Shown here piece after piece: positions 1 to 64,000 of a stretch of 64,000 nt of DNA. This stretch comes from Minisyncoccota bacterium. GTDB taxonomy: Bacteria; Verrucomicrobiota; Verrucomicrobiia; Methylacidiphilales; Verrucolacustridaceae. The DNA is taken from NCBI GenBank assembly GCA_030054195.1, contig JASGCJ010000001.1, positions 30,159-94,158 on the forward strand, given 5' to 3'. The notes below the pieces were generated by a model. It searched no databases and was not told the DNA's origin. It saw only the letters and a program-made list of their open reading frames with translations. Position 1 is the first letter of the stretch, and every line of letters begins with the position of its first letter. A program made the translations under genes and the position numbers.

Positions 1-1028
1 ACAGCAAACGCTTCATCCTTCACTACAACTTCCCTCCTTTCTCCGTAGGCGAAACGGGCCGCTTCGGCGGTCAAAGCCGTCGTGAAATCGGGCACGGGGC
101 TCTCGCTGAACGCTCCCTCGAACCCGTTATCCCATGCGGTTCCGAGTTCGGTTACGCCATACGCGTCTCCTCAGAAATTATGGAATCCAATGGCTCTACG
201 TCTATGGCCTCCGTTTGCGGAGGCACCCTCGCCCTTCTGGATGCAGGTGTTCCTCTAAAAGCACCCGTTGCAGGCATTAGCGTCGGACTCGTCACCGAAT
301 TCGACGCCGCAGGCACAAAAATGCTCCGCCACCAAATGCTCACTGACATCATCGGAAGCGAAGATCACTTCGGCGACATGGACTTTAAATTGTGCGGCAC
401 CGCACAGGGTGTGACCGGTTTCCAACTGGACCTCAAACTCCCGGGCCTTCCCCTTGCCATGTTGAAGGATGCCATCGACCGTGCCACCAAGGCTCGTCAC
501 GACATCCTCAAATTCATGAGCACCATCTTGCCCGCTCACCGCTCGAAACTCTCCCAATACGCACCGCAGATCGAAATGCTCAAAATCCCGCAGGATAAAA
601 TTGGGCTTCTGATCGGACCAGGCGGGAAAACGATCAAAGGCATTTGCGCCGAAACGGGTGCTGAGGTGAATGTTGAGGATGATGGTACCGTCCGCATCTA
701 CGCCAACACAGGCCCTGCCATGGCTCGTGCAAAGGAACTCATCTCAGGTCTGACTGGGGATATCGAGGTCGGCAAGACCTACAAAGGCCGAGTCGTCTCC
801 CTCAAGGATTTCGGTGCCTTTGTCGAAATCTTCCCAGGCCGCGACGGCTTGGTTCATATCTCCGAACTCGCCGAAGGCCGGGTCGAACGAGTTGACGATG
901 CCGTCAAGATGGGTGACCTGATCGAAGTGAAATGCATCGGAGTCGATGACAAGGGACGGGTCAAACTGTCCCGAAAAGCAGTTCTTCGCGACGCATCAGG
1001 TGCAAACGGCGCACCCGGCCGTAACTAA
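1..1028 (+). CDS. pnp: polyribonucleotide nucleotidyltransferase, C-terminal part (5' end outside window)
   Basis: PNPase degrades RNA 3' to 5' phosphorolytically and is a core part of mRNA turnover. The reading frame is open from base 3, so the start lies outside the window. The visible part holds the end of the second RNase PH domain (the FGGQSRREIGHG stretch and the ESNGSTSMASVCGG catalytic region). A KH domain follows with the GPGGKTI loop, then an S1 RNA-binding domain (GDIEVGKTYKGRV to GRVKLSRK). The C-terminal tail is short. The next gene starts 18 bases downstream on the same strand. The domain order is diagnostic. Confidence 0.97.
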   Translation, partial: SKRFILHYNFPPFSVGETGRFGGQSRREIGHGALAERSLEPVIPCGSEFGYAIRVSSEIMESNGSTSMASVCGGTLALLDAGVPLKAPVAGISVGLVTEFDAAGTKMLRHQMLTDIIGSEDHFGDMDFKLCGTAQGVTGFQLDLKLPGLPLAMLKDAIDRATKARHDILKFMSTILPAHRSKLSQYAPQIEMLKIPQDKIGLLIGPGGKTIKGICAETGAEVNVEDDGTVRIYANTGPAMARAKELISGLTGDIEVGKTYKGRVVSLKDFGAFVEIFPGRDGLVHISELAEGRVERVDDAVKMGDLIEVKCIGVDDKGRVKLSRKAVLRDASGANGAPGRN

Positions 1029-1046
1029 GAGCAAAAGGACAATCCC

Positions 1047-1523
1047 ATGGCCATCTCTGTAGGAACAAAAGCACCCGACTTCACCCTGAAGACCAAACGG
1101 GGCGAGGACCTCAAGGACATCAAACTTTCCGACAATTTCGGTAAGAAAAAGACTGTCCTCCTGTTCTTCCCTCTGGCCTTCACTGGCGTCTGCACGAAGG
1201 AGATGTGCGATGTTTCCGCCGGCATATCTAGTTACGAAAAGCTGGATGCCGCCGTTTACGCGATCAGCGTCGACTCCCCCTTCGCACAAGAAGCATGGGC
1301 CGATAAAGAGAAGATCTCTCTCCCCCTCCTCAGTGATCTCAACAAGGAAGTCAGCAAAGCCTACGGCACTCTCCTCCCCGACCTGATCGGGTTGGGCTCC
1401 GTCAGCGCCCGCGCTGCCTTCGTAATCGATAAAAACGGGGTCATCAAATACTCCGAACAGACCCCTACGCCGTTAGAACTTCCCGACTTCAAAAAGATCC
1501 AGTCCGCCCTCTCAGCTTGTTAA
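1047..1523 (+). CDS. peroxiredoxin (AhpC/TSA family)
   Basis: Thiol peroxidase of 158 residues that reduces H2O2 or organic peroxides. The peroxidatic Cys49 lies in the AFTGVCTKE motif, preceded by the conserved FFPLAF strand. Cys54 sits five residues later and could serve as a resolving cysteine, as in BCP- or AhpE-like 1-Cys and atypical 2-Cys enzymes. The ATG at 1047 has an AAAGGA ribosome site about 9 bases upstream. It follows pnp closely and could be read from the same transcript. Its subfamily (AhpE or BCP-like) is not certain. Confidence 0.92.
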   Translation: MAISVGTKAPDFTLKTKRGEDLKDIKLSDNFGKKKTVLLFFPLAFTGVCTKEMCDVSAGISSYEKLDAAVYAISVDSPFAQEAWADKEKISLPLLSDLNKEVSKAYGTLLPDLIGLGSVSARAAFVIDKNGVIKYSEQTPTPLELPDFKKIQSALSAC

Positions 1524-1541
1524 GCATCTTTTAGGATGGAT

Positions 1542-1555
1542 GGCCACGGGTGGCC
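1542..1555. repeat. short hairpin between peroxiredoxin and thioredoxin-like gene
   Basis: GGCCA-CGGG-TGGCC forms a 5-bp stem with a 4-base loop. No T-tract follows, so it is not a convincing intrinsic terminator. It may be an RNA hairpin in the 84-base intergenic space. Confidence 0.3.
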
Positions 1556-1607
1556 CAAAGTTCGTGTCCTATCTTGACCTGCAGAATGTCCGTGGGATGG
1601 TGGATTA

Positions 1608-2207
1608 ATGAAAAAGATCTTCCTTACCACCTCTCTTCTCTTGTCTCTTGTTCTCTCTGCACGTGCAGAGGTTGAGATTGGCGAGCCAGCTCCCGATTTC
1701 ACATTAAAGGACTCCAAGGATAACCCTCAAAAACTATCTGCTTTTGCAGGGAAATTCGTTGTATTGGAGTGGCTCAATCCAGATTGTCCCTTCGTAAAAA
1801 AACAGTACTCGGGCGGGAATATGCAGAAACTTCAGAAAGAGTATACCGCCAAGGGCGTGGTCTGGCTCTCGATCATCTCCTCCGCACCAGGCAAACAGGG
1901 TCACCGAACTGGCCCTCAGGCTGATGCCGATACAAAGGATAAAAATGCCGTACCCACTGCAGTCCTACTCGACCCCTCGGGTAGTGTGGGCCAACAGTTC
2001 GGCGCAAAGACAACACCCCAGATATTTATCATCAATCCTGAGGGTAAAATGATTTATATGGGCGCAATTGATAGCATCCGATCTGCAAATCCAGAGGATT
2101 GTAGCAAAGCAGAAAATTATGTTCGGCAAGCTCTCGACGCTGCCCTTGCCGGCAAACCCGTTTCAAATCCTGAAACAAAGCCCTACGGCTGCAGTGTTAA
2201 ATATTAA
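1608..2207 (+). CDS. secreted thioredoxin-fold (redoxin) protein with a single active-site cysteine
   Basis: A 199-residue protein with an N-terminal signal peptide (basic start, hydrophobic core, cleavage likely after SARA near residue 20). The redoxin/AhpC-TSA fold shows as GEPAPDFTLKD near residues 25-34 and the active-site region LNPDCPFVKKQY around Cys60. There is no CXXC pair, so a disulfide oxidoreductase role of the usual kind is unlikely. Peroxidase activity or another thiol role is possible. Proteins with this DCPFVKK motif are common secreted redoxins in Planctomycetes and Verrucomicrobia. It follows the cytoplasmic peroxiredoxin gene, giving a pair for oxidative defence (inference). 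Confidence 0.82.
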   Translation: MKKIFLTTSLLLSLVLSARAEVEIGEPAPDFTLKDSKDNPQKLSAFAGKFVVLEWLNPDCPFVKKQYSGGNMQKLQKEYTAKGVVWLSIISSAPGKQGHRTGPQADADTKDKNAVPTAVLLDPSGSVGQQFGAKTTPQIFIINPEGKMIYMGAIDSIRSANPEDCSKAENYVRQALDAALAGKPVSNPETKPYGCSVKY

Positions 2208-2229
2208 AAACTCGGCTGATTCAATAAAA

Positions 2230-2880
2230 TTACCGAAACCCCAGCCTTCGGATTTTTACACCCAACTTTTCCGAAAGCCTCTCTTTCAACCCCATCCTTC
2301 TTCCAATCTCGTGCCTTCTCGTTGAACTCATACACCGAATGTAAGCTGCGCCCTTAAATCGATCCACATACTCCAACATCGACTCCTGCGCCGTCTCCTC
2401 CCCCGCCACCGCCGCCCACATCTCTTGCAGTCGCACCTCGCCTCCCCGTGCGCGATTCTCCACTTTCTCCACGACCTCAGCCAGCAACCGCCTGCGTGTT
2501 CCTGCGGCTTTCGCTCTCAAATCAGGTTTAAAAGTTAAACCCGCTTCCCCCGCTGCCTTGCCATACAACTCCAACTCCCGTGGCGTCATTCCTCTCCCAT
2601 GGGCCTGGCGAAATGCCTCGCGCAATCCTGCCGCTGTGGACTCTCTCGAAGCCAAAATATCGTAAGTTTTTTTCTCAATCTTTACCTGATCCACATCCGT
2701 CGCTCTTCTTTTTCCCAAACACTCCACCTGCACGCCGGCTCTCGTCTGTAAATACTCCGCTCGAGTTACCTTCAACCACGGACGTTCAACTGTTCCCTCT
2801 CCAATATACCGATACAACCCAGCTTGATCTGCCGCCGATCGCCGACGGATCGATTTCATTTCCCGACCCAACCCTAACAT
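2230..2880 (-). CDS. DciA-like (DUF721) protein with N-terminal extension
   Basis: The last 90 residues match the DUF721/DciA pattern: a basic helix, LQEMWAAVAGEE, a hydrophobic strand (AAYIRCMSSTRRHE) and a C-terminal VKIRRLGF strand. DciA recruits the replicative helicase DnaB in bacteria that lack DnaC or DnaI. The preceding 120 residues are basic and unfamiliar to me. I chose the ATG at 2880 because AGGAG lies about 15 bases upstream, although the spacing is long. An upstream ATG at 2946 would overlap the transporter gene by 32 bases, and another ATG lies at 2859. The family call rests on pattern only. Confidence 0.55.
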   Translation of the reverse strand: MLGLGREMKSIRRRSAADQAGLYRYIGEGTVERPWLKVTRAEYLQTRAGVQVECLGKRRATDVDQVKIEKKTYDILASRESTAAGLREAFRQAHGRGMTPRELELYGKAAGEAGLTFKPDLRAKAAGTRRRLLAEVVEKVENRARGGEVRLQEMWAAVAGEETAQESMLEYVDRFKGAAYIRCMSSTRRHEIGRRMGLKERLSEKLGVKIRRLGFR

Positions 2881-2914
2881 CCGATAAGCACCCAACTCCT
2901 TTTTTTTACTCTGA

Positions 2915-4159
2915 CTATCCCCTTGGCTCCACGACAAGTTTCCCATCCCCTAACTTTACCCGTCCTAAAAGCAAACCCCCCAGCAAAAACCAGACCCCGT
3001 TGATCAGAATCGCACTACGCATTCCGAATAACGCAGCCACACCCCCAAACGCCAACGGCCCCCCAATCCCTGCCAGCTTTCCCGCAAAACCCCATAACCC
3101 AAAACACTCCCCCTCCTTGCCCACAGGCGTCATCTCAGCCACAGCGGCACGCCCGGCCGACTGCAACCACCCCATCCCCACCCCTGCCCCCACCGCCACG
3201 ATGTAAAACAATTCAGCCGAACGACTCCACCACGCCCCCACACTCACTAACACCCACAAACCCAACGCCCACATGAGCACGGGCTTCGCCCCCCTCCGAT
3301 CCTGCCACCGCCCCGTTACCATAGCCCCCACAGCCGCCGCCACCTGCAAACATACAAAGAGTTTTACCGTGCCTTCCAACGTAAAACCGATCTCTTTCGT
3401 TGCATAAATCGATGCGAAGCCCACTACGGCACTCAAGCCGGCTAAAGCGAGTGTCAGCCCGACCAGTAAAGTCATCAGGTTGGGGTTGGCTTGAACCGTG
3501 CGCCAAATTGTTTTCCAGTCAGGCTCCACCTGAACCAGAGCTTGAGGCACAGCCCGCTCCCGTAAAAAAAGAGCCGTCGGTAGGGATGCGACAAAGATAA
3601 ACACCGCAGTCATGAAGAAAACCTGTTGGGTTGCAGACTCTCCGCCCTGCCGCAACAAAATCAGTGCCAATCCTAAAGAGATCAGACCTCCCAAATATCC
3701 AAAGGCCCAGCCGTACGCACTCACTCTTCCCCTCTGTCCTGGCTCCGCCAACTCAGGAAGAAACGAAGCCACAAGATTTTCTCCCAGCAAAAAAGCAGAG
3801 TTGGCCACAACCAAAATGGCGACTGCCCCTTCTACACCCCACTTTCCCAATCCAAAAAGTGCAGTTCCTATAACACACACCAGAGTCACCCCAAGAAGCG
3901 CAGGCTTTTTAGAAGCCCTCCGATCCGCCCACCTGCCCAGAAACGGACCCGCAATCATCGCCCCAATAGCCGATACAGAAAGGGCGAGCCCCCAAACAAA
4001 ATCCGCCCACGAAGCCTCCCCACAAATCGTTCGAGTAAAAAAAACACCACCAACCACGGTGATCACAACCGTCACAAATGCACTGTTCGCGAAATCGTAC
4101 CAACACCATGCAAAGATTTCCCCTTTGCCCGCAGGCCCAATTCGCTCTGAAGATCTCAT
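2915..4159 (-). CDS. UMF1/Atg22-type major facilitator transporter
   Basis: A 414-residue membrane protein with about 12 hydrophobic segments. The start region WCWYDFANSAFVTVV is the signature of the UMF1 (unknown major facilitator, Atg22-like) family. MFS loop motifs such as GRWADRRASKKP and GRWQDRRGAKPV are present. Yeast Atg22 exports amino acids from the vacuole; bacterial substrates are unknown. The start at 4159 is supported by an ATGA overlap with the stop of the DUF971 gene, so the two are translationally coupled. A longer frame to 4228 would run inside that gene. Confidence 0.88.
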   Translation of the reverse strand: MRSSERIGPAGKGEIFAWCWYDFANSAFVTVVITVVGGVFFTRTICGEASWADFVWGLALSVSAIGAMIAGPFLGRWADRRASKKPALLGVTLVCVIGTALFGLGKWGVEGAVAILVVANSAFLLGENLVASFLPELAEPGQRGRVSAYGWAFGYLGGLISLGLALILLRQGGESATQQVFFMTAVFIFVASLPTALFLRERAVPQALVQVEPDWKTIWRTVQANPNLMTLLVGLTLALAGLSAVVGFASIYATKEIGFTLEGTVKLFVCLQVAAAVGAMVTGRWQDRRGAKPVLMWALGLWVLVSVGAWWSRSAELFYIVAVGAGVGMGWLQSAGRAAVAEMTPVGKEGECFGLWGFAGKLAGIGGPLAFGGVAALFGMRSAILINGVWFLLGGLLLGRVKLGDGKLVVEPRG

Positions 4160-4461
4160 GAAGGAGTGGAACAAATCTTTTCTAAATACTCCCACGAATA
4201 AATACCCGTCCCATGCCCATCTTCCCACGTTGGTTGAATCGCATACCCTCCCACCCGTTGCATCCCCTTCAGTCGAAAACTTTCCTCCGTCAACTTTTGA
4301 TCAAACCCAGGAACTGATCTCGTTAAACCCGGTTCGCCCGCACATGCCGCACAAGGACACCTTTTACGCATCTCCTCCAACCCCACATAACTCTCATGAC
4401 CATCCGGCCATCGAATCGCTAACTCTCTCCCGATGACCTGCAAGTCCGCGGGAGTCGCCAA
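4156..4461 (-). CDS. DUF971 domain protein
   Basis: A 101-residue single-domain protein of the DUF971 family, which resembles the N-terminal domain of gamma-butyrobetaine hydroxylase. The core LAIRWPDGHESYVGLEEMRKRCPCAACAG and the later YAIQPTWEDGHGTGIYSWEYL block are typical, though no long stretch is needed for the call. The CPCAAC cysteines may bind a metal. Stand-alone DUF971 proteins are often found near Fe-S or Mrp-type genes; here the neighbours are a transporter (ATGA overlap) and, 12 bases upstream, the SHMT fusion. Its function is unknown. Confidence 0.85.
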   Translation of the reverse strand: MATPADLQVIGRELAIRWPDGHESYVGLEEMRKRCPCAACAGEPGLTRSVPGFDQKLTEESFRLKGMQRVGGYAIQPTWEDGHGTGIYSWEYLEKICSTPS

Positions 4462-4473
4462 AGGAAAATCCGC

Positions 4474-6648
4474 CTAACTCGCCAGCGGAAAGAGCGCCGT
4501 CAGACGTCGCACTTCGACTCGTACCGCTTCCAGCCCCACGGGATCATTCCGCTTCTGCAAAGCCTGATGGATTAAATTTGCGACATCAAACATCTCCGAT
4601 TCTTTCATTCCGCGTGTTGTCATGGCGGGCGTACCCAATCGGATGCCCGAAGGTTTCATCGGCGAGGCAGTATCAAACGGGATCGAGTTCTTATTCACCG
4701 TAATTCCTGCGGCATCGAGCGCCTCCTGCGCCACTTTTCCATCCATACCCACCGGTCTCAAATCCACCAGCATGAGATGATTGTCCGTTCCACCAGATAC
4801 GATCCGGTACCCGTGTTTCTTTAATCCCTCCGCCAAGGCTCGTGCGTTCCGTACCACCTGGGCTTGATACTCCTTAAACTCCGGCTTTAACGCCTCCAAA
4901 AAGCAGATCGCCTTACCCGCAATCACATGCATCAAAGGTCCGCCCTGAACCCCAGGGAAAACCATCGAATCAATCTCTTTTGCGTACTTGGCCTTGCACA
5001 AAATAATTCCGCCTCTAGGCCCACGTAAACCCTTGTGCGTCGTCGTGGTCACAAAATCTGCATGGGGCACGGGATTGGGATGAACTCCCCCCGCAACCAG
5101 TCCCGATACGTGCGCCATATCCGCAAAAAGGAGGGCCCCCACCTTGTCCGCAATCTCTCTCATTCTCGCATAGTCCAGCAACCTGGAGTACGCCGACGCT
5201 CCTACCGTGATCATCTTAGGCTGGAACTCCAGAGCCGCTTTTTCCAATAAATCGTAGTCTACACGCTCCGTCTTCGGATCCACACCATAGTGCTTCACTG
5301 TATAAAACATTCCCGAGAAATTCTTTGGATGCCCGTGCGTCAAATGGCCCCCGTGAGCCAAATCCATCGTGAGAATTTTATCCCCATGCTTCAGAAAAGC
5401 GAAATACACCGCCGTGTTGGCCTGCGCCCCGGAATGCGGTTGGACATTCGCATGCTCCGCCCCAAACAACTCCTTGGCCCGATCGATCGCTGCCTGCTCC
5501 ACGTCATCCACAAACTCACATCCGCCATACCAGCGACGCCCGGGATAACCCTCAGCATACTTGTTCGTTAAACACGAACCTTGGGCCTGCATTACGGCAG
5601 GGCTTGTAAAGTTTTCGGATGCGATTAACTCAATATTTTCAGATTGGCGTCGGTGCTCCAAACGAATCGCTTCAGCCACCCGCGTGTCCGTCTTGGCTAA
5701 GTCCGGACCCACAGGATCTCCTCCTTTGCCCGCCCCTAGATTTTGCAAACGACTCACCGACTCCTCGTAACGAGCCCCTCGGAATGAAGCAGAGATCCAC
5801 TCCTGCACACACGCCCGAGCATCCGACGCCCCTAAATCATCCGCTCCTAAACAGAGAACATTCGCGTGATATCGTTCTCGGGCTAGCCGAGCCATTTCCG
5901 GAGAAGTCGCGACCACTGCCCGTACACTTGGAAAACGATTTGCCCCCATGCAAAGCCCTATTCCCGATCTCCCTACCAGGACTGCCCCTTGCAGACGACC
6001 GCTTCCAATCGCCTCAGCCGTTACCTTCGCAATCTCTGGAAATTCCTCACTTCCACCCGCCGCTAACATCACCGTTAGACACCCCTCATCTCGTAGAACT
6101 TCTGCCGCCTCTCCCATCAAAATCCTCCCCGAGGAATCTCCCGCCAATCCAATGGCCACCGCCCCCCCCGTTGCGACTGCTCCCTTCCCTGCCCCGTTTC
6201 GCACTACCTCCAACAAAGAAGGAATGGACTGCTCGATCTGATCTCGGCACGCCCGATACGTTTCACGGGATTGACCAATTGGATCATCCACCTCCCTCTC
6301 GTCCGGCGCCAAACCCGGCTGAAATTCACGAAGCATAAATGTTTTTTCAGCTGCCGAAGGATAGAGAAGAAGCAACGAATCCAAATGCCCATACGTCATG
6401 ACAAAAATACAATCCGCCTTGCGAACCAACTCCTGATGAATGGGTTGACTCCGCAAGCGAGAGATATCCAGCCCCTTCTCCTTCATCACCTCAATCGCAT
6501 AGGAGCTTGGGGGTTGCCCATTCACGGCTCCGATTCCGGCCGAACTGACCTCAATATTTCGATCCCCGTTTAGCTGACTTCGCAACAGCTCTTCAGCCAT
6601 GGGACTACGACAAACATTTCCCGTACAGATAAATAAAACATTCTTCAT
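4474..6648 (-). CDS. glyA: three-domain fusion: LMW protein-tyrosine-phosphatase-like / RpiB-like / serine hydroxymethyltransferase
   Basis: One uninterrupted frame of 724 residues. Residues 1-150 form a low-molecular-weight phosphatase domain with the CTGNVCRS loop (Cys8, Arg14) and the general-acid Asp122 in DDP. Residues 162-300 resemble ribose-5-phosphate isomerase B, but the catalytic motif is altered (VGRSGIGL). Residues 318-724 are a complete serine hydroxymethyltransferase with the PLP lysine Lys539 (TTTTHKG) and Asp510 (DMAH). SHMT makes glycine and methylene-THF from serine. In Bacillus the separate genes ywlE, rpiB (ywlF) and glyA lie in this order, so the fusion looks like a collapsed operon. 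The start overlaps the upstream S41-like gene as ATGA. SHMT is secure; the activity of the other two domains is not. Confidence 0.93.
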
Positions 6649-7829
6649 GTTAGGTTGGAAAAAAGAATTTGCCCCCGAAACGGGTATGGGTCAAATGTTG
6701 CCCGTCTGCTTGGAGGAAACTTTCTCAATGCCCTGAGAAGATCTCCCGCCCTTTGTAACCCCTTATCCTGAGGGGGTCTTTTAACCTCATCTTTCTTATC
6801 TCCCGCCGACATCATTCCCTCCTGCTCCACATCCTCATTTTGTATGAGGGAGGCCTCATTGGGTCTCTTGATCGGGGGCACCTCCGCCACGGTAGATGCA
6901 ATGGTCGCCTCTCCCCCAGGCCAAATCTCCGTATCCACCACCCCACTCGCCAATAAATTCAGATCGGGGGGTAACGGTCTTCCCACAGGAGCTTGTCCGC
7001 CCGGCAACACAATCTCCCCTTGAATTTTGAAAACAGATCGGCCCGAAGATAAGCGGGTTTCAGCCAACCACCCCATCTGACCTGCACTAGATTGACCAAT
7101 CAGGATCGCTCCACCCCGCTCCTGCAAAAGATAGGCCAACAACTCTCCTGCTCCCCTCAATTCAGATCCCACTAGAACAATGAGCGGATATCCAGCACCC
7201 ATTCCCAAAGGTTGCCGATCCGAACGAAACACCTTCTCCTTTCCCGCTCCATCCCTCCACGTAAACAGAACCTCGCCCGGAGTTACAAATAACCCCGCCA
7301 CCTCAGCCGCCGCCTCCAAACTTTGGGTGGGCAAACACTCCCGTAAATCCAAAACCGCACCCAACGGATTTTTCTGCTTCCAAACCAGCCAATCCCGCCC
7401 CATTGCCTCAGCCACAGCCACTCCCAAACTTCTCACACGCCAGTAAGCGACAGGACCCGGCAAAAGTTCCGCCACCCAAGGTCGCTCCGGTGATGCGCTC
7501 TTCCTTGCATCCGCAAATGCCCAGCGCCCCCCAGACTGCTCAAAAGCCTTACTGATTTTTACGGGAGTCGCCTCTTCCGTCATGCCCATCAAACGGCCAA
7601 TTTCCACCGCCTCAGCCGCTTTCAGGGGCCGAAAGGGCTGCGGAGCAGGCACTGCCGCAGGTCGGACGGGCGCACTCTTGGTCTCTGCCCGAGATACCGG
7701 CCGCATCCGCGTCTTGGCCTTCTCCACCCACCCACCCCATCCACCAGAAAGCCCAGACAATCGGGGCGCTACCCAGACCCCAAGCGCAATGCCCACAAAA
7801 AGAAGCAGAATTCCTCGAAAGACTTTCAT
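6645..7829 (-). CDS. membrane-anchored S41-like (tail-specific protease) pseudoenzyme
   Basis: A 394-residue protein with one N-terminal membrane segment (residues 5-21) and a Pro/Ala-rich linker. Its C-terminal half follows the S41 peptidase core: GAVLDLREC strand, LIVLVGS strand, then the helix where CtpA has S-A-S-E. Here that reads GAGE (residues 226-229), and the lysine expected 25 residues later is Gln251. Both members of the Ser-Lys dyad are therefore missing, which suggests a binding rather than proteolytic role. The stop overlaps the start of the SHMT fusion (ATGA), so the two are coupled. S41 assignment is by fold pattern and is moderately sure. Confidence 0.65.
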
Positions 7830-7875
7830 TTCAGACTCACCTTACCTTGATGAAAAAAATCTTCCACCCCGCTTC

Positions 7876-9165
7876 TTACTCTTCGAAAACAACTTTTCCC
7901 AAAGCCCGATGCCCTATATCCCGCCGAAAATGCCGGCCCTCAAAACGAACGCCCTTCACTCCCGCATAAGCTCTCTCCCGCGCACTCTTTAAATCTGTTC
8001 CCCAGCCCGTTACCGCCAAAACCCGACCCCCCGATACCTCCACCCCATGCTTTCCCGTCTTTGTTCCCGCATGAAAAATCGCCGTATCGGGCAACTCCTC
8101 CCCCAAGTCGATCTTCTGCCCAAAAATCGGATGAGCCGGATACCCCGGAGCCGCTATCACCACCGTCATGGCAGAGCCGTGATCAGTCTGAACCACTATC
8201 TTTGCCAAATCCCCATCCGCCGCCGCCACCAGAAGGTCCCATAGAGGAGACCGCAAAAGCGGAAGAAGCACCTCCGTCTCCGGATCCCCGAATCGGCAAT
8301 TGTACTCCAAAACCTTTGGCCCCTCCTTCGTTAACATCAACCCTGCATAAAGTACTCCCCGATACTCAATCCCCTCTGCCGCCAACCCCGCCAAAGTAGG
8401 CCGAAAAATCTTCTCCTCTACCTCAGCCAAAAGCTGTGAAGTCGCACGCGGGGCGGGCGCGTACGCCCCCATTCCGCCCGTGTTCAAACCCGTGTCTCCC
8501 TCCCCCACCCGCTTGTGATCCTGTGCACTGGGTAAAAAAACTAGATTTTTGCCATCCGTCACCGCGTGCAAACTGAGTTCCTCCCCCACTAAAAACTCCT
8601 CCAATAACACCTTTGCCCCCGCATCCCCAAACACCCGATTTTCCAACATCTCCCTCATCGCATGCACAGCCTCAGGTTGACTCTCTGCAATCACCACTCC
8701 CTTTCCTGCCGCCAAACCATCCGCCTTCACCACCACAGGAAAGGTCATCCCCTCTAAAAAATCTAAAGCCTCCTTCATCGTTGTAAACGACCCCGCACGG
8801 GCCGTTGGAATCTTTTGGCGAACCAGCAGATCCTTGCAGAACGATTTACTACCCTCTAGCTGGGCGCCCTTCGCCCCAGGCCCAAACACCCGAATCCCCG
8901 CACCTCGCAACCGATCCGCTAAACCCGCACAAAGAGGCGCCTCCGGGCCTATCACCACCAACCCCGGCCTCTCTTTGACCGCCCAGCCCGTAATCCCATC
9001 TAAATCAGTTGAGGCAAAGGGAAGGTTAAACCCCAATTGGGCAGTTCCCGCGTTCCCAGGCGCAAACCAGATTTTCTCAATCCGCTTATCTTGGGCAAAT
9101 TTCCATCCCAAGGCATGCTCCCTACCTCCCCCTCCCACAACCAAAACGCTGAATCTCTTCTCCAT
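7876..9165 (-). CDS. purD: phosphoribosylamine--glycine ligase
   Basis: GAR synthetase, the second step of purine synthesis, which joins glycine to phosphoribosylamine with ATP. It has 429 residues, the normal length. The N-terminal VLVVGGGGREHALGWK loop, the ATP-grasp segments (KADGLAAGKGVV; EEFLVGEELSLHA) and the C-terminal EYNCRFGDPETEV are all present. It is transcribed away from the NOS gene. It lies upstream of, and in line with, the S41-like and SHMT genes, and SHMT supplies glycine, its substrate. Confidence 0.97.
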   Translation of the reverse strand: MEKRFSVLVVGGGGREHALGWKFAQDKRIEKIWFAPGNAGTAQLGFNLPFASTDLDGITGWAVKERPGLVVIGPEAPLCAGLADRLRGAGIRVFGPGAKGAQLEGSKSFCKDLLVRQKIPTARAGSFTTMKEALDFLEGMTFPVVVKADGLAAGKGVVIAESQPEAVHAMREMLENRVFGDAGAKVLLEEFLVGEELSLHAVTDGKNLVFLPSAQDHKRVGEGDTGLNTGGMGAYAPAPRATSQLLAEVEEKIFRPTLAGLAAEGIEYRGVLYAGLMLTKEGPKVLEYNCRFGDPETEVLLPLLRSPLWDLLVAAADGDLAKIVVQTDHGSAMTVVIAAPGYPAHPIFGQKIDLGEELPDTAIFHAGTKTGKHGVEVSGGRVLAVTGWGTDLKSARERAYAGVKGVRFEGRHFRRDIGHRALGKVVFEE

Positions 9166-9265
9166 GAAGCTATCTGTTTTCGCAACTTACCCAATTTACG
9201 AAAGCAAAGATTTCAAATATCGGGAGGGATTTTACGTAGCCCCATGAAGGGGTAGACTCCCTCCC

Positions 9266-10411
9266 ATGTCCTCCTGTCCTTTTCTGGCAATGCAAGACCG
9301 GCTCCGGCTGACAGGCCGTCCAAAGCCCCTCCCATTGGCCCAGTCCGCAAAGACATTCCTCCAGCTCCTGCAAAAAGAAAAAGGGGCACCCCACCCCACC
9401 CCCCAACGATTGCGAAAGGTCTCGGGGAAAATCAAAAAAACCGGCACCTACTCCCTTACCCTTCCTGAATTAAGGTATGGATGCAGGCTCGCCTGGCGAA
9501 ACAGCGTCCGCTGCATCGGCCGTTTTTTTTGGACGAAACTGGACGTCCTGGATGCCCGCCGAGCCACCACCGAAGAGGGAATCTACGAGGCCTGCCTTCA
9601 TCATCTTCGCCATGCCACCCATCAAGGAGCCATCCGCTCCACCGTCACGGTCTTTGCCCCCGCCGATTCGAAGGGGCATGGGCCCCGGATCTGGAATTAC
9701 CAGCTCTCCCGCTATGCCGGTTACAGGAATCGGAAGAAACAGGTTCTAGGGGATCCTGCCGAGGCCGATTTCACCGACCTTTGTCTTCACCTGGGCTGGA
9801 GGCCGCCAAAAAAACGCACGGCTTTCGATCTCCTTCCGATCGTGATTTCTCTTCCAGGAAAAAAGCCTCGTCTTTTTCCTCCCCCAAAAAAAGAAACTCT
9901 GGAGGTCTCCATCCGTCATCCCGATTCCTCCTGCCTCGACTCTCTCCATCTCCGCTGGGTAGCCCTCCCAGTCGTTTCCAATATGCGCCTTGAAATCGGC
10001 GGCATCTCCTTCCCAGCCGCTCCCTTCAGTGGTTGGTATATGGAAACGGAGATCGGTGCCCGGAACTTTGCCGATGAAAATCGCTACAACCTCCTTCCAG
10101 AAGTTGCCCGCCGACTCCGGCTCGACACTTCCCGTACGTCCACTCTTTGGAAAGACCGGGCTCTGGTCGAATTGAACCGTGCCGTTCTGGACTCTTTCAC
10201 AAAAGTGGGTGTCCGGATGATCGATCACCATTCTGCCAGCGCATCCCATCTGCGTTTCGAAAATGAAGAATCCAAAAAAGGCCGGCAAGTCAACGGTCGA
10301 TGGGACTGGCTGATCCCACCTCTCTCAGGCTCGCTTTCCCGCCTTTGGAATCGAACCTACGATCCCACGGAGTATTCCCCCAACTTCCTACCTCAAAAAC
10401 GCCCTTACTGA
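9266..10411 (+). CDS. nos: nitric oxide synthase oxygenase (bacterial NOS)
   Basis: A 381-residue stand-alone oxygenase domain, with no calmodulin site and no attached flavin reductase. The haem-thiolate motif WRNSVRCIGR places the axial ligand at Cys83. The substrate region GWYMETEIGARNFAD carries the arginine-binding Glu262. The RWVALPVVSNM strand and the C-terminal RTYDP segment also fit. The enzyme oxidises L-arginine to NO and citrulline with electrons from general flavodoxin- or FNR-type reductases and a pterin or folate cofactor. No dedicated reductase lies nearby. The next gene starts 4 bases after the stop. The family identity is secure; the physiological role here is unknown. Confidence 0.93.
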   Translation: MSSCPFLAMQDRLRLTGRPKPLPLAQSAKTFLQLLQKEKGAPHPTPQRLRKVSGKIKKTGTYSLTLPELRYGCRLAWRNSVRCIGRFFWTKLDVLDARRATTEEGIYEACLHHLRHATHQGAIRSTVTVFAPADSKGHGPRIWNYQLSRYAGYRNRKKQVLGDPAEADFTDLCLHLGWRPPKKRTAFDLLPIVISLPGKKPRLFPPPKKETLEVSIRHPDSSCLDSLHLRWVALPVVSNMRLEIGGISFPAAPFSGWYMETEIGARNFADENRYNLLPEVARRLRLDTSRTSTLWKDRALVELNRAVLDSFTKVGVRMIDHHSASASHLRFENEESKKGRQVNGRWDWLIPPLSGSLSRLWNRTYDPTEYSPNFLPQKRPY

Positions 10412-10415
10412 GCTT

Positions 10416-11222
10416 ATGAAAATCCGCTTTTTGACCATTTTTTTCGCTCTGCTTGCCCAAGGGATGACTCAAACCAGCCCCCTTCCCTGGCCGGAAGGGG
10501 AAAGGCTTGTCTATCTGATCAAGTGGGGGCCTTTGGAAGCCGCCGAAGGCACCTTCATTGCCAACAAAGACGCCCACCAAGATGGGATGCTGCGCTTTGA
10601 ACTCTTACTCCGTTCCCGGGGCCCTATCGAGGCCCTGTTCCCCATTCGAAGCCGCATCACCTCCCAAACCCAACTAATGCCCTGGCGATCAAGGGAATAT
10701 ATCCAGGATCGCAATGAGGGAGGCAACGTCCGTTACCGGCGAACCATCCCCGATTATTCTGTTCGTTTGGGACGATTCTTTCCGGCCCCCGGAAAACCGG
10801 AGGAAAACTTTGAACTACCCGCCGGGCCTCTCGAAGATTTTGGCTCGATGCTCTACCATATTCGCAAGCACCCGTGGAAAGCGGGGGAATCCCTGACATG
10901 GAATGTCCTCGATAACAATGAGCCTCTTTTTGCAAAAATGAGCTGCCCCCAAATCGGCCAGATTGAATTGGAAGACGACCCAAGTCGGCCCTTGATTGAA
11001 ATTTTTGGCGAGCCTCATGGCGCCTCGAGGCGTCATCAGGGCTGGATGAAATTATGGATGACGGATGACGCCCGACGAATCCCCGTTTTCGCCAAACTCA
11101 AGTTCCAATACGGAACCTTTGAAATCCGCCTCATCCGCGGAGGCGGTCCCGGCCTCGACTTCTGCCCGGATGGAGCACCCGTCGCCCTCATGTCCGATAC
11201 GGATTCCCCGTCGAAGCCTTGA
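10416..11222 (+). CDS. secreted DUF3108 protein
   Basis: A 268-residue protein with a signal peptide (hydrophobic segment to about residue 18). The LVYLIKWGPLEAAEGTF stretch and the later MKLWMTDDARRIPVFAKLK block match DUF3108, a periplasmic or outer-membrane beta-rich domain related to LolA/LolB-like folds. The role is unknown. It starts 4 bases after the NOS stop, so the two are likely co-transcribed, though a functional link is not implied. Confidence 0.78.
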   Translation: MKIRFLTIFFALLAQGMTQTSPLPWPEGERLVYLIKWGPLEAAEGTFIANKDAHQDGMLRFELLLRSRGPIEALFPIRSRITSQTQLMPWRSREYIQDRNEGGNVRYRRTIPDYSVRLGRFFPAPGKPEENFELPAGPLEDFGSMLYHIRKHPWKAGESLTWNVLDNNEPLFAKMSCPQIGQIELEDDPSRPLIEIFGEPHGASRRHQGWMKLWMTDDARRIPVFAKLKFQYGTFEIRLIRGGGPGLDFCPDGAPVALMSDTDSPSKP

Positions 11223-11264
11223 GTTTTTCTTCGCCTCGACCCGCACTTTCCCCAAAACTCCCTC

Positions 11265-11861
11265 ATGCTCCGCTTGATCCTCGAAGCTTCTACCCCGAAC
11301 GTGACTTGGGTCTGGGCCCAAGATCAGAAAGTCCTTCACTCCGGGACTCTCTCTGGAACAGTTGCCTCTTCTTTAATTCCCTCCTTACAGAACAATCTCT
11401 CTCTCTCCTCTCCTGCCGACCAGATCCTCGTCGGGGTTGGCCCTGGCTCCTTCTCAGGAATACGCGCCGCGATCGCTACCGCCCAAGGCATCGCCGCCTC
11501 TTGGTTTTGCCCTATTCTGCCCATCCGTAGCACCCACGCCATCGCCCAGCAATTTCCTGAAGTCACTCATCTGGGAATTTTTTCTGATGCCCGACGAGGC
11601 GATGTTTTTGCCACCTTCTACGACCACGGCAACCTCTGCCGTCCCACCACAGTTCACCCCATGAGCCATCTCCCCGAACTCCTATCGCGATGCACACTAG
11701 CCGTGACCCCAGACGGTTTGGCAGATATTCCAAAAATTGCCCATCCTTCCGCCCTTCACCTTCTAGCCTCCCTCGTCTCATCACCCCTAGAACCCGATCT
11801 GCCCTTAGCTCCTCTTCATCTTCGACCTGCCGTCGCCCCCTCCCGTACCCCCCTTTTTTAA
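11265..11861 (+). CDS. tsaB: tRNA threonylcarbamoyladenosine biosynthesis protein TsaB
   Basis: TsaB (YeaZ) is the scaffold partner of TsaD in t6A modification of ANN-decoding tRNAs. The 198-residue protein starts with the ASKHA-fold strand LILEAST and carries the diagnostic VGVGPGSFSGIRAA segment near residue 60. The C-terminal half is somewhat short. The order tsaB-alr is plausible for an operon; alr starts 37 bases downstream. Confidence 0.9.
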   Translation: MLRLILEASTPNVTWVWAQDQKVLHSGTLSGTVASSLIPSLQNNLSLSSPADQILVGVGPGSFSGIRAAIATAQGIAASWFCPILPIRSTHAIAQQFPEVTHLGIFSDARRGDVFATFYDHGNLCRPTTVHPMSHLPELLSRCTLAVTPDGLADIPKIAHPSALHLLASLVSSPLEPDLPLAPLHLRPAVAPSRTPLF

Positions 11862-11898
11862 CTCTCACCTTGCCACCTCCATCCCTACGATTCCCTAA

Positions 11899-12990
11899 AT
11901 GAAGGTTGATCGTAACGCCCGTACATGGTGCGAAATATCCCTGCCTGCTCTCCGCAACAACCTTCGTACTCTGCGACGCTGCCTTCCTCCAAAAAATAAA
12001 ATCCTCGCTGTCGTCAAAGACGACGCCTACGGCCACGGACTCATTCCTGTCGGACGCACCTTGGCGCAAGCGGGTTGCGAAGAGTTTGGCGTGGCCTGCG
12101 TATCGGAGGGAGTCCAACTGCGCAAAGCAGGCATTCGCCAACCTATACTTCTTTTAGGTTCCACACTTCCGTTTGAATTGAAGACAGCTCTTGAACATCA
12201 ACTCACTGTGACCCTCTCATCTTTGACCGAGGCCCAAGAGCTTCTGCGTGCATCTCTTCGCTCCCGTAGAACGGCACGAGTTCAAGCCAAACTCGAAACA
12301 GGAATGAACCGCCTCGGTGCGACACCCGCAGAATTCACGCAACTCCTTTTTTTTATCGCGCAACATCCCTCTCTCGATCTTGTGGGAACCTTTACCCATC
12401 TCGCATGTGCCGATTCGAGCCCTGCCTTCACTCAACGCCAGCTTGCTCGCTCTAGTCGTTTACCAAAAAGCCTGCCCCATCACTGGTCCAACACTGCCGC
12501 TGTGCTTCAATCCCTATCCCTATCCTCGACCCACGCCCGCCCCGGACTCGGCCTATATGGCTACTCGCCTTTGGGCCGTCCCACGCCCCACCTTCAACCC
12601 GTACTTTCATGGAAATCTCGTATCCTTCTCGTCCGAACTGTCACCCGAGGACAATCCATCAGCTACGGGGCTACGTTCCGAGCCCCACGAAATATGCGAG
12701 TGGCTACCGTTGCAACAGGCTACGCACACGGACTTCCTCGTTCTCTCTCGTCCTGTGGCCACGCTCTCGTTCAAGGTCGCCTCTGCCCGATCCTCGGTCG
12801 CGTCACAATGGATATGACCATTCTGGATGTCTCCCGCGTGCCCCATCCGCGTCGCGAACAAGAGGTCGTTTGGATCGGTCGCTCAGGTTCACTCACCCGC
12901 ACTGCAGCGGATCTCGCACGTGAAGCTGGAACGATTCCTTGGGAGATCCTCACCCGTATTCATCCCAGTTTACCTCGGCTTCTGCCCTGA
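11899..12990 (+). CDS. alr: alanine racemase
   Basis: Converts L-alanine to D-alanine for peptidoglycan. It has 363 residues of fold type III PLP enzyme. The PLP lysine is Lys40 in VVKDDAYGHG (usually VKANAYGHG). The catalytic tyrosine lies in SISYGATFRA. The GYADGxPR motif reads GYAHGLPR, with Asp replaced by His. The C-terminal GRVTMDMTILDVS is typical. The end overlaps the frame of the next gene by up to 52 bases. Confidence 0.95.
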   Translation: MKVDRNARTWCEISLPALRNNLRTLRRCLPPKNKILAVVKDDAYGHGLIPVGRTLAQAGCEEFGVACVSEGVQLRKAGIRQPILLLGSTLPFELKTALEHQLTVTLSSLTEAQELLRASLRSRRTARVQAKLETGMNRLGATPAEFTQLLFFIAQHPSLDLVGTFTHLACADSSPAFTQRQLARSSRLPKSLPHHWSNTAAVLQSLSLSSTHARPGLGLYGYSPLGRPTPHLQPVLSWKSRILLVRTVTRGQSISYGATFRAPRNMRVATVATGYAHGLPRSLSSCGHALVQGRLCPILGRVTMDMTILDVSRVPHPRREQEVVWIGRSGSLTRTAADLAREAGTIPWEILTRIHPSLPRLLP

Positions 12991-14591
12991 AATCCTCTTC
13001 CCTAGTCTTTCTTTGTCTTGGACTTTCCGGTTGGGCACTTGTTGCACTTCTTCCCATCCGCTTCCAAGCCATCGACGAACGTCTTCTTGTCGCTGCAGGG
13101 GAAAACACACAATCCCTACCACTCCTTGCGGACTCCCTTCTTGATTCAGAGCACCTCGGAGCGGGTCTCCGAATCTCTCTTCTTGCTCAATCCATGCATC
13201 TCCCTGAAAGCGATCCTCTCGTCGCCAACGCCCGCTCCCTACTCTCCTCCCGCCAAGACCTAGCCTGGCTCGGAACCCGCGACCCTCGGCTCGAACTTAT
13301 TCTAGCCACCTCGGGTCTAGCCTTCGAAAAGAGCACCACCCAACCCCCACCCGCACTCTCCCTTCTGCTTCGGGAACCCGTTCGCATACGTTTACGCGAT
13401 CATCTCCGCTCCAATCCATCACCCAGCGTCCAATCTCTTATGGATGCAATTCCCCTCCCCCCTTTACCACCTCTTCTTCCCGCCCAAAGCCCCGGAGGCC
13501 AACCCCTCGAAGCCATCCTCCTTCTCACCGCACATCTCATCGATACCAGCGCCTTCACTCCCAACGTAGCTGGAGACATCAAAATCCTTACCCAGCAATC
13601 GATTTCCGATCGGTCTCTGCGTCCTCTTCAACCCTGCCTCCTCTCCCTTTTGTCCCTCGCCCGACGTTACGAATACGATTCACTTCGAAAACTCCTTGCC
13701 ACGATCGACTCTCTGCCAGCTCTTCACTGGTTGTCCGACCAAATCCGCGCTCCCTCCGAGCCCGCCGATCTTCTCCTCACGGCCACTCTTTGGGCGGGAC
13801 CCGCCAGCCGCCTTGCACGACTGCCACCAACCCCCACTCAACCTTGGAAATCCCTCTCCACCGCCATAGCCCAAGGTCAGGGTGCTGTGGAACTTCTCGT
13901 CCAACGCCACTGCCCCGTCCTTACTCACCAGTTTCCTTTTCCGACTCAGTTTTTCCCCTTTGTTCTCCGCTGGGAAAAACCCCTTCTACTACTCCGAGCT
14001 CTCCTCCTTCTTGCCGGCTCTTGGTTCATCATCCTTAGCCTGTGGCGATGGCTCCCCATCCCCAACCCCCAAAGCCCCGGACCTTGGCGCCTCGCCCCTC
14101 GTTTGCTTCAGACCATCCTGCTCGCCTTTCTTCTCGGAGCCGCCCTAGAACCCTCGTGGCTTCGCCCCAACCCTCTTCCCCGCTATCGTTTGAGTCTCGC
14201 CCAACCCTCCTCCCAAGCTAAAATCACACAACCGAAAGGAAACGCTATGGACCTAACCAACCTCATCACACTGGCCGTTTTTCTTGGACTGCAAATTGCC
14301 GTCTACAGAATCTGCCTTCGCCGCATCCGTCAAATCGAGAAAGGCCCGGGCGATACCAACCTCAAACTTCGCCTTTTGGAAAACGAGGACAATCTCTTTG
14401 ATGCAGGCCTTTACGTGGGAATCGCTGGCACTGCCACGGCACTCGTCCTCCAAGTCATCGGCCTCATTCAACCCAGCCTTCTTGCCGCCTACGCCTCCAA
14501 CCTCTTTGGAATCGCAGGCGTTGCCATCATTAAGATATTTCACGTCCGCGCCCTCAAACAGCGTCTTCTTGTCCCTCCCGAAAAAAACTAA
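12939..14591 (+). CDS. large membrane protein of unknown function
   Basis: I do not recognise this 550-residue protein. It has an N-terminal membrane segment (about residues 21-42), a long helical, leucine-rich soluble part, two membrane segments near residues 350-395 and two to three more in the last 115 residues. The start is uncertain: TTG at 12939 overlaps alr by 52 bases, while CTG at 12987 would give a CTGA overlap. An internal ATG at 14247, in the same frame, is preceded by AAAGGA at 6-base spacing. The last 114 residues could therefore also be made separately or be a formerly independent gene. Confidence 0.6.
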   Translation: MGDPHPYSSQFTSASALKSSSLVFLCLGLSGWALVALLPIRFQAIDERLLVAAGENTQSLPLLADSLLDSEHLGAGLRISLLAQSMHLPESDPLVANARSLLSSRQDLAWLGTRDPRLELILATSGLAFEKSTTQPPPALSLLLREPVRIRLRDHLRSNPSPSVQSLMDAIPLPPLPPLLPAQSPGGQPLEAILLLTAHLIDTSAFTPNVAGDIKILTQQSISDRSLRPLQPCLLSLLSLARRYEYDSLRKLLATIDSLPALHWLSDQIRAPSEPADLLLTATLWAGPASRLARLPPTPTQPWKSLSTAIAQGQGAVELLVQRHCPVLTHQFPFPTQFFPFVLRWEKPLLLLRALLLLAGSWFIILSLWRWLPIPNPQSPGPWRLAPRLLQTILLAFLLGAALEPSWLRPNPLPRYRLSLAQPSSQAKITQPKGNAMDLTNLITLAVFLGLQIAVYRICLRRIRQIEKGPGDTNLKLRLLENEDNLFDAGLYVGIAGTATALVLQVIGLIQPSLLAAYASNLFGIAGVAIIKIFHVRALKQRLLVPPEKN

Positions 14592-14630
14592 CTCCTGCCC
14601 TTTGAGGCCCCGCCCTCCGCTCTTTGTTCC

Positions 14631-15965
14631 ATGAATAAAACTCTCCTCCTCATTCTCTGCGATTTCTTACTTCTCAACCTTCTTGCTCTTACCCGATGGG
14701 ATAAAAACGAACTTCCCGCTTCTCCCCCTGCCGCTCAACAACCCGCTTCCGCTCGCGAGGATGTTGTTGCTGCCCTCCGACTCACCCTGGAGGAAGAAAA
14801 AGCCAATCGAGAAAAACTCGCTCTCGACCTCGCCACGACTCGGGACGAATCCCGGACTCGTGCCACCGTTCTTGACCAAGCTCGCGCCCGCACGACCGAA
14901 CTTTCCGAGAGATTGACCAAAGCAGAACAGGAATCCCTGCGCCTAGCTCAACAAGCAGGCATGGAAACAGAGAGAAGTCGGGCCGCCCTCGAAGCCGCAA
15001 AAGCTGAGGCCCTTGCCCTTCGTCAGTCGGAAGAAAAATTAAGAAAAGAGGGTGAAACTCTTCGCTCTCAGCTCACCGCCGCACAACTGACAACCCGCTC
15101 CACCGAAGAACGCGCTCGGCAGATTGAAACAACTCTACGCACTGCAGAGGAAGAGAAGAAAAAGCTCCTCGAGCAAAACCAATCTCTCTCGCAAGGGGTC
15201 ACACGTCTGGCCGAAAAGTCGGGTGAAATCACTCAAGAAATGCGTGAATATCGTCCCGTCGCACCCAACTCGCTCTACGCCGATTATCTGGCTCGGCGCG
15301 CCACCCTTTCTATCGTTACCGAGCGGACATCCGCCCAAGGCTCAGGTCCACGGCGTCGCGAAATAAAATCCATTCTTCTGACAGATGGAACCCGTACTGG
15401 CGCACTGCTTTCCCTGGATCAAACCCCATTTACCTTGGGCGATGCTGGCGGTTCATGGAAATCTCTCGCTGGATCCCTCACCCCTCCAGCCCCCGCTAAT
15501 TTTCCTCAACCCATTCCTTCCCTTCACTCCCTTCGAAAAGGTGATCCCCGCTTACTGATCGCGCTTGTTCCGAATTCCGATACGAACTCCCTTGCGACCG
15601 CCCCCTATCGCATTGCCACCGACCCGTTTCGGTTTCCAAAAAGCCTCCTTATCTCCCCCCGCGGTAACGGATATGGCGAATGCAGTTTCAAACTCTCCCC
15701 AGATCTCCCCGGTTACTTGGAAATGGACTCCCGATTCCTCAACCGACTCCAGGGCGAGTATGCCCCCTCCTCGGGCGATCTCGTCCTCACTCTTGGAGGG
15801 GAATTTCTCGGCATGATGATCAATGACCAGTACTGCGCCCTCGTCTCCTCTCTTGAAACAGGCACCACCCTCCCCCTCGACTCCAAAGGCGCCCAGCAAA
15901 CAACTGGAACCGGACTCTCCACCCTTCAACGAGCGACCGCCCAGCTCGATTCCCGGCTTCGCTAA
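14631..15965 (+). CDS. membrane-anchored coiled-coil protein of unknown function
   Basis: A 444-residue protein. Residues 1-20 form a membrane anchor. Residues about 45-205 are a long coiled coil rich in Glu, Ala, Arg and Leu heptads. The C-terminal 220 residues are a globular domain of unknown type. The layout suggests a structural or tethering role at the inner membrane (inference). It starts 39 bases after the preceding membrane protein and is followed by phoH after 57 bases, so it may belong to the same transcript. Confidence 0.65.
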   Translation: MNKTLLLILCDFLLLNLLALTRWDKNELPASPPAAQQPASAREDVVAALRLTLEEEKANREKLALDLATTRDESRTRATVLDQARARTTELSERLTKAEQESLRLAQQAGMETERSRAALEAAKAEALALRQSEEKLRKEGETLRSQLTAAQLTTRSTEERARQIETTLRTAEEEKKKLLEQNQSLSQGVTRLAEKSGEITQEMREYRPVAPNSLYADYLARRATLSIVTERTSAQGSGPRRREIKSILLTDGTRTGALLSLDQTPFTLGDAGGSWKSLAGSLTPPAPANFPQPIPSLHSLRKGDPRLLIALVPNSDTNSLATAPYRIATDPFRFPKSLLISPRGNGYGECSFKLSPDLPGYLEMDSRFLNRLQGEYAPSSGDLVLTLGGEFLGMMINDQYCALVSSLETGTTLPLDSKGAQQTTGTGLSTLQRATAQLDSRLR

Positions 15966-16022
15966 CCCCAAAAATATCTTTCTTCCCCCTTTTCTCCTCC
16001 TCCCTACAACTCAACTGAGCCC

Positions 16023-16997
16023 ATGAGCGATCAAACCCTCACGTTCGAAAACGCCCACACTCTCTCGGAACTCTATGCAGCGGATGACTCCCTCCTTCGA
16101 GAGGCCGAATCCACCCTAGGGGTCAAAATCACCGTACGGGACACCCTTCTCAAAATCGATGGGGTGGAAAAAAATGTTGCCGCCGCCCAGGAACTCTTCC
16201 GTCAACTTCACCTCGCCCGCCAGCACGGACTTCGAGTCCGCCGCTACGAATTTCTTCACGCCCTACGCGCTGTGCACCGAGGGGAGGGCAAAAGCCTCGA
16301 GGGAATGTGGTCCTGCCGAATCCAAGTCTCAGCAAAAAAACCCGCCATTCTTCCCAAAACTTTTCTTCAAAAAGCCTATGTTGAAACCATCCGCCACCAC
16401 GATCTCGTGTTTGGGATCGGACCAGCGGGTACGGGTAAAACCTACCTCGCTATGGCGATGGCCATCTCCTACCTCAAAGCAGACAAAATCAACCGCATCA
16501 TCCTTACCCGCCCAGCCGTCGAGGCTGGCGAAGCTCTCGGCTTTCTCCCAGGCGATCTACAGGAAAAAATATTTCCCTATCTCCGCCCCTTATACGATGC
16601 CCTGTACGATATGCTCGACGTGGAAGAGATTCAAAAACTCATGGATAAGGGAATCCTCGAAATCGCTCCCCTCGCCTATATGCGCGGCCGCACCTTGAAT
16701 GGAGCCTTCGTCATCCTCGACGAAGGTCAGAATGCCACCACAGAACAGATGTTCATGTTTCTCACTCGGCTGGGGGCCGAATCCAAATGCATCGTCACGG
16801 GAGATCCTACCCAAGTCGATCTTCCCCACAGCCGTAAATCTGGGCTCGTCGAAGCCGTTCAAGCCCTCGCCCCCGTGGAAGGGATCGGGTTTGTTCGATT
16901 TGAGGATACCGACGTCATCCGCCACGAACTGGTAGGAAAAATTGTCCGCGCCTACAAAGAGCACCGCGGACTCAGGCAGACCAGCCTCACCCTGTGA
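16023..16997 (+). CDS. phoH: PhoH-family ATPase
   Basis: A 324-residue protein with an N-terminal KH-like region and a P-loop domain. Walker A is GPAGTGKTYLA (near residue 137). Walker B is the VILDEGQNAT segment. RPAVEAGEALGFLPGD is typical of the PhoH family. PhoH proteins are RNA-linked ATPases of poorly defined role. The clustering with pgpH and ybeY is conserved in many bacteria. The TGA stop overlaps the GTG start of pgpH. Confidence 0.95.
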   Translation: MSDQTLTFENAHTLSELYAADDSLLREAESTLGVKITVRDTLLKIDGVEKNVAAAQELFRQLHLARQHGLRVRRYEFLHALRAVHRGEGKSLEGMWSCRIQVSAKKPAILPKTFLQKAYVETIRHHDLVFGIGPAGTGKTYLAMAMAISYLKADKINRIILTRPAVEAGEALGFLPGDLQEKIFPYLRPLYDALYDMLDVEEIQKLMDKGILEIAPLAYMRGRTLNGAFVILDEGQNATTEQMFMFLTRLGAESKCIVTGDPTQVDLPHSRKSGLVEAVQALAPVEGIGFVRFEDTDVIRHELVGKIVRAYKEHRGLRQTSLTL

Positions 16998-18538
16998 GCT
17001 CACCCGCCACCCTCACTCGCCGTACTACCTCGGAAAATAGCTTAGAAAATAACCGGACGGTTCGCTTTTTTCTCTTTCTCCTTACCGCCGCCGCCTCATA
17101 CACCCTCTCACTCTGGACTCCCGCAGGAGCTGGCCCCTCAGCATGGATTGCGGCTGTTTTCGTCGCCGTGGTTCTTCCCCTAATTCTCTCTGTCGTTCTG
17201 CCTGAAACTCTTCATAGAAATCGCCTTCTCGCTCTCTTTCTTCTCACTCTCATTGGAAATTTCGCCTTCATTCTGATTCTTTTGGCAGTAGCACCCCGCT
17301 TCTCTTTCGGAGCCTGTTCCTACCTGATCCCCCCCGCACTCGCGGCTCTGGTCCTTACCACCTTGGTAGGACCTCGGGCAGGCCTTCTCCTGATTGTGCT
17401 TCTGGGAATGGGTGAATTTTTTCTCCTTCGTCCGGACGGGCGCTACTTGGTCTCCTCACTTCTCACAGGGCTGGCCGCCATTTTTCTTTCCCGAAAAATC
17501 GCTCGTCGCTCGGATCTACTTCGCGCAGGTGCGGGCCTTGGCCTTGTCTCTCTACTCACCACCATCATTGCCTCCGGTCACAACATGAACCTCGCGCGAG
17601 ACCTGCTCGTCACAGAGGCTTTATCCTCTGCCGCTCTTGGTCTTCTCGGTGCGATCCTTGTTGGCGCCCTGCTCCCTGTCCTCGAGTCTGTGTTCGACCG
17701 CACGACCGATCTCTCCTGGCTTGAACTCACCAGCCTCGATCATCCCCTTCTCCGAAAGCTTTCCATCGAAGCTCCCGGAACCTACCTCCACAGCATCCTG
17801 GTTGGACACCTTGCCGAAGCCGCCGCTGCCGCCACCCACTCCGCAAACCCTCGCGCTTGCCGTGCCATGGCTCTGTACCACGACATTGGAAAAGTTGAGA
17901 AAGCCGAGTACTTCACCGAAAACTTCAATCCCAGTGATCCCGATCCTCACGCCAACCTCACCCCATCCATGAGTGTTCTCATTATTCTGGCCCACGTGAA
18001 AGAGGGGCTAGCCTTGGCCCGACTCCATCGCCTTCCCCGAAGAATTCGAGATGCGATCCGCGAGCACCACGGCACCTCTCTTGTCTGGTTCTTTTATCAG
18101 CGTGCCCTCCAACACGAAAAAGATGCTCGCACCGGGGGAAAAATCCTTCGCCTTCGGGATGAAGACATACCCCCCGTTGCCGAATCCTCCTTTCGCTACG
18201 CAGGCCCCATACCTCAATCCCCCGAAACGGCACTACTCTCCCTCGCCGATATGGTTGAATCAGCATCTCGTTCAATGGAAAAACCCGCCCCCGGGGACGC
18301 AGCAAAACTTGTGGAAAAACTTTTTGCCGCTCGCTTTGAGGAAGGTCATTGGGAGAAATCTAAGCTGACACAAACCGAATGGCAGTCGGCACGACGTGCC
18401 CTCGCCCATGCTTTGCAGAGTATCCTCCGCCCCCGAATTCGCTATCCTAAGGATCGTCGTGGCAACAAAACCCATCCACATTCATTGGAACAATCGGCAG
18501 CGCCGGCACCGACTGAACCTCGCATACTTTCGTCGTAA
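16994..18538 (+). CDS. pgpH: PgpH-type HD-domain phosphodiesterase, short form
   Basis: Membrane HD hydrolase of the YqfF/PgpH family, whose members cleave c-di-AMP. The 514-residue protein has about seven membrane segments (residues 20-235) followed by an HD domain with HSILVGHLAEAA, the HDIGK motif and IREHHGTSLV. The usual large extracellular 7TMR-HDED domain between the first and second membrane segments appears to be missing: only about 10-20 residues separate them. The start is a GTG that overlaps the phoH stop (GTGA). Its end overlaps ybeY by 80 bases. Confidence 0.9.
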   Translation: MSSPATLTRRTTSENSLENNRTVRFFLFLLTAAASYTLSLWTPAGAGPSAWIAAVFVAVVLPLILSVVLPETLHRNRLLALFLLTLIGNFAFILILLAVAPRFSFGACSYLIPPALAALVLTTLVGPRAGLLLIVLLGMGEFFLLRPDGRYLVSSLLTGLAAIFLSRKIARRSDLLRAGAGLGLVSLLTTIIASGHNMNLARDLLVTEALSSAALGLLGAILVGALLPVLESVFDRTTDLSWLELTSLDHPLLRKLSIEAPGTYLHSILVGHLAEAAAAATHSANPRACRAMALYHDIGKVEKAEYFTENFNPSDPDPHANLTPSMSVLIILAHVKEGLALARLHRLPRRIRDAIREHHGTSLVWFFYQRALQHEKDARTGGKILRLRDEDIPPVAESSFRYAGPIPQSPETALLSLADMVESASRSMEKPAPGDAAKLVEKLFAARFEEGHWEKSKLTQTEWQSARRALAHALQSILRPRIRYPKDRRGNKTHPHSLEQSAAPAPTEPRILSS

Positions 18539-18893
18539 GATCACCTCGGCCCTGCAGCACCTTCCGGAGAGTCGCCGCACGCGACTCCCCCTCGAGCTTG
18601 GCATTGTTTTTGTATCCCCCAAAGAGAGCGGGCGACTACACCAAACCCACTTGCAGGATCCCTCACCTGCTGATGTTTTGGCCTTCCCCCACGGCGAAAT
18701 TGTCGTTTGCCCAGCCGTCGCCGCCTCACTCTGCCGAGGACACGGCCTGACGTTGCGAGAAGAGCTTCTCACATATATTCTTCACGGAATCCTCCATCTT
18801 ACTGGATTTCGAGACTCCACGCCCGCGGGTGCAGCCAATATGCGAAGGATGCAAACTCGTTTGCGTAAAATGACTAACATCTCGCGGAGCTAG
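18459..18893 (+). CDS. ybeY: endoribonuclease YbeY
   Basis: Metal-dependent RNase for 16S rRNA 3'-end maturation and ribosome quality control. I chose the GTG at 18459 because AAGGA lies 6 bases upstream; this gives 144 residues, the usual size. The conserved block is LHGILHLTGFRD. In the canonical H-x3-H-x5-H zinc motif the third histidine is replaced by Asp119 and the usual preceding Asp by Arg118; His109 and His113 remain. The position after phoH and pgpH supports the assignment. Confidence 0.88.
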   Translation: MATKPIHIHWNNRQRRHRLNLAYFRRKITSALQHLPESRRTRLPLELGIVFVSPKESGRLHQTHLQDPSPADVLAFPHGEIVVCPAVAASLCRGHGLTLREELLTYILHGILHLTGFRDSTPAGAANMRRMQTRLRKMTNISRS

Positions 18894-18928
18894 TACGATC
18901 GGGAAACGATCGTAACCCAGCTTATCCC

Positions 18929-19813
18929 CTACTGCCTGTTTCTTAACCAAAGGTTTGCCGAATCCACTTCCCGCGGATTCACAGCCCGCACCATCCTCAT
19001 AATTTCAAAAGTCCTCTCCACCCTTGCAAAGATTTCTGAGACTGGATCTCCATCCTCATCGATCAACTCAATCACCACCCGATGCCTCCCCTCCGCCAAG
19101 CCACCCCATGGATGCGGATCCCGCGTGCTCACAATCGTCTCAACCCCATTCATCACCGCCTTCACCCGGTACTTTCCCTTACCCATCGGGGCTTGGTGCG
19201 TCATGAAATCCAACCAAACCTTCCCCTCTGCATCAGGAATGGCAACCCCATCCATCGGCAGGTTGACCGTCAAATAAGGTCTATCCATAGGTTGAAAATT
19301 AGAAAAATCCTGTCTCCGCACATAAAAATCTACCCTCATCAAAGCCTCTGGGTTCGGCAACATCTTGCCATCGGGTTTCACCGCAAAGATCCGTAGGGTA
19401 TGTGCTCCTGGAGCTAATCCGCGCAAGATGACAGGTCGTAAAACATTCGTGTGCTCGATCGGAGAGCCGTTGTCCACAATCACATGCAAACGATGCTCAT
19501 CCTCACTTATGGTTAGGTTTTCAACTTGGACGAAAACATCCACTGTCTCCCATGGCATCACCTGCCCATCCTGCGGAGATTGGATTGTTACCTTAGGAGT
19601 CGTGGACAAAATTTGATCTAGAGCGGAACCCTTTTTCGTATCCACAGAGCCTGCCTTCCGCACCTCTTCCACAACAGGCTCCGCAGCTCGAACCTGCTCC
19701 CCCACAAGCTCTGCTTTGCGCACAGGTTCCTCACCGATTTGCGACTGCACAGTGCTGCCAAGCGCCCAAACGAACCAAAAAACGATTAATCTTTTTTGCA
19801 CAACCCAGATCAT
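18929..19813 (-). CDS. secreted protein of unknown function
   Basis: A 294-residue protein from the ATG at 19813, which gives a good signal peptide (MIWVVQKRLIVFWFVWALG, then SQ). An upstream ATG at 19879 would overlap the divergent glycosylase gene. After the signal comes a short degenerate repeat of the type EPVRKAELVGEQVRAAE. Then follow two beta-rich segments that look like Ig-like or CopC-like domains (VTIQSPQDGQVMPWETVDV; LTVNLPMDGVAIPDAEGKV). I do not recognise the family. It is probably periplasmic. Confidence 0.62.
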   Translation of the reverse strand: MIWVVQKRLIVFWFVWALGSTVQSQIGEEPVRKAELVGEQVRAAEPVVEEVRKAGSVDTKKGSALDQILSTTPKVTIQSPQDGQVMPWETVDVFVQVENLTISEDEHRLHVIVDNGSPIEHTNVLRPVILRGLAPGAHTLRIFAVKPDGKMLPNPEALMRVDFYVRRQDFSNFQPMDRPYLTVNLPMDGVAIPDAEGKVWLDFMTHQAPMGKGKYRVKAVMNGVETIVSTRDPHPWGGLAEGRHRVVIELIDEDGDPVSEIFARVERTFEIMRMVRAVNPREVDSANLWLRNRQ

Positions 19814-19855
19814 CCCACTTCTCCTCCATTCCGAAACCTTTAATCTTTTGAACCG

Positions 19856-20728
19856 ATGCCCTCCCTCAAACTTTCTCACCCTTTAGATCTATCCTCGACC
19901 CTCCTTGGCGGGCAAAGCTTCTCTTGGAATCCTCTTGATGACTCTACCTTCACGGGCTGGATCGAATCCCAACCCGTCCAACTCCACATCAGAGGTCAAT
20001 CCCTCCACTGGGATAACCCATCCCTCTCCCCTGCCCAGATCCAAAACTACTTCACCCTAGATCTTGATCTGCCATCCCTGCTTCAGCCTCAAATCTCGTC
20101 CGACGCTCACCTCCTCTCCGCTATGCAGAAATATCCAGGCCTGCGTCCCCTTCGCGAAGACCCTTGGGAGTGCCTTGCCAACTTTATCTGCTCCTCTCTC
20201 AAACAGATCGTCCAGATTCGCCAGATTCATGCCCGTTTGCGCCAGACCTTCGGAGGACCCGCAAACTCATTTCCTTCCGCCAACACTCTCGCTCAAGCGG
20301 GCGAATCAGCCCTTCGCTCCTGTGCTCTTGGCTATCGTGCTCGCCACCTTCTAGCCACGGCCAAACGAGTTGCCGCTCAACCCTCCCTGCTTGAGATCCC
20401 GCCTTCACTTTCAACCGCCCAAGCCGCAGCTCATCTCGAAACCTTGCCCGGAGTCGGACCAAAAATCTCACGTTGTGTTCTTTTATACGCGTATGGGCGC
20501 TGGGACTCCTTCCCCGTCGATGTTTGGGTCGATCGACTTCTTCGCCAACTATACTTCCCCAAAAAAAGAAAGGCCCTTCGCCTTGGCGACCTGGAAACCT
20601 GGTCGCACCAGAAGTTCGGCCCCCACCGCGGCATCGCTCAACTCCTCCTCTTTCACTGGTTTCGTCACCAGCCCAAAACATCCCCTGAGGGCCGTTCCAC
20701 TAGACCTCGACTACGCCGCAGTTCATAA
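19856..20728 (+). CDS. OGG1-like 8-oxoguanine / 3-methyladenine DNA glycosylase
   Basis: A base-excision repair glycosylase of the HhH-GPD superfamily, 290 residues. The N-terminal GGQSFSW is the OGG1 hallmark for 8-oxoguanine handling. The HhH motif LETLPGVGPKIS carries the catalytic lysine, and FPVDVWVDR carries the catalytic aspartate. OGG1 proper is typical of eukaryotes, with scattered bacterial copies. The C-terminal 10 codons overlap the convergent antiporter gene by 29 bases. Confidence 0.85.
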   Translation: MPSLKLSHPLDLSSTLLGGQSFSWNPLDDSTFTGWIESQPVQLHIRGQSLHWDNPSLSPAQIQNYFTLDLDLPSLLQPQISSDAHLLSAMQKYPGLRPLREDPWECLANFICSSLKQIVQIRQIHARLRQTFGGPANSFPSANTLAQAGESALRSCALGYRARHLLATAKRVAAQPSLLEIPPSLSTAQAAAHLETLPGVGPKISRCVLLYAYGRWDSFPVDVWVDRLLRQLYFPKKRKALRLGDLETWSHQKFGPHRGIAQLLLFHWFRHQPKTSPEGRSTRPRLRRSS

Positions 20729-22724
20729 AAAACTCGCTCGCCAATTCCAACTGCCCCTTCTCGCCAAAAACAAATAGTTCATCCCCTTCGAATAACCTCT
20801 CGTCAGGACCAGGCGAAACCGTGCTTCCCCCCGCCCTCTCAATCGCCACCACCACCACCCCGCTGACCTTTCGAAGACCCGTCTCTTTTAAAGACTGCCC
20901 AATCAAGCCTGAACCTCGACCCACCCGAAACGATCGTACCTGCGAATCCCCTGGCAAACGCACCTCCCCTGGATCCGGCGCTACGGCAAAGGTATCCCGA
21001 ATTGCGCTCTGCCCCTTAGCATACAGCTCCACAAGTTTTTTGCGACTCACCAACCCCACAGCCACAACCAAAGCCATTAAAATAGGAAACATTTTCCCTG
21101 ACGGCAGAAGCGGAGAACTGATCACCAGCAAATACACACCACCCAAGACAGCCCCCATTCCGCAAAAAAGAAATGTGGCCCATTTTCGGGCCGATCCCAC
21201 TTCCTCACGACTTCCTCGAGGAAAAATCAACTCCGAAACCAGCATTGCCAACGCATGATACTTTCGCAAAAAAGCCCAACCCACAGGCAAAGCCAAAAGA
21301 GCGCCACCCAGCCAAAAAAGCCCTCCCCCCCACCAAGCCAGCCGCACGGTTTCAGGCAATCTTTCTCGATAGCTATCCCAAAACGCTGCAGCTGCCAGAA
21401 TGGGAGCCGTCAACAAGGCAAGCTGAAGCCCTAACTGCCCTAATAGTTTTCGGATGAATTGCCGCGCTACATGGTGCCGATCTCCGGGTTCCGAACGCAT
21501 ACTCCGTAACCAACTCGGATAGAACCTCCAAAAATCAACCCACCAACGAGGCGCCTTTCGCTCCATCCAATCTGCCGACCCTTCCGACACCCGAATCAGA
21601 TAGGGGGTCGTCAAAGTCGTCACAGCCGAAACCATGACGGCCAACGAGTACAACCTTTGGCCCGTAACCCCTAGGCTCATTCCCAACCCAGCTAGAATAA
21701 AAGAAAACTCCCCAATCTGCGCCAAACTCATTCCCGCCCGAACCGCCGTGCGTAAATCCGCACCCCCCAACAACGCCCCGAACGTGCTGAAAATAATTTT
21801 CCCGATCACCACCACAAGCGCAATCAAACCTACCTCCGCCACCCCTCGGGGGGTCATCGCAAAGGTGATCAACATTCCAGATGAGGTAAAAAAGATCGCG
21901 CTAAAAAGGTCCCGCACGGGCGCCACCAACTTTTCGATTCGATTCACCTCTTTCACCTCCGCCAAAACCGCACCAATCAGAAAGGCCCCCAACGCCACGC
22001 TGAATCCTAACCGCTCTGCAAAAATGGCTCCTGCAAAGATCAGTCCCAAAACCGTAATGAGAAGAACCTCTTCCATCCGCGTCCGACTCGCCAACCGGAC
22101 CAACCCTGGTACCAGCAAAAATCCCCCCACCGCCACCGCCACAAAAAATGCGGCCAACTTCAGCAGAGTTTGGCCCGCCCCCAACCAACTCAACTCCCCC
22201 GTTGTTCCGAAACTCGTCAGCATCCCCATCATCGCAATGGCCAAAATATCTTCCACGATCAGAACACCGAAAATCAATCGGGCGAAACCGGGCCGCAAAA
22301 GCCCCATACTTTCTAAAACTTTGGCAATAATCGTTGTGGACGAAATGGATAGGATCGCCCCAAGAAAAATTGCATCCATCGTGCTCCACCCAAAAAGCCT
22401 TCCCATCCTCTCTCCTAAAAAGAACATTCCCGCGATCTCCACCACGGCCGTAACGATAGCCACACCTCCCACCTCTTTTAGTTTTCGAAAACTAAAATGG
22501 AGTCCGACGGAAAACATGAGAAGAATCACCCCCAACTCTGCCAAAGTCCGAATCTCCTCCTCGTTCACAACCAAACGAATCCATGGGTTGTTTGGCCCAA
22601 TCACTACCCCAGCTAAAATGTATCCCAAAACAACAGGTTGATTGAGCCTCTGGCAAATGACCGTTGCCACCGCAGCGGCAGTCATGATGAGGGCCAGGTC
22701 TTGAACCAGTTGCATTCCGTGCAT
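20700..22724 (-). CDS. CPA2-family cation:proton antiporter (KefB/KefC-like) with RCK-C domain
   Basis: A 674-residue membrane protein. The first 390 residues are the Na/H exchanger domain (LNQPVVLGYILAGVVIGP; SISSTTIIAKVLE; ALGAFLIGAVLAE). A linker with extra membrane helices follows. The last 80 residues are a TrkA-C (RCK_C) domain (LKETGLRKVSGVVVVAI; GPDERLFEGDELFVFG). No TrkA-N nucleotide-binding domain is visible, so ligand control would act through RCK-C only. Likely roles are K+ or Na+ exchange in pH or osmotic control. Confidence 0.92.
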   Translation of the reverse strand: MHGMQLVQDLALIMTAAAVATVICQRLNQPVVLGYILAGVVIGPNNPWIRLVVNEEEIRTLAELGVILLMFSVGLHFSFRKLKEVGGVAIVTAVVEIAGMFFLGERMGRLFGWSTMDAIFLGAILSISSTTIIAKVLESMGLLRPGFARLIFGVLIVEDILAIAMMGMLTSFGTTGELSWLGAGQTLLKLAAFFVAVAVGGFLLVPGLVRLASRTRMEEVLLITVLGLIFAGAIFAERLGFSVALGAFLIGAVLAEVKEVNRIEKLVAPVRDLFSAIFFTSSGMLITFAMTPRGVAEVGLIALVVVIGKIIFSTFGALLGGADLRTAVRAGMSLAQIGEFSFILAGLGMSLGVTGQRLYSLAVMVSAVTTLTTPYLIRVSEGSADWMERKAPRWWVDFWRFYPSWLRSMRSEPGDRHHVARQFIRKLLGQLGLQLALLTAPILAAAAFWDSYRERLPETVRLAWWGGGLFWLGGALLALPVGWAFLRKYHALAMLVSELIFPRGSREEVGSARKWATFLFCGMGAVLGGVYLLVISSPLLPSGKMFPILMALVVAVGLVSRKKLVELYAKGQSAIRDTFAVAPDPGEVRLPGDSQVRSFRVGRGSGLIGQSLKETGLRKVSGVVVVAIERAGGSTVSPGPDERLFEGDELFVFGEKGQLELASEFFMNCGVVEV

Positions 22725-22821
22725 GGATCGACTCTACCTCCCTGATTGAAAACTCAACCACTCTGTCGGGCCATGAAGCCTGCATTTTGACACCTGTCAC
22801 CTCACGTCATACTCTATCTCT

Positions 22822-23139
22822 ATGATCCAGTTAACCGATCGTGCGGCTTCTCAGATTCGGAATCTGACCTCGCAAGGTGATTCCAATCGGGGCCTTCGGC
22901 TTTTCGTTGAAAAAGGGGGATGCGCAGGCTCCTCCTATGGAATGGCTGTCACTCTTCCTGAACCAACCGACGAAAAAATAGACCAAAACGGCGCTCGTCT
23001 CTTTATTGCCGCAGAAAGTGCCCCCCTCCTTGAGGCATGTACTCTCGATTACGAAGACGAACTCACCCATACCGGCTTTAAAATCGTGAACCCCAAAGCG
23101 AAACAAACCTGCGGGTGCGGAACCTCCTTCGAGGCCTGA
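22822..23139 (+). CDS. IscA/ErpA/SufA-type iron-sulfur carrier
   Basis: A 105-residue HesB-like A-type carrier. The three conserved cysteines are Cys34 (KGGCAGSSYGM) and Cys97 with Cys99 (CGCGTSF). They bind an Fe-S cluster for transfer to apoproteins. No other isc or suf genes are in the window, so it may act as an ErpA-like end-stage carrier (inference). The next gene begins 3 bases after its stop. Confidence 0.92.
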   Translation: MIQLTDRAASQIRNLTSQGDSNRGLRLFVEKGGCAGSSYGMAVTLPEPTDEKIDQNGARLFIAAESAPLLEACTLDYEDELTHTGFKIVNPKAKQTCGCGTSFEA

Positions 23140-23142
23140 TTT

Positions 23143-23844
23143 TTGTCATCCCCTTGGACTCTGCGTGACGCACTTCGTCCCGGCCTACTTGCCGTCCGTC
23201 GATTTTACCGCGTTTTTCTTTTTTTTCAGGCCATCGCAATCGGTCTCTACTTTTCCTACTACCATATCCCTTCAGTCCAAGCATCGGTTGATATCTTCGC
23301 AAACTGGAAAGCCTCAGGCGGCATTTTTCTCTCTGCCCTGTTGACCGCTCTCGCGGGCACACTCTTGCCTGAATCTGTCCGAACCGTAGTTGGGCCAGAC
23401 CGAACCTGGTCTCCCGATCGGTTACGAAAGCTTGGCTGGAACTTTCTCTTTTTCGGGTTCAATGGACTCCTCGTGGATCTTTTTTACCTTCTCCAATCTT
23501 TTTTGTTTGGCGTCGGTGCAAAGTGGCAGGTCGTTCTTCCTAAAATCGCTTTCGATTTTTTCTGCTTTATTCCCTTTGTTGCTCTGCCCATGAGCGTCAG
23601 TTACTTTCTCTGGCTCGAACTTGGGTGGGGCCCCCTCCGCATCCTTCGGTCTTGGAACTGGCCCCTCTATCGGGACCGCGTACTTCCGCTCCTTTTTCCA
23701 GACTACATGTACTGGGGACCCATCCTTCTCTTTCTTTACGGTCTACCCATGAACCTACAGATTCCCTACTTTCTCTTGGCTTTTTCAGGCTGGAGCTTGG
23801 CATTCGTATTTATCGGATCTCACGGGTTGCCCGCGAAAGAATAA
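23143..23844 (+). CDS. integral membrane protein of unknown function
   Basis: A 233-residue protein with about five hydrophobic segments and many aromatic residues. The start codon is TTG at 23143, 3 bases after the preceding stop, so translation is probably coupled. The hydrophobic pattern and the ELGWGPLRILRSWNWPLYRDRVLP loop vaguely recall Mpv17/PMP22-like proteins, but I cannot support a family. It is followed after 50 bases by the peptide-transport operon. Confidence 0.55.
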   Translation: MSSPWTLRDALRPGLLAVRRFYRVFLFFQAIAIGLYFSYYHIPSVQASVDIFANWKASGGIFLSALLTALAGTLLPESVRTVVGPDRTWSPDRLRKLGWNFLFFGFNGLLVDLFYLLQSFLFGVGAKWQVVLPKIAFDFFCFIPFVALPMSVSYFLWLELGWGPLRILRSWNWPLYRDRVLPLLFPDYMYWGPILLFLYGLPMNLQIPYFLLAFSGWSLAFVFIGSHGLPAKE

Positions 23845-23894
23845 CACATCACTTCCACTTCCATTCATTTTCTGAACCTATAAGATTTCAATCT

Positions 23895-25661
23895 ATGCTT
23901 CGGCTCTGTTTTCTCCTGCCCTTACTGGCCACCGCTTTGTCCTCCTGCACTCCAAAATCCAAAGTAGCTCGAGAAAAACATCCCCTGCCCGCTGGAGTAG
24001 ACACCTCCAAGCACGAAATTGGTCGCCAAGGCGGTGTTTTTATCGACTCGACCCCTGGCGAACCCTCCACCTTCAATCCGCTCGTCTCAGAAGATGCAAC
24101 CTCCAGCGGATTCATCGGCCTCTTTCTCGACTCCCTCGTTCACAATAACCCCGTGACCCAAGAGGTTGAACCGGGCCTAGCCACACGCTGGGAAATCGCC
24201 GCGGACAACAAAACCTTCACCTTTCACCTCCGCCCAGGCGTTTGCTGGTCCGATGGTCACCCCTTTACCGCTGATGATGTGGTCTTCACCTTTCAAGCGA
24301 TCTATGACCCACGCTTCCCAAATCGTGCGGCCTTTGACCTCTCCGTTGATGGAAAGAAATTTACGATCGAGAAAATCGACGATCTCACCGTCCGCCTGAC
24401 CACTCCCGAAATCTACGCGCCTTTTTTGGAAACTGTCGGCGGCGTGGGGCTCCTGCCAAAGCATGAACTCGAATCAGCATTTCGGGACGGCTCACTCCTC
24501 AAAGCTTGGAATGTAAGTATCGCCCAAAAGGAGCCCCGTCGTCTTCTTGCCACAGGCCCTTTTCGACTTCGTTCCTACCAACCCGCCGAACGGATTGTCT
24601 TTGAAGCCAATCCGCACTTCTGGCGGGCTGACACGCAAGGGGTTCGGCTCCCCTACGTGGACTATCTGGTTACAAAACTCGTTAAAGATGCAAATGCCAG
24701 CACTCTGGCTTTTGCCACTGGGCAAACGGACGCCGAAGGCCTCTCACCCGACAATGTTGCTTGGATCGATCAATACGCAACTCGATACGGGTTTTCTGTT
24801 TTTAACCGCGGCCCCTCCCCAAATACGGGATTCATCTGGTTTAACCAAAACCCAGGAAAAGACGCCTCAGGCAAACCCTTCGTCCCCCCCCACAAGCTGG
24901 CTTGGTTCACCGACAGGCGCTTTCGCCAAGCCATATCCCATGGCATTGATCGGGAGGGACTCGTGCGCGGGGTTCTTTTTGGACGCGGCCAACCTCTTTG
25001 GGGCCCAGAAACCCCTGCAAACAAAAAGTGGTACAACCCAAATGTGACCCAGTACCCCTTTAATCCAGCCCGCTCCATGGAGCTTCTGACTCAATCTGGG
25101 TTCTCACTCGGCCCAGATCAGAAGCTGCGCGACCGCCTAGGAAATATTGTCGAATTCACCCTCAATACGAATCAGGAAAATCAACTTCGCGCTAATATGG
25201 CGACCGCGTTTAAGGAAAATATGCGTGACCTAGGTATTACAGTGAATCTCTCCTTCCTTGATTTTGGAACCTTAGTTGGAAAAATCCAAGACTCGTACGA
25301 CTACGAGGCGGGAATGCTAGGGCTGACAGGAGGCGGTGATCCCGCAGGCGGAATCTCGGTCTTTTCGTCCAAGGGTCGCCTCCATCAATGGCATCCAAAC
25401 CAAAAAATCCCAGCCACCCCTTGGGAAGCTCGTATCGATCAACTGATGTCCGACCAACTTCACACTCTCGATTATCCCACTCGGAAAAAATATTTCGATG
25501 AAGTCCAAAAGATTATGAGCGACGAAACCCCCTATATCTACCTTGTCACCGCGAACGCCTACGTCGGCTTAAAAGATCGCTGGAAAAACATCCGTATTCC
25601 CCCTCTCGGCTCTTTAGTCTGGAATCTAGATGAACTTTGGACCCCACTCATTACCCCATGA
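23895..25661 (+). CDS. peptide ABC transporter substrate-binding lipoprotein (family 5)
   Basis: A 588-residue extracytoplasmic solute-binding protein of the DppA/OppA type. The ATG at 23895 gives a lipoprotein signal with lipobox ALSSC. An open frame upstream has no signal sequence and overlaps the previous gene. The family signature GLATRWEIAADNKTFTFHLR and WSDGHPFTADDVVFTFQ is clear. It opens a five-gene operon (binding protein, two permeases, two ATPases) and overlaps the first permease as ATGA. The substrate is unknown, most likely oligopeptides. Confidence 0.93.
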   Translation: MLRLCFLLPLLATALSSCTPKSKVAREKHPLPAGVDTSKHEIGRQGGVFIDSTPGEPSTFNPLVSEDATSSGFIGLFLDSLVHNNPVTQEVEPGLATRWEIAADNKTFTFHLRPGVCWSDGHPFTADDVVFTFQAIYDPRFPNRAAFDLSVDGKKFTIEKIDDLTVRLTTPEIYAPFLETVGGVGLLPKHELESAFRDGSLLKAWNVSIAQKEPRRLLATGPFRLRSYQPAERIVFEANPHFWRADTQGVRLPYVDYLVTKLVKDANASTLAFATGQTDAEGLSPDNVAWIDQYATRYGFSVFNRGPSPNTGFIWFNQNPGKDASGKPFVPPHKLAWFTDRRFRQAISHGIDREGLVRGVLFGRGQPLWGPETPANKKWYNPNVTQYPFNPARSMELLTQSGFSLGPDQKLRDRLGNIVEFTLNTNQENQLRANMATAFKENMRDLGITVNLSFLDFGTLVGKIQDSYDYEAGMLGLTGGGDPAGGISVFSSKGRLHQWHPNQKIPATPWEARIDQLMSDQLHTLDYPTRKKYFDEVQKIMSDETPYIYLVTANAYVGLKDRWKNIRIPPLGSLVWNLDELWTPLITP

Positions 25662-26626
25662 CGCTCTTCATTCTCCGACGCTTGCTCGCCCTCCTGCCCA
25701 TGCTTTTTGCAGTGACCCTGTTGGTCTTTGCGCTCATGAGTCTTGCTCCTGGCGATTTCCTGACACCTGTAAAAGCCCAACGCGATATTAACCCGGCCCT
25801 AATCGCGGAGTTGCAAAAATCCTTTGGCTTGGATCGTCCGTGGTATGAACAGTACGCACTTTGGCTGGGAAATGTCCTGCATCTCGATTTTGGTTACTCC
25901 TGGACCTACAAGGTTCCCGTAGCACAACTCATCGCCCAACGTGCTCCAGCCACCCTTCTCCTCAGTCTTACCTCCCTCCTTCTCGCGTGGACGCTGGCCA
26001 TTCCTCTGGCTGTCCTCGCCGCCGCACGCCCAGGGGGATGGATCGATCGTATCACCTCTGCCGCTGCCTACTTTGCTTTGGCCATTCCCGAATTCTTTCT
26101 TGCCCTGCTTGCCGTTTGGATGGCCGCCCGAACAGGTTGGTTTCCTATCGGTGGTCTGACCTCTCTCGATCACGACTTCCTTTCTCCCTCCTCACAGCTT
26201 CTCGATATCGCTTACCATCTGATTCTTCCCACACTCGTTCTTGGGCTCGGAGGAGTCGCCGGCACTCTCCGAGTTCTTCGTGCGAATGTGCTCGATGTCC
26301 TTCAAGCCGAATATGTCACTGCCGCCCGAGCCAAAGGTCTTCCTGAAAAAGTTGTTCTTTTTCGCCATGTCCTCCGCAACGCCCTCAATCCCTTACTGAG
26401 CACGATTGGCTACGCCTTCGCAGGCCTTCTCAGTGGATCACTACTCGTTGAAAACGTCATGAACTACCCCGGCCTTGGCCGACTCGTGTATGAGGCCTTT
26501 ATCCGCGAAGATCAATTTGTCGTTCTCGGATCTGTTGTCGTGGGTTGCTCTCTTCTGATCATCGGAAATCTATTATCCGATCTTGCTCTTGCTTGGTCCG
26601 ACCCAAGGGTTCGTTATGGCCGCTGA
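25658..26626 (+). CDS. peptide ABC transporter permease (DppB type)
   Basis: A 322-residue inner-membrane permease. The start MTLFILRRLLALLP and the APGDF segment near residue 40 are typical of DppB/OppB. The EAA loop region is AEYVTAARAKGLPEKVVLFRHVLRNAL. The ATG at 25658 overlaps the preceding stop (ATGA), which fixes the start. It overlaps the next gene by 11 bases. Confidence 0.95.
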   Translation: MTLFILRRLLALLPMLFAVTLLVFALMSLAPGDFLTPVKAQRDINPALIAELQKSFGLDRPWYEQYALWLGNVLHLDFGYSWTYKVPVAQLIAQRAPATLLLSLTSLLLAWTLAIPLAVLAAARPGGWIDRITSAAAYFALAIPEFFLALLAVWMAARTGWFPIGGLTSLDHDFLSPSSQLLDIAYHLILPTLVLGLGGVAGTLRVLRANVLDVLQAEYVTAARAKGLPEKVVLFRHVLRNALNPLLSTIGYAFAGLLSGSLLVENVMNYPGLGRLVYEAFIREDQFVVLGSVVVGCSLLIIGNLLSDLALAWSDPRVRYGR

Positions 26627-27668
26627 CATTGTGCGGGCTCTTCTTCGTCGCCCTGCGGGCTTGATCTCTGCCTGTCTCCTTATCCTTTTATATGGGGCCG
26701 CACTTTTCGCCCCGTTCCTCTCTCCATCAATTCCCTCTGCACAGAATCTTCAGCGCACATATCATCCACCCACCGCACTCATCTGGCAAAATGGTCGCCT
26801 TTGTGTCCAGCGCTACAAGCTGGTGGATCCCTCCACGGCCTCGTATCAACCTCTACCCGACGAAGCCATCCCGTTACAATGGTTCTCAAAAGGCGTTTCG
26901 TATAAATTTTTAGGCCTGATCCCTGCCGATCGTCATCTTTTTACCATCCCAACTTCTGATCCCATTTATCTACTAGGCAGTGATGCCACAGGCCGCGATG
27001 TGTTCACCCGACTCCTCTATGGGGCGGGGATCTCCTTAAGCATCGGCCTGATCGGGGTCGCCTTGACCAGTTTCCTGGGACTAACCATCGGGGGTCTTGC
27101 GGGTTATCTGGGGGGCTGGCCCGATACTCTTGCCATGCGCCTGACCGAATTCCTCATGGCTGTTCCTGGTCTCTATCTCCTTCTCGCCCTGCGTGCCGCT
27201 CTCTCTTCGCGGTTCCCCTCTGATGCCACCTTCCTACTCATCGTGGTAATTCTTTCCGCTCTGGGTTGGGCAGGCACTGCGCGAGTCGTCCGAGGCCTTG
27301 TTCTCTCACTCCGTGAGCGCCCCTTCATCTTAGCCGCAAATATTTTGGGTCAACGCCCTTGGACGATTCTCTTTCGACATCTTCTTCCGAATACGTTCAG
27401 CTACCTCATCGTCGCCGCCACTCTCAGCGTCCCCGGCTACATCCTGGGCGAAGCCGCCCTCAGCTTCCTCGGCTTGGGAATTCAGGAACCGGCCTCTTCT
27501 TGGGGTCTGATGCTCGGCCAAGCCCAAGACATTAAGATTTTTATGCTCAACTTCTGGTGGCTGCTTACCCCAGGACTTGCCATCATCCTGACTGTGATCG
27601 CTTTCAACCTTCTCGGCGACGCCCTGCGCGATGCCGTAGATCCAAAATTTAGGCTCCCTGGACGATGA
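26616..27668 (+). CDS. peptide ABC transporter permease (DppC type) with enlarged first periplasmic loop
   Basis: A 350-residue partner permease. After the first membrane segment (about residues 15-33) there is a periplasmic stretch of about 90 residues before the LGSDATGRDVFTRLLYG motif that opens the permease domain; the usual DppC loop is shorter. The FLGLGIQEPASSWGLML segment near the C-terminus is typical. The start overlaps the first permease by 11 bases and the stop overlaps the ATPase start (ATGA). Confidence 0.93.
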   Translation: MAADIVRALLRRPAGLISACLLILLYGAALFAPFLSPSIPSAQNLQRTYHPPTALIWQNGRLCVQRYKLVDPSTASYQPLPDEAIPLQWFSKGVSYKFLGLIPADRHLFTIPTSDPIYLLGSDATGRDVFTRLLYGAGISLSIGLIGVALTSFLGLTIGGLAGYLGGWPDTLAMRLTEFLMAVPGLYLLLALRAALSSRFPSDATFLLIVVILSALGWAGTARVVRGLVLSLRERPFILAANILGQRPWTILFRHLLPNTFSYLIVAATLSVPGYILGEAALSFLGLGIQEPASSWGLMLGQAQDIKIFMLNFWWLLTPGLAIILTVIAFNLLGDALRDAVDPKFRLPGR

Positions 27669-28504
27669 ATCTTCTCGAGGTCAAAAATCTAACTGTCTCA
27701 TTTCACTCAGGCCCAAAGCCTGTCGTAGCAGTCGACAATCTCTCCTTCTCGATTCAACCCGGAGAGACCGTCGCCGTAGTGGGAGAAAGCGGTTCCGGCA
27801 AAACCACCGCCGCCCTTGCCTTAACCCGCCTGACCCCGCCTCCCCCCACCTGCACTCTTCAGGGAAAAGTTCTCTGGCAGGATGGGACCGACCTGCTCAC
27901 CTGCTCCAACTCCCTCCTCCGCCAAGCTCGGGGAGGCAAAGTTGCCTACATCTTTCAAGAGCCCTCCACTTCTCTCAACCCCGTATTCTCTGTGGGTTTT
28001 CAGATTGCCGAGGCTTTGCGCCTCCACCAACCCAACCTGCCCAACACGTCAGACGAGGTAACTCGCTTGCTTGGCCTCGTGGGGATTCGCCAACCCGAAC
28101 TTCGTGCTCGAGATTACCCCCACCAACTCTCAGGCGGAATGCAGCAACGCGCGATGATTGCCATGGCCCTGGCCTGCCAACCAAAGCTACTCGTTGCCGA
28201 TGAACCCACCACGGCTCTCGACGTCACCATTCAAGCCCAGATCCTCGATCTTCTTAGGGAGCTGCGTCAAAAACTCGGAATGTCTGTACTCCTGATCACC
28301 CATAACTTCGGAATCGTGGCAAACTTTGCCGATCGTGTTCTGGTGATGCTCGAGGGAAAACTCGTTGAGGAAGGCCCCGTAAAACAGATTCTTCGCTCCC
28401 CCCAACACCCCTACACCAAGGCCCTTCTCGACTGCATTCCCAGACTGGGGCAAAAAACCAAACGTCTCGCCTCCATTGATCGCGCCACCCTCGTTGCAAA
28501 ATGA
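27665..28504 (+). CDS. peptide ABC transporter ATP-binding protein (DppD type)
   Basis: A 279-residue ABC ATPase. Walker A is GESGSGKTT, the signature motif reads LSGGMQQR, and Walker B is [12 protein letters not shown]. The C-terminal extension is shorter than in many DppD proteins and lacks an obvious Cys-rich Fe-S region. It is coupled at both ends by ATGA overlaps. Confidence 0.95.
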
Positions 28505-29295
28505 ATACTCCACTTCTGGAAGTCAAAAGTCTCTCCGTTCATTTTCCTGTCCGATCAGGACTTCTCCAACGCCCCACAGGGGTAGTCAAAGCTCTGGACG
28601 ACGTTTCCCTAAAAATCGAACAGGGCACCACCTTGGGCCTAGTCGGCGAAAGCGGATCAGGCAAAACCACACTCGGACGAGTGATCGTTCGCCTGGTTGA
28701 TCCCACGTCTGGGTCGGTTTCCTATCAGGGCGTACCGATCACTTCCCTCTCTGGGGCTGAACTTCGCCCCTACCGCAAAAAAATTCAGATGGTTTTCCAG
28801 GATCCTTACAACTCCCTCAATCCACGACTTCGAATCGGAACTATCCTAGCTGAACCCCTTGAAATTCACTTTCCACAAATGAGCAACTCGGATCGCATGG
28901 ATCGCGTGACCGAGCTTCTTCAACTCGTGGGACTTGATCCTACCTTTGCACGCCGATTTCCACATGAGTTCAGCGGAGGTCAGCGCCAACGAATTGGGAT
29001 TGCTCGAGCTCTCGCTGTTGAACCCGAGTTTATCATCTGCGACGAACCCGTCAGTGCCTTGGACGTTTCCGTCCAAGCTCAGATCGTGAATCTTCTGATG
29101 GATCTTCAGGAAAAACTTGGCCTGACCTATCTTTTTATAGCTCACGATCTCGCCGTAGTGGAACACGTCAGCGACCAGATCGCCGTCCTGGAACATGGCA
29201 AACTTGTTGAGGAGGGTCCATCGGAACAGATCACCACCCATCCGACCCACCCCTATACCCAACGCCTTCTCGCTTCAATTCCATCCCTCGATTAA
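28501..29295 (+). CDS. peptide ABC transporter ATP-binding protein (DppF type)
   Basis: A 264-residue ABC ATPase that closes the operon. Walker A is GESGSGKTT, the signature is [15 protein letters not shown], and Walker B is [12 protein letters not shown]. The [15 protein letters not shown] segment is typical of DppF/OppF. The start overlaps the previous stop as ATGA. Confidence 0.95.
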
Positions 29296-29332
29296 CCCAC
29301 CGAATGTCACTGGGGTCAGAGGTTCCTGTAGT

Positions 29333-29348
29333 CGCTCGAGAGGATTTG
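29333..29348. repeat. 16-base copy of the tRNA-Leu 3' end
   Basis: CGCTCGAGAGGATTTG at 29333 repeats the plus-strand sequence at 29422-29437, which encodes the acceptor and T-stem end of tRNA-Leu. Flanking bases do not match. It looks like a partial duplication or the remnant of an integration event at the tRNA 3' end; chance is not excluded. Confidence 0.5.
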
Positions 29349-29419
29349 GCCCCCGCACACCCACCCCTGGCCCAATCTATTTTCGCCTCCGGCTATTTAA
29401 ACTCTCTCGCTTGCTACGC

Positions 29420-29501
29420 TGCGCTCGAGAGGATTTGAACCTCCAAGGGTTGCCCCACTAGAACCTGAATCTAGCGCGTCTGCCAGTTTCGCCACGAGCG
29501 C
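29420..29501 (-). tRNA. tRNA-Leu (CAG)
   Basis: A minus-strand cloverleaf of 82 bases without an encoded CCA. The acceptor stem is GCGCTCG with CGAGCGC and discriminator A. The anticodon stem CTAGA/TCTAG encloses loop TTCAGGT, anticodon CAG. A variable arm between GTGGGG and CCTT region and the T arm GGTTCAAATCC fit a class II leucine tRNA. The gene lies between the peptide-transport operon and the ArsR-methyltransferase gene. Confidence 0.93.
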
Positions 29502-29559
29502 GGACACTGAAGAATGCACCATTTCCCTTCCCATTCCAACTTTTCTCACCCCCCCCCCA

Positions 29560-30483
29560 CTACTCAGGCTTATTTCCTGCCGCCAGCAAAGTCTGGAACC
29601 CCGGGCCCTCCTTCTCTTTTGCCACAACCTCGACAGACACTCCTTCAAATTTTGCCTCTCGCATTAACCGCGCCAACTCCGCAGGAGAAAACCCTAGCCA
29701 TACATCCGCATACATTTCACGAGCTGCCTCAAACGTATGCTCCACAAGATCTAAAATCAGAAGCGTTCCCCCAGGCCGAAGAATTTTCCACGCGGCCTCC
29801 AGCGCTCGAGGAGGATGTACCGCGTGATGTAATGCCTGACTCAAAATGGCCACATCCACCGACCCAGGCCGAATCGGTGGGTTCTCCATGTCCCCCAACC
29901 GATACTCCAGATTTTTCAACCCGCTTCGCTTGGCCAAATCTCGCCCCACCTCCACCATTCGAGGCGAGTGATCGACCGCAATCACCTTCTTAGCCCGCGC
30001 TGCCAGAAGTTGAGAAATCAATCCCTCCCCAGCACCTAAATCCGCGTACACCTGACGGGGCGCCAAAGCCAAAAGCAACCTCCCCACCGCCTCCCAAGAT
30101 CGACCCGGACAATACTTCTTACCCAATCGACCCGCGACTGCGTCAAAGTACCTTTTCGACTTCTCCTGCCGTTGCCCCAACACGCGCCGCAATGCCTCCC
30201 CATCCCGCGCCTGTGTTCCCACCTCCCCCGCCGCACCCTCCGCCAAAGACCATATCTCTCTCCCCATCTCCGCTCGCCGATAATAAGCCTTTTGTCCCTC
30301 TCTTCGGTCGCGCAATAAACCCACCGACTTAAGTTGCGCAAGGTGGTTCGAAATCCTCGACTGCCCAATCCCCAAAACCTCCTGCAACTCCGCAACCGAA
30401 AGCTCATTTTCACGCAATGCGGCTAAGATCCGTAGACGAGTTGGATCCGCCAACGCACTCAAAAGCTTAACTCGATGACTCAT
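29560..30483 (-). CDS. ArsR-type regulator fused to a SAM-dependent methyltransferase domain
   Basis: A 307-residue protein. Residues 1-80 are a winged-helix ArsR domain (LADPTRLRILAAL; GIGQSRISNHLAQLK). Residues about 130-300 are a class I methyltransferase with motif I YADLGAGEGLISQLL and motif post-I VIAVDHS. The ArsR-family SahR regulators sense S-adenosylhomocysteine and control SAM-cycle genes. This gene is divergent from metK-ahcY, 81 bases apart, so a regulator that senses SAM or SAH through its methyltransferase-like domain is the best guess. True methyltransferase activity is also possible. Confidence 0.85.
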   Translation of the reverse strand: MSHRVKLLSALADPTRLRILAALRENELSVAELQEVLGIGQSRISNHLAQLKSVGLLRDRREGQKAYYRRAEMGREIWSLAEGAAGEVGTQARDGEALRRVLGQRQEKSKRYFDAVAGRLGKKYCPGRSWEAVGRLLLALAPRQVYADLGAGEGLISQLLAARAKKVIAVDHSPRMVEVGRDLAKRSGLKNLEYRLGDMENPPIRPGSVDVAILSQALHHAVHPPRALEAAWKILRPGGTLLILDLVEHTFEAAREMYADVWLGFSPAELARLMREAKFEGVSVEVVAKEKEGPGFQTLLAAGNKPE

Positions 30484-30505
30484 GCTTCATATAGATTCAT
30501 CATCT

Positions 30506-30515
30506 TATCATGATA
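30506..30515. promoter_or_regulatory. candidate operator between the ArsR-methyltransferase gene and metK
   Basis: TATCATGATA is a perfect 10-base palindrome in an AT-rich stretch within the 81-base divergent spacer, 23 bases from the ArsR-fusion start and 50 bases from the metK start. An ArsR-family dimer could bind here and control both directions. The site is short, so this is a proposal only. Confidence 0.4.
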
Positions 30516-30564
30516 TATCAATATTTATTCTTGCCTGCCTCCACTTTTGCGATACGCTTAATCA

Positions 30565-31749
30565 GTGCACGGCAACTTCATCTTTTCCTCCGAGTCGGTC
30601 GGCGAGGGCCATCCCGACAAGGTATGCGACACCATTTCAGATGCTGTTCTTGATGCCTGTCTAAGCCAAGACCCAGCCAGTCGAGTTGCGTGTGAGACCC
30701 TCGTTAAATCCAATCTCGTTGTCGTGGCAGGCGAAATAACGACCCGAGCCAAGTTTGACTACGACAAACTCATTCGCTCTGCCATTCGAGAAATTGGTTA
30801 CACCAACGACGATGACGTCTTTCACGCCGATCGAGTCCACATTATGAATGCCCTCACCGGCCAAAGCCCCGATATCGCTCAAGGGGTCGATGCCCGCCGT
30901 GTCTCGGGAAAAAAAACCGCTGAGCAGGGCGCAGGCGACCAAGGACTCATGTTCGGGTACGCCTGCCGGGAAACTCCGGAACTCATGCCCGCCCCCATCA
31001 TGTTCTCCCACCGCCTCGGACGAGAACTCAGCCGAATTCGCAAATCCGGCAAAGCCCCCTGGCTCAGGCCCGATGCCAAAACCCAAGTTTCCGTCGAATA
31101 TCGCCACTCCAAACCTGTCCGAATCACTGCAGTCGTTGTCTCGACCCAGCACGCTGCAAATGTATCCCACCGGCAAATTGAAAAATTCATTACAGAAAAG
31201 CTCATTCGCCGAGTCCTTCCCTCCTCAATGCTCGATCGCAAAACCGAATTTCTCGTCAACCCAACAGGACGTTTTGTTGTAGGTGGTCCCGAGGGAGATA
31301 GCGGGTTAACAGGCCGCAAAATTATCGTCGACACCTATGGCGGTGCGGGGCGACACGGAGGCGGTGCTTTCAGCGGTAAAGATCCTACCAAGGTAGATCG
31401 CAGTGCCGCGTATATGGGCCGCTACGTCGCCAAAAATATCGTCGCGGCGGGCCTGGCCGATAGGGTCGAGATCCAGTTCGCCTACGCGATCGGACATCCC
31501 CACCCAGTTTCCGTGTGCCTCGACACATTTGGCACCGAAAAAGTCCCTTTCCGTAAAATCGAAAAAGCAGTCCACGAAACTTTCGACTTCCGCCCTGCCG
31601 AAATCATTCGCCAACTCCGTCTCCGTCGCCCCATTTACTCGAAAACAACCAACTACGGCCACTTCGGCCATCGGGGAAAACTAGCTTACGCCCCGTGGGA
31701 GCATACGGACCGTGTCCGTGAACTCCGTCGTCACGCAGGCTTGAACTAA
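30565..31749 (+). CDS. metK: S-adenosylmethionine synthetase
   Basis: Makes SAM from methionine and ATP. It has 394 residues. The N-terminal [16 protein letters not shown], the [12 protein letters not shown] hexapeptide region and the [19 protein letters not shown] phosphate-binding motif are all present. The start is a GTG at 30565, fitted to the family N-terminus. ahcY follows 22 bases downstream after an AGGAGA ribosome site, so the two form a SAM-cycle operon. Confidence 0.97.
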
Positions 31750-31771
31750 CCCCAATAGGAGAAACCCAACC

Positions 31772-33229
31772 ATGAGCACCGCAACGCTTGAACCAAAAAC
31801 GAAACAACCCAAAACACAAAAATCTTCACCTGAATACAAAGTAAAAGATATCTCCCTTGCCGAGTTCGGACGCAAGGAGATCGAAATTGCAGAGAAGGAG
31901 ATGCCAGGTTTGATGGCCATCCGCGAAAAATACGCCAAGGGCAAGCCCCTAGCTGGTGTCCGCGTAACTGGTTCCCTGCATATGACGATTCAAACCGCAG
32001 TCCTCATCGAAACTTTCGTTGCCCTCGGAGCCGATGTTCGGTGGGCCAGCTGCAATATTTTCTCTACCCAAGATCAAGCCGCCGCTGCGATTGCAGCTAC
32101 CGGCGTTCCCGTCTTCGCTTGGAAAGGGGAAACTCTCGAGGAGTACTGGGATTGCACGTGGAAAGCCATCGTCAACCCCCAAGGCCTTGGACCCCAACTC
32201 GTCATCGATGACGGGGGCGACGTCACCCTCTTCCTTCACAAAGGATATGAACTCGAAAACGGCGATGGTTGGGTCAATACCCCCAGCTCCAGCGAAGAAG
32301 AAAAGGTCATCAAAAATCTTCTCAAAAAGGTTCATGCTGAACATCCCAATATTTTCCATGCCCTAGTCAAGGAGTGGAAAGGAGTCGCTGAAGAAACGAC
32401 CACGGGTGTGCACCGGCTCTACAAGTTGCAGGAGCTCGGAAAACTCCTAGTTCCCGCATTCAACGTCAATGATGCCGTCACCAAATCGAAGTTCGACAAC
32501 CTGTACGGCTGTCGCCACTCCCTTGTCGACGGACTGAATCGTGCCCTCGATGTGATGATCTCCGGCAAAGTGGCCGTGGTGTGCGGATATGGCGATGTCG
32601 GAAAAGGTTCCGCCCAATCCCTGAGAGGCCAAGGAGCCCGCGTGATCGTGACCGAAATCGATCCGATCAATGCTCTCCAAGCCGCTATGGAGGGATTTGA
32701 GGTCACAACCATCGAGGATACTCTTGGACGAGCGGATATTTATATCACCACCACGGGAAATCTGGATGTCATCACAATCGAGCATATGACCAAGATGAAA
32801 GATCAAGCCGTGGTCGCAAACATCGGTCACTTCGACAACGAAATCCAAGTCGATAAACTCAACACTCACACAGGAGTTCGCCGAGTGAACATCAAACCTC
32901 AGCTCGACAAGTACATCTTTCCGAATGGCCGGGAGCTCTTTCTGCTCGCAGAAGGTCGGCTCGTGAACCTGGGTTGCGCCACAGGGCACCCCAGCTTCGT
33001 CATGAGCGCAAGCTTCTCAAATCAAACCCTAGCCGCCCTCGACCTCTGGAAAAATCGCACTCTGTACAAGCCAGCGGTTTATGTCCTGCCAAAAAACCTG
33101 GACGAGGAAGTAGCTCGCCTTCACTTGGAAAAGATCGGCGTCAAACTAACCAAGTTGAGCAAAATTCAATCCGAGTATCTCGGCATTCCCGTTGGCGGAC
33201 CCTACAAACCCTCCCACTACCGGTACTAA
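31772..33229 (+). CDS. ahcY: adenosylhomocysteinase
   Basis: Hydrolyses S-adenosylhomocysteine to adenosine and homocysteine, removing the product inhibitor of methyltransferases. It has 485 residues. The NAD-binding segment [15 protein letters not shown] and the C-terminal [19 protein letters not shown] are diagnostic. The N-terminus has a Lys/Gln-rich tail of about 25 residues. Its TAA stop overlaps the stop of the convergent gene by 4 bases. Confidence 0.97.
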
Positions 33230-34104
33230 AACCGGGGCGGGGTTCGTGGATTAGGCACGTTCCAAAGATTGTCGTAAGGGGAGTATCCCGCGGCAGGGGG
33301 TGCACCCACTGTCTTTTTAGCCTCAGGCTGATTGACGAGCGGGCTCGGCTTCACTTGAGCCGTTACCTTCTTTTCACTACCCGGAGGCAATGAGTAGGGA
33401 TCTTGGGAAATCCTCTGATACGAACCTGAGGGAACTTGGGGTGCCTGCCCAGCCGCGTTTAAACGCGAATCATAAGATCCACTTGGTGGCATAATGGGAC
33501 GTGCACCTGATTGAAAATCTTTTCCTAGCGGACTACTCCCCTGCGGCCCAGTAAATGAATCAAAACTTGGACTAACACGTCCATCCCCAGAATTCATTGC
33601 TCGAGGCTGGACCCCGTCCAAACCCGTAACAGGAGTAAGCTTATTCGCACCCTCACTCTTCACCCCAGGCAAACTGCTCTGAGATACCGCAGGTGCCGCT
33701 CTTCCATCATTCTCTTTTTTCAAGTCTGCCTTTTCCTTCTTTTCCATCACCTGCTTTTCTTGAGCTTCTTTAGCATCTTTCGCCTTCTTCTCCTCAAGCG
33801 CAGCCGTGTCCTCCTGCTTCTTTTTTGTAGCATCCTGCAAAGCTTTCATATCCTGCCCCCAATCCTTCGTGCCCGTCTTGCTTGGATCGGCCGCAGGAGG
33901 CCGCGGTTGTGGGATCGAACTAGTCGAATTTGGATCGATCGGGGGAAGTTTTGCCTCAGGAACCGCACTGTCTATATCGGTCAAAGGAAGCGCGGCCTTG
34001 GTGCTCGGCAAATCCTTCGTGGATTCAGCCGTCGATCCCTCATACTGCGCCCAACATATTCCACTCAACGCAAAACCCAGCACAATGCTCAAGGTCTTTC
34101 TCAT
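33226..34104 (-). CDS. secreted low-complexity protein of unknown function
   Basis: A 292-residue protein with a clear signal peptide ([20 protein letters not shown]). The mature part is rich in Pro, Ser, Lys, Glu and Ala. It includes a charged helical stretch at about residues 88-130 and Pro/Ser/Gly-rich linkers elsewhere, and looks largely disordered. I do not recognise a domain. The stop overlaps that of ahcY as CTAA. Confidence 0.6.
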
Positions 34105-34175
34105 ATGGGTAAAGTAATTCTCATCTCCCCCTCGTCAATCTCGCTCCTAGCTTCCCCATTCCTTAAGCTAATCCC

Positions 34176-35285
34176 GTGACACACTCAATTTCCTCCATTC
34201 TCAAAGAAGAGAATCTACGGAACGGCCCAATTCGATTTGATAGATTCATGGAAATATGTCTCTACCAACAGGATATAGGTTTCTACTCATCGGGAAAAAC
34301 CCGTACCGGAACCCAAGGTGACTTTCTAACCCCAGTTTCTACAGGCCCTGTTTTAGGCCAACTCCTCTCCCTGCAAATTACCGAACTTGCTCAATCTCTC
34401 AGAAATCCAACCTCCTTGCACCTTGCCGAACAGGGAGCCGATCAAGGGCATCTCGCGCTCGATATCCTCTCGTCACTAGCTCAGAGCGCACCTCACCTCC
34501 TCTCCTCTCTCCATCTCCACCTCATCGAACCCTCTCCCGTACTTGCACAGCAACAAAAACACTCTCTCCAGCCTTTCCTGTCAAAAATTACCATTCACTG
34601 GCACCCCGATCTCGCCTCACTCCCCTCTTTATCCCATCCCACCTACTTTTACTCCTGCGAACTTCTGGACAGCTTTCCAGTTCGCATGATCCGCTTTTTT
34701 ACTGGCCAGTGGCACGAACGTTTCGTCACTCGAATCTCAGACCGATGGGTGTGGATCGATCAACCCGCCTCACCCGAACTACTCACAGAAATCCATCGCT
34801 GGTCGATTCCTCCAATCGAAGGATTTACGGCAGAAATTCGTCTGCCCATCTCTCCTTGGCTTACCCTTCTATCCGAAAAGATCGAACAAGGAGCCGTTCT
34901 CACCCTCGATTACGGACTTCCGGCAGCCGACCTCTATCACCCATCCCGATCTGCAGGAACCCTCGTCGCGCTGCGAAAACATACATCCGCTTCCGATCCC
35001 CTCTCATGCCCGGGAGAGCAAGACCTTACCGCTCACCTCAACTTCTCCCAACTGGTCGAAGACGGATTAAAATTAGGTTTTCAATCCTATGGTCCACACC
35101 CTTTTATGACTGCCCTTACTCGCCAAGCCGCACCCCTCCTTCACGACTCCCAACCCCTACCCGAAAAGTGGACGCGTAATTTTCAACATCTCGTCCACCC
35201 AAACTTTTTTGGTCAAACCCACCTCGCCCTTCTTCAAACCAAAAACCTCCCCGCCTCATTTCGTCCAAGCATGTTTTCAACCTAA
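34176..35285 (+). CDS. MidA/NDUFAF7-family SAM-dependent methyltransferase
   Basis: A 369-residue class I methyltransferase of the MidA (DUF185) family. The N-terminal GPIRFDRFMEICLYQQDIGFYSSG, the GDFLTPVS motif and the YSCELLDSFPVRM segment are typical. The SAM-binding loop usually read ExGaGxG is here EQGADQG. The human relative methylates an arginine of complex I; bacterial targets are unknown. The start is GTG at 34176. Its stop overlaps the recN stop by 4 bases. Confidence 0.85.
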   Translation: MTHSISSILKEENLRNGPIRFDRFMEICLYQQDIGFYSSGKTRTGTQGDFLTPVSTGPVLGQLLSLQITELAQSLRNPTSLHLAEQGADQGHLALDILSSLAQSAPHLLSSLHLHLIEPSPVLAQQQKHSLQPFLSKITIHWHPDLASLPSLSHPTYFYSCELLDSFPVRMIRFFTGQWHERFVTRISDRWVWIDQPASPELLTEIHRWSIPPIEGFTAEIRLPISPWLTLLSEKIEQGAVLTLDYGLPAADLYHPSRSAGTLVALRKHTSASDPLSCPGEQDLTAHLNFSQLVEDGLKLGFQSYGPHPFMTALTRQAAPLLHDSQPLPEKWTRNFQHLVHPNFFGQTHLALLQTKNLPASFRPSMFST

Positions 35286-36952
35286 ACTTTCGCCACTCGC
35301 CCCCGCTCCATCAACTCTCGGGCCATCGCGCGCGCCGCTTTCCCCTCCCCTCCCAACATTCGGCTCAACTCCTTTTCCCGACTCTCCCCCTCTACCCGTT
35401 CCAACCTTGCGAAAGTCCTCCCCTTTTCCACCGTCTTGGTCACACAAAAGTGTGCATCCGCCACTCCTGCCACCGCAGGCAAATGAGTCAGACAGAGCAC
35501 CTGGTGCGTCTTCCCCAATCCAGCCAAACGCATCGCGACCGCTTTCGCAGTTTCCCCTCCCACATTCGCATCCACTTCATCAAAAATTAAAATGGGCACC
35601 TCATCTCTCTCCGCCAAAACCGTTTTGATTCCTAACATCACCCGTGCCAACTCCCCGCTCGACGCAATCGCGCGTAAAGGTCTCGGAGGCTCCCCAGGGT
35701 TGGGCGCAAACATCATCTCGACCGTCTCCCCTCCCTCCGCTCCTAAACTCTCCAACTTCTGCACCTGCACCTCGAGTCGACTCTGCTGAAAACCCAATCC
35801 TCTCAACTGACTCGTCACCTCTCGGGCAAATACAGGTGCCGCCTTGGACCTCTCCTTACTCAGTTTTCCTGCCAAAAGCCGATGAGCCTCGATCGCCTTC
35901 TTTGTGGCCGCCACCAACTCCTTCTCCGTTCCCTCCGCATTCGCCAACTCCCACTGCCTTTTCTTTAATTCAGTAAGCTTGGCTAAAGCCGCCTCAATAC
36001 TGCCCCCATGCTTTTTTCTTAAACTCAATACACAGTTCAAGCGCGCCTCCAATGCGGCCAACCTCTCTCCATCCAACCCCACCTCCTCCGCTCTTCGTTC
36101 CCCTTCTCGAACTAACTCACGCAACGCCGAAACCACCATCTCATTCTTTTCCCGCAGCTCTCCGGCCGCCCCATCTAATCGCTCCCACTCCGTCAACCCC
36201 TTCTGCACTTTTCCCAACTTCTCCAACACATTTCCATCCTCCCCCTCAAGCAACCGACTCACTTCACCCGCTAACTCTAAAATCCTTCTCCCATGCCCCG
36301 CAGCTGCGTGATCCCTCTCCAACTGCTCATCCTCCCCCACCACAAGCTTTGCTTCGTCCAATTCCTGCACCTGATGGTCAATATACTCCCGCGTTGCCCC
36401 ATCCGCCCCAGCCAGATTTTTGCGAAATACCTCCTCGGCCTCCTCCGCATCCCGTTTCGAATGCCAAGCCTGCCTTACTTCACCCACCAACTTCTCCAAC
36501 CCCGCAAAACCATCCAGTGCCCCCCTCTGCGCCGCAGGAGAAAGCAGGGTCTGATGATCATGTGGCCCATGCAGATCCACCAACCGATCCCCCAACTCCT
36601 TCAACACCGACAAAGTCACGGCCGAACCATTCAGAAATTGTCGACCCGCCCCGGTGGTTCCCACCTGCCTCTTGATAATCAACGTTCCATCCCCATCCGC
36701 CTCGATTCCCTTCTCCTCCAGCCAACCCCGAAATCTTTCCGCTCCACCCAACTCCCCCTCCACCACACATCCCTCCGCCCCCGTCCTCACCAAACCCCGA
36801 TCCGCCCGTTCCCCCAACAAAAGCAAAAAAGCATCCACTAAAATCGATTTCCCTGCCCCTGTCTCCCCCGTCAACGCGTTAAATCCTTTTCCCAACTCCC
36901 ACGTCAACTCCTCAACTACAGCTAAGTTTCGTATCCGTAATCGCCTTAACAT
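35282..36952 (-). CDS. recN: DNA repair protein RecN
   Basis: An SMC-like ATPase for double-strand break repair, 556 residues. The N-terminus MLRRLRIRNLAVVEELTWEL and Walker A GETGAGKS are typical. A coiled-coil centre follows. The C-terminal half has SSGELARVMLGIK (signature) and ILIFDEVDANVGG (Walker B). The ATG at 36952 is chosen because GGAG lies 3 bases upstream of it; a longer frame to 37063 lacks family sequence. Confidence 0.95.
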   Translation of the reverse strand: MLRRLRIRNLAVVEELTWELGKGFNALTGETGAGKSILVDAFLLLLGERADRGLVRTGAEGCVVEGELGGAERFRGWLEEKGIEADGDGTLIIKRQVGTTGAGRQFLNGSAVTLSVLKELGDRLVDLHGPHDHQTLLSPAAQRGALDGFAGLEKLVGEVRQAWHSKRDAEEAEEVFRKNLAGADGATREYIDHQVQELDEAKLVVGEDEQLERDHAAAGHGRRILELAGEVSRLLEGEDGNVLEKLGKVQKGLTEWERLDGAAGELREKNEMVVSALRELVREGERRAEEVGLDGERLAALEARLNCVLSLRKKHGGSIEAALAKLTELKKRQWELANAEGTEKELVAATKKAIEAHRLLAGKLSKERSKAAPVFAREVTSQLRGLGFQQSRLEVQVQKLESLGAEGGETVEMMFAPNPGEPPRPLRAIASSGELARVMLGIKTVLAERDEVPILIFDEVDANVGGETAKAVAMRLAGLGKTHQVLCLTHLPAVAGVADAHFCVTKTVEKGRTFARLERVEGESREKELSRMLGGEGKAARAMARELMERGRVAKV

Positions 36953-37068
36953 GACTCCAGAACCATAGCAGAAGACGCAGGGAAGGTAGGCAAAATCTTG
37001 TCCTTTTTCCCCTCCTAAAACCAGTAAAGGAGGTTCGCCACCTGCCTCTCCCACAGCTATCAAAACGT

Positions 37069-37842
37069 ATGGATTTAACCTTTTTAGGCACGGGCACGTC
37101 CCAAGGCGTCCCCTTGCTCACCTGCACCTGTCGCGTCTGCACCTCGCCCGACCCACGCGACCGTCGCTTTCGATCCTCCGTCTGGCTCCACGACAAAGAT
37201 CTGAGCATCGTCATCGATACCTCACCGGATTTTCGTTCCCAAGCCCTTCGCGCCTCCATCCCCAAGCTCGACGCTGTCCTCTACACCCATAGCCATGCCG
37301 ACCATATCGCAGGCTTCGACGATCTGCGCACCTACTCCGTTAAAAATGGAAACTGTATCCCCATTTATGCAGATCCCTTTACTCTTTCTCGCCTCGAGAA
37401 AGCATTCGACTACGCCTTCGACCTCAAAGTCCGTAGTCCGGCCTACGTCTGCCCCGAACCTCACCCCATCACAGGCCCATTCTCGATCGGTTCCGCCACT
37501 TTCACTCCCCTTCCCGTGCCACACGGCAGCATCTCGACCACCGGATTCCGTATCGACATCGCTGGCCAACCACGCGCCGCATATCTACCTGATTGCGCCG
37601 CAGTCCCAACCCCGATCCGAGATCAGATCCGCCACATTCCCATCCTGATCATTGACGGACTCCGCGAAGAACCCCACCCCACCCACCTCACCATCGCTCA
37701 GGCGATCGAAATCTCCCAAGATATCCGCGCGGGACAAACTTGGCTTACCCATCTCACCCACCAAACTCTTCACGCCGAACGGGACGCCTCCCTTCCTACC
37801 CCTGTCCACCTCGCCTACGATACCCTTCGCCTCACTCTGTAA
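37069..37842 (+). CDS. metallo-beta-lactamase fold hydrolase, PhnP-like
   Basis: A 257-residue MBL-fold protein. It starts with LTFLGTGTSQGVPLLTC and has the CTCRVC cysteines typical of the PhnP branch. The metal motif is THSHADHIAGFDDLR, with later His at PVPHGS. PhnP cleaves phosphoribosyl 1,2-cyclic phosphate, but many relatives have other cyclic phosphodiester substrates and no phn genes lie here. The function is therefore only a general one. Confidence 0.85.
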   Translation: MDLTFLGTGTSQGVPLLTCTCRVCTSPDPRDRRFRSSVWLHDKDLSIVIDTSPDFRSQALRASIPKLDAVLYTHSHADHIAGFDDLRTYSVKNGNCIPIYADPFTLSRLEKAFDYAFDLKVRSPAYVCPEPHPITGPFSIGSATFTPLPVPHGSISTTGFRIDIAGQPRAAYLPDCAAVPTPIRDQIRHIPILIIDGLREEPHPTHLTIAQAIEISQDIRAGQTWLTHLTHQTLHAERDASLPTPVHLAYDTLRLTL

Positions 37843-37880
37843 TCTTCCTCTCCCTACGGCTCTTGCCCTAACATCGAAAT

Positions 37881-39755
37881 ATGTTTCAGCTTCTTTTTTT
37901 CTCTACTCTTATTGCTCTATCCCAACTGGGAATGGCTGAAACTTCCCCGCCTGCCAATTCCCAAGGGCCTGATCTCGCCGCTCATACCGTTGTCGTTTAC
38001 AACAAGGCCGATCCAGATTCCCAATCCCTGGCCGAAACCTACGCAAAAGCCCGATCGATTCCCCCTGACCGCCTCTTGGGAATCGAATGCCCGATCACGG
38101 AAGAAATCACCCGAGTTGAATTCGAAACTAAAATTCGCCAGCCCCTCGATGAAATCTTCGTCTCCCGCGGTTGGTTAAAACGCAGCGAGACGATTCTTCC
38201 AAATCCCATCCTCGGTCTTGCCGAAAATCTCCCCGTTCAACAATCCCAAGAAAATCCGATCTGGATCATGGTCCTCATGAGGGGCGTGCCTCTCAAAATC
38301 GCAGAAGATCCTACCGTTCTGGCTCCTGAATCCTTGATGGCCCAACTTCGTGCCAATGCCGCTGCCGTCGATTCCGAACTCGCCCTCCTCCCTCTCCGCG
38401 GACTCCCCACCTACGGCCTCGTCTCCAACCCCTACTTTGCCGATAAACGCATCCGTCCATTCGGACAGTTCTTCGCAAACTACCTCATCCTTGTCTGCCG
38501 ACTGGACGGTCCTACTCCCAACATCGTTCGGAGAATGATCCAAGATGCCGTGGATACGGAAAAAACAGAGCTCACGGGGCGCGCCTTTTTCGATATCCGT
38601 ACGATTGAGAAAAAAGACGATCCTTACCGCATGGGGGACGACTGGATCGAACAAGCCGCCCTTCTATTTCAAGCCCGAGGATTCGATATCGAGATCGATC
38701 GCAAACCCGAAGTCGCATCAAAATGGACTCCTTGGGATCAGGTCGCATTCTACGCAGGTTGGTACACGTGGAATTTTGAAGGTCCTTTCGAACTTCCCAC
38801 CACCCGATTCCGCAAGGGCGCCATTGCCTACCATATCCACTCCTTCAGTGCCGATACCGTCCGCTCCGAAACGAAAAACTGGGTCGGCCCGCTTCTCTCC
38901 CACGGCGTGACCGCCACCATGGGCGCCGTGTACGAACCCTACCTGCGCTTTACTCCTGATATCAGCCTTTTTGTCAGTGGCCTCCTCTCAGGTCTCACCT
39001 TTGCCGAATCCGCCTACCAATCCCAAATTGCACTCTCTTGGATGGTTACCTTCGTGGGAGATCCCCTCTATCGCCCTTTTCCTCGAAACTTCTACGAAAA
39101 TCTCGATGCCGCTCAAACCTCGAAGTCTTCCAACCTGCCTTGGCTCCGACTTCGAAAAGCTCGCCTCCTGGCGAATGCCGGCTCGATCTCCGAAACCCGA
39201 GCCGCGGTGAATCAACTTCTTGAGGAATTTCCAAAAAACAAAATTATTTTAGAGGGAAGTGCTGACATCTATCGCGATCTGAATGAGAAAAAAGATGCAA
39301 CCCAGCTGTACGATGAGGATCTAGATCTTTTGGACGAAAAGGATTCCAAAGACCGCTTTCGAATTCTCATGAAACTTGCTGAGATCTTTCGCAGGGGCGA
39401 TAAAACCAAGTCTGCACTCGATACATACGAAAAAATCGCCCAAGAGTTCCCTGAAGCTACAAAGGGGACCGGGTTAGGCGATCGTGCACTATCCTTTGCT
39501 TCAGGAGAGGGAATCTCCGAACTTCCTCCTGCTCTGCTTGCCTACAAAAATGCCGTCGAAGCCGAACAACTCGCCGCTGCCGTGGCCAAAGCAGCCGCCC
39601 AACCTCCCGCCAATCTTAAGCCAGAAGCCACAGCCGCCGATCAAGCCGCGGTCCTCAAAGCCGCAGGCCCACGCCCAAGCCTAAAAGACTCTTCGGCTCC
39701 ACCCCTCCCTCCCCAGCCAGCCGGAACCAAAACAAACTCTCCCTCCGTTCCCTAA
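37881..39755 (+). CDS. secreted TIGR03790-family protein with TPR-like C-terminus
   Basis: A 624-residue protein with a signal peptide (residues 1-20). The region from VVVYNKADPDSQSLAETYAKARSIP through about residue 400 follows the TIGR03790 family, a secreted family found in Planctomycetes, Verrucomicrobia and Acidobacteria with unknown function. Residues about 430-560 look like TPR repeats (SISETRAAVNQLLEEFPKN; KSALDTYEKIAQEFP). The tail is Ala/Pro-rich. It is convergent with hrpB, 3 bases apart. Confidence 0.78.
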   Translation: MFQLLFFSTLIALSQLGMAETSPPANSQGPDLAAHTVVVYNKADPDSQSLAETYAKARSIPPDRLLGIECPITEEITRVEFETKIRQPLDEIFVSRGWLKRSETILPNPILGLAENLPVQQSQENPIWIMVLMRGVPLKIAEDPTVLAPESLMAQLRANAAAVDSELALLPLRGLPTYGLVSNPYFADKRIRPFGQFFANYLILVCRLDGPTPNIVRRMIQDAVDTEKTELTGRAFFDIRTIEKKDDPYRMGDDWIEQAALLFQARGFDIEIDRKPEVASKWTPWDQVAFYAGWYTWNFEGPFELPTTRFRKGAIAYHIHSFSADTVRSETKNWVGPLLSHGVTATMGAVYEPYLRFTPDISLFVSGLLSGLTFAESAYQSQIALSWMVTFVGDPLYRPFPRNFYENLDAAQTSKSSNLPWLRLRKARLLANAGSISETRAAVNQLLEEFPKNKIILEGSADIYRDLNEKKDATQLYDEDLDLLDEKDSKDRFRILMKLAEIFRRGDKTKSALDTYEKIAQEFPEATKGTGLGDRALSFASGEGISELPPALLAYKNAVEAEQLAAAVAKAAAQPPANLKPEATAADQAAVLKAAGPRPSLKDSSAPPLPPQPAGTKTNSPSVP

Positions 39756-39758
39756 ACA

Positions 39759-42296
39759 CTACCTCCACTCATGCTTGGGATACTTCCTCGCTAAATCCCC
39801 TTTTAACTTCGGATACGTCTCTTTCCAAAACGATCCCAAATCTCTCGTTACTTGCAACGGCCGCCGGTTCGGACCCAGAATTTCCACCGTGACCTCCACC
39901 TTCCCATCCCCAATCCGCGGCGTCTTCTCCAACCCGTACAACTCCTGAATCCTGCCGGACACCATCGGCTCCCTCCCCTTTCCATACTGAACTTTTAAAA
40001 ACTTCCCGCCGGGCATTCCGATTCTGTCCGGCGCCAACTTCTCCAACCTCTTCATTCTCTCCTTGCCCAACCAAGCTTGGATCGACTCCAGCGCGCTTCG
40101 CTCATTCGCCTGACGCCAAGTCAGACAGCCCTCACACTGCATCTCTAAAACGAGCCTCTTCGCCTCCACGTCCCATTCAGGCCACTCCTCCTGCTCTGCC
40201 CAACCCCTCACGACTTCCAAACGCTCCAACAATCCCTCCGCTTCCGCATTCCATCCGGGCCAAGCACACTTCTTCTCCAACACCGCCTGCGCCAAAACCG
40301 CTGCTGTCTCCGACCCCGCCTCCACATCCCTCTTTTTTTCCTCTAAGACCAGATCCCGAAAACGTTTCTGCTCCACCTGGTAAACCTTTCTGCCGTTCTC
40401 CTCAAAAATCAGACCGCTTCTCTCCGAGAAATCCTCCGGAAACATCTCCCGCAACCAACTCTCCTCCACCGCCGTAACCAACCCCAGAATCACCTCCACC
40501 TCTCCATCCGTTCTCCCGATCTCCTTCATCTCCGCAGCGAGAATCAAGGACCGATCCCGCACCACACTCTCCCGCGCAATCGTGCCCCCCCGCCCTCCCG
40601 ACAGACGACACCGCAATGTCCCCCCGTCTAATCGCCTTCCCAGATGATCAGAAAATCCCGCCAAGACACACTTCCTCAACTTTTCCCCTGTCGCCGGAGT
40701 CTCCTCCACCTTCAGCCCCATCCCCACAGAAACGCTCAATAACCGATCCCGAACCGCTGCCGCTTCCCTCGCCGCTCCCCCATGAATCCCCATCCTCCCG
40801 CACGCTCCAGGATGAAACTTCTCCCTCTCCGCAAACCGCAGCGCCCTCAGCCACACAAACAGATCACTCTCCTCCTCCCCCTCCCATAGAATTTCTGCCC
40901 CCTCCCCCTTTCGTCCCGCCATTCTCTGCAACAGCGGCCGTCCCGATAGAAGGGCGGCAATCCCCGTTGCCCCTCGCAAACACCCCAACGATCCAGCTTC
41001 CATCAACATCCGTGCCAATCGCGGATGAACAGGCCAACCCGCCATTTTTTCCCCCGTCTCCGTCAACTCTCCCCCCACCCCCTTTGTCGCACCCAAATCG
41101 GCCAGCAACTTCTCCGCCCTTACAACGGAACTCTCTTCCGGTGCATCCACCCAACGGAAATCCCGTAACCTCCCCGCCCCCGCCGCTGCCAAAACCAAGG
41201 CCACCTCCGCCAAATCTAACTTTCGGATCTCCGGCTCTTCCACCTTTGCCCGTTTCGACCAATCCATCTCCGTTTCCAATCTCACGCAAATCCCAGGGGC
41301 CGTCCGACCCGCTCTGCCCGCCCGCTGAGCCGCCGAGGCATGACTGATCCTCTCCACCAGCAACGTCTCCAACCCACGCCTAGGATCGTACTTCGCCATC
41401 CGGGCCAACCCGCAATCCACCACCGCCTTGACCCCATCCAAAGTCAACGAGGTCTCTGCCACATTCGTAGCCACCACCACTTTCGGCCGATCATACTTCT
41501 GCAAAGCTGCATCCTGATCCTTCGGCGACATCTCTCCGTGCAACGGCAAAACCACCGCTTCGGATCGACCCAACCTCGCCTCCAAATCCCTTCTTGCCCG
41601 GCTGATTTCGTATCCACCTGGCAGAAAAACCAGCACGTCCCCCTTCCCCGCTCGAATCAAACGCTCCGCCTCTCTCGCCGCTACCTCCGCCGCCCCTGAT
41701 CCGCTCAGATCCTCTCGATGCTTCAAATATTCGATCTCCACAGGAAATGTTCTTCCTTCCGAACGCAACACCTCTGCTCCAATTCGTTTCGCCAACTTTT
41801 CTGTTTCCAAAGTTGCCGACATCACGATGAGAATCAGATCCGGCCTACCGGCTTCTTGCAGATTCAAAATCCTCCCCAACGTTAAATCTCCGTACAAATG
41901 CCTCTCGTGAAACTCATCACAAATCACTGCCTGCACCCCATCCAACCGGGGCCTCGAAATCATCTGCCTAACCAACACCCCTTCGGTAACAAAACGAATT
42001 CGAGTCTCCTTCGAAGTTTGATCGTCCAACCGAATCGTATATCCCACCTCTTTTCCCAACTCGCCCCCCCTCTCCTCCGCCACCCGTTTCGCCAACATCC
42101 GTGCCGCGATCCGTCTGGGTTGCAGTATAACCACCTGACCCCGCTCCCCTAAAAATCCTCCCTCCAGCAACATTTGCGGAATCTGAGTCGATTTTCCAGA
42201 ACCCGTCGGTGCTTCGATCACAATCCGCTTTGTCCCTGTACGCAACGCCTTCCCCAACTTCTCCCGGATCTCCTCGATGGGTAAATTCGATGCCAT
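39759..42296 (-). CDS. hrpB: ATP-dependent helicase HrpB
   Basis: A DEAH-type RNA helicase of 845 residues. Motif I is APTGSGKSTQIP, motif II is DEFH (VICDEFHERHL), motif III SATLE, and motif VI QRAGRAGRTAPG. The C-terminal HrpB domain includes PEDFSERSGL and the GRRPLQVTRDLGSFW ending. The ATG at 42296 has AGGG 7 bases upstream; a TTG at 42302 is an alternative. HrpB is widespread and of unclear function. Confidence 0.94.
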   Translation of the reverse strand: MASNLPIEEIREKLGKALRTGTKRIVIEAPTGSGKSTQIPQMLLEGGFLGERGQVVILQPRRIAARMLAKRVAEERGGELGKEVGYTIRLDDQTSKETRIRFVTEGVLVRQMISRPRLDGVQAVICDEFHERHLYGDLTLGRILNLQEAGRPDLILIVMSATLETEKLAKRIGAEVLRSEGRTFPVEIEYLKHREDLSGSGAAEVAAREAERLIRAGKGDVLVFLPGGYEISRARRDLEARLGRSEAVVLPLHGEMSPKDQDAALQKYDRPKVVVATNVAETSLTLDGVKAVVDCGLARMAKYDPRRGLETLLVERISHASAAQRAGRAGRTAPGICVRLETEMDWSKRAKVEEPEIRKLDLAEVALVLAAAGAGRLRDFRWVDAPEESSVVRAEKLLADLGATKGVGGELTETGEKMAGWPVHPRLARMLMEAGSLGCLRGATGIAALLSGRPLLQRMAGRKGEGAEILWEGEEESDLFVWLRALRFAEREKFHPGACGRMGIHGGAAREAAAVRDRLLSVSVGMGLKVEETPATGEKLRKCVLAGFSDHLGRRLDGGTLRCRLSGGRGGTIARESVVRDRSLILAAEMKEIGRTDGEVEVILGLVTAVEESWLREMFPEDFSERSGLIFEENGRKVYQVEQKRFRDLVLEEKKRDVEAGSETAAVLAQAVLEKKCAWPGWNAEAEGLLERLEVVRGWAEQEEWPEWDVEAKRLVLEMQCEGCLTWRQANERSALESIQAWLGKERMKRLEKLAPDRIGMPGGKFLKVQYGKGREPMVSGRIQELYGLEKTPRIGDGKVEVTVEILGPNRRPLQVTRDLGSFWKETYPKLKGDLARKYPKHEWR

Positions 42297-42358
42297 CCCC
42301 AAACCCTAGCGGAAAATCAAATCAAAGGGAGGACAGAGCCTTCCCCAAAACGAAAATC

Positions 42359-43312
42359 TTACTTTTTCTTTTTCTTCGCGATCCGTCCACGTGTCAGCCA
42401 TCCCGACTCAAAGTAATCCTTCAGTCCCTGCTCCAGACTATACTTGGGTTGAATCCCTAAATCCCTCTTCGTTGCAGACATGTCCGCCTCGGTGTGGGGT
42501 TGGTAGAAAGGATACGGACATTCGAAATATTGGGGCTTCAACTTTGTTCCTAACACCTCGTTCAATCCCTCCACCATCTCATTAAAACTTCTGGGCTGTC
42601 CCGAACCCGCGTTCCACACCCCAGATTTCCCCGATTTCATCGCGGCAATCGTGAACGCCACAATGTCCTTCACATAGACGAAATCCCGCTTTTGCTCCCC
42701 GCTCTTGAAAATTCTTGGGCGTTTGCCCAACAGCATCTGCCCCGCCAAGTGCCACGCCATGCTCGCCGGCACCCCTTTGTGCCCTTCGCGTGGTCCGTAC
42801 ACATTAAAGTAACGCAACCCCCCGATTTTCCACGAAGGTTCCTCCTCCAAAACTTTTCGCGCCAGATTTTCCAACTGCACTTTGGAGAATGCATACGAAT
42901 TGGCGGGAGCCAGCGGATCCCCCACCCGATTCACCCCCGCGCGAATACCATACGTCGCCGCACTCGTCGCGTACACAATCGGTGTTTTTTCAGGACGAAG
43001 ATACTCCAGCAATCTCCGAAATCCCTCCACGTTGTCATGAGTCTGGATCTTCTGATCCTGCAACGTCGTGTCGGTAATCGAGGCTAAGTGAAACATCGCA
43101 TCCGGCCTTTTTCCCCGAAACTCAGCCTCCCAGTCCAATCGGGAGATGTCCGCCGCCACAAAATCCCCCCGATACCCCTCCAAATTCAAAAAGGACCCAC
43201 TCCGAAAATCATCCAAAACCGTCAGGGAAGCCCCCGGAAACTCCTCCTGCAACCGTAGAACGAGATTCGACCCGATAAACCCTCCCCCTCCTGTAACCCA
43301 TATATGCTTCAT
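42359..43312 (-). CDS. hldD: ADP-L-glycero-D-manno-heptose-6-epimerase-like NAD-dependent epimerase
   Basis: A short-chain epimerase of 317 residues. The Rossmann loop is VTGGGGFIGSNLVL, and the active site holds TSAATYG and the SYAFSK tyrosine-lysine pair. The PRIFKSGEQKRDFVYVKDI segment is typical of HldD, which makes the heptose precursor of LPS inner core. The presence of an hldE-like adenylyltransferase at the window end supports an LPS role. The C-terminus ends in a run of lysines. Other NAD-dependent sugar epimerases remain possible. Confidence 0.85.
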   Translation of the reverse strand: MKHIWVTGGGGFIGSNLVLRLQEEFPGASLTVLDDFRSGSFLNLEGYRGDFVAADISRLDWEAEFRGKRPDAMFHLASITDTTLQDQKIQTHDNVEGFRRLLEYLRPEKTPIVYATSAATYGIRAGVNRVGDPLAPANSYAFSKVQLENLARKVLEEEPSWKIGGLRYFNVYGPREGHKGVPASMAWHLAGQMLLGKRPRIFKSGEQKRDFVYVKDIVAFTIAAMKSGKSGVWNAGSGQPRSFNEMVEGLNEVLGTKLKPQYFECPYPFYQPHTEADMSATKRDLGIQPKYSLEQGLKDYFESGWLTRGRIAKKKKK

Positions 43313-43400
43313 AGTTTTTAAACTTATATAGATAGAAAGTTATTCCCAAACAGAAAAATCTTGTCTAAATATAGGCTAGATCGCACAAATTACTACCTCT

Positions 43401-44096
43401 ATGCTATTAACTATGATCACTTTAAGACGTAAATCTGGAAGCAAAACTTCCTTGGTTTTAGCTCTTTTTTTAGCGACTTCTTGGTCATTAATAACAAGTT
43501 GTTGGTCTGGTGTGTCCGTGAAAGAGTCCACCGCTACACCCTCCCCCCAACTATCCAACACCGATTCGATCCAAAACTCTCTATTTGGCGAGGATGTAGT
43601 CAGCCTATCAGTAGAGACGGCCGGCCTCTTCTCCATTAATAACTCCAACAATTATCGCTATCTCCCCCAACTCATCACGGTGGGATGGCAGTTGGACGAA
43701 ATCGGAAATGAGGGATGGAACCGCGGGAACACCGAATTCCTCTTCAGCGGAATGTATGCCCCCGTAATCCACGGCCCCAATCCCTGGTTCACTGGTGGAC
43801 TCTTTGGACCGCGATACAACTTTGTCCAAGAAGGATGGCCCGTTGTCCCTTACCTCGAATCAAGGGTCGGCTTCATATTCACCGATGCCACGGGCGCACC
43901 CAACTCCCAAGGACAGGACTTCTGCTTCAGCTTCACCATCGGAACAGGCGTTCGGATTCCCGTCATGCAACAGCTCTCGGTAAACCTCGGCATCCTTTAC
44001 CAACACATCTCCAACGGCGGCCTCTCCGAGCCGGATCATGATAATGTCGGTCTCGACTCTATCGGACCCACCCTTTCGGTCACTTGGGCGTTTTAA
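43401..44096 (+). CDS. PagL-like lipid A 3-O-deacylase (acyloxyacyl hydrolase family)
   Basis: A 231-residue protein with a hydrophobic export signal. A cysteine in the ITSC context could be a lipobox, though PagL itself is an outer-membrane barrel. The C-terminal motif YQHISNGGLSEPDHDNVGL contains the His-Ser pair and the Asn-x-Gly pattern of PagL. Alternating beta-strands fit a small barrel. The start is uncertain between ATG 43401 and ATG 43413; neither has a clear ribosome site. It is divergent from hldD, so both may modify LPS. Confidence 0.75.
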   Translation: MLLTMITLRRKSGSKTSLVLALFLATSWSLITSCWSGVSVKESTATPSPQLSNTDSIQNSLFGEDVVSLSVETAGLFSINNSNNYRYLPQLITVGWQLDEIGNEGWNRGNTEFLFSGMYAPVIHGPNPWFTGGLFGPRYNFVQEGWPVVPYLESRVGFIFTDATGAPNSQGQDFCFSFTIGTGVRIPVMQQLSVNLGILYQHISNGGLSEPDHDNVGLDSIGPTLSVTWAF

Positions 44097-44218
44097 CTAC
44101 GCCCCGCCCCCCAATCCTGAATTCCAATGTCGGGCCGTCGCCACGGTTCGCTACCCCACCCCTACGCCTCATCAAAAACCGAATCCTTCCCAACTTATTA
44201 ACATATCACATGCTTTTT

Positions 44219-44247
44219 TTGAACTGACTGATAGTCAGTGATATAAA
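44219..44247 (+). promoter_or_regulatory. sigma-70 promoter of the attEFGH-like operon
   Basis: TTGAAC at 44219-44224, a 17-base spacer and TATAAA at 44242-44247 make a near-consensus promoter 70 bases upstream of the ATPase ATG. It lies in a marked AT-rich stretch of a 220-base intergenic region. The upstream 110 bases are C-rich and show nothing I recognise. Confidence 0.7.
44223..44239. promoter_or_regulatory. 17-bp palindromic operator inside the promoter spacer
   Basis: ACTGACT-GAT-AGTCAGT is a perfect inverted repeat (7-base arms) filling the space between the -35 and -10 elements. The form resembles TetR/AcrR-family operators, which often read CTGAC-N-GTCAG. A bound repressor would block RNA polymerase. 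No TetR-type gene lies in the window. Confidence 0.62.
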
Positions 44248-44316
44248 ATCTGTTTATCCTTTCACTTTATGGCTTTCTTCAAAACTTATTCACTTATCAC
44301 GTAGAGCTCTCTTTTT

Positions 44317-44982
44317 ATGCTCGAAACACGCGATCTTCATAAATCATACGAATCAGGCGAGGCCCGCGTGGATGCCTTGCGTGGCATCACTCTGAAAATC
44401 CTCCCAGGCGAAATCGTTGCTGTCACTGGGCCCAGCGGCTGTGGAAAAAGTACTCTCCTGCATATCCTTGGAGCGCTCGACACCCCCACATCAGGCCAAG
44501 CTTACCTCGAAGGACATCCCCTCCACTCCCTTAACGACGATAAACTGACCGCCCTCCGACGCCTTAAAATCGGCTTCGTTTTCCAATTCTTCCACCTCCT
44601 CCCCACCCTTACGGTCGAGGAAAACGTTCTTCTCCCCCTCCTCCTATCCGGACGTGTGAACGCCTCGGCTCGGCACCGTGCCAACGATCTCCTTAAATCC
44701 GTCCAACTCGCCGACCGCTCCCACCATCGCCCCCACCAGCTGTCCGGTGGACAACTCCAACGAGCCGCCCTCGCTCGTGCCCTCATCCACCAACCCTCGA
44801 TCCTTCTCGCCGACGAACCCACCGGCAATCTCGACTCCGCCTCCAGCACCATGGTCATCGATCTCATCACCCAACTCGCACGAAAAGAAAAAACCACAGT
44901 CGTTCTCGTCACCCACAGCGAAGAAATTGCCCGAACCGCCGATCGCCGAGTCGCCCTCGTCGACGGTCGTATCCACTCCTGA
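44317..44982 (+). CDS. ABC transporter ATP-binding protein (LolD/MacB/AttE type)
   Basis: A 221-residue ATPase of the lipoprotein-release or macrolide-export group. Walker A is GPSGCGKST, the signature LSGGQLQRAALARAL, and Walker B ILLADEPTGNLD. The FQFFHLLPTLTVEENV segment is typical of the LolD/MacB group. It is followed 2 bases later by a FtsX-type permease and then by an AttH-like gene, the order seen in attEFGH of Agrobacterium. Confidence 0.92.
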   Translation: MLETRDLHKSYESGEARVDALRGITLKILPGEIVAVTGPSGCGKSTLLHILGALDTPTSGQAYLEGHPLHSLNDDKLTALRRLKIGFVFQFFHLLPTLTVEENVLLPLLLSGRVNASARHRANDLLKSVQLADRSHHRPHQLSGGQLQRAALARALIHQPSILLADEPTGNLDSASSTMVIDLITQLARKEKTTVVLVTHSEEIARTADRRVALVDGRIHS

Positions 44983-44984
44983 TC

Positions 44985-47564
44985 TTGAACTGGTTGACCA
45001 CCCTCCGCGTCTTCCTTTCCCACGGGACCCGCGATTTTTTCCGACACAAAACTCTATCCCTACTCAACCTCCTTGCCCTCGCCGTCGGTGTCGCCGCCAT
45101 CGTCGCGATTCAAACTGTCAATGAAACTGCCCTCCGCTCATTCCGCGCCTCTCTCGACCTCGTCGCCGGCCGGCCCGACTTCACAATCGAAGGGCAAGGC
45201 TTCCGCCTCCCTGAAAAACTCATCCCTCTACTCAGGAACGATCCTGCAGTCCGCGAGGTCACTCCCACACTCTCTCTTGTCGCTTCCCTCCCCAATCACC
45301 CAGGGGAATTCCTTCATCTCATCGGCGTTGATCCCTTCTCGAATAGCGAACTCGTGACCTACCGCCTCGAAGACGCCCTCCGCTCCCCCACCGACGCCAT
45401 CGCCTTCGTTTCCGAACCCAACACCATCGCCCTCACTCGCTCCCTCGCCAACCGTCTCCACCTTCAACCCGGCGACTCCATCCGCGCTGTCTCCGCCGGT
45501 CATCAAGCCAACCTCCGGGTCCGCTTCCTTCTCGAACCTTCCCCCGACCTCCTGGGAGCCGATGATCACCTCGCGATCGCTGATATCGCCACCGTCCAGT
45601 CCGCCTTTGGGCTCTTCGGCCAAGTCGACCGCATCGAAGCCCTTCTTCAACCCGATGCCTCGGGAAAAATTGCCACAGCTCGCTCTTCCCTTCTCGAACG
45701 CCTTAAACCCCACCTCCCCGCCCACGCCCGAGCCGGCTCCCCCGAACGCCGAGGCCAAGAAGTCGAAAAAATGCTCGGCGCATTTCAACTCAACCTTACA
45801 GCACTCTCTCTCATCGCTCTCGTCGTCGGCATGTTTCTCGTAACCAATACCGTCGCCGCCAATGTAGTTCGCCGCCGATCCGAAATCGGCCTTCTGCGCT
45901 CTCTCGGACTCACCCAAAACTCCGTTGTCTTTATTCTCGTCGCCGAATCCCTTCTCCTCGGCTTTCTTGGTTCTGCAATCGGGATCATTCTCGGCCTTCA
46001 AGTCGCCCGCACTCTCCTTCAATCGGTCGCCTCCACGGTCACATCCCACTACGTTCTTCTCTCCATGCAGGAAATCGTCGTGAACCCATGGAGTCTCCTC
46101 GCTGCCGGCCTCGCGGGCCTTCTCGCCGCAAGCCTCGCCGCCTGGTGGCCCGCTCGCCAGGCCTCTCTCGTCTCTCCCGTCGACGCCCTTCTACCCGGGA
46201 ACTCCGCTGATCGCGCCTCCTCCCCACAATCCCACTTCCTTCGAGCCTCACTTCTCTGTTTTTTCCTCACCCTCCTCTTCTCTGCCACAGCCCTCTATGC
46301 CCGGATTCCACGGACCGGGTTTCTTGCCGCACTCAGCATTCTTCTCGCCGCCGCCTTCCTCGCTCCCGCCCTCGCACGACTTCTATCTCTCGTTCCTTCC
46401 CTGCCCTTCTCCTTCACGATTCTTGCCCGCTCCACTTTCTCCCGTGGTCTTCACCGACACGGCCTCGCTGCCGCCGCACTCTCCGTCGCTGTCGCCATGG
46501 CTATCGGCGTCACCATCATGGTCCACAGTTTTCGTGCCACCGTCGATCAGTGGATCGGAGAAAGCATCAAAGCCGACCTCTTTATCGCTCCCTCGACGAA
46601 CCTTATCGCGGGAGCGCTCGAACCCCTCGACCCCGAAGCCGAAACCCTCGCCCTCGCCACCCCCGGAGTCCGTGCCGTCGGCACCTACCGCGAAGTCCGC
46701 CTCTTCCTCGATGGAACCCCCGCCAAACTCGCCGCCTGCCGACTCGAAATCCTTCGCGTCTACAATCCTTTAACTTTTCTCTCTACCCTCCCAGGGGATC
46801 CCTACGAACTTTGCCAAAAGGGAGACTACGCCATCATTTCGGAAAACTTCGCCCGCCGGCGCCGACTCAAAGCCGGCGATACGGTCTCGCTCCCCACTCC
46901 GACAGGAACTCATCTGCTCCAAGTAGCCGCCATCTTCCGAGATTATACTTCCGAATCCGGACTCCTTCTTCTCGACCGCTCCGCCTACCGCCGACTGACC
47001 CAAGACCAGGGTCTGACCAGCCTCGCCATTCATCTCGAACCCGGCGTCTCTCCCCAAACCGTCGGCGACTCCCTACGGGAACAGCTCCGCCCCCGTGGCG
47101 AATTCCTCGTCTACTCACAGGCCGGACTTCGGAACGAAGCCCTCCGGATCTTCGACCGCTCCTTTGCTGTCACCGCCCTCCTCCGCACTCTTGCCATTGC
47201 GGTCGCCGCCCTCGGCGTCACCCTCTCCCTCACCGCCCTCGGAATCGAGCGCACACGCGAAATCGGAATCCTCCGAGCCACAGGCGCCTCCCGGGGACAA
47301 ATTCTTCGGACGATCATGACCGAGTCCGCTTATCTCGGTACCACTGGGATTCTCCTCGGACTCGTCACCGGTTTTGCAGTTGCCCTTATCTTGATGCAGG
47401 TCATTAACCGCGCTTTCTTCGGATGGACCATCGACTGGTACACCCCTTACCCCTCTCTCGTGGGTATTGTCATCGGAATGATGGTTGCCTGCTTGTTGGC
47501 CTCTCTTCCCCCCGCCTGGCACGCCTCCCGTCTCTCCCCCGCCGAAGCCCTACGCTCCGAATGA
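44985..47564 (+). CDS. FtsX-type ABC transporter permease, double-length (AttF/AttG-like)
   Basis: An 859-residue permease with an N-terminal membrane segment and two FtsX cores. The first core is near residues 265-390 (LIALVVGMFLVTNTVAANVVRRRSEIGLLRSLG) and the second at the C-terminus (ERTREIGILRATGASRGQILRTI). Between them lie two MacB-like periplasmic domains and further membrane segments. The start is a TTG at 44985, 2 bases after the ATPase stop. The stop overlaps the next start (ATGA). The system should move lipids, lipoproteins or a hydrophobic product outward or into the outer membrane (inference). Confidence 0.9.
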   Translation: MNWLTTLRVFLSHGTRDFFRHKTLSLLNLLALAVGVAAIVAIQTVNETALRSFRASLDLVAGRPDFTIEGQGFRLPEKLIPLLRNDPAVREVTPTLSLVASLPNHPGEFLHLIGVDPFSNSELVTYRLEDALRSPTDAIAFVSEPNTIALTRSLANRLHLQPGDSIRAVSAGHQANLRVRFLLEPSPDLLGADDHLAIADIATVQSAFGLFGQVDRIEALLQPDASGKIATARSSLLERLKPHLPAHARAGSPERRGQEVEKMLGAFQLNLTALSLIALVVGMFLVTNTVAANVVRRRSEIGLLRSLGLTQNSVVFILVAESLLLGFLGSAIGIILGLQVARTLLQSVASTVTSHYVLLSMQEIVVNPWSLLAAGLAGLLAASLAAWWPARQASLVSPVDALLPGNSADRASSPQSHFLRASLLCFFLTLLFSATALYARIPRTGFLAALSILLAAAFLAPALARLLSLVPSLPFSFTILARSTFSRGLHRHGLAAAALSVAVAMAIGVTIMVHSFRATVDQWIGESIKADLFIAPSTNLIAGALEPLDPEAETLALATPGVRAVGTYREVRLFLDGTPAKLAACRLEILRVYNPLTFLSTLPGDPYELCQKGDYAIISENFARRRRLKAGDTVSLPTPTGTHLLQVAAIFRDYTSESGLLLLDRSAYRRLTQDQGLTSLAIHLEPGVSPQTVGDSLREQLRPRGEFLVYSQAGLRNEALRIFDRSFAVTALLRTLAIAVAALGVTLSLTALGIERTREIGILRATGASRGQILRTIMTESAYLGTTGILLGLVTGFAVALILMQVINRAFFGWTIDWYTPYPSLVGIVIGMMVACLLASLPPAWHASRLSPAEALRSE

Positions 47565-48664
47565 AAAAACTTCTCCCCATTCTCCTCTTTTTCCTCGCAA
47601 CCTCTGGACTCCATGCGGCCGATCCTTGGGCTCGTGCAATGAAGCCATGGTCCTGGTCTTTCCCACGCGATCACGGAGCCCACCCAGAATTCAAAACCGA
47701 ATGGTGGTACCTCACTGGAAACCTCGACGATGAAAACGGAAACCCCTACGGCTACGAACTCACCTTCTTCCGCCATGGGCTTCAACCTGTCGCCACCCAA
47801 CCTGACTCCGCTTGGTCGATTCGTGACATCTCCTTTGCCCATCTCGCCATCACGGATGTCCGCTCTCGCCGCTTTCTTTTTTCCGAAAAACTCAGCCGAG
47901 GCGCACTCGGAGAGGTAGAGATTTCGCAAAAAGACATGCAAGTCCGGATCGCCGACTGGACCCTCCAGAGAAAAACTGACTCAACTCTCACCATGTCCGC
48001 CTCCGATCCCACCACAGGAATCGGACTCGATCTTTCGGCTACCCCCCTGAAACCTCTCACCTTCCAAGGTGAAAAAGGCTTAAGCCGAAAATCCGCTACT
48101 CCCGGCAACGCCAGCCACTACTACTCCTTCACCCGCCTCCAAACCACGGGCCAACTCGAACTTGGTGGCAAAAAAATTCCGGTCAAAGGACTCTCCTGGT
48201 TCGATCACGAATTCTCCACCTCTGCTCTCGGCGAAGATCAGGAAGGTTGGGACTGGTTCTGTCTCCAGTTCGATTCGGGCGATGAATTGATGCTCTATCG
48301 GATGCGCAACCCGGGCAATCGAACCGATCCCGCCTCCTCCGGAACCTGGATCCCTGCTCGGGGCCCCTCCCTGCCTCTTAAGTCGTCCGACTTTACCATC
48401 ACTCCCATCGACGAGTGGAAAACCGCCAGTGGAGCCACGTATCCATCAGGTTGGAAAATCTCCATTCCTTCTCTTGATTTCACGGGGGAAGTTCAGCCTC
48501 TTCTTCTCGATCAAGAACTCCAACTCAAACGAACCGCAAAGATCCGTTATTGGGAGGGAGCATGTCGTTTCACAGGAAATCGGAGCGGAAAAGCTATCTC
48601 TGGTCGTGGCTATACCGAACTGACCGGCTACGCATCACCTATCGGCCAAGGAATGAAAGAATAG
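47561..48664 (+). CDS. AttH/CrtC-like secreted lipocalin-fold protein
   Basis: A 367-residue protein with a signal peptide (MKKLLPILLFFLATSGLHA). The core motifs EWWYLTGNL, YGYELTFFRHG and GLSWFDHEFST are those of the AttH/CrtC (hydroxyneurosporene synthase-like) family, which adopts a double-lipocalin fold. In att operons this protein accompanies an ABC exporter of unknown cargo. No carotenoid genes are seen. The ATG at 47561 overlaps the permease stop. The last ten codons are repeated downstream at 48724-48756. Confidence 0.87.
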   Translation: MKKLLPILLFFLATSGLHAADPWARAMKPWSWSFPRDHGAHPEFKTEWWYLTGNLDDENGNPYGYELTFFRHGLQPVATQPDSAWSIRDISFAHLAITDVRSRRFLFSEKLSRGALGEVEISQKDMQVRIADWTLQRKTDSTLTMSASDPTTGIGLDLSATPLKPLTFQGEKGLSRKSATPGNASHYYSFTRLQTTGQLELGGKKIPVKGLSWFDHEFSTSALGEDQEGWDWFCLQFDSGDELMLYRMRNPGNRTDPASSGTWIPARGPSLPLKSSDFTITPIDEWKTASGATYPSGWKISIPSLDFTGEVQPLLLDQELQLKRTAKIRYWEGACRFTGNRSGKAISGRGYTELTGYASPIGQGMKE

Positions 48665-48679
48665 TCACTTTCAGATCAA

Positions 48680-48725
48680 GCCCTTCGAAGCTCAGCGAGC
48701 TTGCCGAGACTGAGCAAAGTAGGGC
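48680..48725. repeat. REP-like nested hairpin
   Basis: Outer arms GCCCT/AGGGC (48680-48684 and 48721-48725) and inner arms GCTCAG/CTGAGC (48690-48695 and 48710-48715) form a nested inverted repeat. The CCTTCGA...CTCAG wording resembles extragenic REP elements. It sits between the two copies of the attH tail. Confidence 0.45.
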
Positions 48726-48756
48726 ATCACCCATCGGCCAAGGAATGAAGGAGTAA
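48724..48756 (+). repeat. second copy of the last 11 codons of the AttH-like gene
   Basis: A 33-base repeat of 48632-48664. It differs at 4 positions, all third codon positions (Pro, Lys, Glu and stop codons), so the coded ending ASPIGQGMKE is unchanged. It ends 2 bases before the stop of the convergent PEP-CTERM gene. Confidence 0.75.
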
Positions 48757-48757
48757 T

Positions 48758-49477
48758 TTACTCCTTTGACAAAAACCGTTTCCGAGCCGCCACCAAACCC
48801 ACCAACCCGATGAGCAATAAGGTGCTACTGGACGGCTCGGGAATTACGTTGAATGTGTACGTTTCCGTAGCGCTCTCCAGCACCCCGAAATTGGCATCCG
48901 TATAACTGGCCTTCAGATCAAAGGTGTAAGTTCCGGGAGCGGAGAAGCCCCAGTTGTAGTGGATATGCCCTGTCGTGATAGAAAAACCACTGGTCCCCAC
49001 TTCAGATCCAGTTGCCGAAAGACGAATTGAACTGCCAGCGGTGAAAAGTGCAAAGTTACCTGGATTCGCTGGGCCTGCACCTACCATGGTGAAAGTTACA
49101 GAACCTGCAGGAAAACCAGCCTTTGCCACACCTGCCTCAATGAGGCCTAAATTAGCCGCCTGATCCAAATCTACCGGAAGTATCCAAGCATTTGCCCCAA
49201 GAAGCGTAGTGATATCTGCTGAAAATCCATCGGAGCTCCTATAGGCAGCATTGCCAACCTCTAGCAGAACATCCGCCGGCTCGTAGTGACCCGTATCTGT
49301 ATGAACTCCAAGGTGAATCGTTGGCGCGTTTGTGCCGACTTGCTCGTACTCAGCTTCAAAAATATCGGTGTGCCCGCTCGAAATCGTTTTCGTCGCACGG
49401 GCCACATCGTAACACGAAAGGGCTAACAGCAATCCGAGCAACATCCATGGCGTGAGTTTTGTGTTTGTGTATTTCAT
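48758..49477 (-). CDS. choice-of-anchor M-type surface protein with PEP-CTERM sorting signal
   Basis: A 239-residue secreted protein from the ATG at 49477, which gives a signal peptide ending near ARA. The mature N-terminus SGHTDIFEAEYE and the later TGHIHYNWGFSAPGTYTF match the TIGR03769-like (choice-of-anchor M) domain of surface proteins. His is concentrated in HLGVHTDTGHYEP and GHIHYN. The C-terminus has PEP followed by a membrane helix and a basic cluster (ARKR), the PEP-CTERM/exosortase signal. It follows the pseudopilin by 25 bases and faces a Fur-family gene, which suggests metal-linked expression. Confidence 0.78.
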   Translation of the reverse strand: MKYTNTKLTPWMLLGLLLALSCYDVARATKTISSGHTDIFEAEYEQVGTNAPTIHLGVHTDTGHYEPADVLLEVGNAAYRSSDGFSADITTLLGANAWILPVDLDQAANLGLIEAGVAKAGFPAGSVTFTMVGAGPANPGNFALFTAGSSIRLSATGSEVGTSGFSITTGHIHYNWGFSAPGTYTFDLKASYTDANFGVLESATETYTFNVIPEPSSSTLLLIGLVGLVAARKRFLSKE

Positions 49478-49502
49478 ATGTATTTTCTTTCTGGGTTGGT
49501 GT

Positions 49503-50192
49503 TTAGAAGGCTTGCTTGGCAATATTCGTTCCGGCATCCGCTAACTGCTTGATGCGATTTGCAGATACCATTTCCACATGACCATCCGTGAACAAATAGG
49601 GCGAGGAACCAAAAGTACGGTCTGATTTCTTTCCGCGATACGCATCGGGCTTAATTTCACCCAACAAACGCGACCAACTGCGTAAATAAGCCCCATGAAT
49701 ATGATCCTCTTGACCGCGCGGATTCTTCGAATCCGAAGCCAGAAATAGGAGAACTCGTCGCGAAGAGTTTTCAATTCGTTGAACTCGGCAAAGCGAACCA
49801 GGCTCATCCACCTCGTCATTGATGAGGTAACTGGTGTTTTTAAACTTCCGTCGGGTCTCACGGAACGGATCGGACGGAGAGAGGCGTAGGTCGTCATAAT
49901 TTTGACCTAGGTAGGTGCGGAGCGAGTAAATCCAAGTTACTTCAAGATCCTCTTGAGTCTCTGCCTTGCAGCTCGACGGGGGAAGACATCCATTGTTGTC
50001 TCCCGTAAAAAGAAGAACCCCCTGCCCAATTTGACATAAATTCGATAGATCCTTGGATTGCTTTCCTTTTTCCAACGCCCCCTGCACTGCAGGTACAGCC
50101 AACCCAACCAGCAAGCCGCCAATCACAGCCCCAACCAGTAGCTCAACAAGGGAGAAGCCACCCGAACTTCCCCGCATCCGAATACTTTTCAT
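49503..50192 (-). CDS. type II/IV pseudopilin-like protein (prepilin methylation motif)
   Basis: A 229-residue protein with the prepilin peptidase site G-FSLVE (SGGFSLVELLVGAVIGGL) and a single N-terminal helix. The C-terminal domain contains cysteines and ends with the FTDGHVEM segment found in H-X9-DG-type verrucomicrobial pseudopilins. Candidate starts are ATG 50192 and ATG 50177; neither has a strong ribosome site. The ATG at 50192 lies about 7 bases from the -10 element, so the transcript may have almost no leader. It is the first gene of a two-gene unit. Confidence 0.8.
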   Translation of the reverse strand: MKSIRMRGSSGGFSLVELLVGAVIGGLLVGLAVPAVQGALEKGKQSKDLSNLCQIGQGVLLFTGDNNGCLPPSSCKAETQEDLEVTWIYSLRTYLGQNYDDLRLSPSDPFRETRRKFKNTSYLINDEVDEPGSLCRVQRIENSSRRVLLFLASDSKNPRGQEDHIHGAYLRSWSRLLGEIKPDAYRGKKSDRTFGSSPYLFTDGHVEMVSANRIKQLADAGTNIAKQAF

Positions 50193-50193
50193 T

Positions 50194-50209
50194 ATGCGAA
50201 TATACGCAT
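50194..50209. promoter_or_regulatory. operator-like palindrome 1 (pseudopilin side)
   Basis: ATGCG-AATATA-CGCAT is a perfect inverted repeat of 16 bases. It contains the predicted -10 element of the minus-strand promoter and begins 2 bases before the pseudopilin ATG. It matches palindrome 2 in its arms. Confidence 0.6.
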
Positions 50210-50226
50210 TCAAGAATCTTTGTCAA
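50199..50226 (-). promoter_or_regulatory. promoter of the pseudopilin / PEP-CTERM unit
   Basis: On the minus strand TTGACA (50226-50221) and TATATT (50204-50199) are separated by 16 bases. The -35 is a perfect consensus and the -10 matches 5 of 6. The transcription start would fall close to the ATG at 50192. Confidence 0.6.
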
Positions 50227-50248
50227 TGCGATTTTTCGCATTTATTTA
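50220..50248 (+). promoter_or_regulatory. possible promoter of the Fur-family gene
   Basis: TTGTCA (50220-50225), a 17-base spacer that holds palindrome 2, and TATTTA (50243-50248). The -35 shares its bases with the -35 of the opposite promoter. The -10 is weak. The gene ATG is 62 bases further on. Confidence 0.4.
50225..50242. promoter_or_regulatory. operator-like palindrome 2 (Fur side)
   Basis: AATGCGATTTTTCGCATT is a perfect 18-base inverted repeat with 7-base arms. Its centre lies 32 bases, three helical turns, from that of palindrome 1. It overlaps the -35 of the minus promoter and lies in the spacer of the plus promoter, as expected of a Fur-type dimer site under autoregulation. Confidence 0.62.
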
Positions 50249-50309
50249 GCCCTTTTTAGGCTTAATTTTCCTCGAATCACGCTCGGCTTCGCTCCACTTT
50301 ACATCCGTT

Positions 50310-50726
50310 ATGCGCCACTCCCACGCCAAGGCAGCTAATCCCCTCAAAGAGTCGGGTCTCAAGTCCACTCCAGGGCGTAGGGCGGTTCTTCAAGTCCTCG
50401 AAAAGGCCTCCTCCCCGCTCTCCCCAGAACAGATCCACGCCAAAGTGGGGTCAGAGGTGTGCGACCGCGCCACCGTCTACCGAATCCTCGACTCCCTCAG
50501 CCAGGCCGGCCTCGCCCAAAGACTCACCCTCGAAGGCAAAACCCTATACCTCCCCGAGGAGTCGAACCACCACCATCACCACATCATTTGCCGCAAGTGT
50601 CGCTCTACCGTTTGCCTCGACGAGTGCCTCATCTCCCCTTTAGAAAAAAAAGCCCAACAGCTCGGCTTTCAAGACATTCACCACTCCCTCCAACTGACTG
50701 GTCTCTGCGCAAAATGCGCCAGCTAG
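50310..50726 (+). CDS. Fur-family metalloregulator
   Basis: A 138-residue Fur-superfamily repressor. The N-terminal winged helix includes TPGRRAVLQVLEKA and CDRATVYRILDSLSQAGL. The dimer domain has the histidine run (ESNHHHHHIICRKC) and two structural cysteine pairs, CRKC and CAKC. Which metal it senses (Fe, Zn or Mn) cannot be read directly. The context of a surface protein of a family often linked to Zn/Mn transport points to Zur-like function (inference). Two palindromes lie in its upstream region. It is convergent with uppP, 7 bases apart. Confidence 0.92.
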   Translation: MRHSHAKAANPLKESGLKSTPGRRAVLQVLEKASSPLSPEQIHAKVGSEVCDRATVYRILDSLSQAGLAQRLTLEGKTLYLPEESNHHHHHIICRKCRSTVCLDECLISPLEKKAQQLGFQDIHHSLQLTGLCAKCAS

Positions 50727-50733
50727 CCGGCTT

Positions 50734-51519
50734 CTACGCCAGTACCAACCAAACCAGCCCCAGTCCAATCCGGTACCACCCAAACGGATTGAACGTTTTC
50801 GTCCGCACATACCCCAGCAGCCACCGCACAACGAAATAAGCCGTTATTGCGGATACCGCAAAACCCAACGCCAGATGCATCCACTCTTCTTGAGGCGGAA
50901 CTCCATCTGCCTTCAGTTGTCGAAAAAAACTTAGCCCGCACGCCGCGAGCAAAGTTGGAACTCCCAGTAAAAAAGAAAAATCTGCCGCCGCCGACCTCGA
51001 TAAACCCCCAAACATCCCCGCCAAAATCGTCACTCCCGAACGGGAAGTCCCAGGAAACACCGCCGCCAGCATCTGAGAAGCTCCGATGACCAAGGCTGTT
51101 CCCCACCCGGGATTTTCATGGCCTTGATGTCTCTTCAACCAAGCCTCCGCCCCAAGGATCACTCCTCCCCCCACCATCAAGGTCCAAGCAATCACTCTCG
51201 GATCCTCAGGAAGCTTCAGCCCCATCTTGGCCCCTATCAGTCCCAAGCCCGCCGTCAAAAAAAAGGCCGCTCCCAATTTGATCAGATAACTTTTCCCCAC
51301 TGCCCCCATCTCTCCCATGACCATCGCCCTCAACCTCGGCGCGTAAATCAAAAGAACGGCCAACAACGCCCCCGATTGAATCCCCACATTAAAAAGTTCC
51401 GTCCGTTTCGCCCCAAACCAGTGCTGTACCAGTAGTAAATGCCCTGTGGAGGAAATAGGCAGAAATTCGGTCACTCCCTCGACCACTCCCAACAAAATCG
51501 TCATCACCCATTCGTTCAT
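50734..51519 (-). CDS. uppP: undecaprenyl-diphosphatase
   Basis: Removes a phosphate from undecaprenyl diphosphate to recycle the lipid carrier of cell-wall synthesis; also called BacA. It has 261 residues and about eight membrane segments. The motif EGVTEFLPISSTGHLLL and the FPGTSRSGVTILAG segment are diagnostic. It is transcribed away from the RRM gene. Confidence 0.97.
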   Translation of the reverse strand: MNEWVMTILLGVVEGVTEFLPISSTGHLLLVQHWFGAKRTELFNVGIQSGALLAVLLIYAPRLRAMVMGEMGAVGKSYLIKLGAAFFLTAGLGLIGAKMGLKLPEDPRVIAWTLMVGGGVILGAEAWLKRHQGHENPGWGTALVIGASQMLAAVFPGTSRSGVTILAGMFGGLSRSAAADFSFLLGVPTLLAACGLSFFRQLKADGVPPQEEWMHLALGFAVSAITAYFVVRWLLGYVRTKTFNPFGWYRIGLGLVWLVLA

Positions 51520-51579
51520 TTCCCCTTTGTATCAGCTATTTCCACAAGCAAAAGGGATGAAAATAAGAAGTTGGCATGG

Positions 51580-51594
51580 CTCCCAATAGGGAGT
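51580..51594 (+). other. small hairpin in the RRM leader region
   Basis: CTCCC-AATA-GGGAG is a 5-bp stem followed by TAACTTATTTTCTT. It lies in the 225-base space between the divergent uppP and RRM genes and could be part of a structured leader or an early terminator. Confidence 0.35.
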
Positions 51595-51681
51595 AACTTA
51601 TTTTCTTGGTCAAGGTTAGATGATACGAGTTCAGGCGAGGAAACAGATACAGTCCGGTAGGTTCCAACCCACCTTGTGGCC

Positions 51682-51708
51682 CGTTGTTCGGGCTCACGCC
51701 GAGCAACG
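51682..51708 (+). ncRNA. strong hairpin in the 5' leader of the RRM protein gene
   Basis: CGTTGTTCGG pairs with CCGAGCAACG through ten base pairs (one of them G-U) around a 7-base loop. A weaker stem (GGTAGGTT with AACCCACC, one mismatch) precedes it at 51656-51673. The hairpin ends 36 bases before the ATG. Such a leader may respond to temperature or to the RNA-binding product; I do not recognise it as a named family. Confidence 0.5.
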
Positions 51709-51744
51709 CCGTCAGCCAGTAGCCAGCAAGGAAACATAAATACA

Positions 51745-52164
51745 ATGGAAACCAGACTCTATGTGGGGAACCTTCCGTTCTCCGCCACTGATGATGAACT
51801 CAAACAGGCCTTTTCAGGCCACGGCACCGTCACCGACGTCGCCTTGATCTCTGATCGCGTCACAGGCCGCTCCCGCGGCTTCGCGTTCGTGACCATGTCG
51901 ACCCCGGATGAAGCCAATGCGGCTGTCGCAGGCATGCACGGCAAGGACTTTGCCGGACGTAGCCTCACCGTGAACATCGCGCGCCCGCGTGAAGAACGTC
52001 CCGCCCGTGGTGGCGGAGGCGGATACGGCGGTGGTGGTGGCGGCGGTGGATACGGCGGTGGTGGTGGTGGATACGGCGGTGGTGGTGGTGGTGGCGGATA
52101 TGGTGGTGGCGGAGGCCGTGGTGGCTCCCGTGGCCCTCGTCGCGACAGCGGCGGATATCGCTAA
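51745..52164 (+). CDS. glycine-rich RNA-binding protein (RRM)
   Basis: A 139-residue protein. Residues 1-80 are an RNA recognition motif with RNP2 LYVGNL and RNP1 RGFAFVTM. Residues 88-130 are a Gly/Tyr-rich tail built from GGYGGGG-like units, ending [11 protein letters not shown]. Similar proteins in cyanobacteria and other phyla act as cold-inducible RNA chaperones. The ATG at 51745 has AAGGAAA upstream. A structured leader precedes it and an intrinsic terminator follows, so it is a single-gene unit. Confidence 0.93.
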
Positions 52165-52186
52165 AACCTTACCTACGGTTTTGAGG

Positions 52187-52225
52187 ATGGGGGTGGAGAG
52201 CAATCTCCACCCCCATTTTCTTTTT
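52187..52225 (+). terminator. intrinsic terminator of the RRM gene
   Basis: A 13-bp stem (52187-52199 with 52204-52216) capped by a GCAA tetraloop, followed by TTTCTTTTT. It begins 23 bases after the RRM stop. The 210 bases from here to the sigma gene's likely ATG hold no other feature I recognise. Confidence 0.88.
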
Positions 52226-52437
52226 ACAAATCTCACCCTTTTGTACCCTCAATCCTTCCCGAGTTACTAATCTGCCATCAAATTGTCACTTTTGCGCCCC
52301 GCCCAATTGCCCAAAATAAGAGCGTGATCTCCACCCTGACCAGCTCAGGTGACTCAGATTCTTGGTACCCATTCCGTATTCTCCCAACCCCCAAAAAAAA
52401 GTCCGAACGTTCTTTTTCTTCACCGGTCAAACCTAGT

Positions 52438-53364
52438 ATGAAGACCACAACTCAAGAAACTGAGGGAGCAGAATCCTCCCTTCGCCCCTCCGAACTGCCC
52501 GCCACCCTTCAGGCCTACCTTAAGGGAATCGGGGAGACTCCCCTCCTGACTCAGGAAGACGAAAGAAAAGTCTCCCGCCGGGTTCGCCGAGGAGAAAATC
52601 AGGCCCGCGAGCTCATGATCAAATCCAATCTCCGCCTCGTCGTAAAGATTGCCACCGCCTACAACCACTGCGGTTTACCCATCCTTGACCTCATTTCGGA
52701 AGGAAACCTCGGCCTTATGAAAGCGGTCGACCGCTTCAAACCCAGTCGTGGCGTGAAATTTAGTACCTACGCCTGCTGGTGGATTAAACAGGCCATCCGT
52801 CGGGCCCTTGCAAACCAAGGCAAAACAGTTCGGCTTCCCGTTCACCTTGTCGACAAGATCCAACGTCTGCGCCGAGTCAGTGCCGCACTGGGTGCCGAAC
52901 TAGGTCGCGAACCCACCGACACAGAGTTGGCGGATGAGTTGCAGACAGATACCCGGCGAGTCACCAAACTCAGAGAAGTATCCTTAGGCACCGTCTCCCT
53001 CGACGTTGCCCTAGGCTCTGAAGGGGATGAGGGAAGCCTCGTGGATCTTTTGGCCGATCCCCGTGCCATCGACCCCATGGAAGAACACTCCCAAGTCGAT
53101 TTCCGTGATGCAGTTTCCCGCTGTCTTCAAGTCCTGTCGGAACGTGAACTTGAAATCCTTCGCTTGCGCTTCGGCCTCGATAATGAATCCAAGGAAAAAA
53201 CTCTCGAAGAGGTAGGCGAGAAACTTAACGTCACCCGCGAGAGAATTCGGCAAATCCAAAACTCAGCTCTCGCAAAATTACGCCGTCGTATGCTCAAGGA
53301 GGAAAACTTCCCTGAATACTTCCGCAAACTTGTTGGAACTGGTGGCCTTATTCAAGCAGTCTGA
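52438..53364 (+). CDS. sigma-70 family RNA polymerase sigma factor (primary-like, group 1 or 2)
   Basis: A 308-residue sigma factor from the ATG at 52438; a GTG at 52324 would add 38 residues with no family match. Region 1.2 is LQAYLKGIGETPLLTQEDE. Region 2 holds KFSTYACWWIKQAIRRA, and regions 3 and 4 end with the helix-turn-helix TLEEVGEKLNVTRERIRQIQ. Region 1.1 is absent and the protein is short, so it is more likely a group 2 alternative factor than the housekeeping sigma. A terminator follows it. Confidence 0.9.
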   Translation: MKTTTQETEGAESSLRPSELPATLQAYLKGIGETPLLTQEDERKVSRRVRRGENQARELMIKSNLRLVVKIATAYNHCGLPILDLISEGNLGLMKAVDRFKPSRGVKFSTYACWWIKQAIRRALANQGKTVRLPVHLVDKIQRLRRVSAALGAELGREPTDTELADELQTDTRRVTKLREVSLGTVSLDVALGSEGDEGSLVDLLADPRAIDPMEEHSQVDFRDAVSRCLQVLSERELEILRLRFGLDNESKEKTLEEVGEKLNVTRERIRQIQNSALAKLRRRMLKEENFPEYFRKLVGTGGLIQAV

Positions 53365-53386
53365 AGCACCTTAGCTCCAAACCATT

Positions 53387-53430
53387 CCATCGCCCAGTCC
53401 GTGCATGCACAGCCTGGGCGATGGTGTTTT
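53387..53430 (+). terminator. intrinsic terminator after the sigma factor gene
   Basis: CCATCGCCCAG (53387-53397) pairs with CTGGGCGATGG (53414-53424) and is followed by TGTTTT. The loop itself contains GTGCATGCAC, a 10-base palindrome. The stem begins 22 bases after the stop. Confidence 0.82.
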
Positions 53431-53532
53431 AAACTCCATTTTGAGATCTCCAAGAGGCAGGATCATACGACCTGCCCTACACTACCCTTCAAACCTTTCG
53501 AAACAGGGTAACCACGGGTTATCCTTCACCCA

Positions 53533-54411
53533 GTGCCAACCGAATTACCCGCCTCTGCCCTCTACTCTCACCCCTCCCTAGGTCGTCTTTGGGGAAAGGT
53601 ACACATCTCCTGCTCCCCCTTTCTCCACCGTAGCGAACTTCAACGACTGTACTGTCTCCCCTCTGCGAGGATTCGAAAGCATTTCGGTCGCCGATCCTAC
53701 TCCCTCCTCGCTCTGGGATGCGCGGACGGAACCAAAGAATCCCTCCTTCTCAAAAGGCTACCAAGGCCCACCTCTTTATTAGCCTTAGATACCAACCTCT
53801 CCCTTGCCCGCCGCGCAGCACGTCGACTACCCGCTTTTCAAAAGTCTGCTTACCGGGCTGACTTAACTTCCAGTCTCTCTTTGCAATTTCTGTCCACCCG
53901 ATTGAGTCCCCATCCAACCCTAATCACTCTCTTTGGTGTTTTACCCAACCTGAATCCTCTGCCCCTCCTTCGATCCATACGCCGCTTGATGAAGAAAGAT
54001 GACCTTCTCCTTTTCAGCGCAAACCTAGCTCCGGGACAATCATCTCACACCGGAGCCCTCAGTATCCTCCCGCAATACGACAATCGACCTACCCGTAAAT
54101 GGCTGGAAGCCGCGATCCTCCGATACCGCCCAAAACTACCCCAAGGGCATCTCGAATTTGGCGTTTTTCCTGATCCTAAGCAAAAAACTCTCGCCCGCAT
54201 CGAAGCCCGCTGGATATCCCCACGCAAAATTCACACCGTTTTTTCATCCCGCCGACCCACTTCTTCTCAGGTCGAAGCCTGGATCCGATCCACTCATATG
54301 CGAAAACTGGCACGCTATCTCGATCCCCTCGGCGAAGAAGGGCTCTGGCTTGTGCAGCCCTCGTCGCATCCCGCTTCATTCTCTCGTGACCCCAACAGTC
54401 CGAAACGCTAA
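53533..54411 (+). CDS. EgtD-like methyltransferase-fold protein
   Basis: A 292-residue protein with a Rossmann-type SAM-binding pattern: LLALGCADGTKESLLL, LLALDTNLSLARRA and LITLFGVLPNLNP. The layout resembles the L-histidine N-alpha-methyltransferase EgtD and its DUF2260 relatives, which begin ergothioneine synthesis. No egtB or other ergothioneine gene is near. It is rich in Arg, Ser and Leu. The start is GTG at 53533. The role is uncertain. Confidence 0.5.
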   Translation: MPTELPASALYSHPSLGRLWGKVHISCSPFLHRSELQRLYCLPSARIRKHFGRRSYSLLALGCADGTKESLLLKRLPRPTSLLALDTNLSLARRAARRLPAFQKSAYRADLTSSLSLQFLSTRLSPHPTLITLFGVLPNLNPLPLLRSIRRLMKKDDLLLFSANLAPGQSSHTGALSILPQYDNRPTRKWLEAAILRYRPKLPQGHLEFGVFPDPKQKTLARIEARWISPRKIHTVFSSRRPTSSQVEAWIRSTHMRKLARYLDPLGEEGLWLVQPSSHPASFSRDPNSPKR

Positions 54412-54420
54412 ATTCACGCT

Positions 54421-56142
54421 ATGGGACGCTCTCTTCGCACCAAAATTATGTCAGGAGTGATAGCCCTCCTTATTCTTTTTGCAGCCGCTTTGGCAGTCAC
54501 CCTTTTCATGGTCTACGACTCAGACAATGAAGTGGCAGGAATTAATGAATATCACTTACCCATCCTTACCCGACTTAACTCCCTAGATGTCATCACGTAT
54601 GAAATTGAGCTCCTGGCCCACCGCTCGATCGGGGACTCCGCCCCCTCCCAGGAGCGTATCGAGGAAATTTTAACGCGCTCCAAAAAGTGTAACGCCCAAA
54701 TTAATTCTATTTTTTCTGAGACCAAGATCCTCTGCGAAAAAGGCAGTCAGGATGATCGGAACGATTTGGCCGATCGATTGGAAATGGCCCGCCTTGTAGG
54801 AGAGGTCACCTCCCTTGAGGCAGAGGTTCATCGGTTCGCTGTTGCCGCAACCCTGCCGATCGAACTGATCGCTCAGTCCAAAATGCGGGAGGCTCAAACC
54901 GCAATCTTGCAGCTCCGAAATTATGAATACCTCGACCCCATACTTTCAGGCATCCGCGAAAAGGCTAACTGCCTGGCCCTCGCTTCCATTGCCGAGACAA
55001 GGGAAAACATTCAAAATATCATATGGACTAATGTCGCCATCTTTATCGCAGCCTCGATTCTTGGCTTTTTTGTTTTCCTCCTCATCACTGGACGACTTCA
55101 AAGCGCCTTCCGTCGCCTTACTTCCGCGTTTCATGAAACGGCCGATGGCAAGTTTTCTGATCCCCTGCCCGTCACCTCTTCCGATGAAATCGGTGACCTT
55201 ACCACCTCCTTCAACGTCATGGTGGATCAACTCAAATCCAAGGAAAAACTACGCGAGGCCTTCGGCCAGTTCCTGGACCCCAGAATCGTCGCCAATGTAG
55301 TCAACCCTGCGACAGGAGAACTCCGCCACTCTGCCGACCGCCGAAAAGCCACCATCTTTTTCTCCGACATCGCAGGTTTCAGCGGAATCGGGGAACAACT
55401 CACAGCCGACAATGTTGTAGGCCTCCTCAACCACTACTTTACAGCCGCTACCTCGGGCATTCGCAAACACCATGGAATCGTCGATAAGTTCATTGGAGAC
55501 GCCGTCATGGCCTTTTGGACCACCCCTTTTTCCGAGGGTGAGGATCACGCGCGTGATGCCTGCCTCGCGTGTCTCGAAATGCGCCCCGCCTTTGCTCAGA
55601 TCGAAAAGGATATTTCCCAAATCACAGGCCTACGCAGAAATATTCCTAAGTTCCAAGTCCGGATGGCGCTGGCCACAGGCGATACCCTGATTGGCACCAT
55701 CGGTTCCGCCACCACAAAATCCTTCACCGTCATCGGAGACACTGTAAATATTGCGTCTCGCCTGGAAGGCGTAAACAAAGTCTACGGCACCGATCTCATC
55801 ATCAACGAAGACTGCTACCGATTGGCCGAACTTGAAATCGAAGCCAGAGAAATCGACTTTGTAACCGTGTACGGGAAAACGGAGCCGGTTCGTATCTATG
55901 AACTCCTCAGTAAAATGGGTCAACTCGACCCCAAAACCGCAGAACTACGGGACGCCTTTGCCATCGCCCTTCGACACTATCGCGAACAAAAATGGAGCGA
56001 GGCTGAAAAAGGATTTCAGAATTGCCTGAAGATCAAAGCCCACGATGGCCCCTCTCTAGAATTCTTATCCCGAATCGCCACGTTTACCCGAACTCCACCT
56101 CCCAAGGATTGGAACGGCGTCTGGCAAACCGCTTCAAAATAA
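54421..56142 (+). CDS. membrane-bound class III adenylate cyclase with HAMP domain
   Basis: A 573-residue receptor-type cyclase. It has an N-terminal membrane helix (residues 10-32), a helical periplasmic sensor domain to about 195, a second helix (about 200-222) and a HAMP domain. The catalytic domain spans about residues 305-480. The metal-binding aspartates are in FFSDIAGFSG and FIGDAVMAF. The adenine-selecting lysine (VDKFIGD) and the IGDTVNIASRLEG segment with catalytic Asn and Arg are intact, so it should make cAMP. A TPR-like tail follows. No cAMP-binding protein gene is seen nearby. Confidence 0.93.
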   Translation: MGRSLRTKIMSGVIALLILFAAALAVTLFMVYDSDNEVAGINEYHLPILTRLNSLDVITYEIELLAHRSIGDSAPSQERIEEILTRSKKCNAQINSIFSETKILCEKGSQDDRNDLADRLEMARLVGEVTSLEAEVHRFAVAATLPIELIAQSKMREAQTAILQLRNYEYLDPILSGIREKANCLALASIAETRENIQNIIWTNVAIFIAASILGFFVFLLITGRLQSAFRRLTSAFHETADGKFSDPLPVTSSDEIGDLTTSFNVMVDQLKSKEKLREAFGQFLDPRIVANVVNPATGELRHSADRRKATIFFSDIAGFSGIGEQLTADNVVGLLNHYFTAATSGIRKHHGIVDKFIGDAVMAFWTTPFSEGEDHARDACLACLEMRPAFAQIEKDISQITGLRRNIPKFQVRMALATGDTLIGTIGSATTKSFTVIGDTVNIASRLEGVNKVYGTDLIINEDCYRLAELEIEAREIDFVTVYGKTEPVRIYELLSKMGQLDPKTAELRDAFAIALRHYREQKWSEAEKGFQNCLKIKAHDGPSLEFLSRIATFTRTPPPKDWNGVWQTASK

Positions 56143-56165
56143 ATCTTTCGCACAAAAAGTCGCTA

Positions 56166-56189
56166 ATTTTACTTTAAATAAAGTAAAAT
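56166..56189. repeat. perfect 24-bp AT-rich palindrome
   Basis: ATTTTACTTTA-AA-TAAAGTAAAAT pattern with complementary arms of 11 bases. It lies 23 bases after the cyclase stop and 107 bases before the bactofilin ATG. It could be an operator or a weak terminator. It is too AT-rich for a normal intrinsic terminator and has no T-run after it. Confidence 0.6.
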
Positions 56190-56240
56190 ATATCTTTTCC
56201 CGTACGTCTTCTTATTTCCAATAACTCAGGTAAGGCATTC

Positions 56241-56269
56241 TTGACGCTACTTCCTAGGACCGCTATTCA
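56241..56269 (+). promoter_or_regulatory. possible bactofilin promoter
   Basis: TTGACG (56241-56246) and TATTCA (56264-56269) with a 17-base spacer, 28 bases before the ATG. The -35 matches 5 of 6 and the -10 is weak. Confidence 0.4.
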
Positions 56270-56296
56270 AGTTATTCAGCGTATTTGCTGAGCTAA

Positions 56297-56689
56297 ATGA
56301 GAATCAACCAAGACAGAGATGGCGCCCAAACCATTATAGGAAAAACAGTCACAATTAAGGGAGAAATCCTTGGTAGTGAACAACTCGTGGTCGAAGGTCG
56401 GGTTGAGGGTCGGATCATGATTGATACCACTGTTCTCATCCGTGAGAGTGGCCTCGTTAAAGCAGATGTGGATGCAAATGATATCAACATTGCGGGTGGG
56501 GTCGTAGGAAATATCGCGGTTAAAGATAAAATTGAGATCGTCAGCGGAGGCTACGTACTTGGGGATATTCGTACCCCCCGCCTGATCATAAACGATGGAG
56601 CCAGCGTCAAGGGAACCATCGATATGGACGTAAAACCCCGCTCGGACGACACTCCTGGCCCTTCGAAAGAATCTGCGTTTAACAGCTAG
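56297..56689 (+). CDS. bactofilin (DUF583 polymer-forming cytoskeletal protein)
   Basis: A 130-residue protein with the bactofilin right-handed beta-helix: repeated six-residue turns from TVTIKGEILGSEQLVVEGRVEGRI to GGYVLGDIRTPRLIINDGASVKGTI. Bactofilins polymerise without nucleotide and organise cell shape, stalks or envelope machinery. The tail is charged and disordered. Its TAG stop overlaps the convergent gene's stop by 4 bases. Confidence 0.93.
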   Translation: MRINQDRDGAQTIIGKTVTIKGEILGSEQLVVEGRVEGRIMIDTTVLIRESGLVKADVDANDINIAGGVVGNIAVKDKIEIVSGGYVLGDIRTPRLIINDGASVKGTIDMDVKPRSDDTPGPSKESAFNS

Positions 56690-57765
56690 TCTTTGCTCCC
56701 CCTACCCATTTTTCTTTTCGTCTTTCCCCCATCGAATCCAAGGGGCAAAACCATCTGAGTCTCACCTTCCAAGGCCCAAGCTCGGTATCCTCTCTCCTGT
56801 AGATCCATAGCAAATTCTTTCGAAAATCCGTGCACGGTTCGAACCTCTTTCGGCCTCACCCTTTCCACCATCTCGATCAACTCACCGTAATCTGCGTGAT
56901 CCGATAACGCAAAGGCCTCATCGCATCCGTACCGGTAGATCACCCCGCGATCCAAAGCCCATCCTGTAACTACTGCCAGCTTTCGACTCTCCAAAGCCTT
57001 CACCTCCCTCCCCCTCGCTACCGAAGGCGGCACGATCAAAACATGACCACGCACCTTTTCCTCAGTAATCTTTCCTAGCTTTCCTGCAGGAGGCAACGAC
57101 TGACCGAGTTCCCGATACACCTCGCACATTCGATGCCCCGCCGTATGAATCAAAATAGGGAATCCTGCCGAGCCGATCCGATAGAGAATCTCCTGACTTT
57201 TCCCAAGCGAGTATCCCAGAAGAATCGGCACTCTACCCTCCTTCAGTGCGTTTCGACAAAAGGAGACAATGTCGCCCACCACCTTGTCCTCCGGTGGAAA
57301 ACGATAGGCGGGTCGTCCAAAAGTTGTCTCCATCACCAGCACATCCGCTTGCTTCGGTTGACACATTTCTGCCGTCGTACCCCCCCGCAATTTGAAATCT
57401 CCTGTGTAAAGAAGCCGCGTCTCTCGGGTACCCACTTTTCTTTTCACCCAAACCATGGCCGATCCCAAGATATGTCCTGCGGGAAAAAGCGTCAGACTTG
57501 CGCCCTTACCCAACGCAATTGATTTCCCAAATGGAATCTCCCGAATCTTAGTTCTCTTCGGCACTCTCACCCTTAACAGTCGCGCCGTGGCAGGACTCGC
57601 CAGAATCTCATCATGACCCGCTAAATGATCATAATGCGCGTGCGTCACCACAGCCCGCTTCTGTGGCCTTTGTGGGTCCATCCACAGATCTATTTGAGGT
57701 AAATAAATTCCCCGCTCACGCGCCTCTACCTCCCAACCAAACTCAACCCCTCCTCTCCTTTTCAT
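56686..57765 (-). CDS. MBL-fold/beta-CASP exonuclease-like protein (mRNA 3'-end processing factor type)
   Basis: A 359-residue metallo-beta-lactamase protein. The metal motif is VVTHAHYDHLAGH. GHILGSAMVWVK, LLYTGDFKL, METTFGRPAYRFP and ALSDHADYGEL complete the set of the YSH1/exonuclease group, including ligase-associated DNA exonucleases. Substrates may be DNA or RNA. The ATG at 57765 has GAGGA immediately upstream; an upstream GTG-type start at 57810 would overlap uvrC. It is 7 bases after uvrC on the same strand, so a repair role is favoured. Confidence 0.83.
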   Translation of the reverse strand: MKRRGGVEFGWEVEARERGIYLPQIDLWMDPQRPQKRAVVTHAHYDHLAGHDEILASPATARLLRVRVPKRTKIREIPFGKSIALGKGASLTLFPAGHILGSAMVWVKRKVGTRETRLLYTGDFKLRGGTTAEMCQPKQADVLVMETTFGRPAYRFPPEDKVVGDIVSFCRNALKEGRVPILLGYSLGKSQEILYRIGSAGFPILIHTAGHRMCEVYRELGQSLPPAGKLGKITEEKVRGHVLIVPPSVARGREVKALESRKLAVVTGWALDRGVIYRYGCDEAFALSDHADYGELIEMVERVRPKEVRTVHGFSKEFAMDLQERGYRAWALEGETQMVLPLGFDGGKTKRKMGRGSKD

Positions 57766-57772
57766 TCCTCGT

Positions 57773-59239
57773 TCAGGCTTTGGTAAAATAAGTAGCAATC
57801 GCACTCGCAACTTTCAGACCCACCCCCTCCACTTCAGCCAACTCTTCTACCGTCGCCTTCGCTACCCGACTCACGGTACCAAACCTTTTTAACAAAGCCC
57901 TCTTACGAACCCCACTGATCCCGGGAATTGAATCCAGTTCACTCATCTGCATCCTTTTTTTCATCAGCAGTTGGTGATATCCGTTTGCCACACGATGCGC
58001 CTCATCTCGCACTCTCTGCAGCAGACGAATCGCCCCATTCTCCTTGGGTAAAAGGATCGGATCAGGCCGACCTGGCCGAAAGATCTCCTCATTCTGCTTT
58101 GCCAAACCAATCACAGGCACCTCCGTCCAGCCCGCTCCATGTAACTCGCGCACTGCCGCACCTAATTGCCCCTTCCCCCCGTCCACTACAATCAGGTCGG
58201 GCGGTTCGCTTCCCTCCGCACTCCAACGCATACACCGCCGCCGAATCACCTCAGCCATACATCCCACATCATCCTGCCCAGCCACTCCCTGAATCCGATA
58301 TCGCCGGTACGCGGGCTTGGACGGCCTCCCATCCCGAAATACAGCCATCGAGGCCACACTGTGAGTGTCTGAGATATTCGAAATATCAAAACACTCAATC
58401 CGGGCAGGGACCGCTCCCAACCCCAACACATCCCGCAACGTTTCCAAATCTTTCTCAGGTACCACCGTCGTCGGCAAATCCCGAAAGAACTTACGGGAGG
58501 GTCGGGTCGTTTTCTTTAAATCCTCCACAAGGTTACGCAAAGAGGCTGCTTTTTCGAAATCCCGCCTCTCCGCCGCTTTCTTCATCGCAGCCTTCAGATC
58601 TTCACGCATTTCCATGCTCTTTCCCTCGAGAAAAGAACACGCCTGCATAACTCTCTCCTGATACTCCGCCCGGCTGATCTTGCCAACACAAGGAGCACTG
58701 CAGTTCTTGATCACATGATCCAAACAGTGCCGGTACTCCCTCTCTCCGGGAATCTCAGGTCGACAGGAACGTAACCCAAACTTCTTCCTCATAAGGGATA
58801 ACGTCTGACGCAAAGCTCCCGAGTGTGCAAAAGGACCAAAATACCGGGCCTTATCTTCCCTCTTCATCCTCGTGGTTTGAAACTTTGGGAACGGCTCCTC
58901 TACATCCACACGAACCAACAGAAATCTTTTATCATCCCGAAAGCTCACATTATAACGTGGCCGATACTCTTTGATGAGCCTTCCTTCCAGCAATATTGCC
59001 TCAGGCTCACTTTTCACTACGTGCGTCTCGAGCTCCGCAATGCTTTGCAGCAAGGCCCTCGTTTTTAAATCCGCCCCCATCTTTCGCGACGGATGAAAAT
59101 ATTGGCTCACCCTGCGATGCAAATCCTTCGCTTTTCCCACATAAATCACACGATGAAACCGATCTCGATAAAGATATACCCCTGGGCGATGCGGAAGATC
59201 CCGCAACTGCTTCACAAATTCAGGAGAAACCGTTTCCAT
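57773..59239 (-). CDS. uvrC: excinuclease ABC subunit C
   Basis: Makes the two incisions of nucleotide excision repair. The 488-residue protein is shorter than the E. coli enzyme (610). The N-terminal GIY-YIG domain reads GVYLYRDRFHRVIYVGKAKDL. A UVR motif (AMKKAAERRDFEKAASLRNL), the RNase H-like domain (IECFDISNISDTHSVASM; VDGGKGQLGAA) and the C-terminal HhH pair (SIPGISGVRKRALLKRFG; VEGVGLKVA) are all present. Confidence 0.96.
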   Translation of the reverse strand: METVSPEFVKQLRDLPHRPGVYLYRDRFHRVIYVGKAKDLHRRVSQYFHPSRKMGADLKTRALLQSIAELETHVVKSEPEAILLEGRLIKEYRPRYNVSFRDDKRFLLVRVDVEEPFPKFQTTRMKREDKARYFGPFAHSGALRQTLSLMRKKFGLRSCRPEIPGEREYRHCLDHVIKNCSAPCVGKISRAEYQERVMQACSFLEGKSMEMREDLKAAMKKAAERRDFEKAASLRNLVEDLKKTTRPSRKFFRDLPTTVVPEKDLETLRDVLGLGAVPARIECFDISNISDTHSVASMAVFRDGRPSKPAYRRYRIQGVAGQDDVGCMAEVIRRRCMRWSAEGSEPPDLIVVDGGKGQLGAAVRELHGAGWTEVPVIGLAKQNEEIFRPGRPDPILLPKENGAIRLLQRVRDEAHRVANGYHQLLMKKRMQMSELDSIPGISGVRKRALLKRFGTVSRVAKATVEELAEVEGVGLKVASAIATYFTKA

Positions 59240-59242
59240 TCG

Positions 59243-61315
59243 ATGAATTTAGCATACCCTATTCCTATGCCCCTCCCAATCCCTCCCTTCGCAAGATACC
59301 TCCCCTTTCTACTCATGTTCGCCTGCCCACTTTGGGCAAGTTCTACCGCAAAAACCCCCCAACTTACCGTCGATCTTGTCGCAGAACCTGCCCCTTTTGT
59401 TCCCGGAAAAACGGTCACCGTCGCCCTTCGATTGATTCCTGTGCCGGGTTGGCACATCTACTGGGAAAACCCGGGGGACTCCGGCCTTCCCCCTTCTGTC
59501 ACATGGAAACTCCCGTCAGGATGGACCGCTGGCCCTCTTCAATTTCCCTTTCCAGAAAAGATTCTTCTCCCCCCTCTCATTAGTTACGGATACGAACAGG
59601 AAACACTCCTGCTTACAACTTTCACGATCCCTGAGTACGAAAAAATACCCTCCTCTTTCCCTATCGAAGCAGATGTCGAGTGGCTCGTTTGCAAGGAAAC
59701 CTGCCTACCCGGTAAGGCCCACCTCAATCTCACTCTTTCCACGGAGCCGAAACCCAACATCGATCTTCAAGCCCTTTTTAACGATGTTCGCAAAGATCTC
59801 CCCATTTCCCTTCCTCACATCCCCATTTCTGCCAAGACAGAAGGCTCTGCCCTGCAAATCACCGTCCAACCCCAAACTAAAGTAGGTTCTCTCATCTTCT
59901 TTCCCGAGGGCGACTTTTTGGATGAATTCAAACCTTCAAAAACAGAAGTCCTTAGCTCAGGAAAACTTCAACTCACCCTCCACCTCAAAGAAAAAGCCAA
60001 GCTTCCCCCCTCTCTCCAAGGAGTCCTCGTTACAGAAAACCCTTGGGACATCTCCGGACACCGCGCCCTCGCAATCTCCGTCGATTTAAAATCTCCTTCC
60101 ACCTCAACCTCCCGCCTCTCGCTGACCCTACTCTTCGCCTTTCTTGGCGGATTGATTCTGAACGTGATGCCATGTGTCTTTCCTATTCTCTCCCTTAAAG
60201 CCTTACACCTTGTACAAATTTCATCGGAAAGCCGGTCTGCTGCTCGACGCGAGGGCATCGCTTTTAGCTTCGGCGTCCTTCTCTCTCTTCTGGCACTCGC
60301 AGGACTCCTCATCATCCTTCGCGCCTCAGGCCAATCCCTAGGCTGGGGATTTCAACTGCAATCTCCCCCTGTCGTCTGGCTTCTCTTAGCTCTACTCCTC
60401 GCCCTCTCTCTCAACCTTCTGGGTGTCTTTGAATTTCAGTCACTCTTAGGTGGTCTGGCCGCAAAAAAGAAAAGCCAAGGTTGGGCAGGGGCATTTGCCT
60501 CAGGACTTCTGGCTGTTGCCGTCGCCTCTCCCTGCACCGCCCCCTTTATGGGTGTCGCACTTGCCGCAGCCTTCGCTCTCCCTCCCCACACAACTCTTCT
60601 GATTTTCTCATTTTTAGCCTTTGGCTTTGCTCTTCCCGTACTTCTTTTCTCCTTTTTTCCAACTCTTCTTTCCTTTCTTCCAAAGCCAGGCGCATGGATG
60701 AATACATTCAAAAAGATTCTCTCTATCCCCATGCTCGCCGCTGTTCTCTGGCTGGCTTGGGTTGCCTACCGCCTCTCAGGAGCCTCCGCCTTTCTTCCCG
60801 CCCTACTAGGTGCAATCGCTCTCTCCTTAGGTCTCCTCCTGTACGGGCGTAGCCAACACTCCTTTCCTCCATCCTCCACTTTGCGCTGGGGCGGGCTCGC
60901 CTTGGTTCTTCTTGCGGCCGTGATCCCTGCAACCGTTTTAAAGACCGCCTCGACCGAGCTGGTTTCGCATCATCCGGACCGCCTCCCTTGGTCGGAAGAG
61001 GAAGTCGCCCGCCAGCTGGCTGCCGGTCACACGGTCTTCATCGACTTCACCGCTGCCTGGTGCCTCACCTGCCAGGTCAACGAACGCCTCACCCTATCCC
61101 ACCCCGATGTCCAAGCCGCTTTCCGCGGTAACAACATTGCTTTTCTTGTCGCCGATTGGACTCGCCGTGATCCTGCGATCACCTCCGCTTTACATAAATA
61201 TGGACGCGAAGGAGTCCCGACCTACGTCATTCTGCGCCCCTCTCCAAACTCCACTCCCCAACTTCTGCCCGAAATCATCACCCCCTCAATAGTTCTTAAA
61301 TCTCTTTCGCCTTAG
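59243..61315 (+). CDS. dsbD: thiol:disulfide interchange protein DsbD
   Basis: A 690-residue protein that carries electrons from cytoplasmic thioredoxin to the periplasm. After a signal sequence comes a periplasmic DsbD-alpha-like domain (WHIYWENPGDSGLP; CKETCLPG). The membrane core has the redox cysteines in NVMPCVFPILS and SPCTAPFM. The C-terminal thioredoxin domain contains AAWCLTCQVNE. The start is uncertain between ATG 59243 and ATG 59267. It is divergent from uvrC, whose start lies 3 bases away. Confidence 0.92.
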   Translation: MNLAYPIPMPLPIPPFARYLPFLLMFACPLWASSTAKTPQLTVDLVAEPAPFVPGKTVTVALRLIPVPGWHIYWENPGDSGLPPSVTWKLPSGWTAGPLQFPFPEKILLPPLISYGYEQETLLLTTFTIPEYEKIPSSFPIEADVEWLVCKETCLPGKAHLNLTLSTEPKPNIDLQALFNDVRKDLPISLPHIPISAKTEGSALQITVQPQTKVGSLIFFPEGDFLDEFKPSKTEVLSSGKLQLTLHLKEKAKLPPSLQGVLVTENPWDISGHRALAISVDLKSPSTSTSRLSLTLLFAFLGGLILNVMPCVFPILSLKALHLVQISSESRSAARREGIAFSFGVLLSLLALAGLLIILRASGQSLGWGFQLQSPPVVWLLLALLLALSLNLLGVFEFQSLLGGLAAKKKSQGWAGAFASGLLAVAVASPCTAPFMGVALAAAFALPPHTTLLIFSFLAFGFALPVLLFSFFPTLLSFLPKPGAWMNTFKKILSIPMLAAVLWLAWVAYRLSGASAFLPALLGAIALSLGLLLYGRSQHSFPPSSTLRWGGLALVLLAAVIPATVLKTASTELVSHHPDRLPWSEEEVARQLAAGHTVFIDFTAAWCLTCQVNERLTLSHPDVQAAFRGNNIAFLVADWTRRDPAITSALHKYGREGVPTYVILRPSPNSTPQLLPEIITPSIVLKSLSP

Positions 61316-61366
61316 CCCTTTACATAATTCTTCAAAATCATCTCACCCCTCACTACCATCGAGTTC

Positions 61367-61783
61367 TTGAAAAATTCTCGCCCTCTTGTCGGAATAATTA
61401 TGGGTAGCCGATCCGACTGGCCCACCCTCCAACCCGCCCACACCCTTCTTCGCAAGGCGGGGATTCCAACTGAAGTTCGTGTCGTAAGCGCCCACCGCAC
61501 CCCGCTCCGCCTCGTTACCTACGCTCGTTCCGCTGAAAAACGTGGTCTTCGTCTGATCATTGCCGGCGCAGGCGGCGCCGCTCATCTCCCAGGTATGGCC
61601 GCCGCCTTAACTCCCCTTCCCGTTTTAGGGATTCCCGTGGCGAGTAAATCTCTTCGTGGACTCGATTCCCTACTTTCCATCGCGCAAATGCCTGCAGGCG
61701 TTCCCGTGGCCACGTTCCCGATTGGAAAAAAGGGAGCCATCGCTGCCGCTCGCTTCGCAATCGCTCTGTTTCGTCACCTGTGA
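61367..61783 (+). CDS. purE: N5-carboxyaminoimidazole ribonucleotide mutase
   Basis: Converts N5-CAIR to CAIR in purine synthesis together with PurK. The 138-residue protein has [22 protein letters not shown] and [17 protein letters not shown]. It is shorter than the usual 160 residues at the C-terminus. The start is TTG at 61367. The TGA stop overlaps the GTG start of purK. Confidence 0.95.
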
Positions 61784-62934
61784 TCTCCCCTGGCCAATCC
61801 ATCGGAATCGTCGGCGGAGGCCAACTCGGCCGCATGCTCGCCTTGACCGGTCGTAGAATGGGCTACCGCATTGCCATCCTCGATCCCGACCCCAACTGCA
61901 CGGCATCTCCCGTTGCCGATCTTTGCCTCACCGCTCCCTTCGATGACTCTGCCGCCCTTCATCGCCTCGCCGAATACAGCCAAGTCATCACCTACGAATT
62001 TGAAAATCTTCCCATCGAATCCCTCCGGCTTCTCGCCTCCCTCAAGCCCGTCTACCCCGATCCCTCCATCCTCCATATCTGCCAACACCGCGAGCGGGAA
62101 CGCGACTTCCTCAAAACCTCGGGCTTTCCATCACCACGCTATTCCGTCGTAACCTCCGCTTCCGATCTCGCCACAGCCATGAAAACATTTTCCGGCAAAA
62201 CCCGACTTAAATCCTCTGCTTTCGGATACGACGGAAAGGGACAACTCTCTCTCGAGCCCTCAACGGACTCCACAAAAGCCTGGCAGAAAATCCAAGTTCC
62301 CCGCGCCATTCTCGAGGAGCATGTTCCCTTTGTCCGCGAACTCTCTGCAATCATCGCCCGCGATTCAGCAGGCCACACCGTATCCTACTTTCCATTCGAA
62401 AATCGTCATCAGGATGGAATCCTCGAACGAACTCTATTTCCCGCCCGAATTCCAGATCAGACCGCCAACCGGGCCACTCAACTAGCCGAACAAATTGCAA
62501 AAAAACTGAATCTTGTAGGCCTTCTCACGGTCGAACTGTTTGAACTTTCTGACGGAGGACTATGGGTCAACGAACTCGCTCCCCGTGTCCACAATTCAGG
62601 CCATCTGACCGCCGAAGCCTGCCCCACAAGCCAGTTTGAACAGCAGATCCGCGCCATCTGCGGACTTCCCCTAGGGACGGTTTCGCCCATTGGTCCCGCT
62701 GCCATGTTCAACCTTTTGGGGGACCTCTGGAATAACGGTGAGCCCGATTGGGCTCCACTCCTTGCCCTCCCAGCCGCCTCACTCCATCTGTACGGCAAAG
62801 CCGAGGCCCGACCTGGCCGAAAAATGGGTCATCTTACAATCCGTGCGCCTGATCTAGATCAAGCCATCCAGCTGGGATTGAGTGCCCTGAACCCAATTCG
62901 CGAAAAAGCCAAGCTTCCCCCTCTTTTACCCTGA
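61780..62934 (+). CDS. purK: N5-carboxyaminoimidazole ribonucleotide synthase
   Basis: An ATP-grasp enzyme of 384 residues that carboxylates AIR with bicarbonate and ATP. The N-terminus is [14 protein letters not shown]. The FGYDGKGQ loop, [13 protein letters not shown] and the [10 protein letters not shown] motif are diagnostic. GTG at 61780 is fixed by its overlap with the purE stop. Confidence 0.96.
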
Positions 62935-62992
62935 CTCTGGGCTAAAAAAGTCTCCTCGAATTCTTTCCAACTTTCCGTACTCTTTGAATCAT

Positions 62993-63064
62993 TGCCGGCT
63001 GGTGCAATGGTAGCACACCAGACTTTGGATCTGGCTGTTCCTGGTTCGAGTCCAGGGCCGGCAG
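62993..63064 (+). tRNA. tRNA-Gln (TTG)
   Basis: A 72-base cloverleaf. The acceptor stem TGCCGGC pairs with GCCGGCA, with discriminator G. The anticodon stem CCAGA/TCTGG carries loop CTTTGGA, anticodon TTG. The T arm CCTGGTTCGAGTCCAGG is present. No CCA is encoded. The 90 bases after it contain TGGAAGGT...ACCTTCCA, a weak inverted repeat between it and the convergent purN. Confidence 0.95.
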
Positions 63065-63154
63065 CTTCTTTGGTGGAAAGCAGGAGGATGAGATGGAAGG
63101 TCTCTTGGATCAAAAAGTCTAAGCCTTCTTCCAGCCTAAACCTTCCACCTTACA

Positions 63155-63766
63155 CTATTTCTTCCTAGGATCCTTGAGCCACGGAATCCGCCCCTCCGCC
63201 AGATCCCTCACCACCTCCGGTAGTAAACAGTGCTCCGCCTTCTGAATTCTGCCATGCAACGTCTCCGCACTATCTCCAACTTCCACAGGAACGCGGATCT
63301 GCCGTATCACAGATCCTCCATCTACCACCTCGTTCACCCAGTGCACGGTACAACCCGTTTCCTTCACCCCCGCCTTCCAAGCCTGCTCCCAGGCTCTCAA
63401 ACCCGGAAACGCAGGAAGCAAAGAAGGATGAATATTAATCATCGCACCACCAAAGCGGCTCAAAAGAGGCCTCTTCACCACACGCATGTATCCTGCCAAA
63501 ATCAAAAGTTCTACCCCCGACTTCACCATCTGTTCCGCCAACCCCTCCTCAATCTCTTCCTCAAGTTTCGTTCGATATTTTCCATTCGGACAAACCAACG
63601 TGGGGATTTCCCTATTTTTCGCTTCTTCCAAAATCTTCGCGTCCGCCTGATCGCTCCCCACCACGACAAACTCCGCCGCAACCTTCCCCTCCGCCACCGC
63701 CGCCGCCAAAGCAACGAAGTTACTACCCCGCCCCGATCCCAGCACCCCCAGCTTGAGTCTCTTCAC
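63155..63766 (-). CDS. purN: phosphoribosylglycinamide formyltransferase
   Basis: Transfers a formyl group from 10-formyl-THF to GAR, a purine step. The 203-residue protein has LGVLGSGRGSNFVAL at the N-terminus, the active-site block GYMRVVKRPLLSRFGGAMINIHPSLLPAFPG and CTVHWVNEVVDGG. Its ATG overlaps the upstream gene's stop as ATGA. Confidence 0.96.
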   Translation of the reverse strand: MKRLKLGVLGSGRGSNFVALAAAVAEGKVAAEFVVVGSDQADAKILEEAKNREIPTLVCPNGKYRTKLEEEIEEGLAEQMVKSGVELLILAGYMRVVKRPLLSRFGGAMINIHPSLLPAFPGLRAWEQAWKAGVKETGCTVHWVNEVVDGGSVIRQIRVPVEVGDSAETLHGRIQKAEHCLLPEVVRDLAEGRIPWLKDPRKK

Positions 63767-64000
63767 GCCTTCAGTTTCTGCAATACGGCTGTCGTCGAAC
63801 GACCTGGCGTCAACGGCAATACTTCAACTTTACCCCCGCCTCTCTTGACCACCCCCACTTCATCCTGATCCAACTGCTCCTCCCTATAATCTCCCCCTTT
63901 CACATAAATATCCGGTCCAACGCCCTCCAGAAATCTCGTCGCACGTTTCTCAGGAAAAATCACCACTGCATCCACACAGCCCAGGGCCGCCACCACTTCC
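63763..64000 (-). CDS. D-glycero-beta-D-manno-heptose 1-phosphate adenylyltransferase, C-terminal part (5' end outside window)
   Basis: The 79 visible residues match the C-terminus of RfaE2/HldE-type nucleotidyltransferases: VVAALGCVDAVVIFPEKRATRFLEGVGPDIYVKGGDY, with VKGGDY at the nucleotide-binding loop, and a closing TPGRSTT motif. The enzyme makes ADP-heptose for LPS core, upstream of HldD. Whether it is a stand-alone RfaE2 or the end of a two-domain HldE cannot be seen here. Confidence 0.87.
   Translation of the reverse strand, partial: EVVAALGCVDAVVIFPEKRATRFLEGVGPDIYVKGGDYREEQLDQDEVGVVKRGGGKVEVLPLTPGRSTTAVLQKLKA

Follow-up and report, generated by a model that had tools for sequence, protein, structure and literature searches.

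L31 and COG0523 genes are classical targets of Zur, and Zur boxes lying over the −35 element are known, as are paired boxes at the −35 and −10 elements of S. coelicolor znuA and B. subtilis yciC (PMC6103462). In Corynebacterium diphtheriae, zinc and Zur repress anchored-repeat surface proteins together with their ABC transporter (PMC6711530). Anabaena ZepA is a Zur-repressed, zinc-binding PEP-CTERM exoprotein, and its relatives in the PVC group have a Fur-family gene, COG0523, and ZnuA as neighbours (Sarasa-Buisan et al. 2024, PMC10957091). In the open-access papers searched, nothing relevant was found that links pseudopilins to Zur; neither a TAATGCAA-type Zur box nor a pseudopilin within a Zur regulon was found there, and no Zur operator turned up for the phylum studied here.

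The locus described here lies in a window of 64,000 nucleotides (the whole stretch of DNA that was analysed) and combines a regulator gene with a divergent surface-protein and pseudopilin operon. Its features are as follows.

50310..50726, plus strand: Fur-superfamily regulator of 138 amino acids, most likely a Zur (Pfam FUR, PF01475, E 7e-21)
49503..50177, minus strand: pseudopilin with the prepilin N-terminal motif GFSLVELL (Pfam N_methyl)
48758..49477, minus strand: choice-of-anchor-M surface protein with a PEP-CTERM tail (start at ATG 49477 or 49537)
50225..50242, no strand: box 2, the predicted operator AATGCGATTTTTCGCATT, an 18-bp palindrome with arms AATGCGA/TCGCATT and a spacer of 4
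50194..50209, no strand: box 1, palindrome ATGCGAATATACGCAT over the −10 of the pseudopilin promoter, a possible auxiliary operator
50199..50226, minus strand: promoter of the pseudopilin/surface-protein operon, TTGACA-N16-TATATT (promoter scan, 11/12 matches)
50220..50248, plus strand: putative regulator promoter TTGTCA-N17-TATTTA with box 2 in its spacer (read from the sequence; weak −10)

The pseudopilin, whose open frame extends from 50213, probably starts at the ATG at 50177; it has a prepilin cleavage motif and scores 21.7 bits with N_methyl against a threshold of 21.2. Alignment places it in a distinct, cassette-specific subfamily, relatives of which touch the H-X9-DG-CTERM model, and the residues common to the subfamily include W-I-Y-x-L, V-R-I-C-P-x-D-P, T-S-Y, D-H-x-H, and A-D-G-H. 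The D-H-x-H reads D-H-V-C in three members, a His/Cys exchange that is suggestive, as a hint at most, of a metal ligand. The surface protein passes the cut-offs of both NF038134 (72.8 bits; cut-off, 55) and TIGR03769 (40.8 bits; cut-off, 30.9), and its C-terminal PEP motif, transmembrane segment, and basic tail match PF07589 with 22 bits versus 20.7. GH-x-D and G-H-x-H are among the invariant motifs of its family and are plausible zinc ligands. A fold search with a model of this protein (pLDDT 84) returned no significant PDB match and weak likeness to beta-sandwich domains only, and a PDB profile search gave no match. The genome has a prepilin peptidase (domain E 2.5e-29) and an exosortase (E 3.7e-42), which processing of the two products would require. 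The genome also encodes two ZIP-family proteins and a second Fur-family protein, and no ABC-3 zinc permease was detectable in it. A LolD-like ATPase, a double FtsX permease, and a CrtC-type lipocalin protein lie in a row at 44317-48661 (plus strand) and resemble an AttEFGH-type exporter; this row adjoins the cassette, in convergent orientation, in several genomes of the genus. Within 48631-48757, the terminal part of the CrtC/AttH-like gene (ATCACCTATCGGCCAAGGAATGAA...) recurs ∼90 bp downstream, on the far side of a palindromic insert of REP-type appearance.

Two perfect palindromes with ATGCG/CGCAT arms, as described in a first reading made from the sequence only, were located in the intergenic region (ATGCGAATATACGCAT at 50194-50209 and ATGCGATTTTTCGCAT at 50226-50241), with centres 32 bp apart, and the window holds no further exact copy. 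With one mismatch allowed, three such palindromes occur in the window where 1.6 are expected, a count that was reached in 22 of 100 shuffles and is not significant; the unusual features are that a single intergenic region contains both exact copies, at a spacing of 32 bp, and that one of the two is conserved. Because the window count is within chance, the case for the palindromes rests on position and conservation. The promoter scan and the box positions agree with the sequence-only reading in that box 1 sits on the −10 of the pseudopilin promoter, the −35 of which has 1 to 2 bases in common with box 2. The −35 hexamers of the two divergent promoters were likewise said to be shared, and 5 bp are indeed common to both. 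Box 2 exactly fills the spacer of the putative regulator promoter, as that reading also proposed, but the promoter itself is weak, matching the −10 consensus at only three of six positions (TATTTA) and being absent from the promoter-scan output; in one genome of the genus (G016), TATATT stands in the place of this −10. The TTGAC beside the box is retained in most cassettes of the genus.

Ten genomes of the genus yielded homologous cassettes (the window genome being designated G000), and box 2 is present in all ten as AATGCRA-N4-TYGCATY or a close form, degenerate in G001. In nine cassettes, the near-duplicate G014 being left out, the mean pairwise identity of the box 2 arms is 0.89, versus 0.45 in the left flank (40 bases) and 0.33 in the right flank (54 bases). 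The palindromes could be chance or structural features with no regulatory role, in keeping with a window count within chance and a box 1 that is not conserved, but because box 2 is conserved in this way across divergent intergenic regions, such an explanation is scarcely credible. Apart from the window genome, box 1 was found in G014 alone, which carries a 99% identical regulator; in G004 and G011, another sequence, AGTGCGAATGTTCTCATT, forms the second box at a distance of 47 bp towards the regulator. A two-box switch with 32-bp spacing was ruled out as the essential geometry, as box 1 is not conserved. The idea that 32 bp, or three helical turns, formed the design of the switch was abandoned: one box is constant, and pairs in the phylum lie 22 to 59 bp apart.

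In G002, beside a regulator remnant, the box is kept with one mismatch, and it is present in a more degenerate form in G001, beside a regulator interrupted by a stop (a pseudogene); each of these genomes has an intact regulator copy elsewhere. Retention of the box beside a decayed regulator, together with the intact copy, fits a regulator able to act in trans and a box that would serve the pseudopilin operon. At three loci (L053 in G001, L055 in G012, and L056 in G002), the regulator lies beside an unrelated gene and the cassette is absent, and at L059 in G003 the cassette and those same regulator neighbours occur together. A deletion seems to have parted the cassette from the regulator, since L059 unites the cassette with these neighbours while the G001 and G002 cassettes keep a zur pseudogene or remnant.

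Related control sequences occur far beyond the genus. A 21-bp palindrome, TAATGCAAaTaAtTTGCATTA, recurs upstream of cassette operons in the phylum, often as box pairs at the distances given above, and the strong phylum palindrome TAATGCAA-N5-TTGCATTA precedes cassettes, a Cys-poor L31 gene, COG0523, and znuA. In 468 kb of neighbourhoods (27 phylum loci), 41 sites reached at least 18 bits, versus 0 to 1 per random set of the same dinucleotide make-up, and 36 of the 41 are found a short way upstream of cassette or zinc genes; because some of these upstream regions served to train the matrix, the enrichment is partly built in, and sites in untrained regions are the independent points. One of these (L108:2322) precedes the gene for a Cys-poor L31-like protein, behind which comes COG0523 (L108:2322-3933), a predicted classical zinc-sparing pair behind a Zur-type box; two others (L111:12917 and L113:12346) are near a MerC-like ORF. 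In L068, the 20.8-bit site close to the ZnuA start belonged to the training regions. Instead of the phylum motif, TGATAAT-type palindromes, which resemble Zur boxes known elsewhere, occur in L062 and L117. Compared with the phylum motif, the window box AATGCGA-N4-TCGCATT carries G for A in the arm and has a spacer shorter by one base; judging from the shared arms (AATGC/GCATT), the position, and the orthologous cassettes, it looks like a genus variant of that motif.

Neither a scan of the window genome and the genus genomes with the 18-bp box nor a scan of the genus with the 19-bp phylum motif revealed a convincing second target, and the leftover matches with two mismatches were near the level of a reversed-pattern control in most genus genomes. 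A perfect palindrome outside the window, AATGTGATTTATCACATT at G000:C40:133955-133972, was set aside; it has the look of a CRP/FNR-type site. The motif search suggested at the outset had a divided outcome, with no regulon found beyond this locus in the genome and conserved copies across relatives. The lack of a good box at other genes of the genome and genus is unusual for Zur and counts against the Zur reading; with ABC-3 zinc permeases nearly absent from the genus as well, the system is probably a small, local zinc-starvation switch, its regulon apparently having shrunk to one locus. Alternatively, the regulator might control its own gene only, the box touching the pseudopilin promoter through crowding and the cassette being otherwise without metal control. 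This would agree with a single conserved box between divergent genes and with the lack of further sites in the genome, but the box abuts the pseudopilin −35 across the genus, even beside a regulator remnant, and in other families comparable boxes precede pseudopilin/surface-protein operons with no regulator gene alongside. We consider control restricted to the regulator gene to be very unlikely.

Genes for zinc uptake neighbour the regulator in relatives (L062, L067, L068, and L125) and not in the window genome. In other families of the order, the regulator homologue lies in a zinc operon in L067 (G021), in the order Zur, ZnuA, an unassigned ORF, ZnuC, and ZnuB, and in L068 (G044), in the order ZnuA, ZnuC, ZnuB, and Zur, this last protein being 40% identical to that of the window. 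In L062 (G045), Zur is divergent from a surface protein, a pseudopilin (confirmed by NCBIfam), a COG0523 GTPase, ZnuA, ZnuC, and ZnuB, and in L125 (a Spartobacteria contig) a pseudopilin, two surface proteins, Zur, and ZnuA lie within 5.5 kb. A profile search with a tighter alignment gave matches among PVC members only. The choice-of-anchor-M gene scored above the cut-off in 25 of 388 genomes of the phylum sample, the window genome included. Among the other 24, a pseudopilin of the same subfamily lies beside it on the same strand in 12, and Zur, COG0523, or Znu genes lie within ∼9 kb in 11, the gene calls coming from HMMs seeded in this analysis and single labels being provisional; in some genomes the surface protein has no recognisable box or zinc neighbour. 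At six loci (L059, L054, L098, L105, L110, and L125), a second, longer choice-of-anchor-M protein is encoded immediately alongside the first one and the pseudopilin, hinting that the device may include two surface proteins.

The regulator had been assigned to the Fur superfamily, and both the Pfam match and the best PDB match, M. tuberculosis Zur/FurB (2o03; E 5e-17), bear this out. It keeps the structural Cys4 zinc motif and the His cluster, in that CRKC, CAKC, HHHHH, and DIHH align to M. tuberculosis Zur. It has Glu at the position of the sensory-site Cys (C76) of that protein, and the NCBIfam models for Fur and PerR score higher than that for enterobacterial Zur, all far below cut-off, so that neither these scores nor the alignment cleanly separates it as Zur or Fur. 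The assignment therefore rests on gene neighbourhood, by which the window regulator is most likely a Zur, predicted to bind zinc and DNA. Regulator homologues inside znuABC operons also lack the C76-type Cys, most of them having in common another Cys some nine residues past the CxxC, and this residue may not be diagnostic for Zur in the phylum.

Iron, manganese, or peroxide, as in the Fur-family types Fur, Mur, and PerR, could instead be the signal that the regulator senses, the zinc neighbours in relatives belonging to older or different paralogues. The Glu replacement and the order of the model scores point in this direction, as does the loss of the zinc ABC permease, missing in 20 of 21 assemblies of the genus (63 to 96% complete). 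However, the closest solved relative is a Zur, the znuABC-borne homologues share the absence of that Cys, a second Fur-family protein is present in the genome for another metal, and the cassette partners are zinc-linked across the phylum, and on balance we regard another signal as unlikely.

Zinc is favoured as the metal because of the gene neighbourhoods in relatives, and the originally proposed control of a surface protein and a pseudopilin by a Fur-family regulator is supported, narrowed to zinc, without its paired-box geometry. It is likely that the locus is a Zur-controlled zinc-starvation cassette operating as follows. When zinc is plentiful, the zinc-loaded regulator (50310-50726) would bind box 2 as a dimer, with zinc as co-repressor, and cover the −35 region shared by the face-to-face promoters, blocking RNA polymerase so that the pseudopilin/surface-protein operon and the regulator gene are both off; box 1, where present, would tighten repression at the −10. 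As zinc falls, the regulator would release the DNA and free both promoters, and the cassette is probably switched on by Zur in this way when zinc is short. A histidine-rich, exosortase-processed surface protein and a dedicated pseudopilin would then be made; their joint role is probably the capture or handling of zinc on the cell surface.

More tentatively, and with considerable doubt, the two proteins might form a Zur-controlled device, as yet undescribed, by which Verrucomicrobiota and relatives acquire zinc at their surface. A pseudopilus-like structure bearing the conserved D-H-x-H/C motif would then contribute to zinc capture, and in this genus the device would replace the missing ZnuABC.

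The locus offers the phylum a concrete candidate zinc regulon with a named operator (TAATGCAA-N5-TTGCATTA and its genus variant), and the same cassette and a related control sequence recur by zinc genes across a whole bacterial phylum. Beyond the Actinobacteria, it would connect with zinc starvation both the choice-of-anchor-M proteins and a pseudopilin subfamily that had no assignment before, and it exemplifies a regulon apparently reduced to one locus, with an operator changed in arm sequence and spacing.

The window surface protein resembles the products of the Corynebacterium CmrA/anchored-repeat genes in matching TIGR03769/TIGR03773-type models, but the latter system is Gram-positive, sortase anchored, and accompanied by a transporter, whereas that of the window has a PEP-CTERM tail and a pseudopilin in a genome with no ABC-3 permease (PMC6711530). 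Like ZepA, which is secreted, has a signal peptide, and is repressed by Zur, the surface protein has a PEP-CTERM tail and His residues; the exact ZepA motif, H-X2-9-H-F/Y-H, is absent from it, other His pairs being conserved, and, unlike the window cassette, the Zur-zepA system involves no pseudopilin mentioned in the text of that paper (PMC10957091). In contrast to the reviewed Zur systems, the sensory-site Cys is replaced and the regulon is apparently one locus. The operator AATGCGA-N4-TCGCATT, which the sequence-only reading called apparently new, is not among the boxes quoted in that review, although it appears to be a one-base-shorter variant of a phylum-wide motif. With Zur of M. tuberculosis, S. 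coelicolor, B. subtilis, and E. coli, the window system shares the Fur fold, the Cys4 site, the His cluster, and a palindrome at the −35 (PMC6103462).
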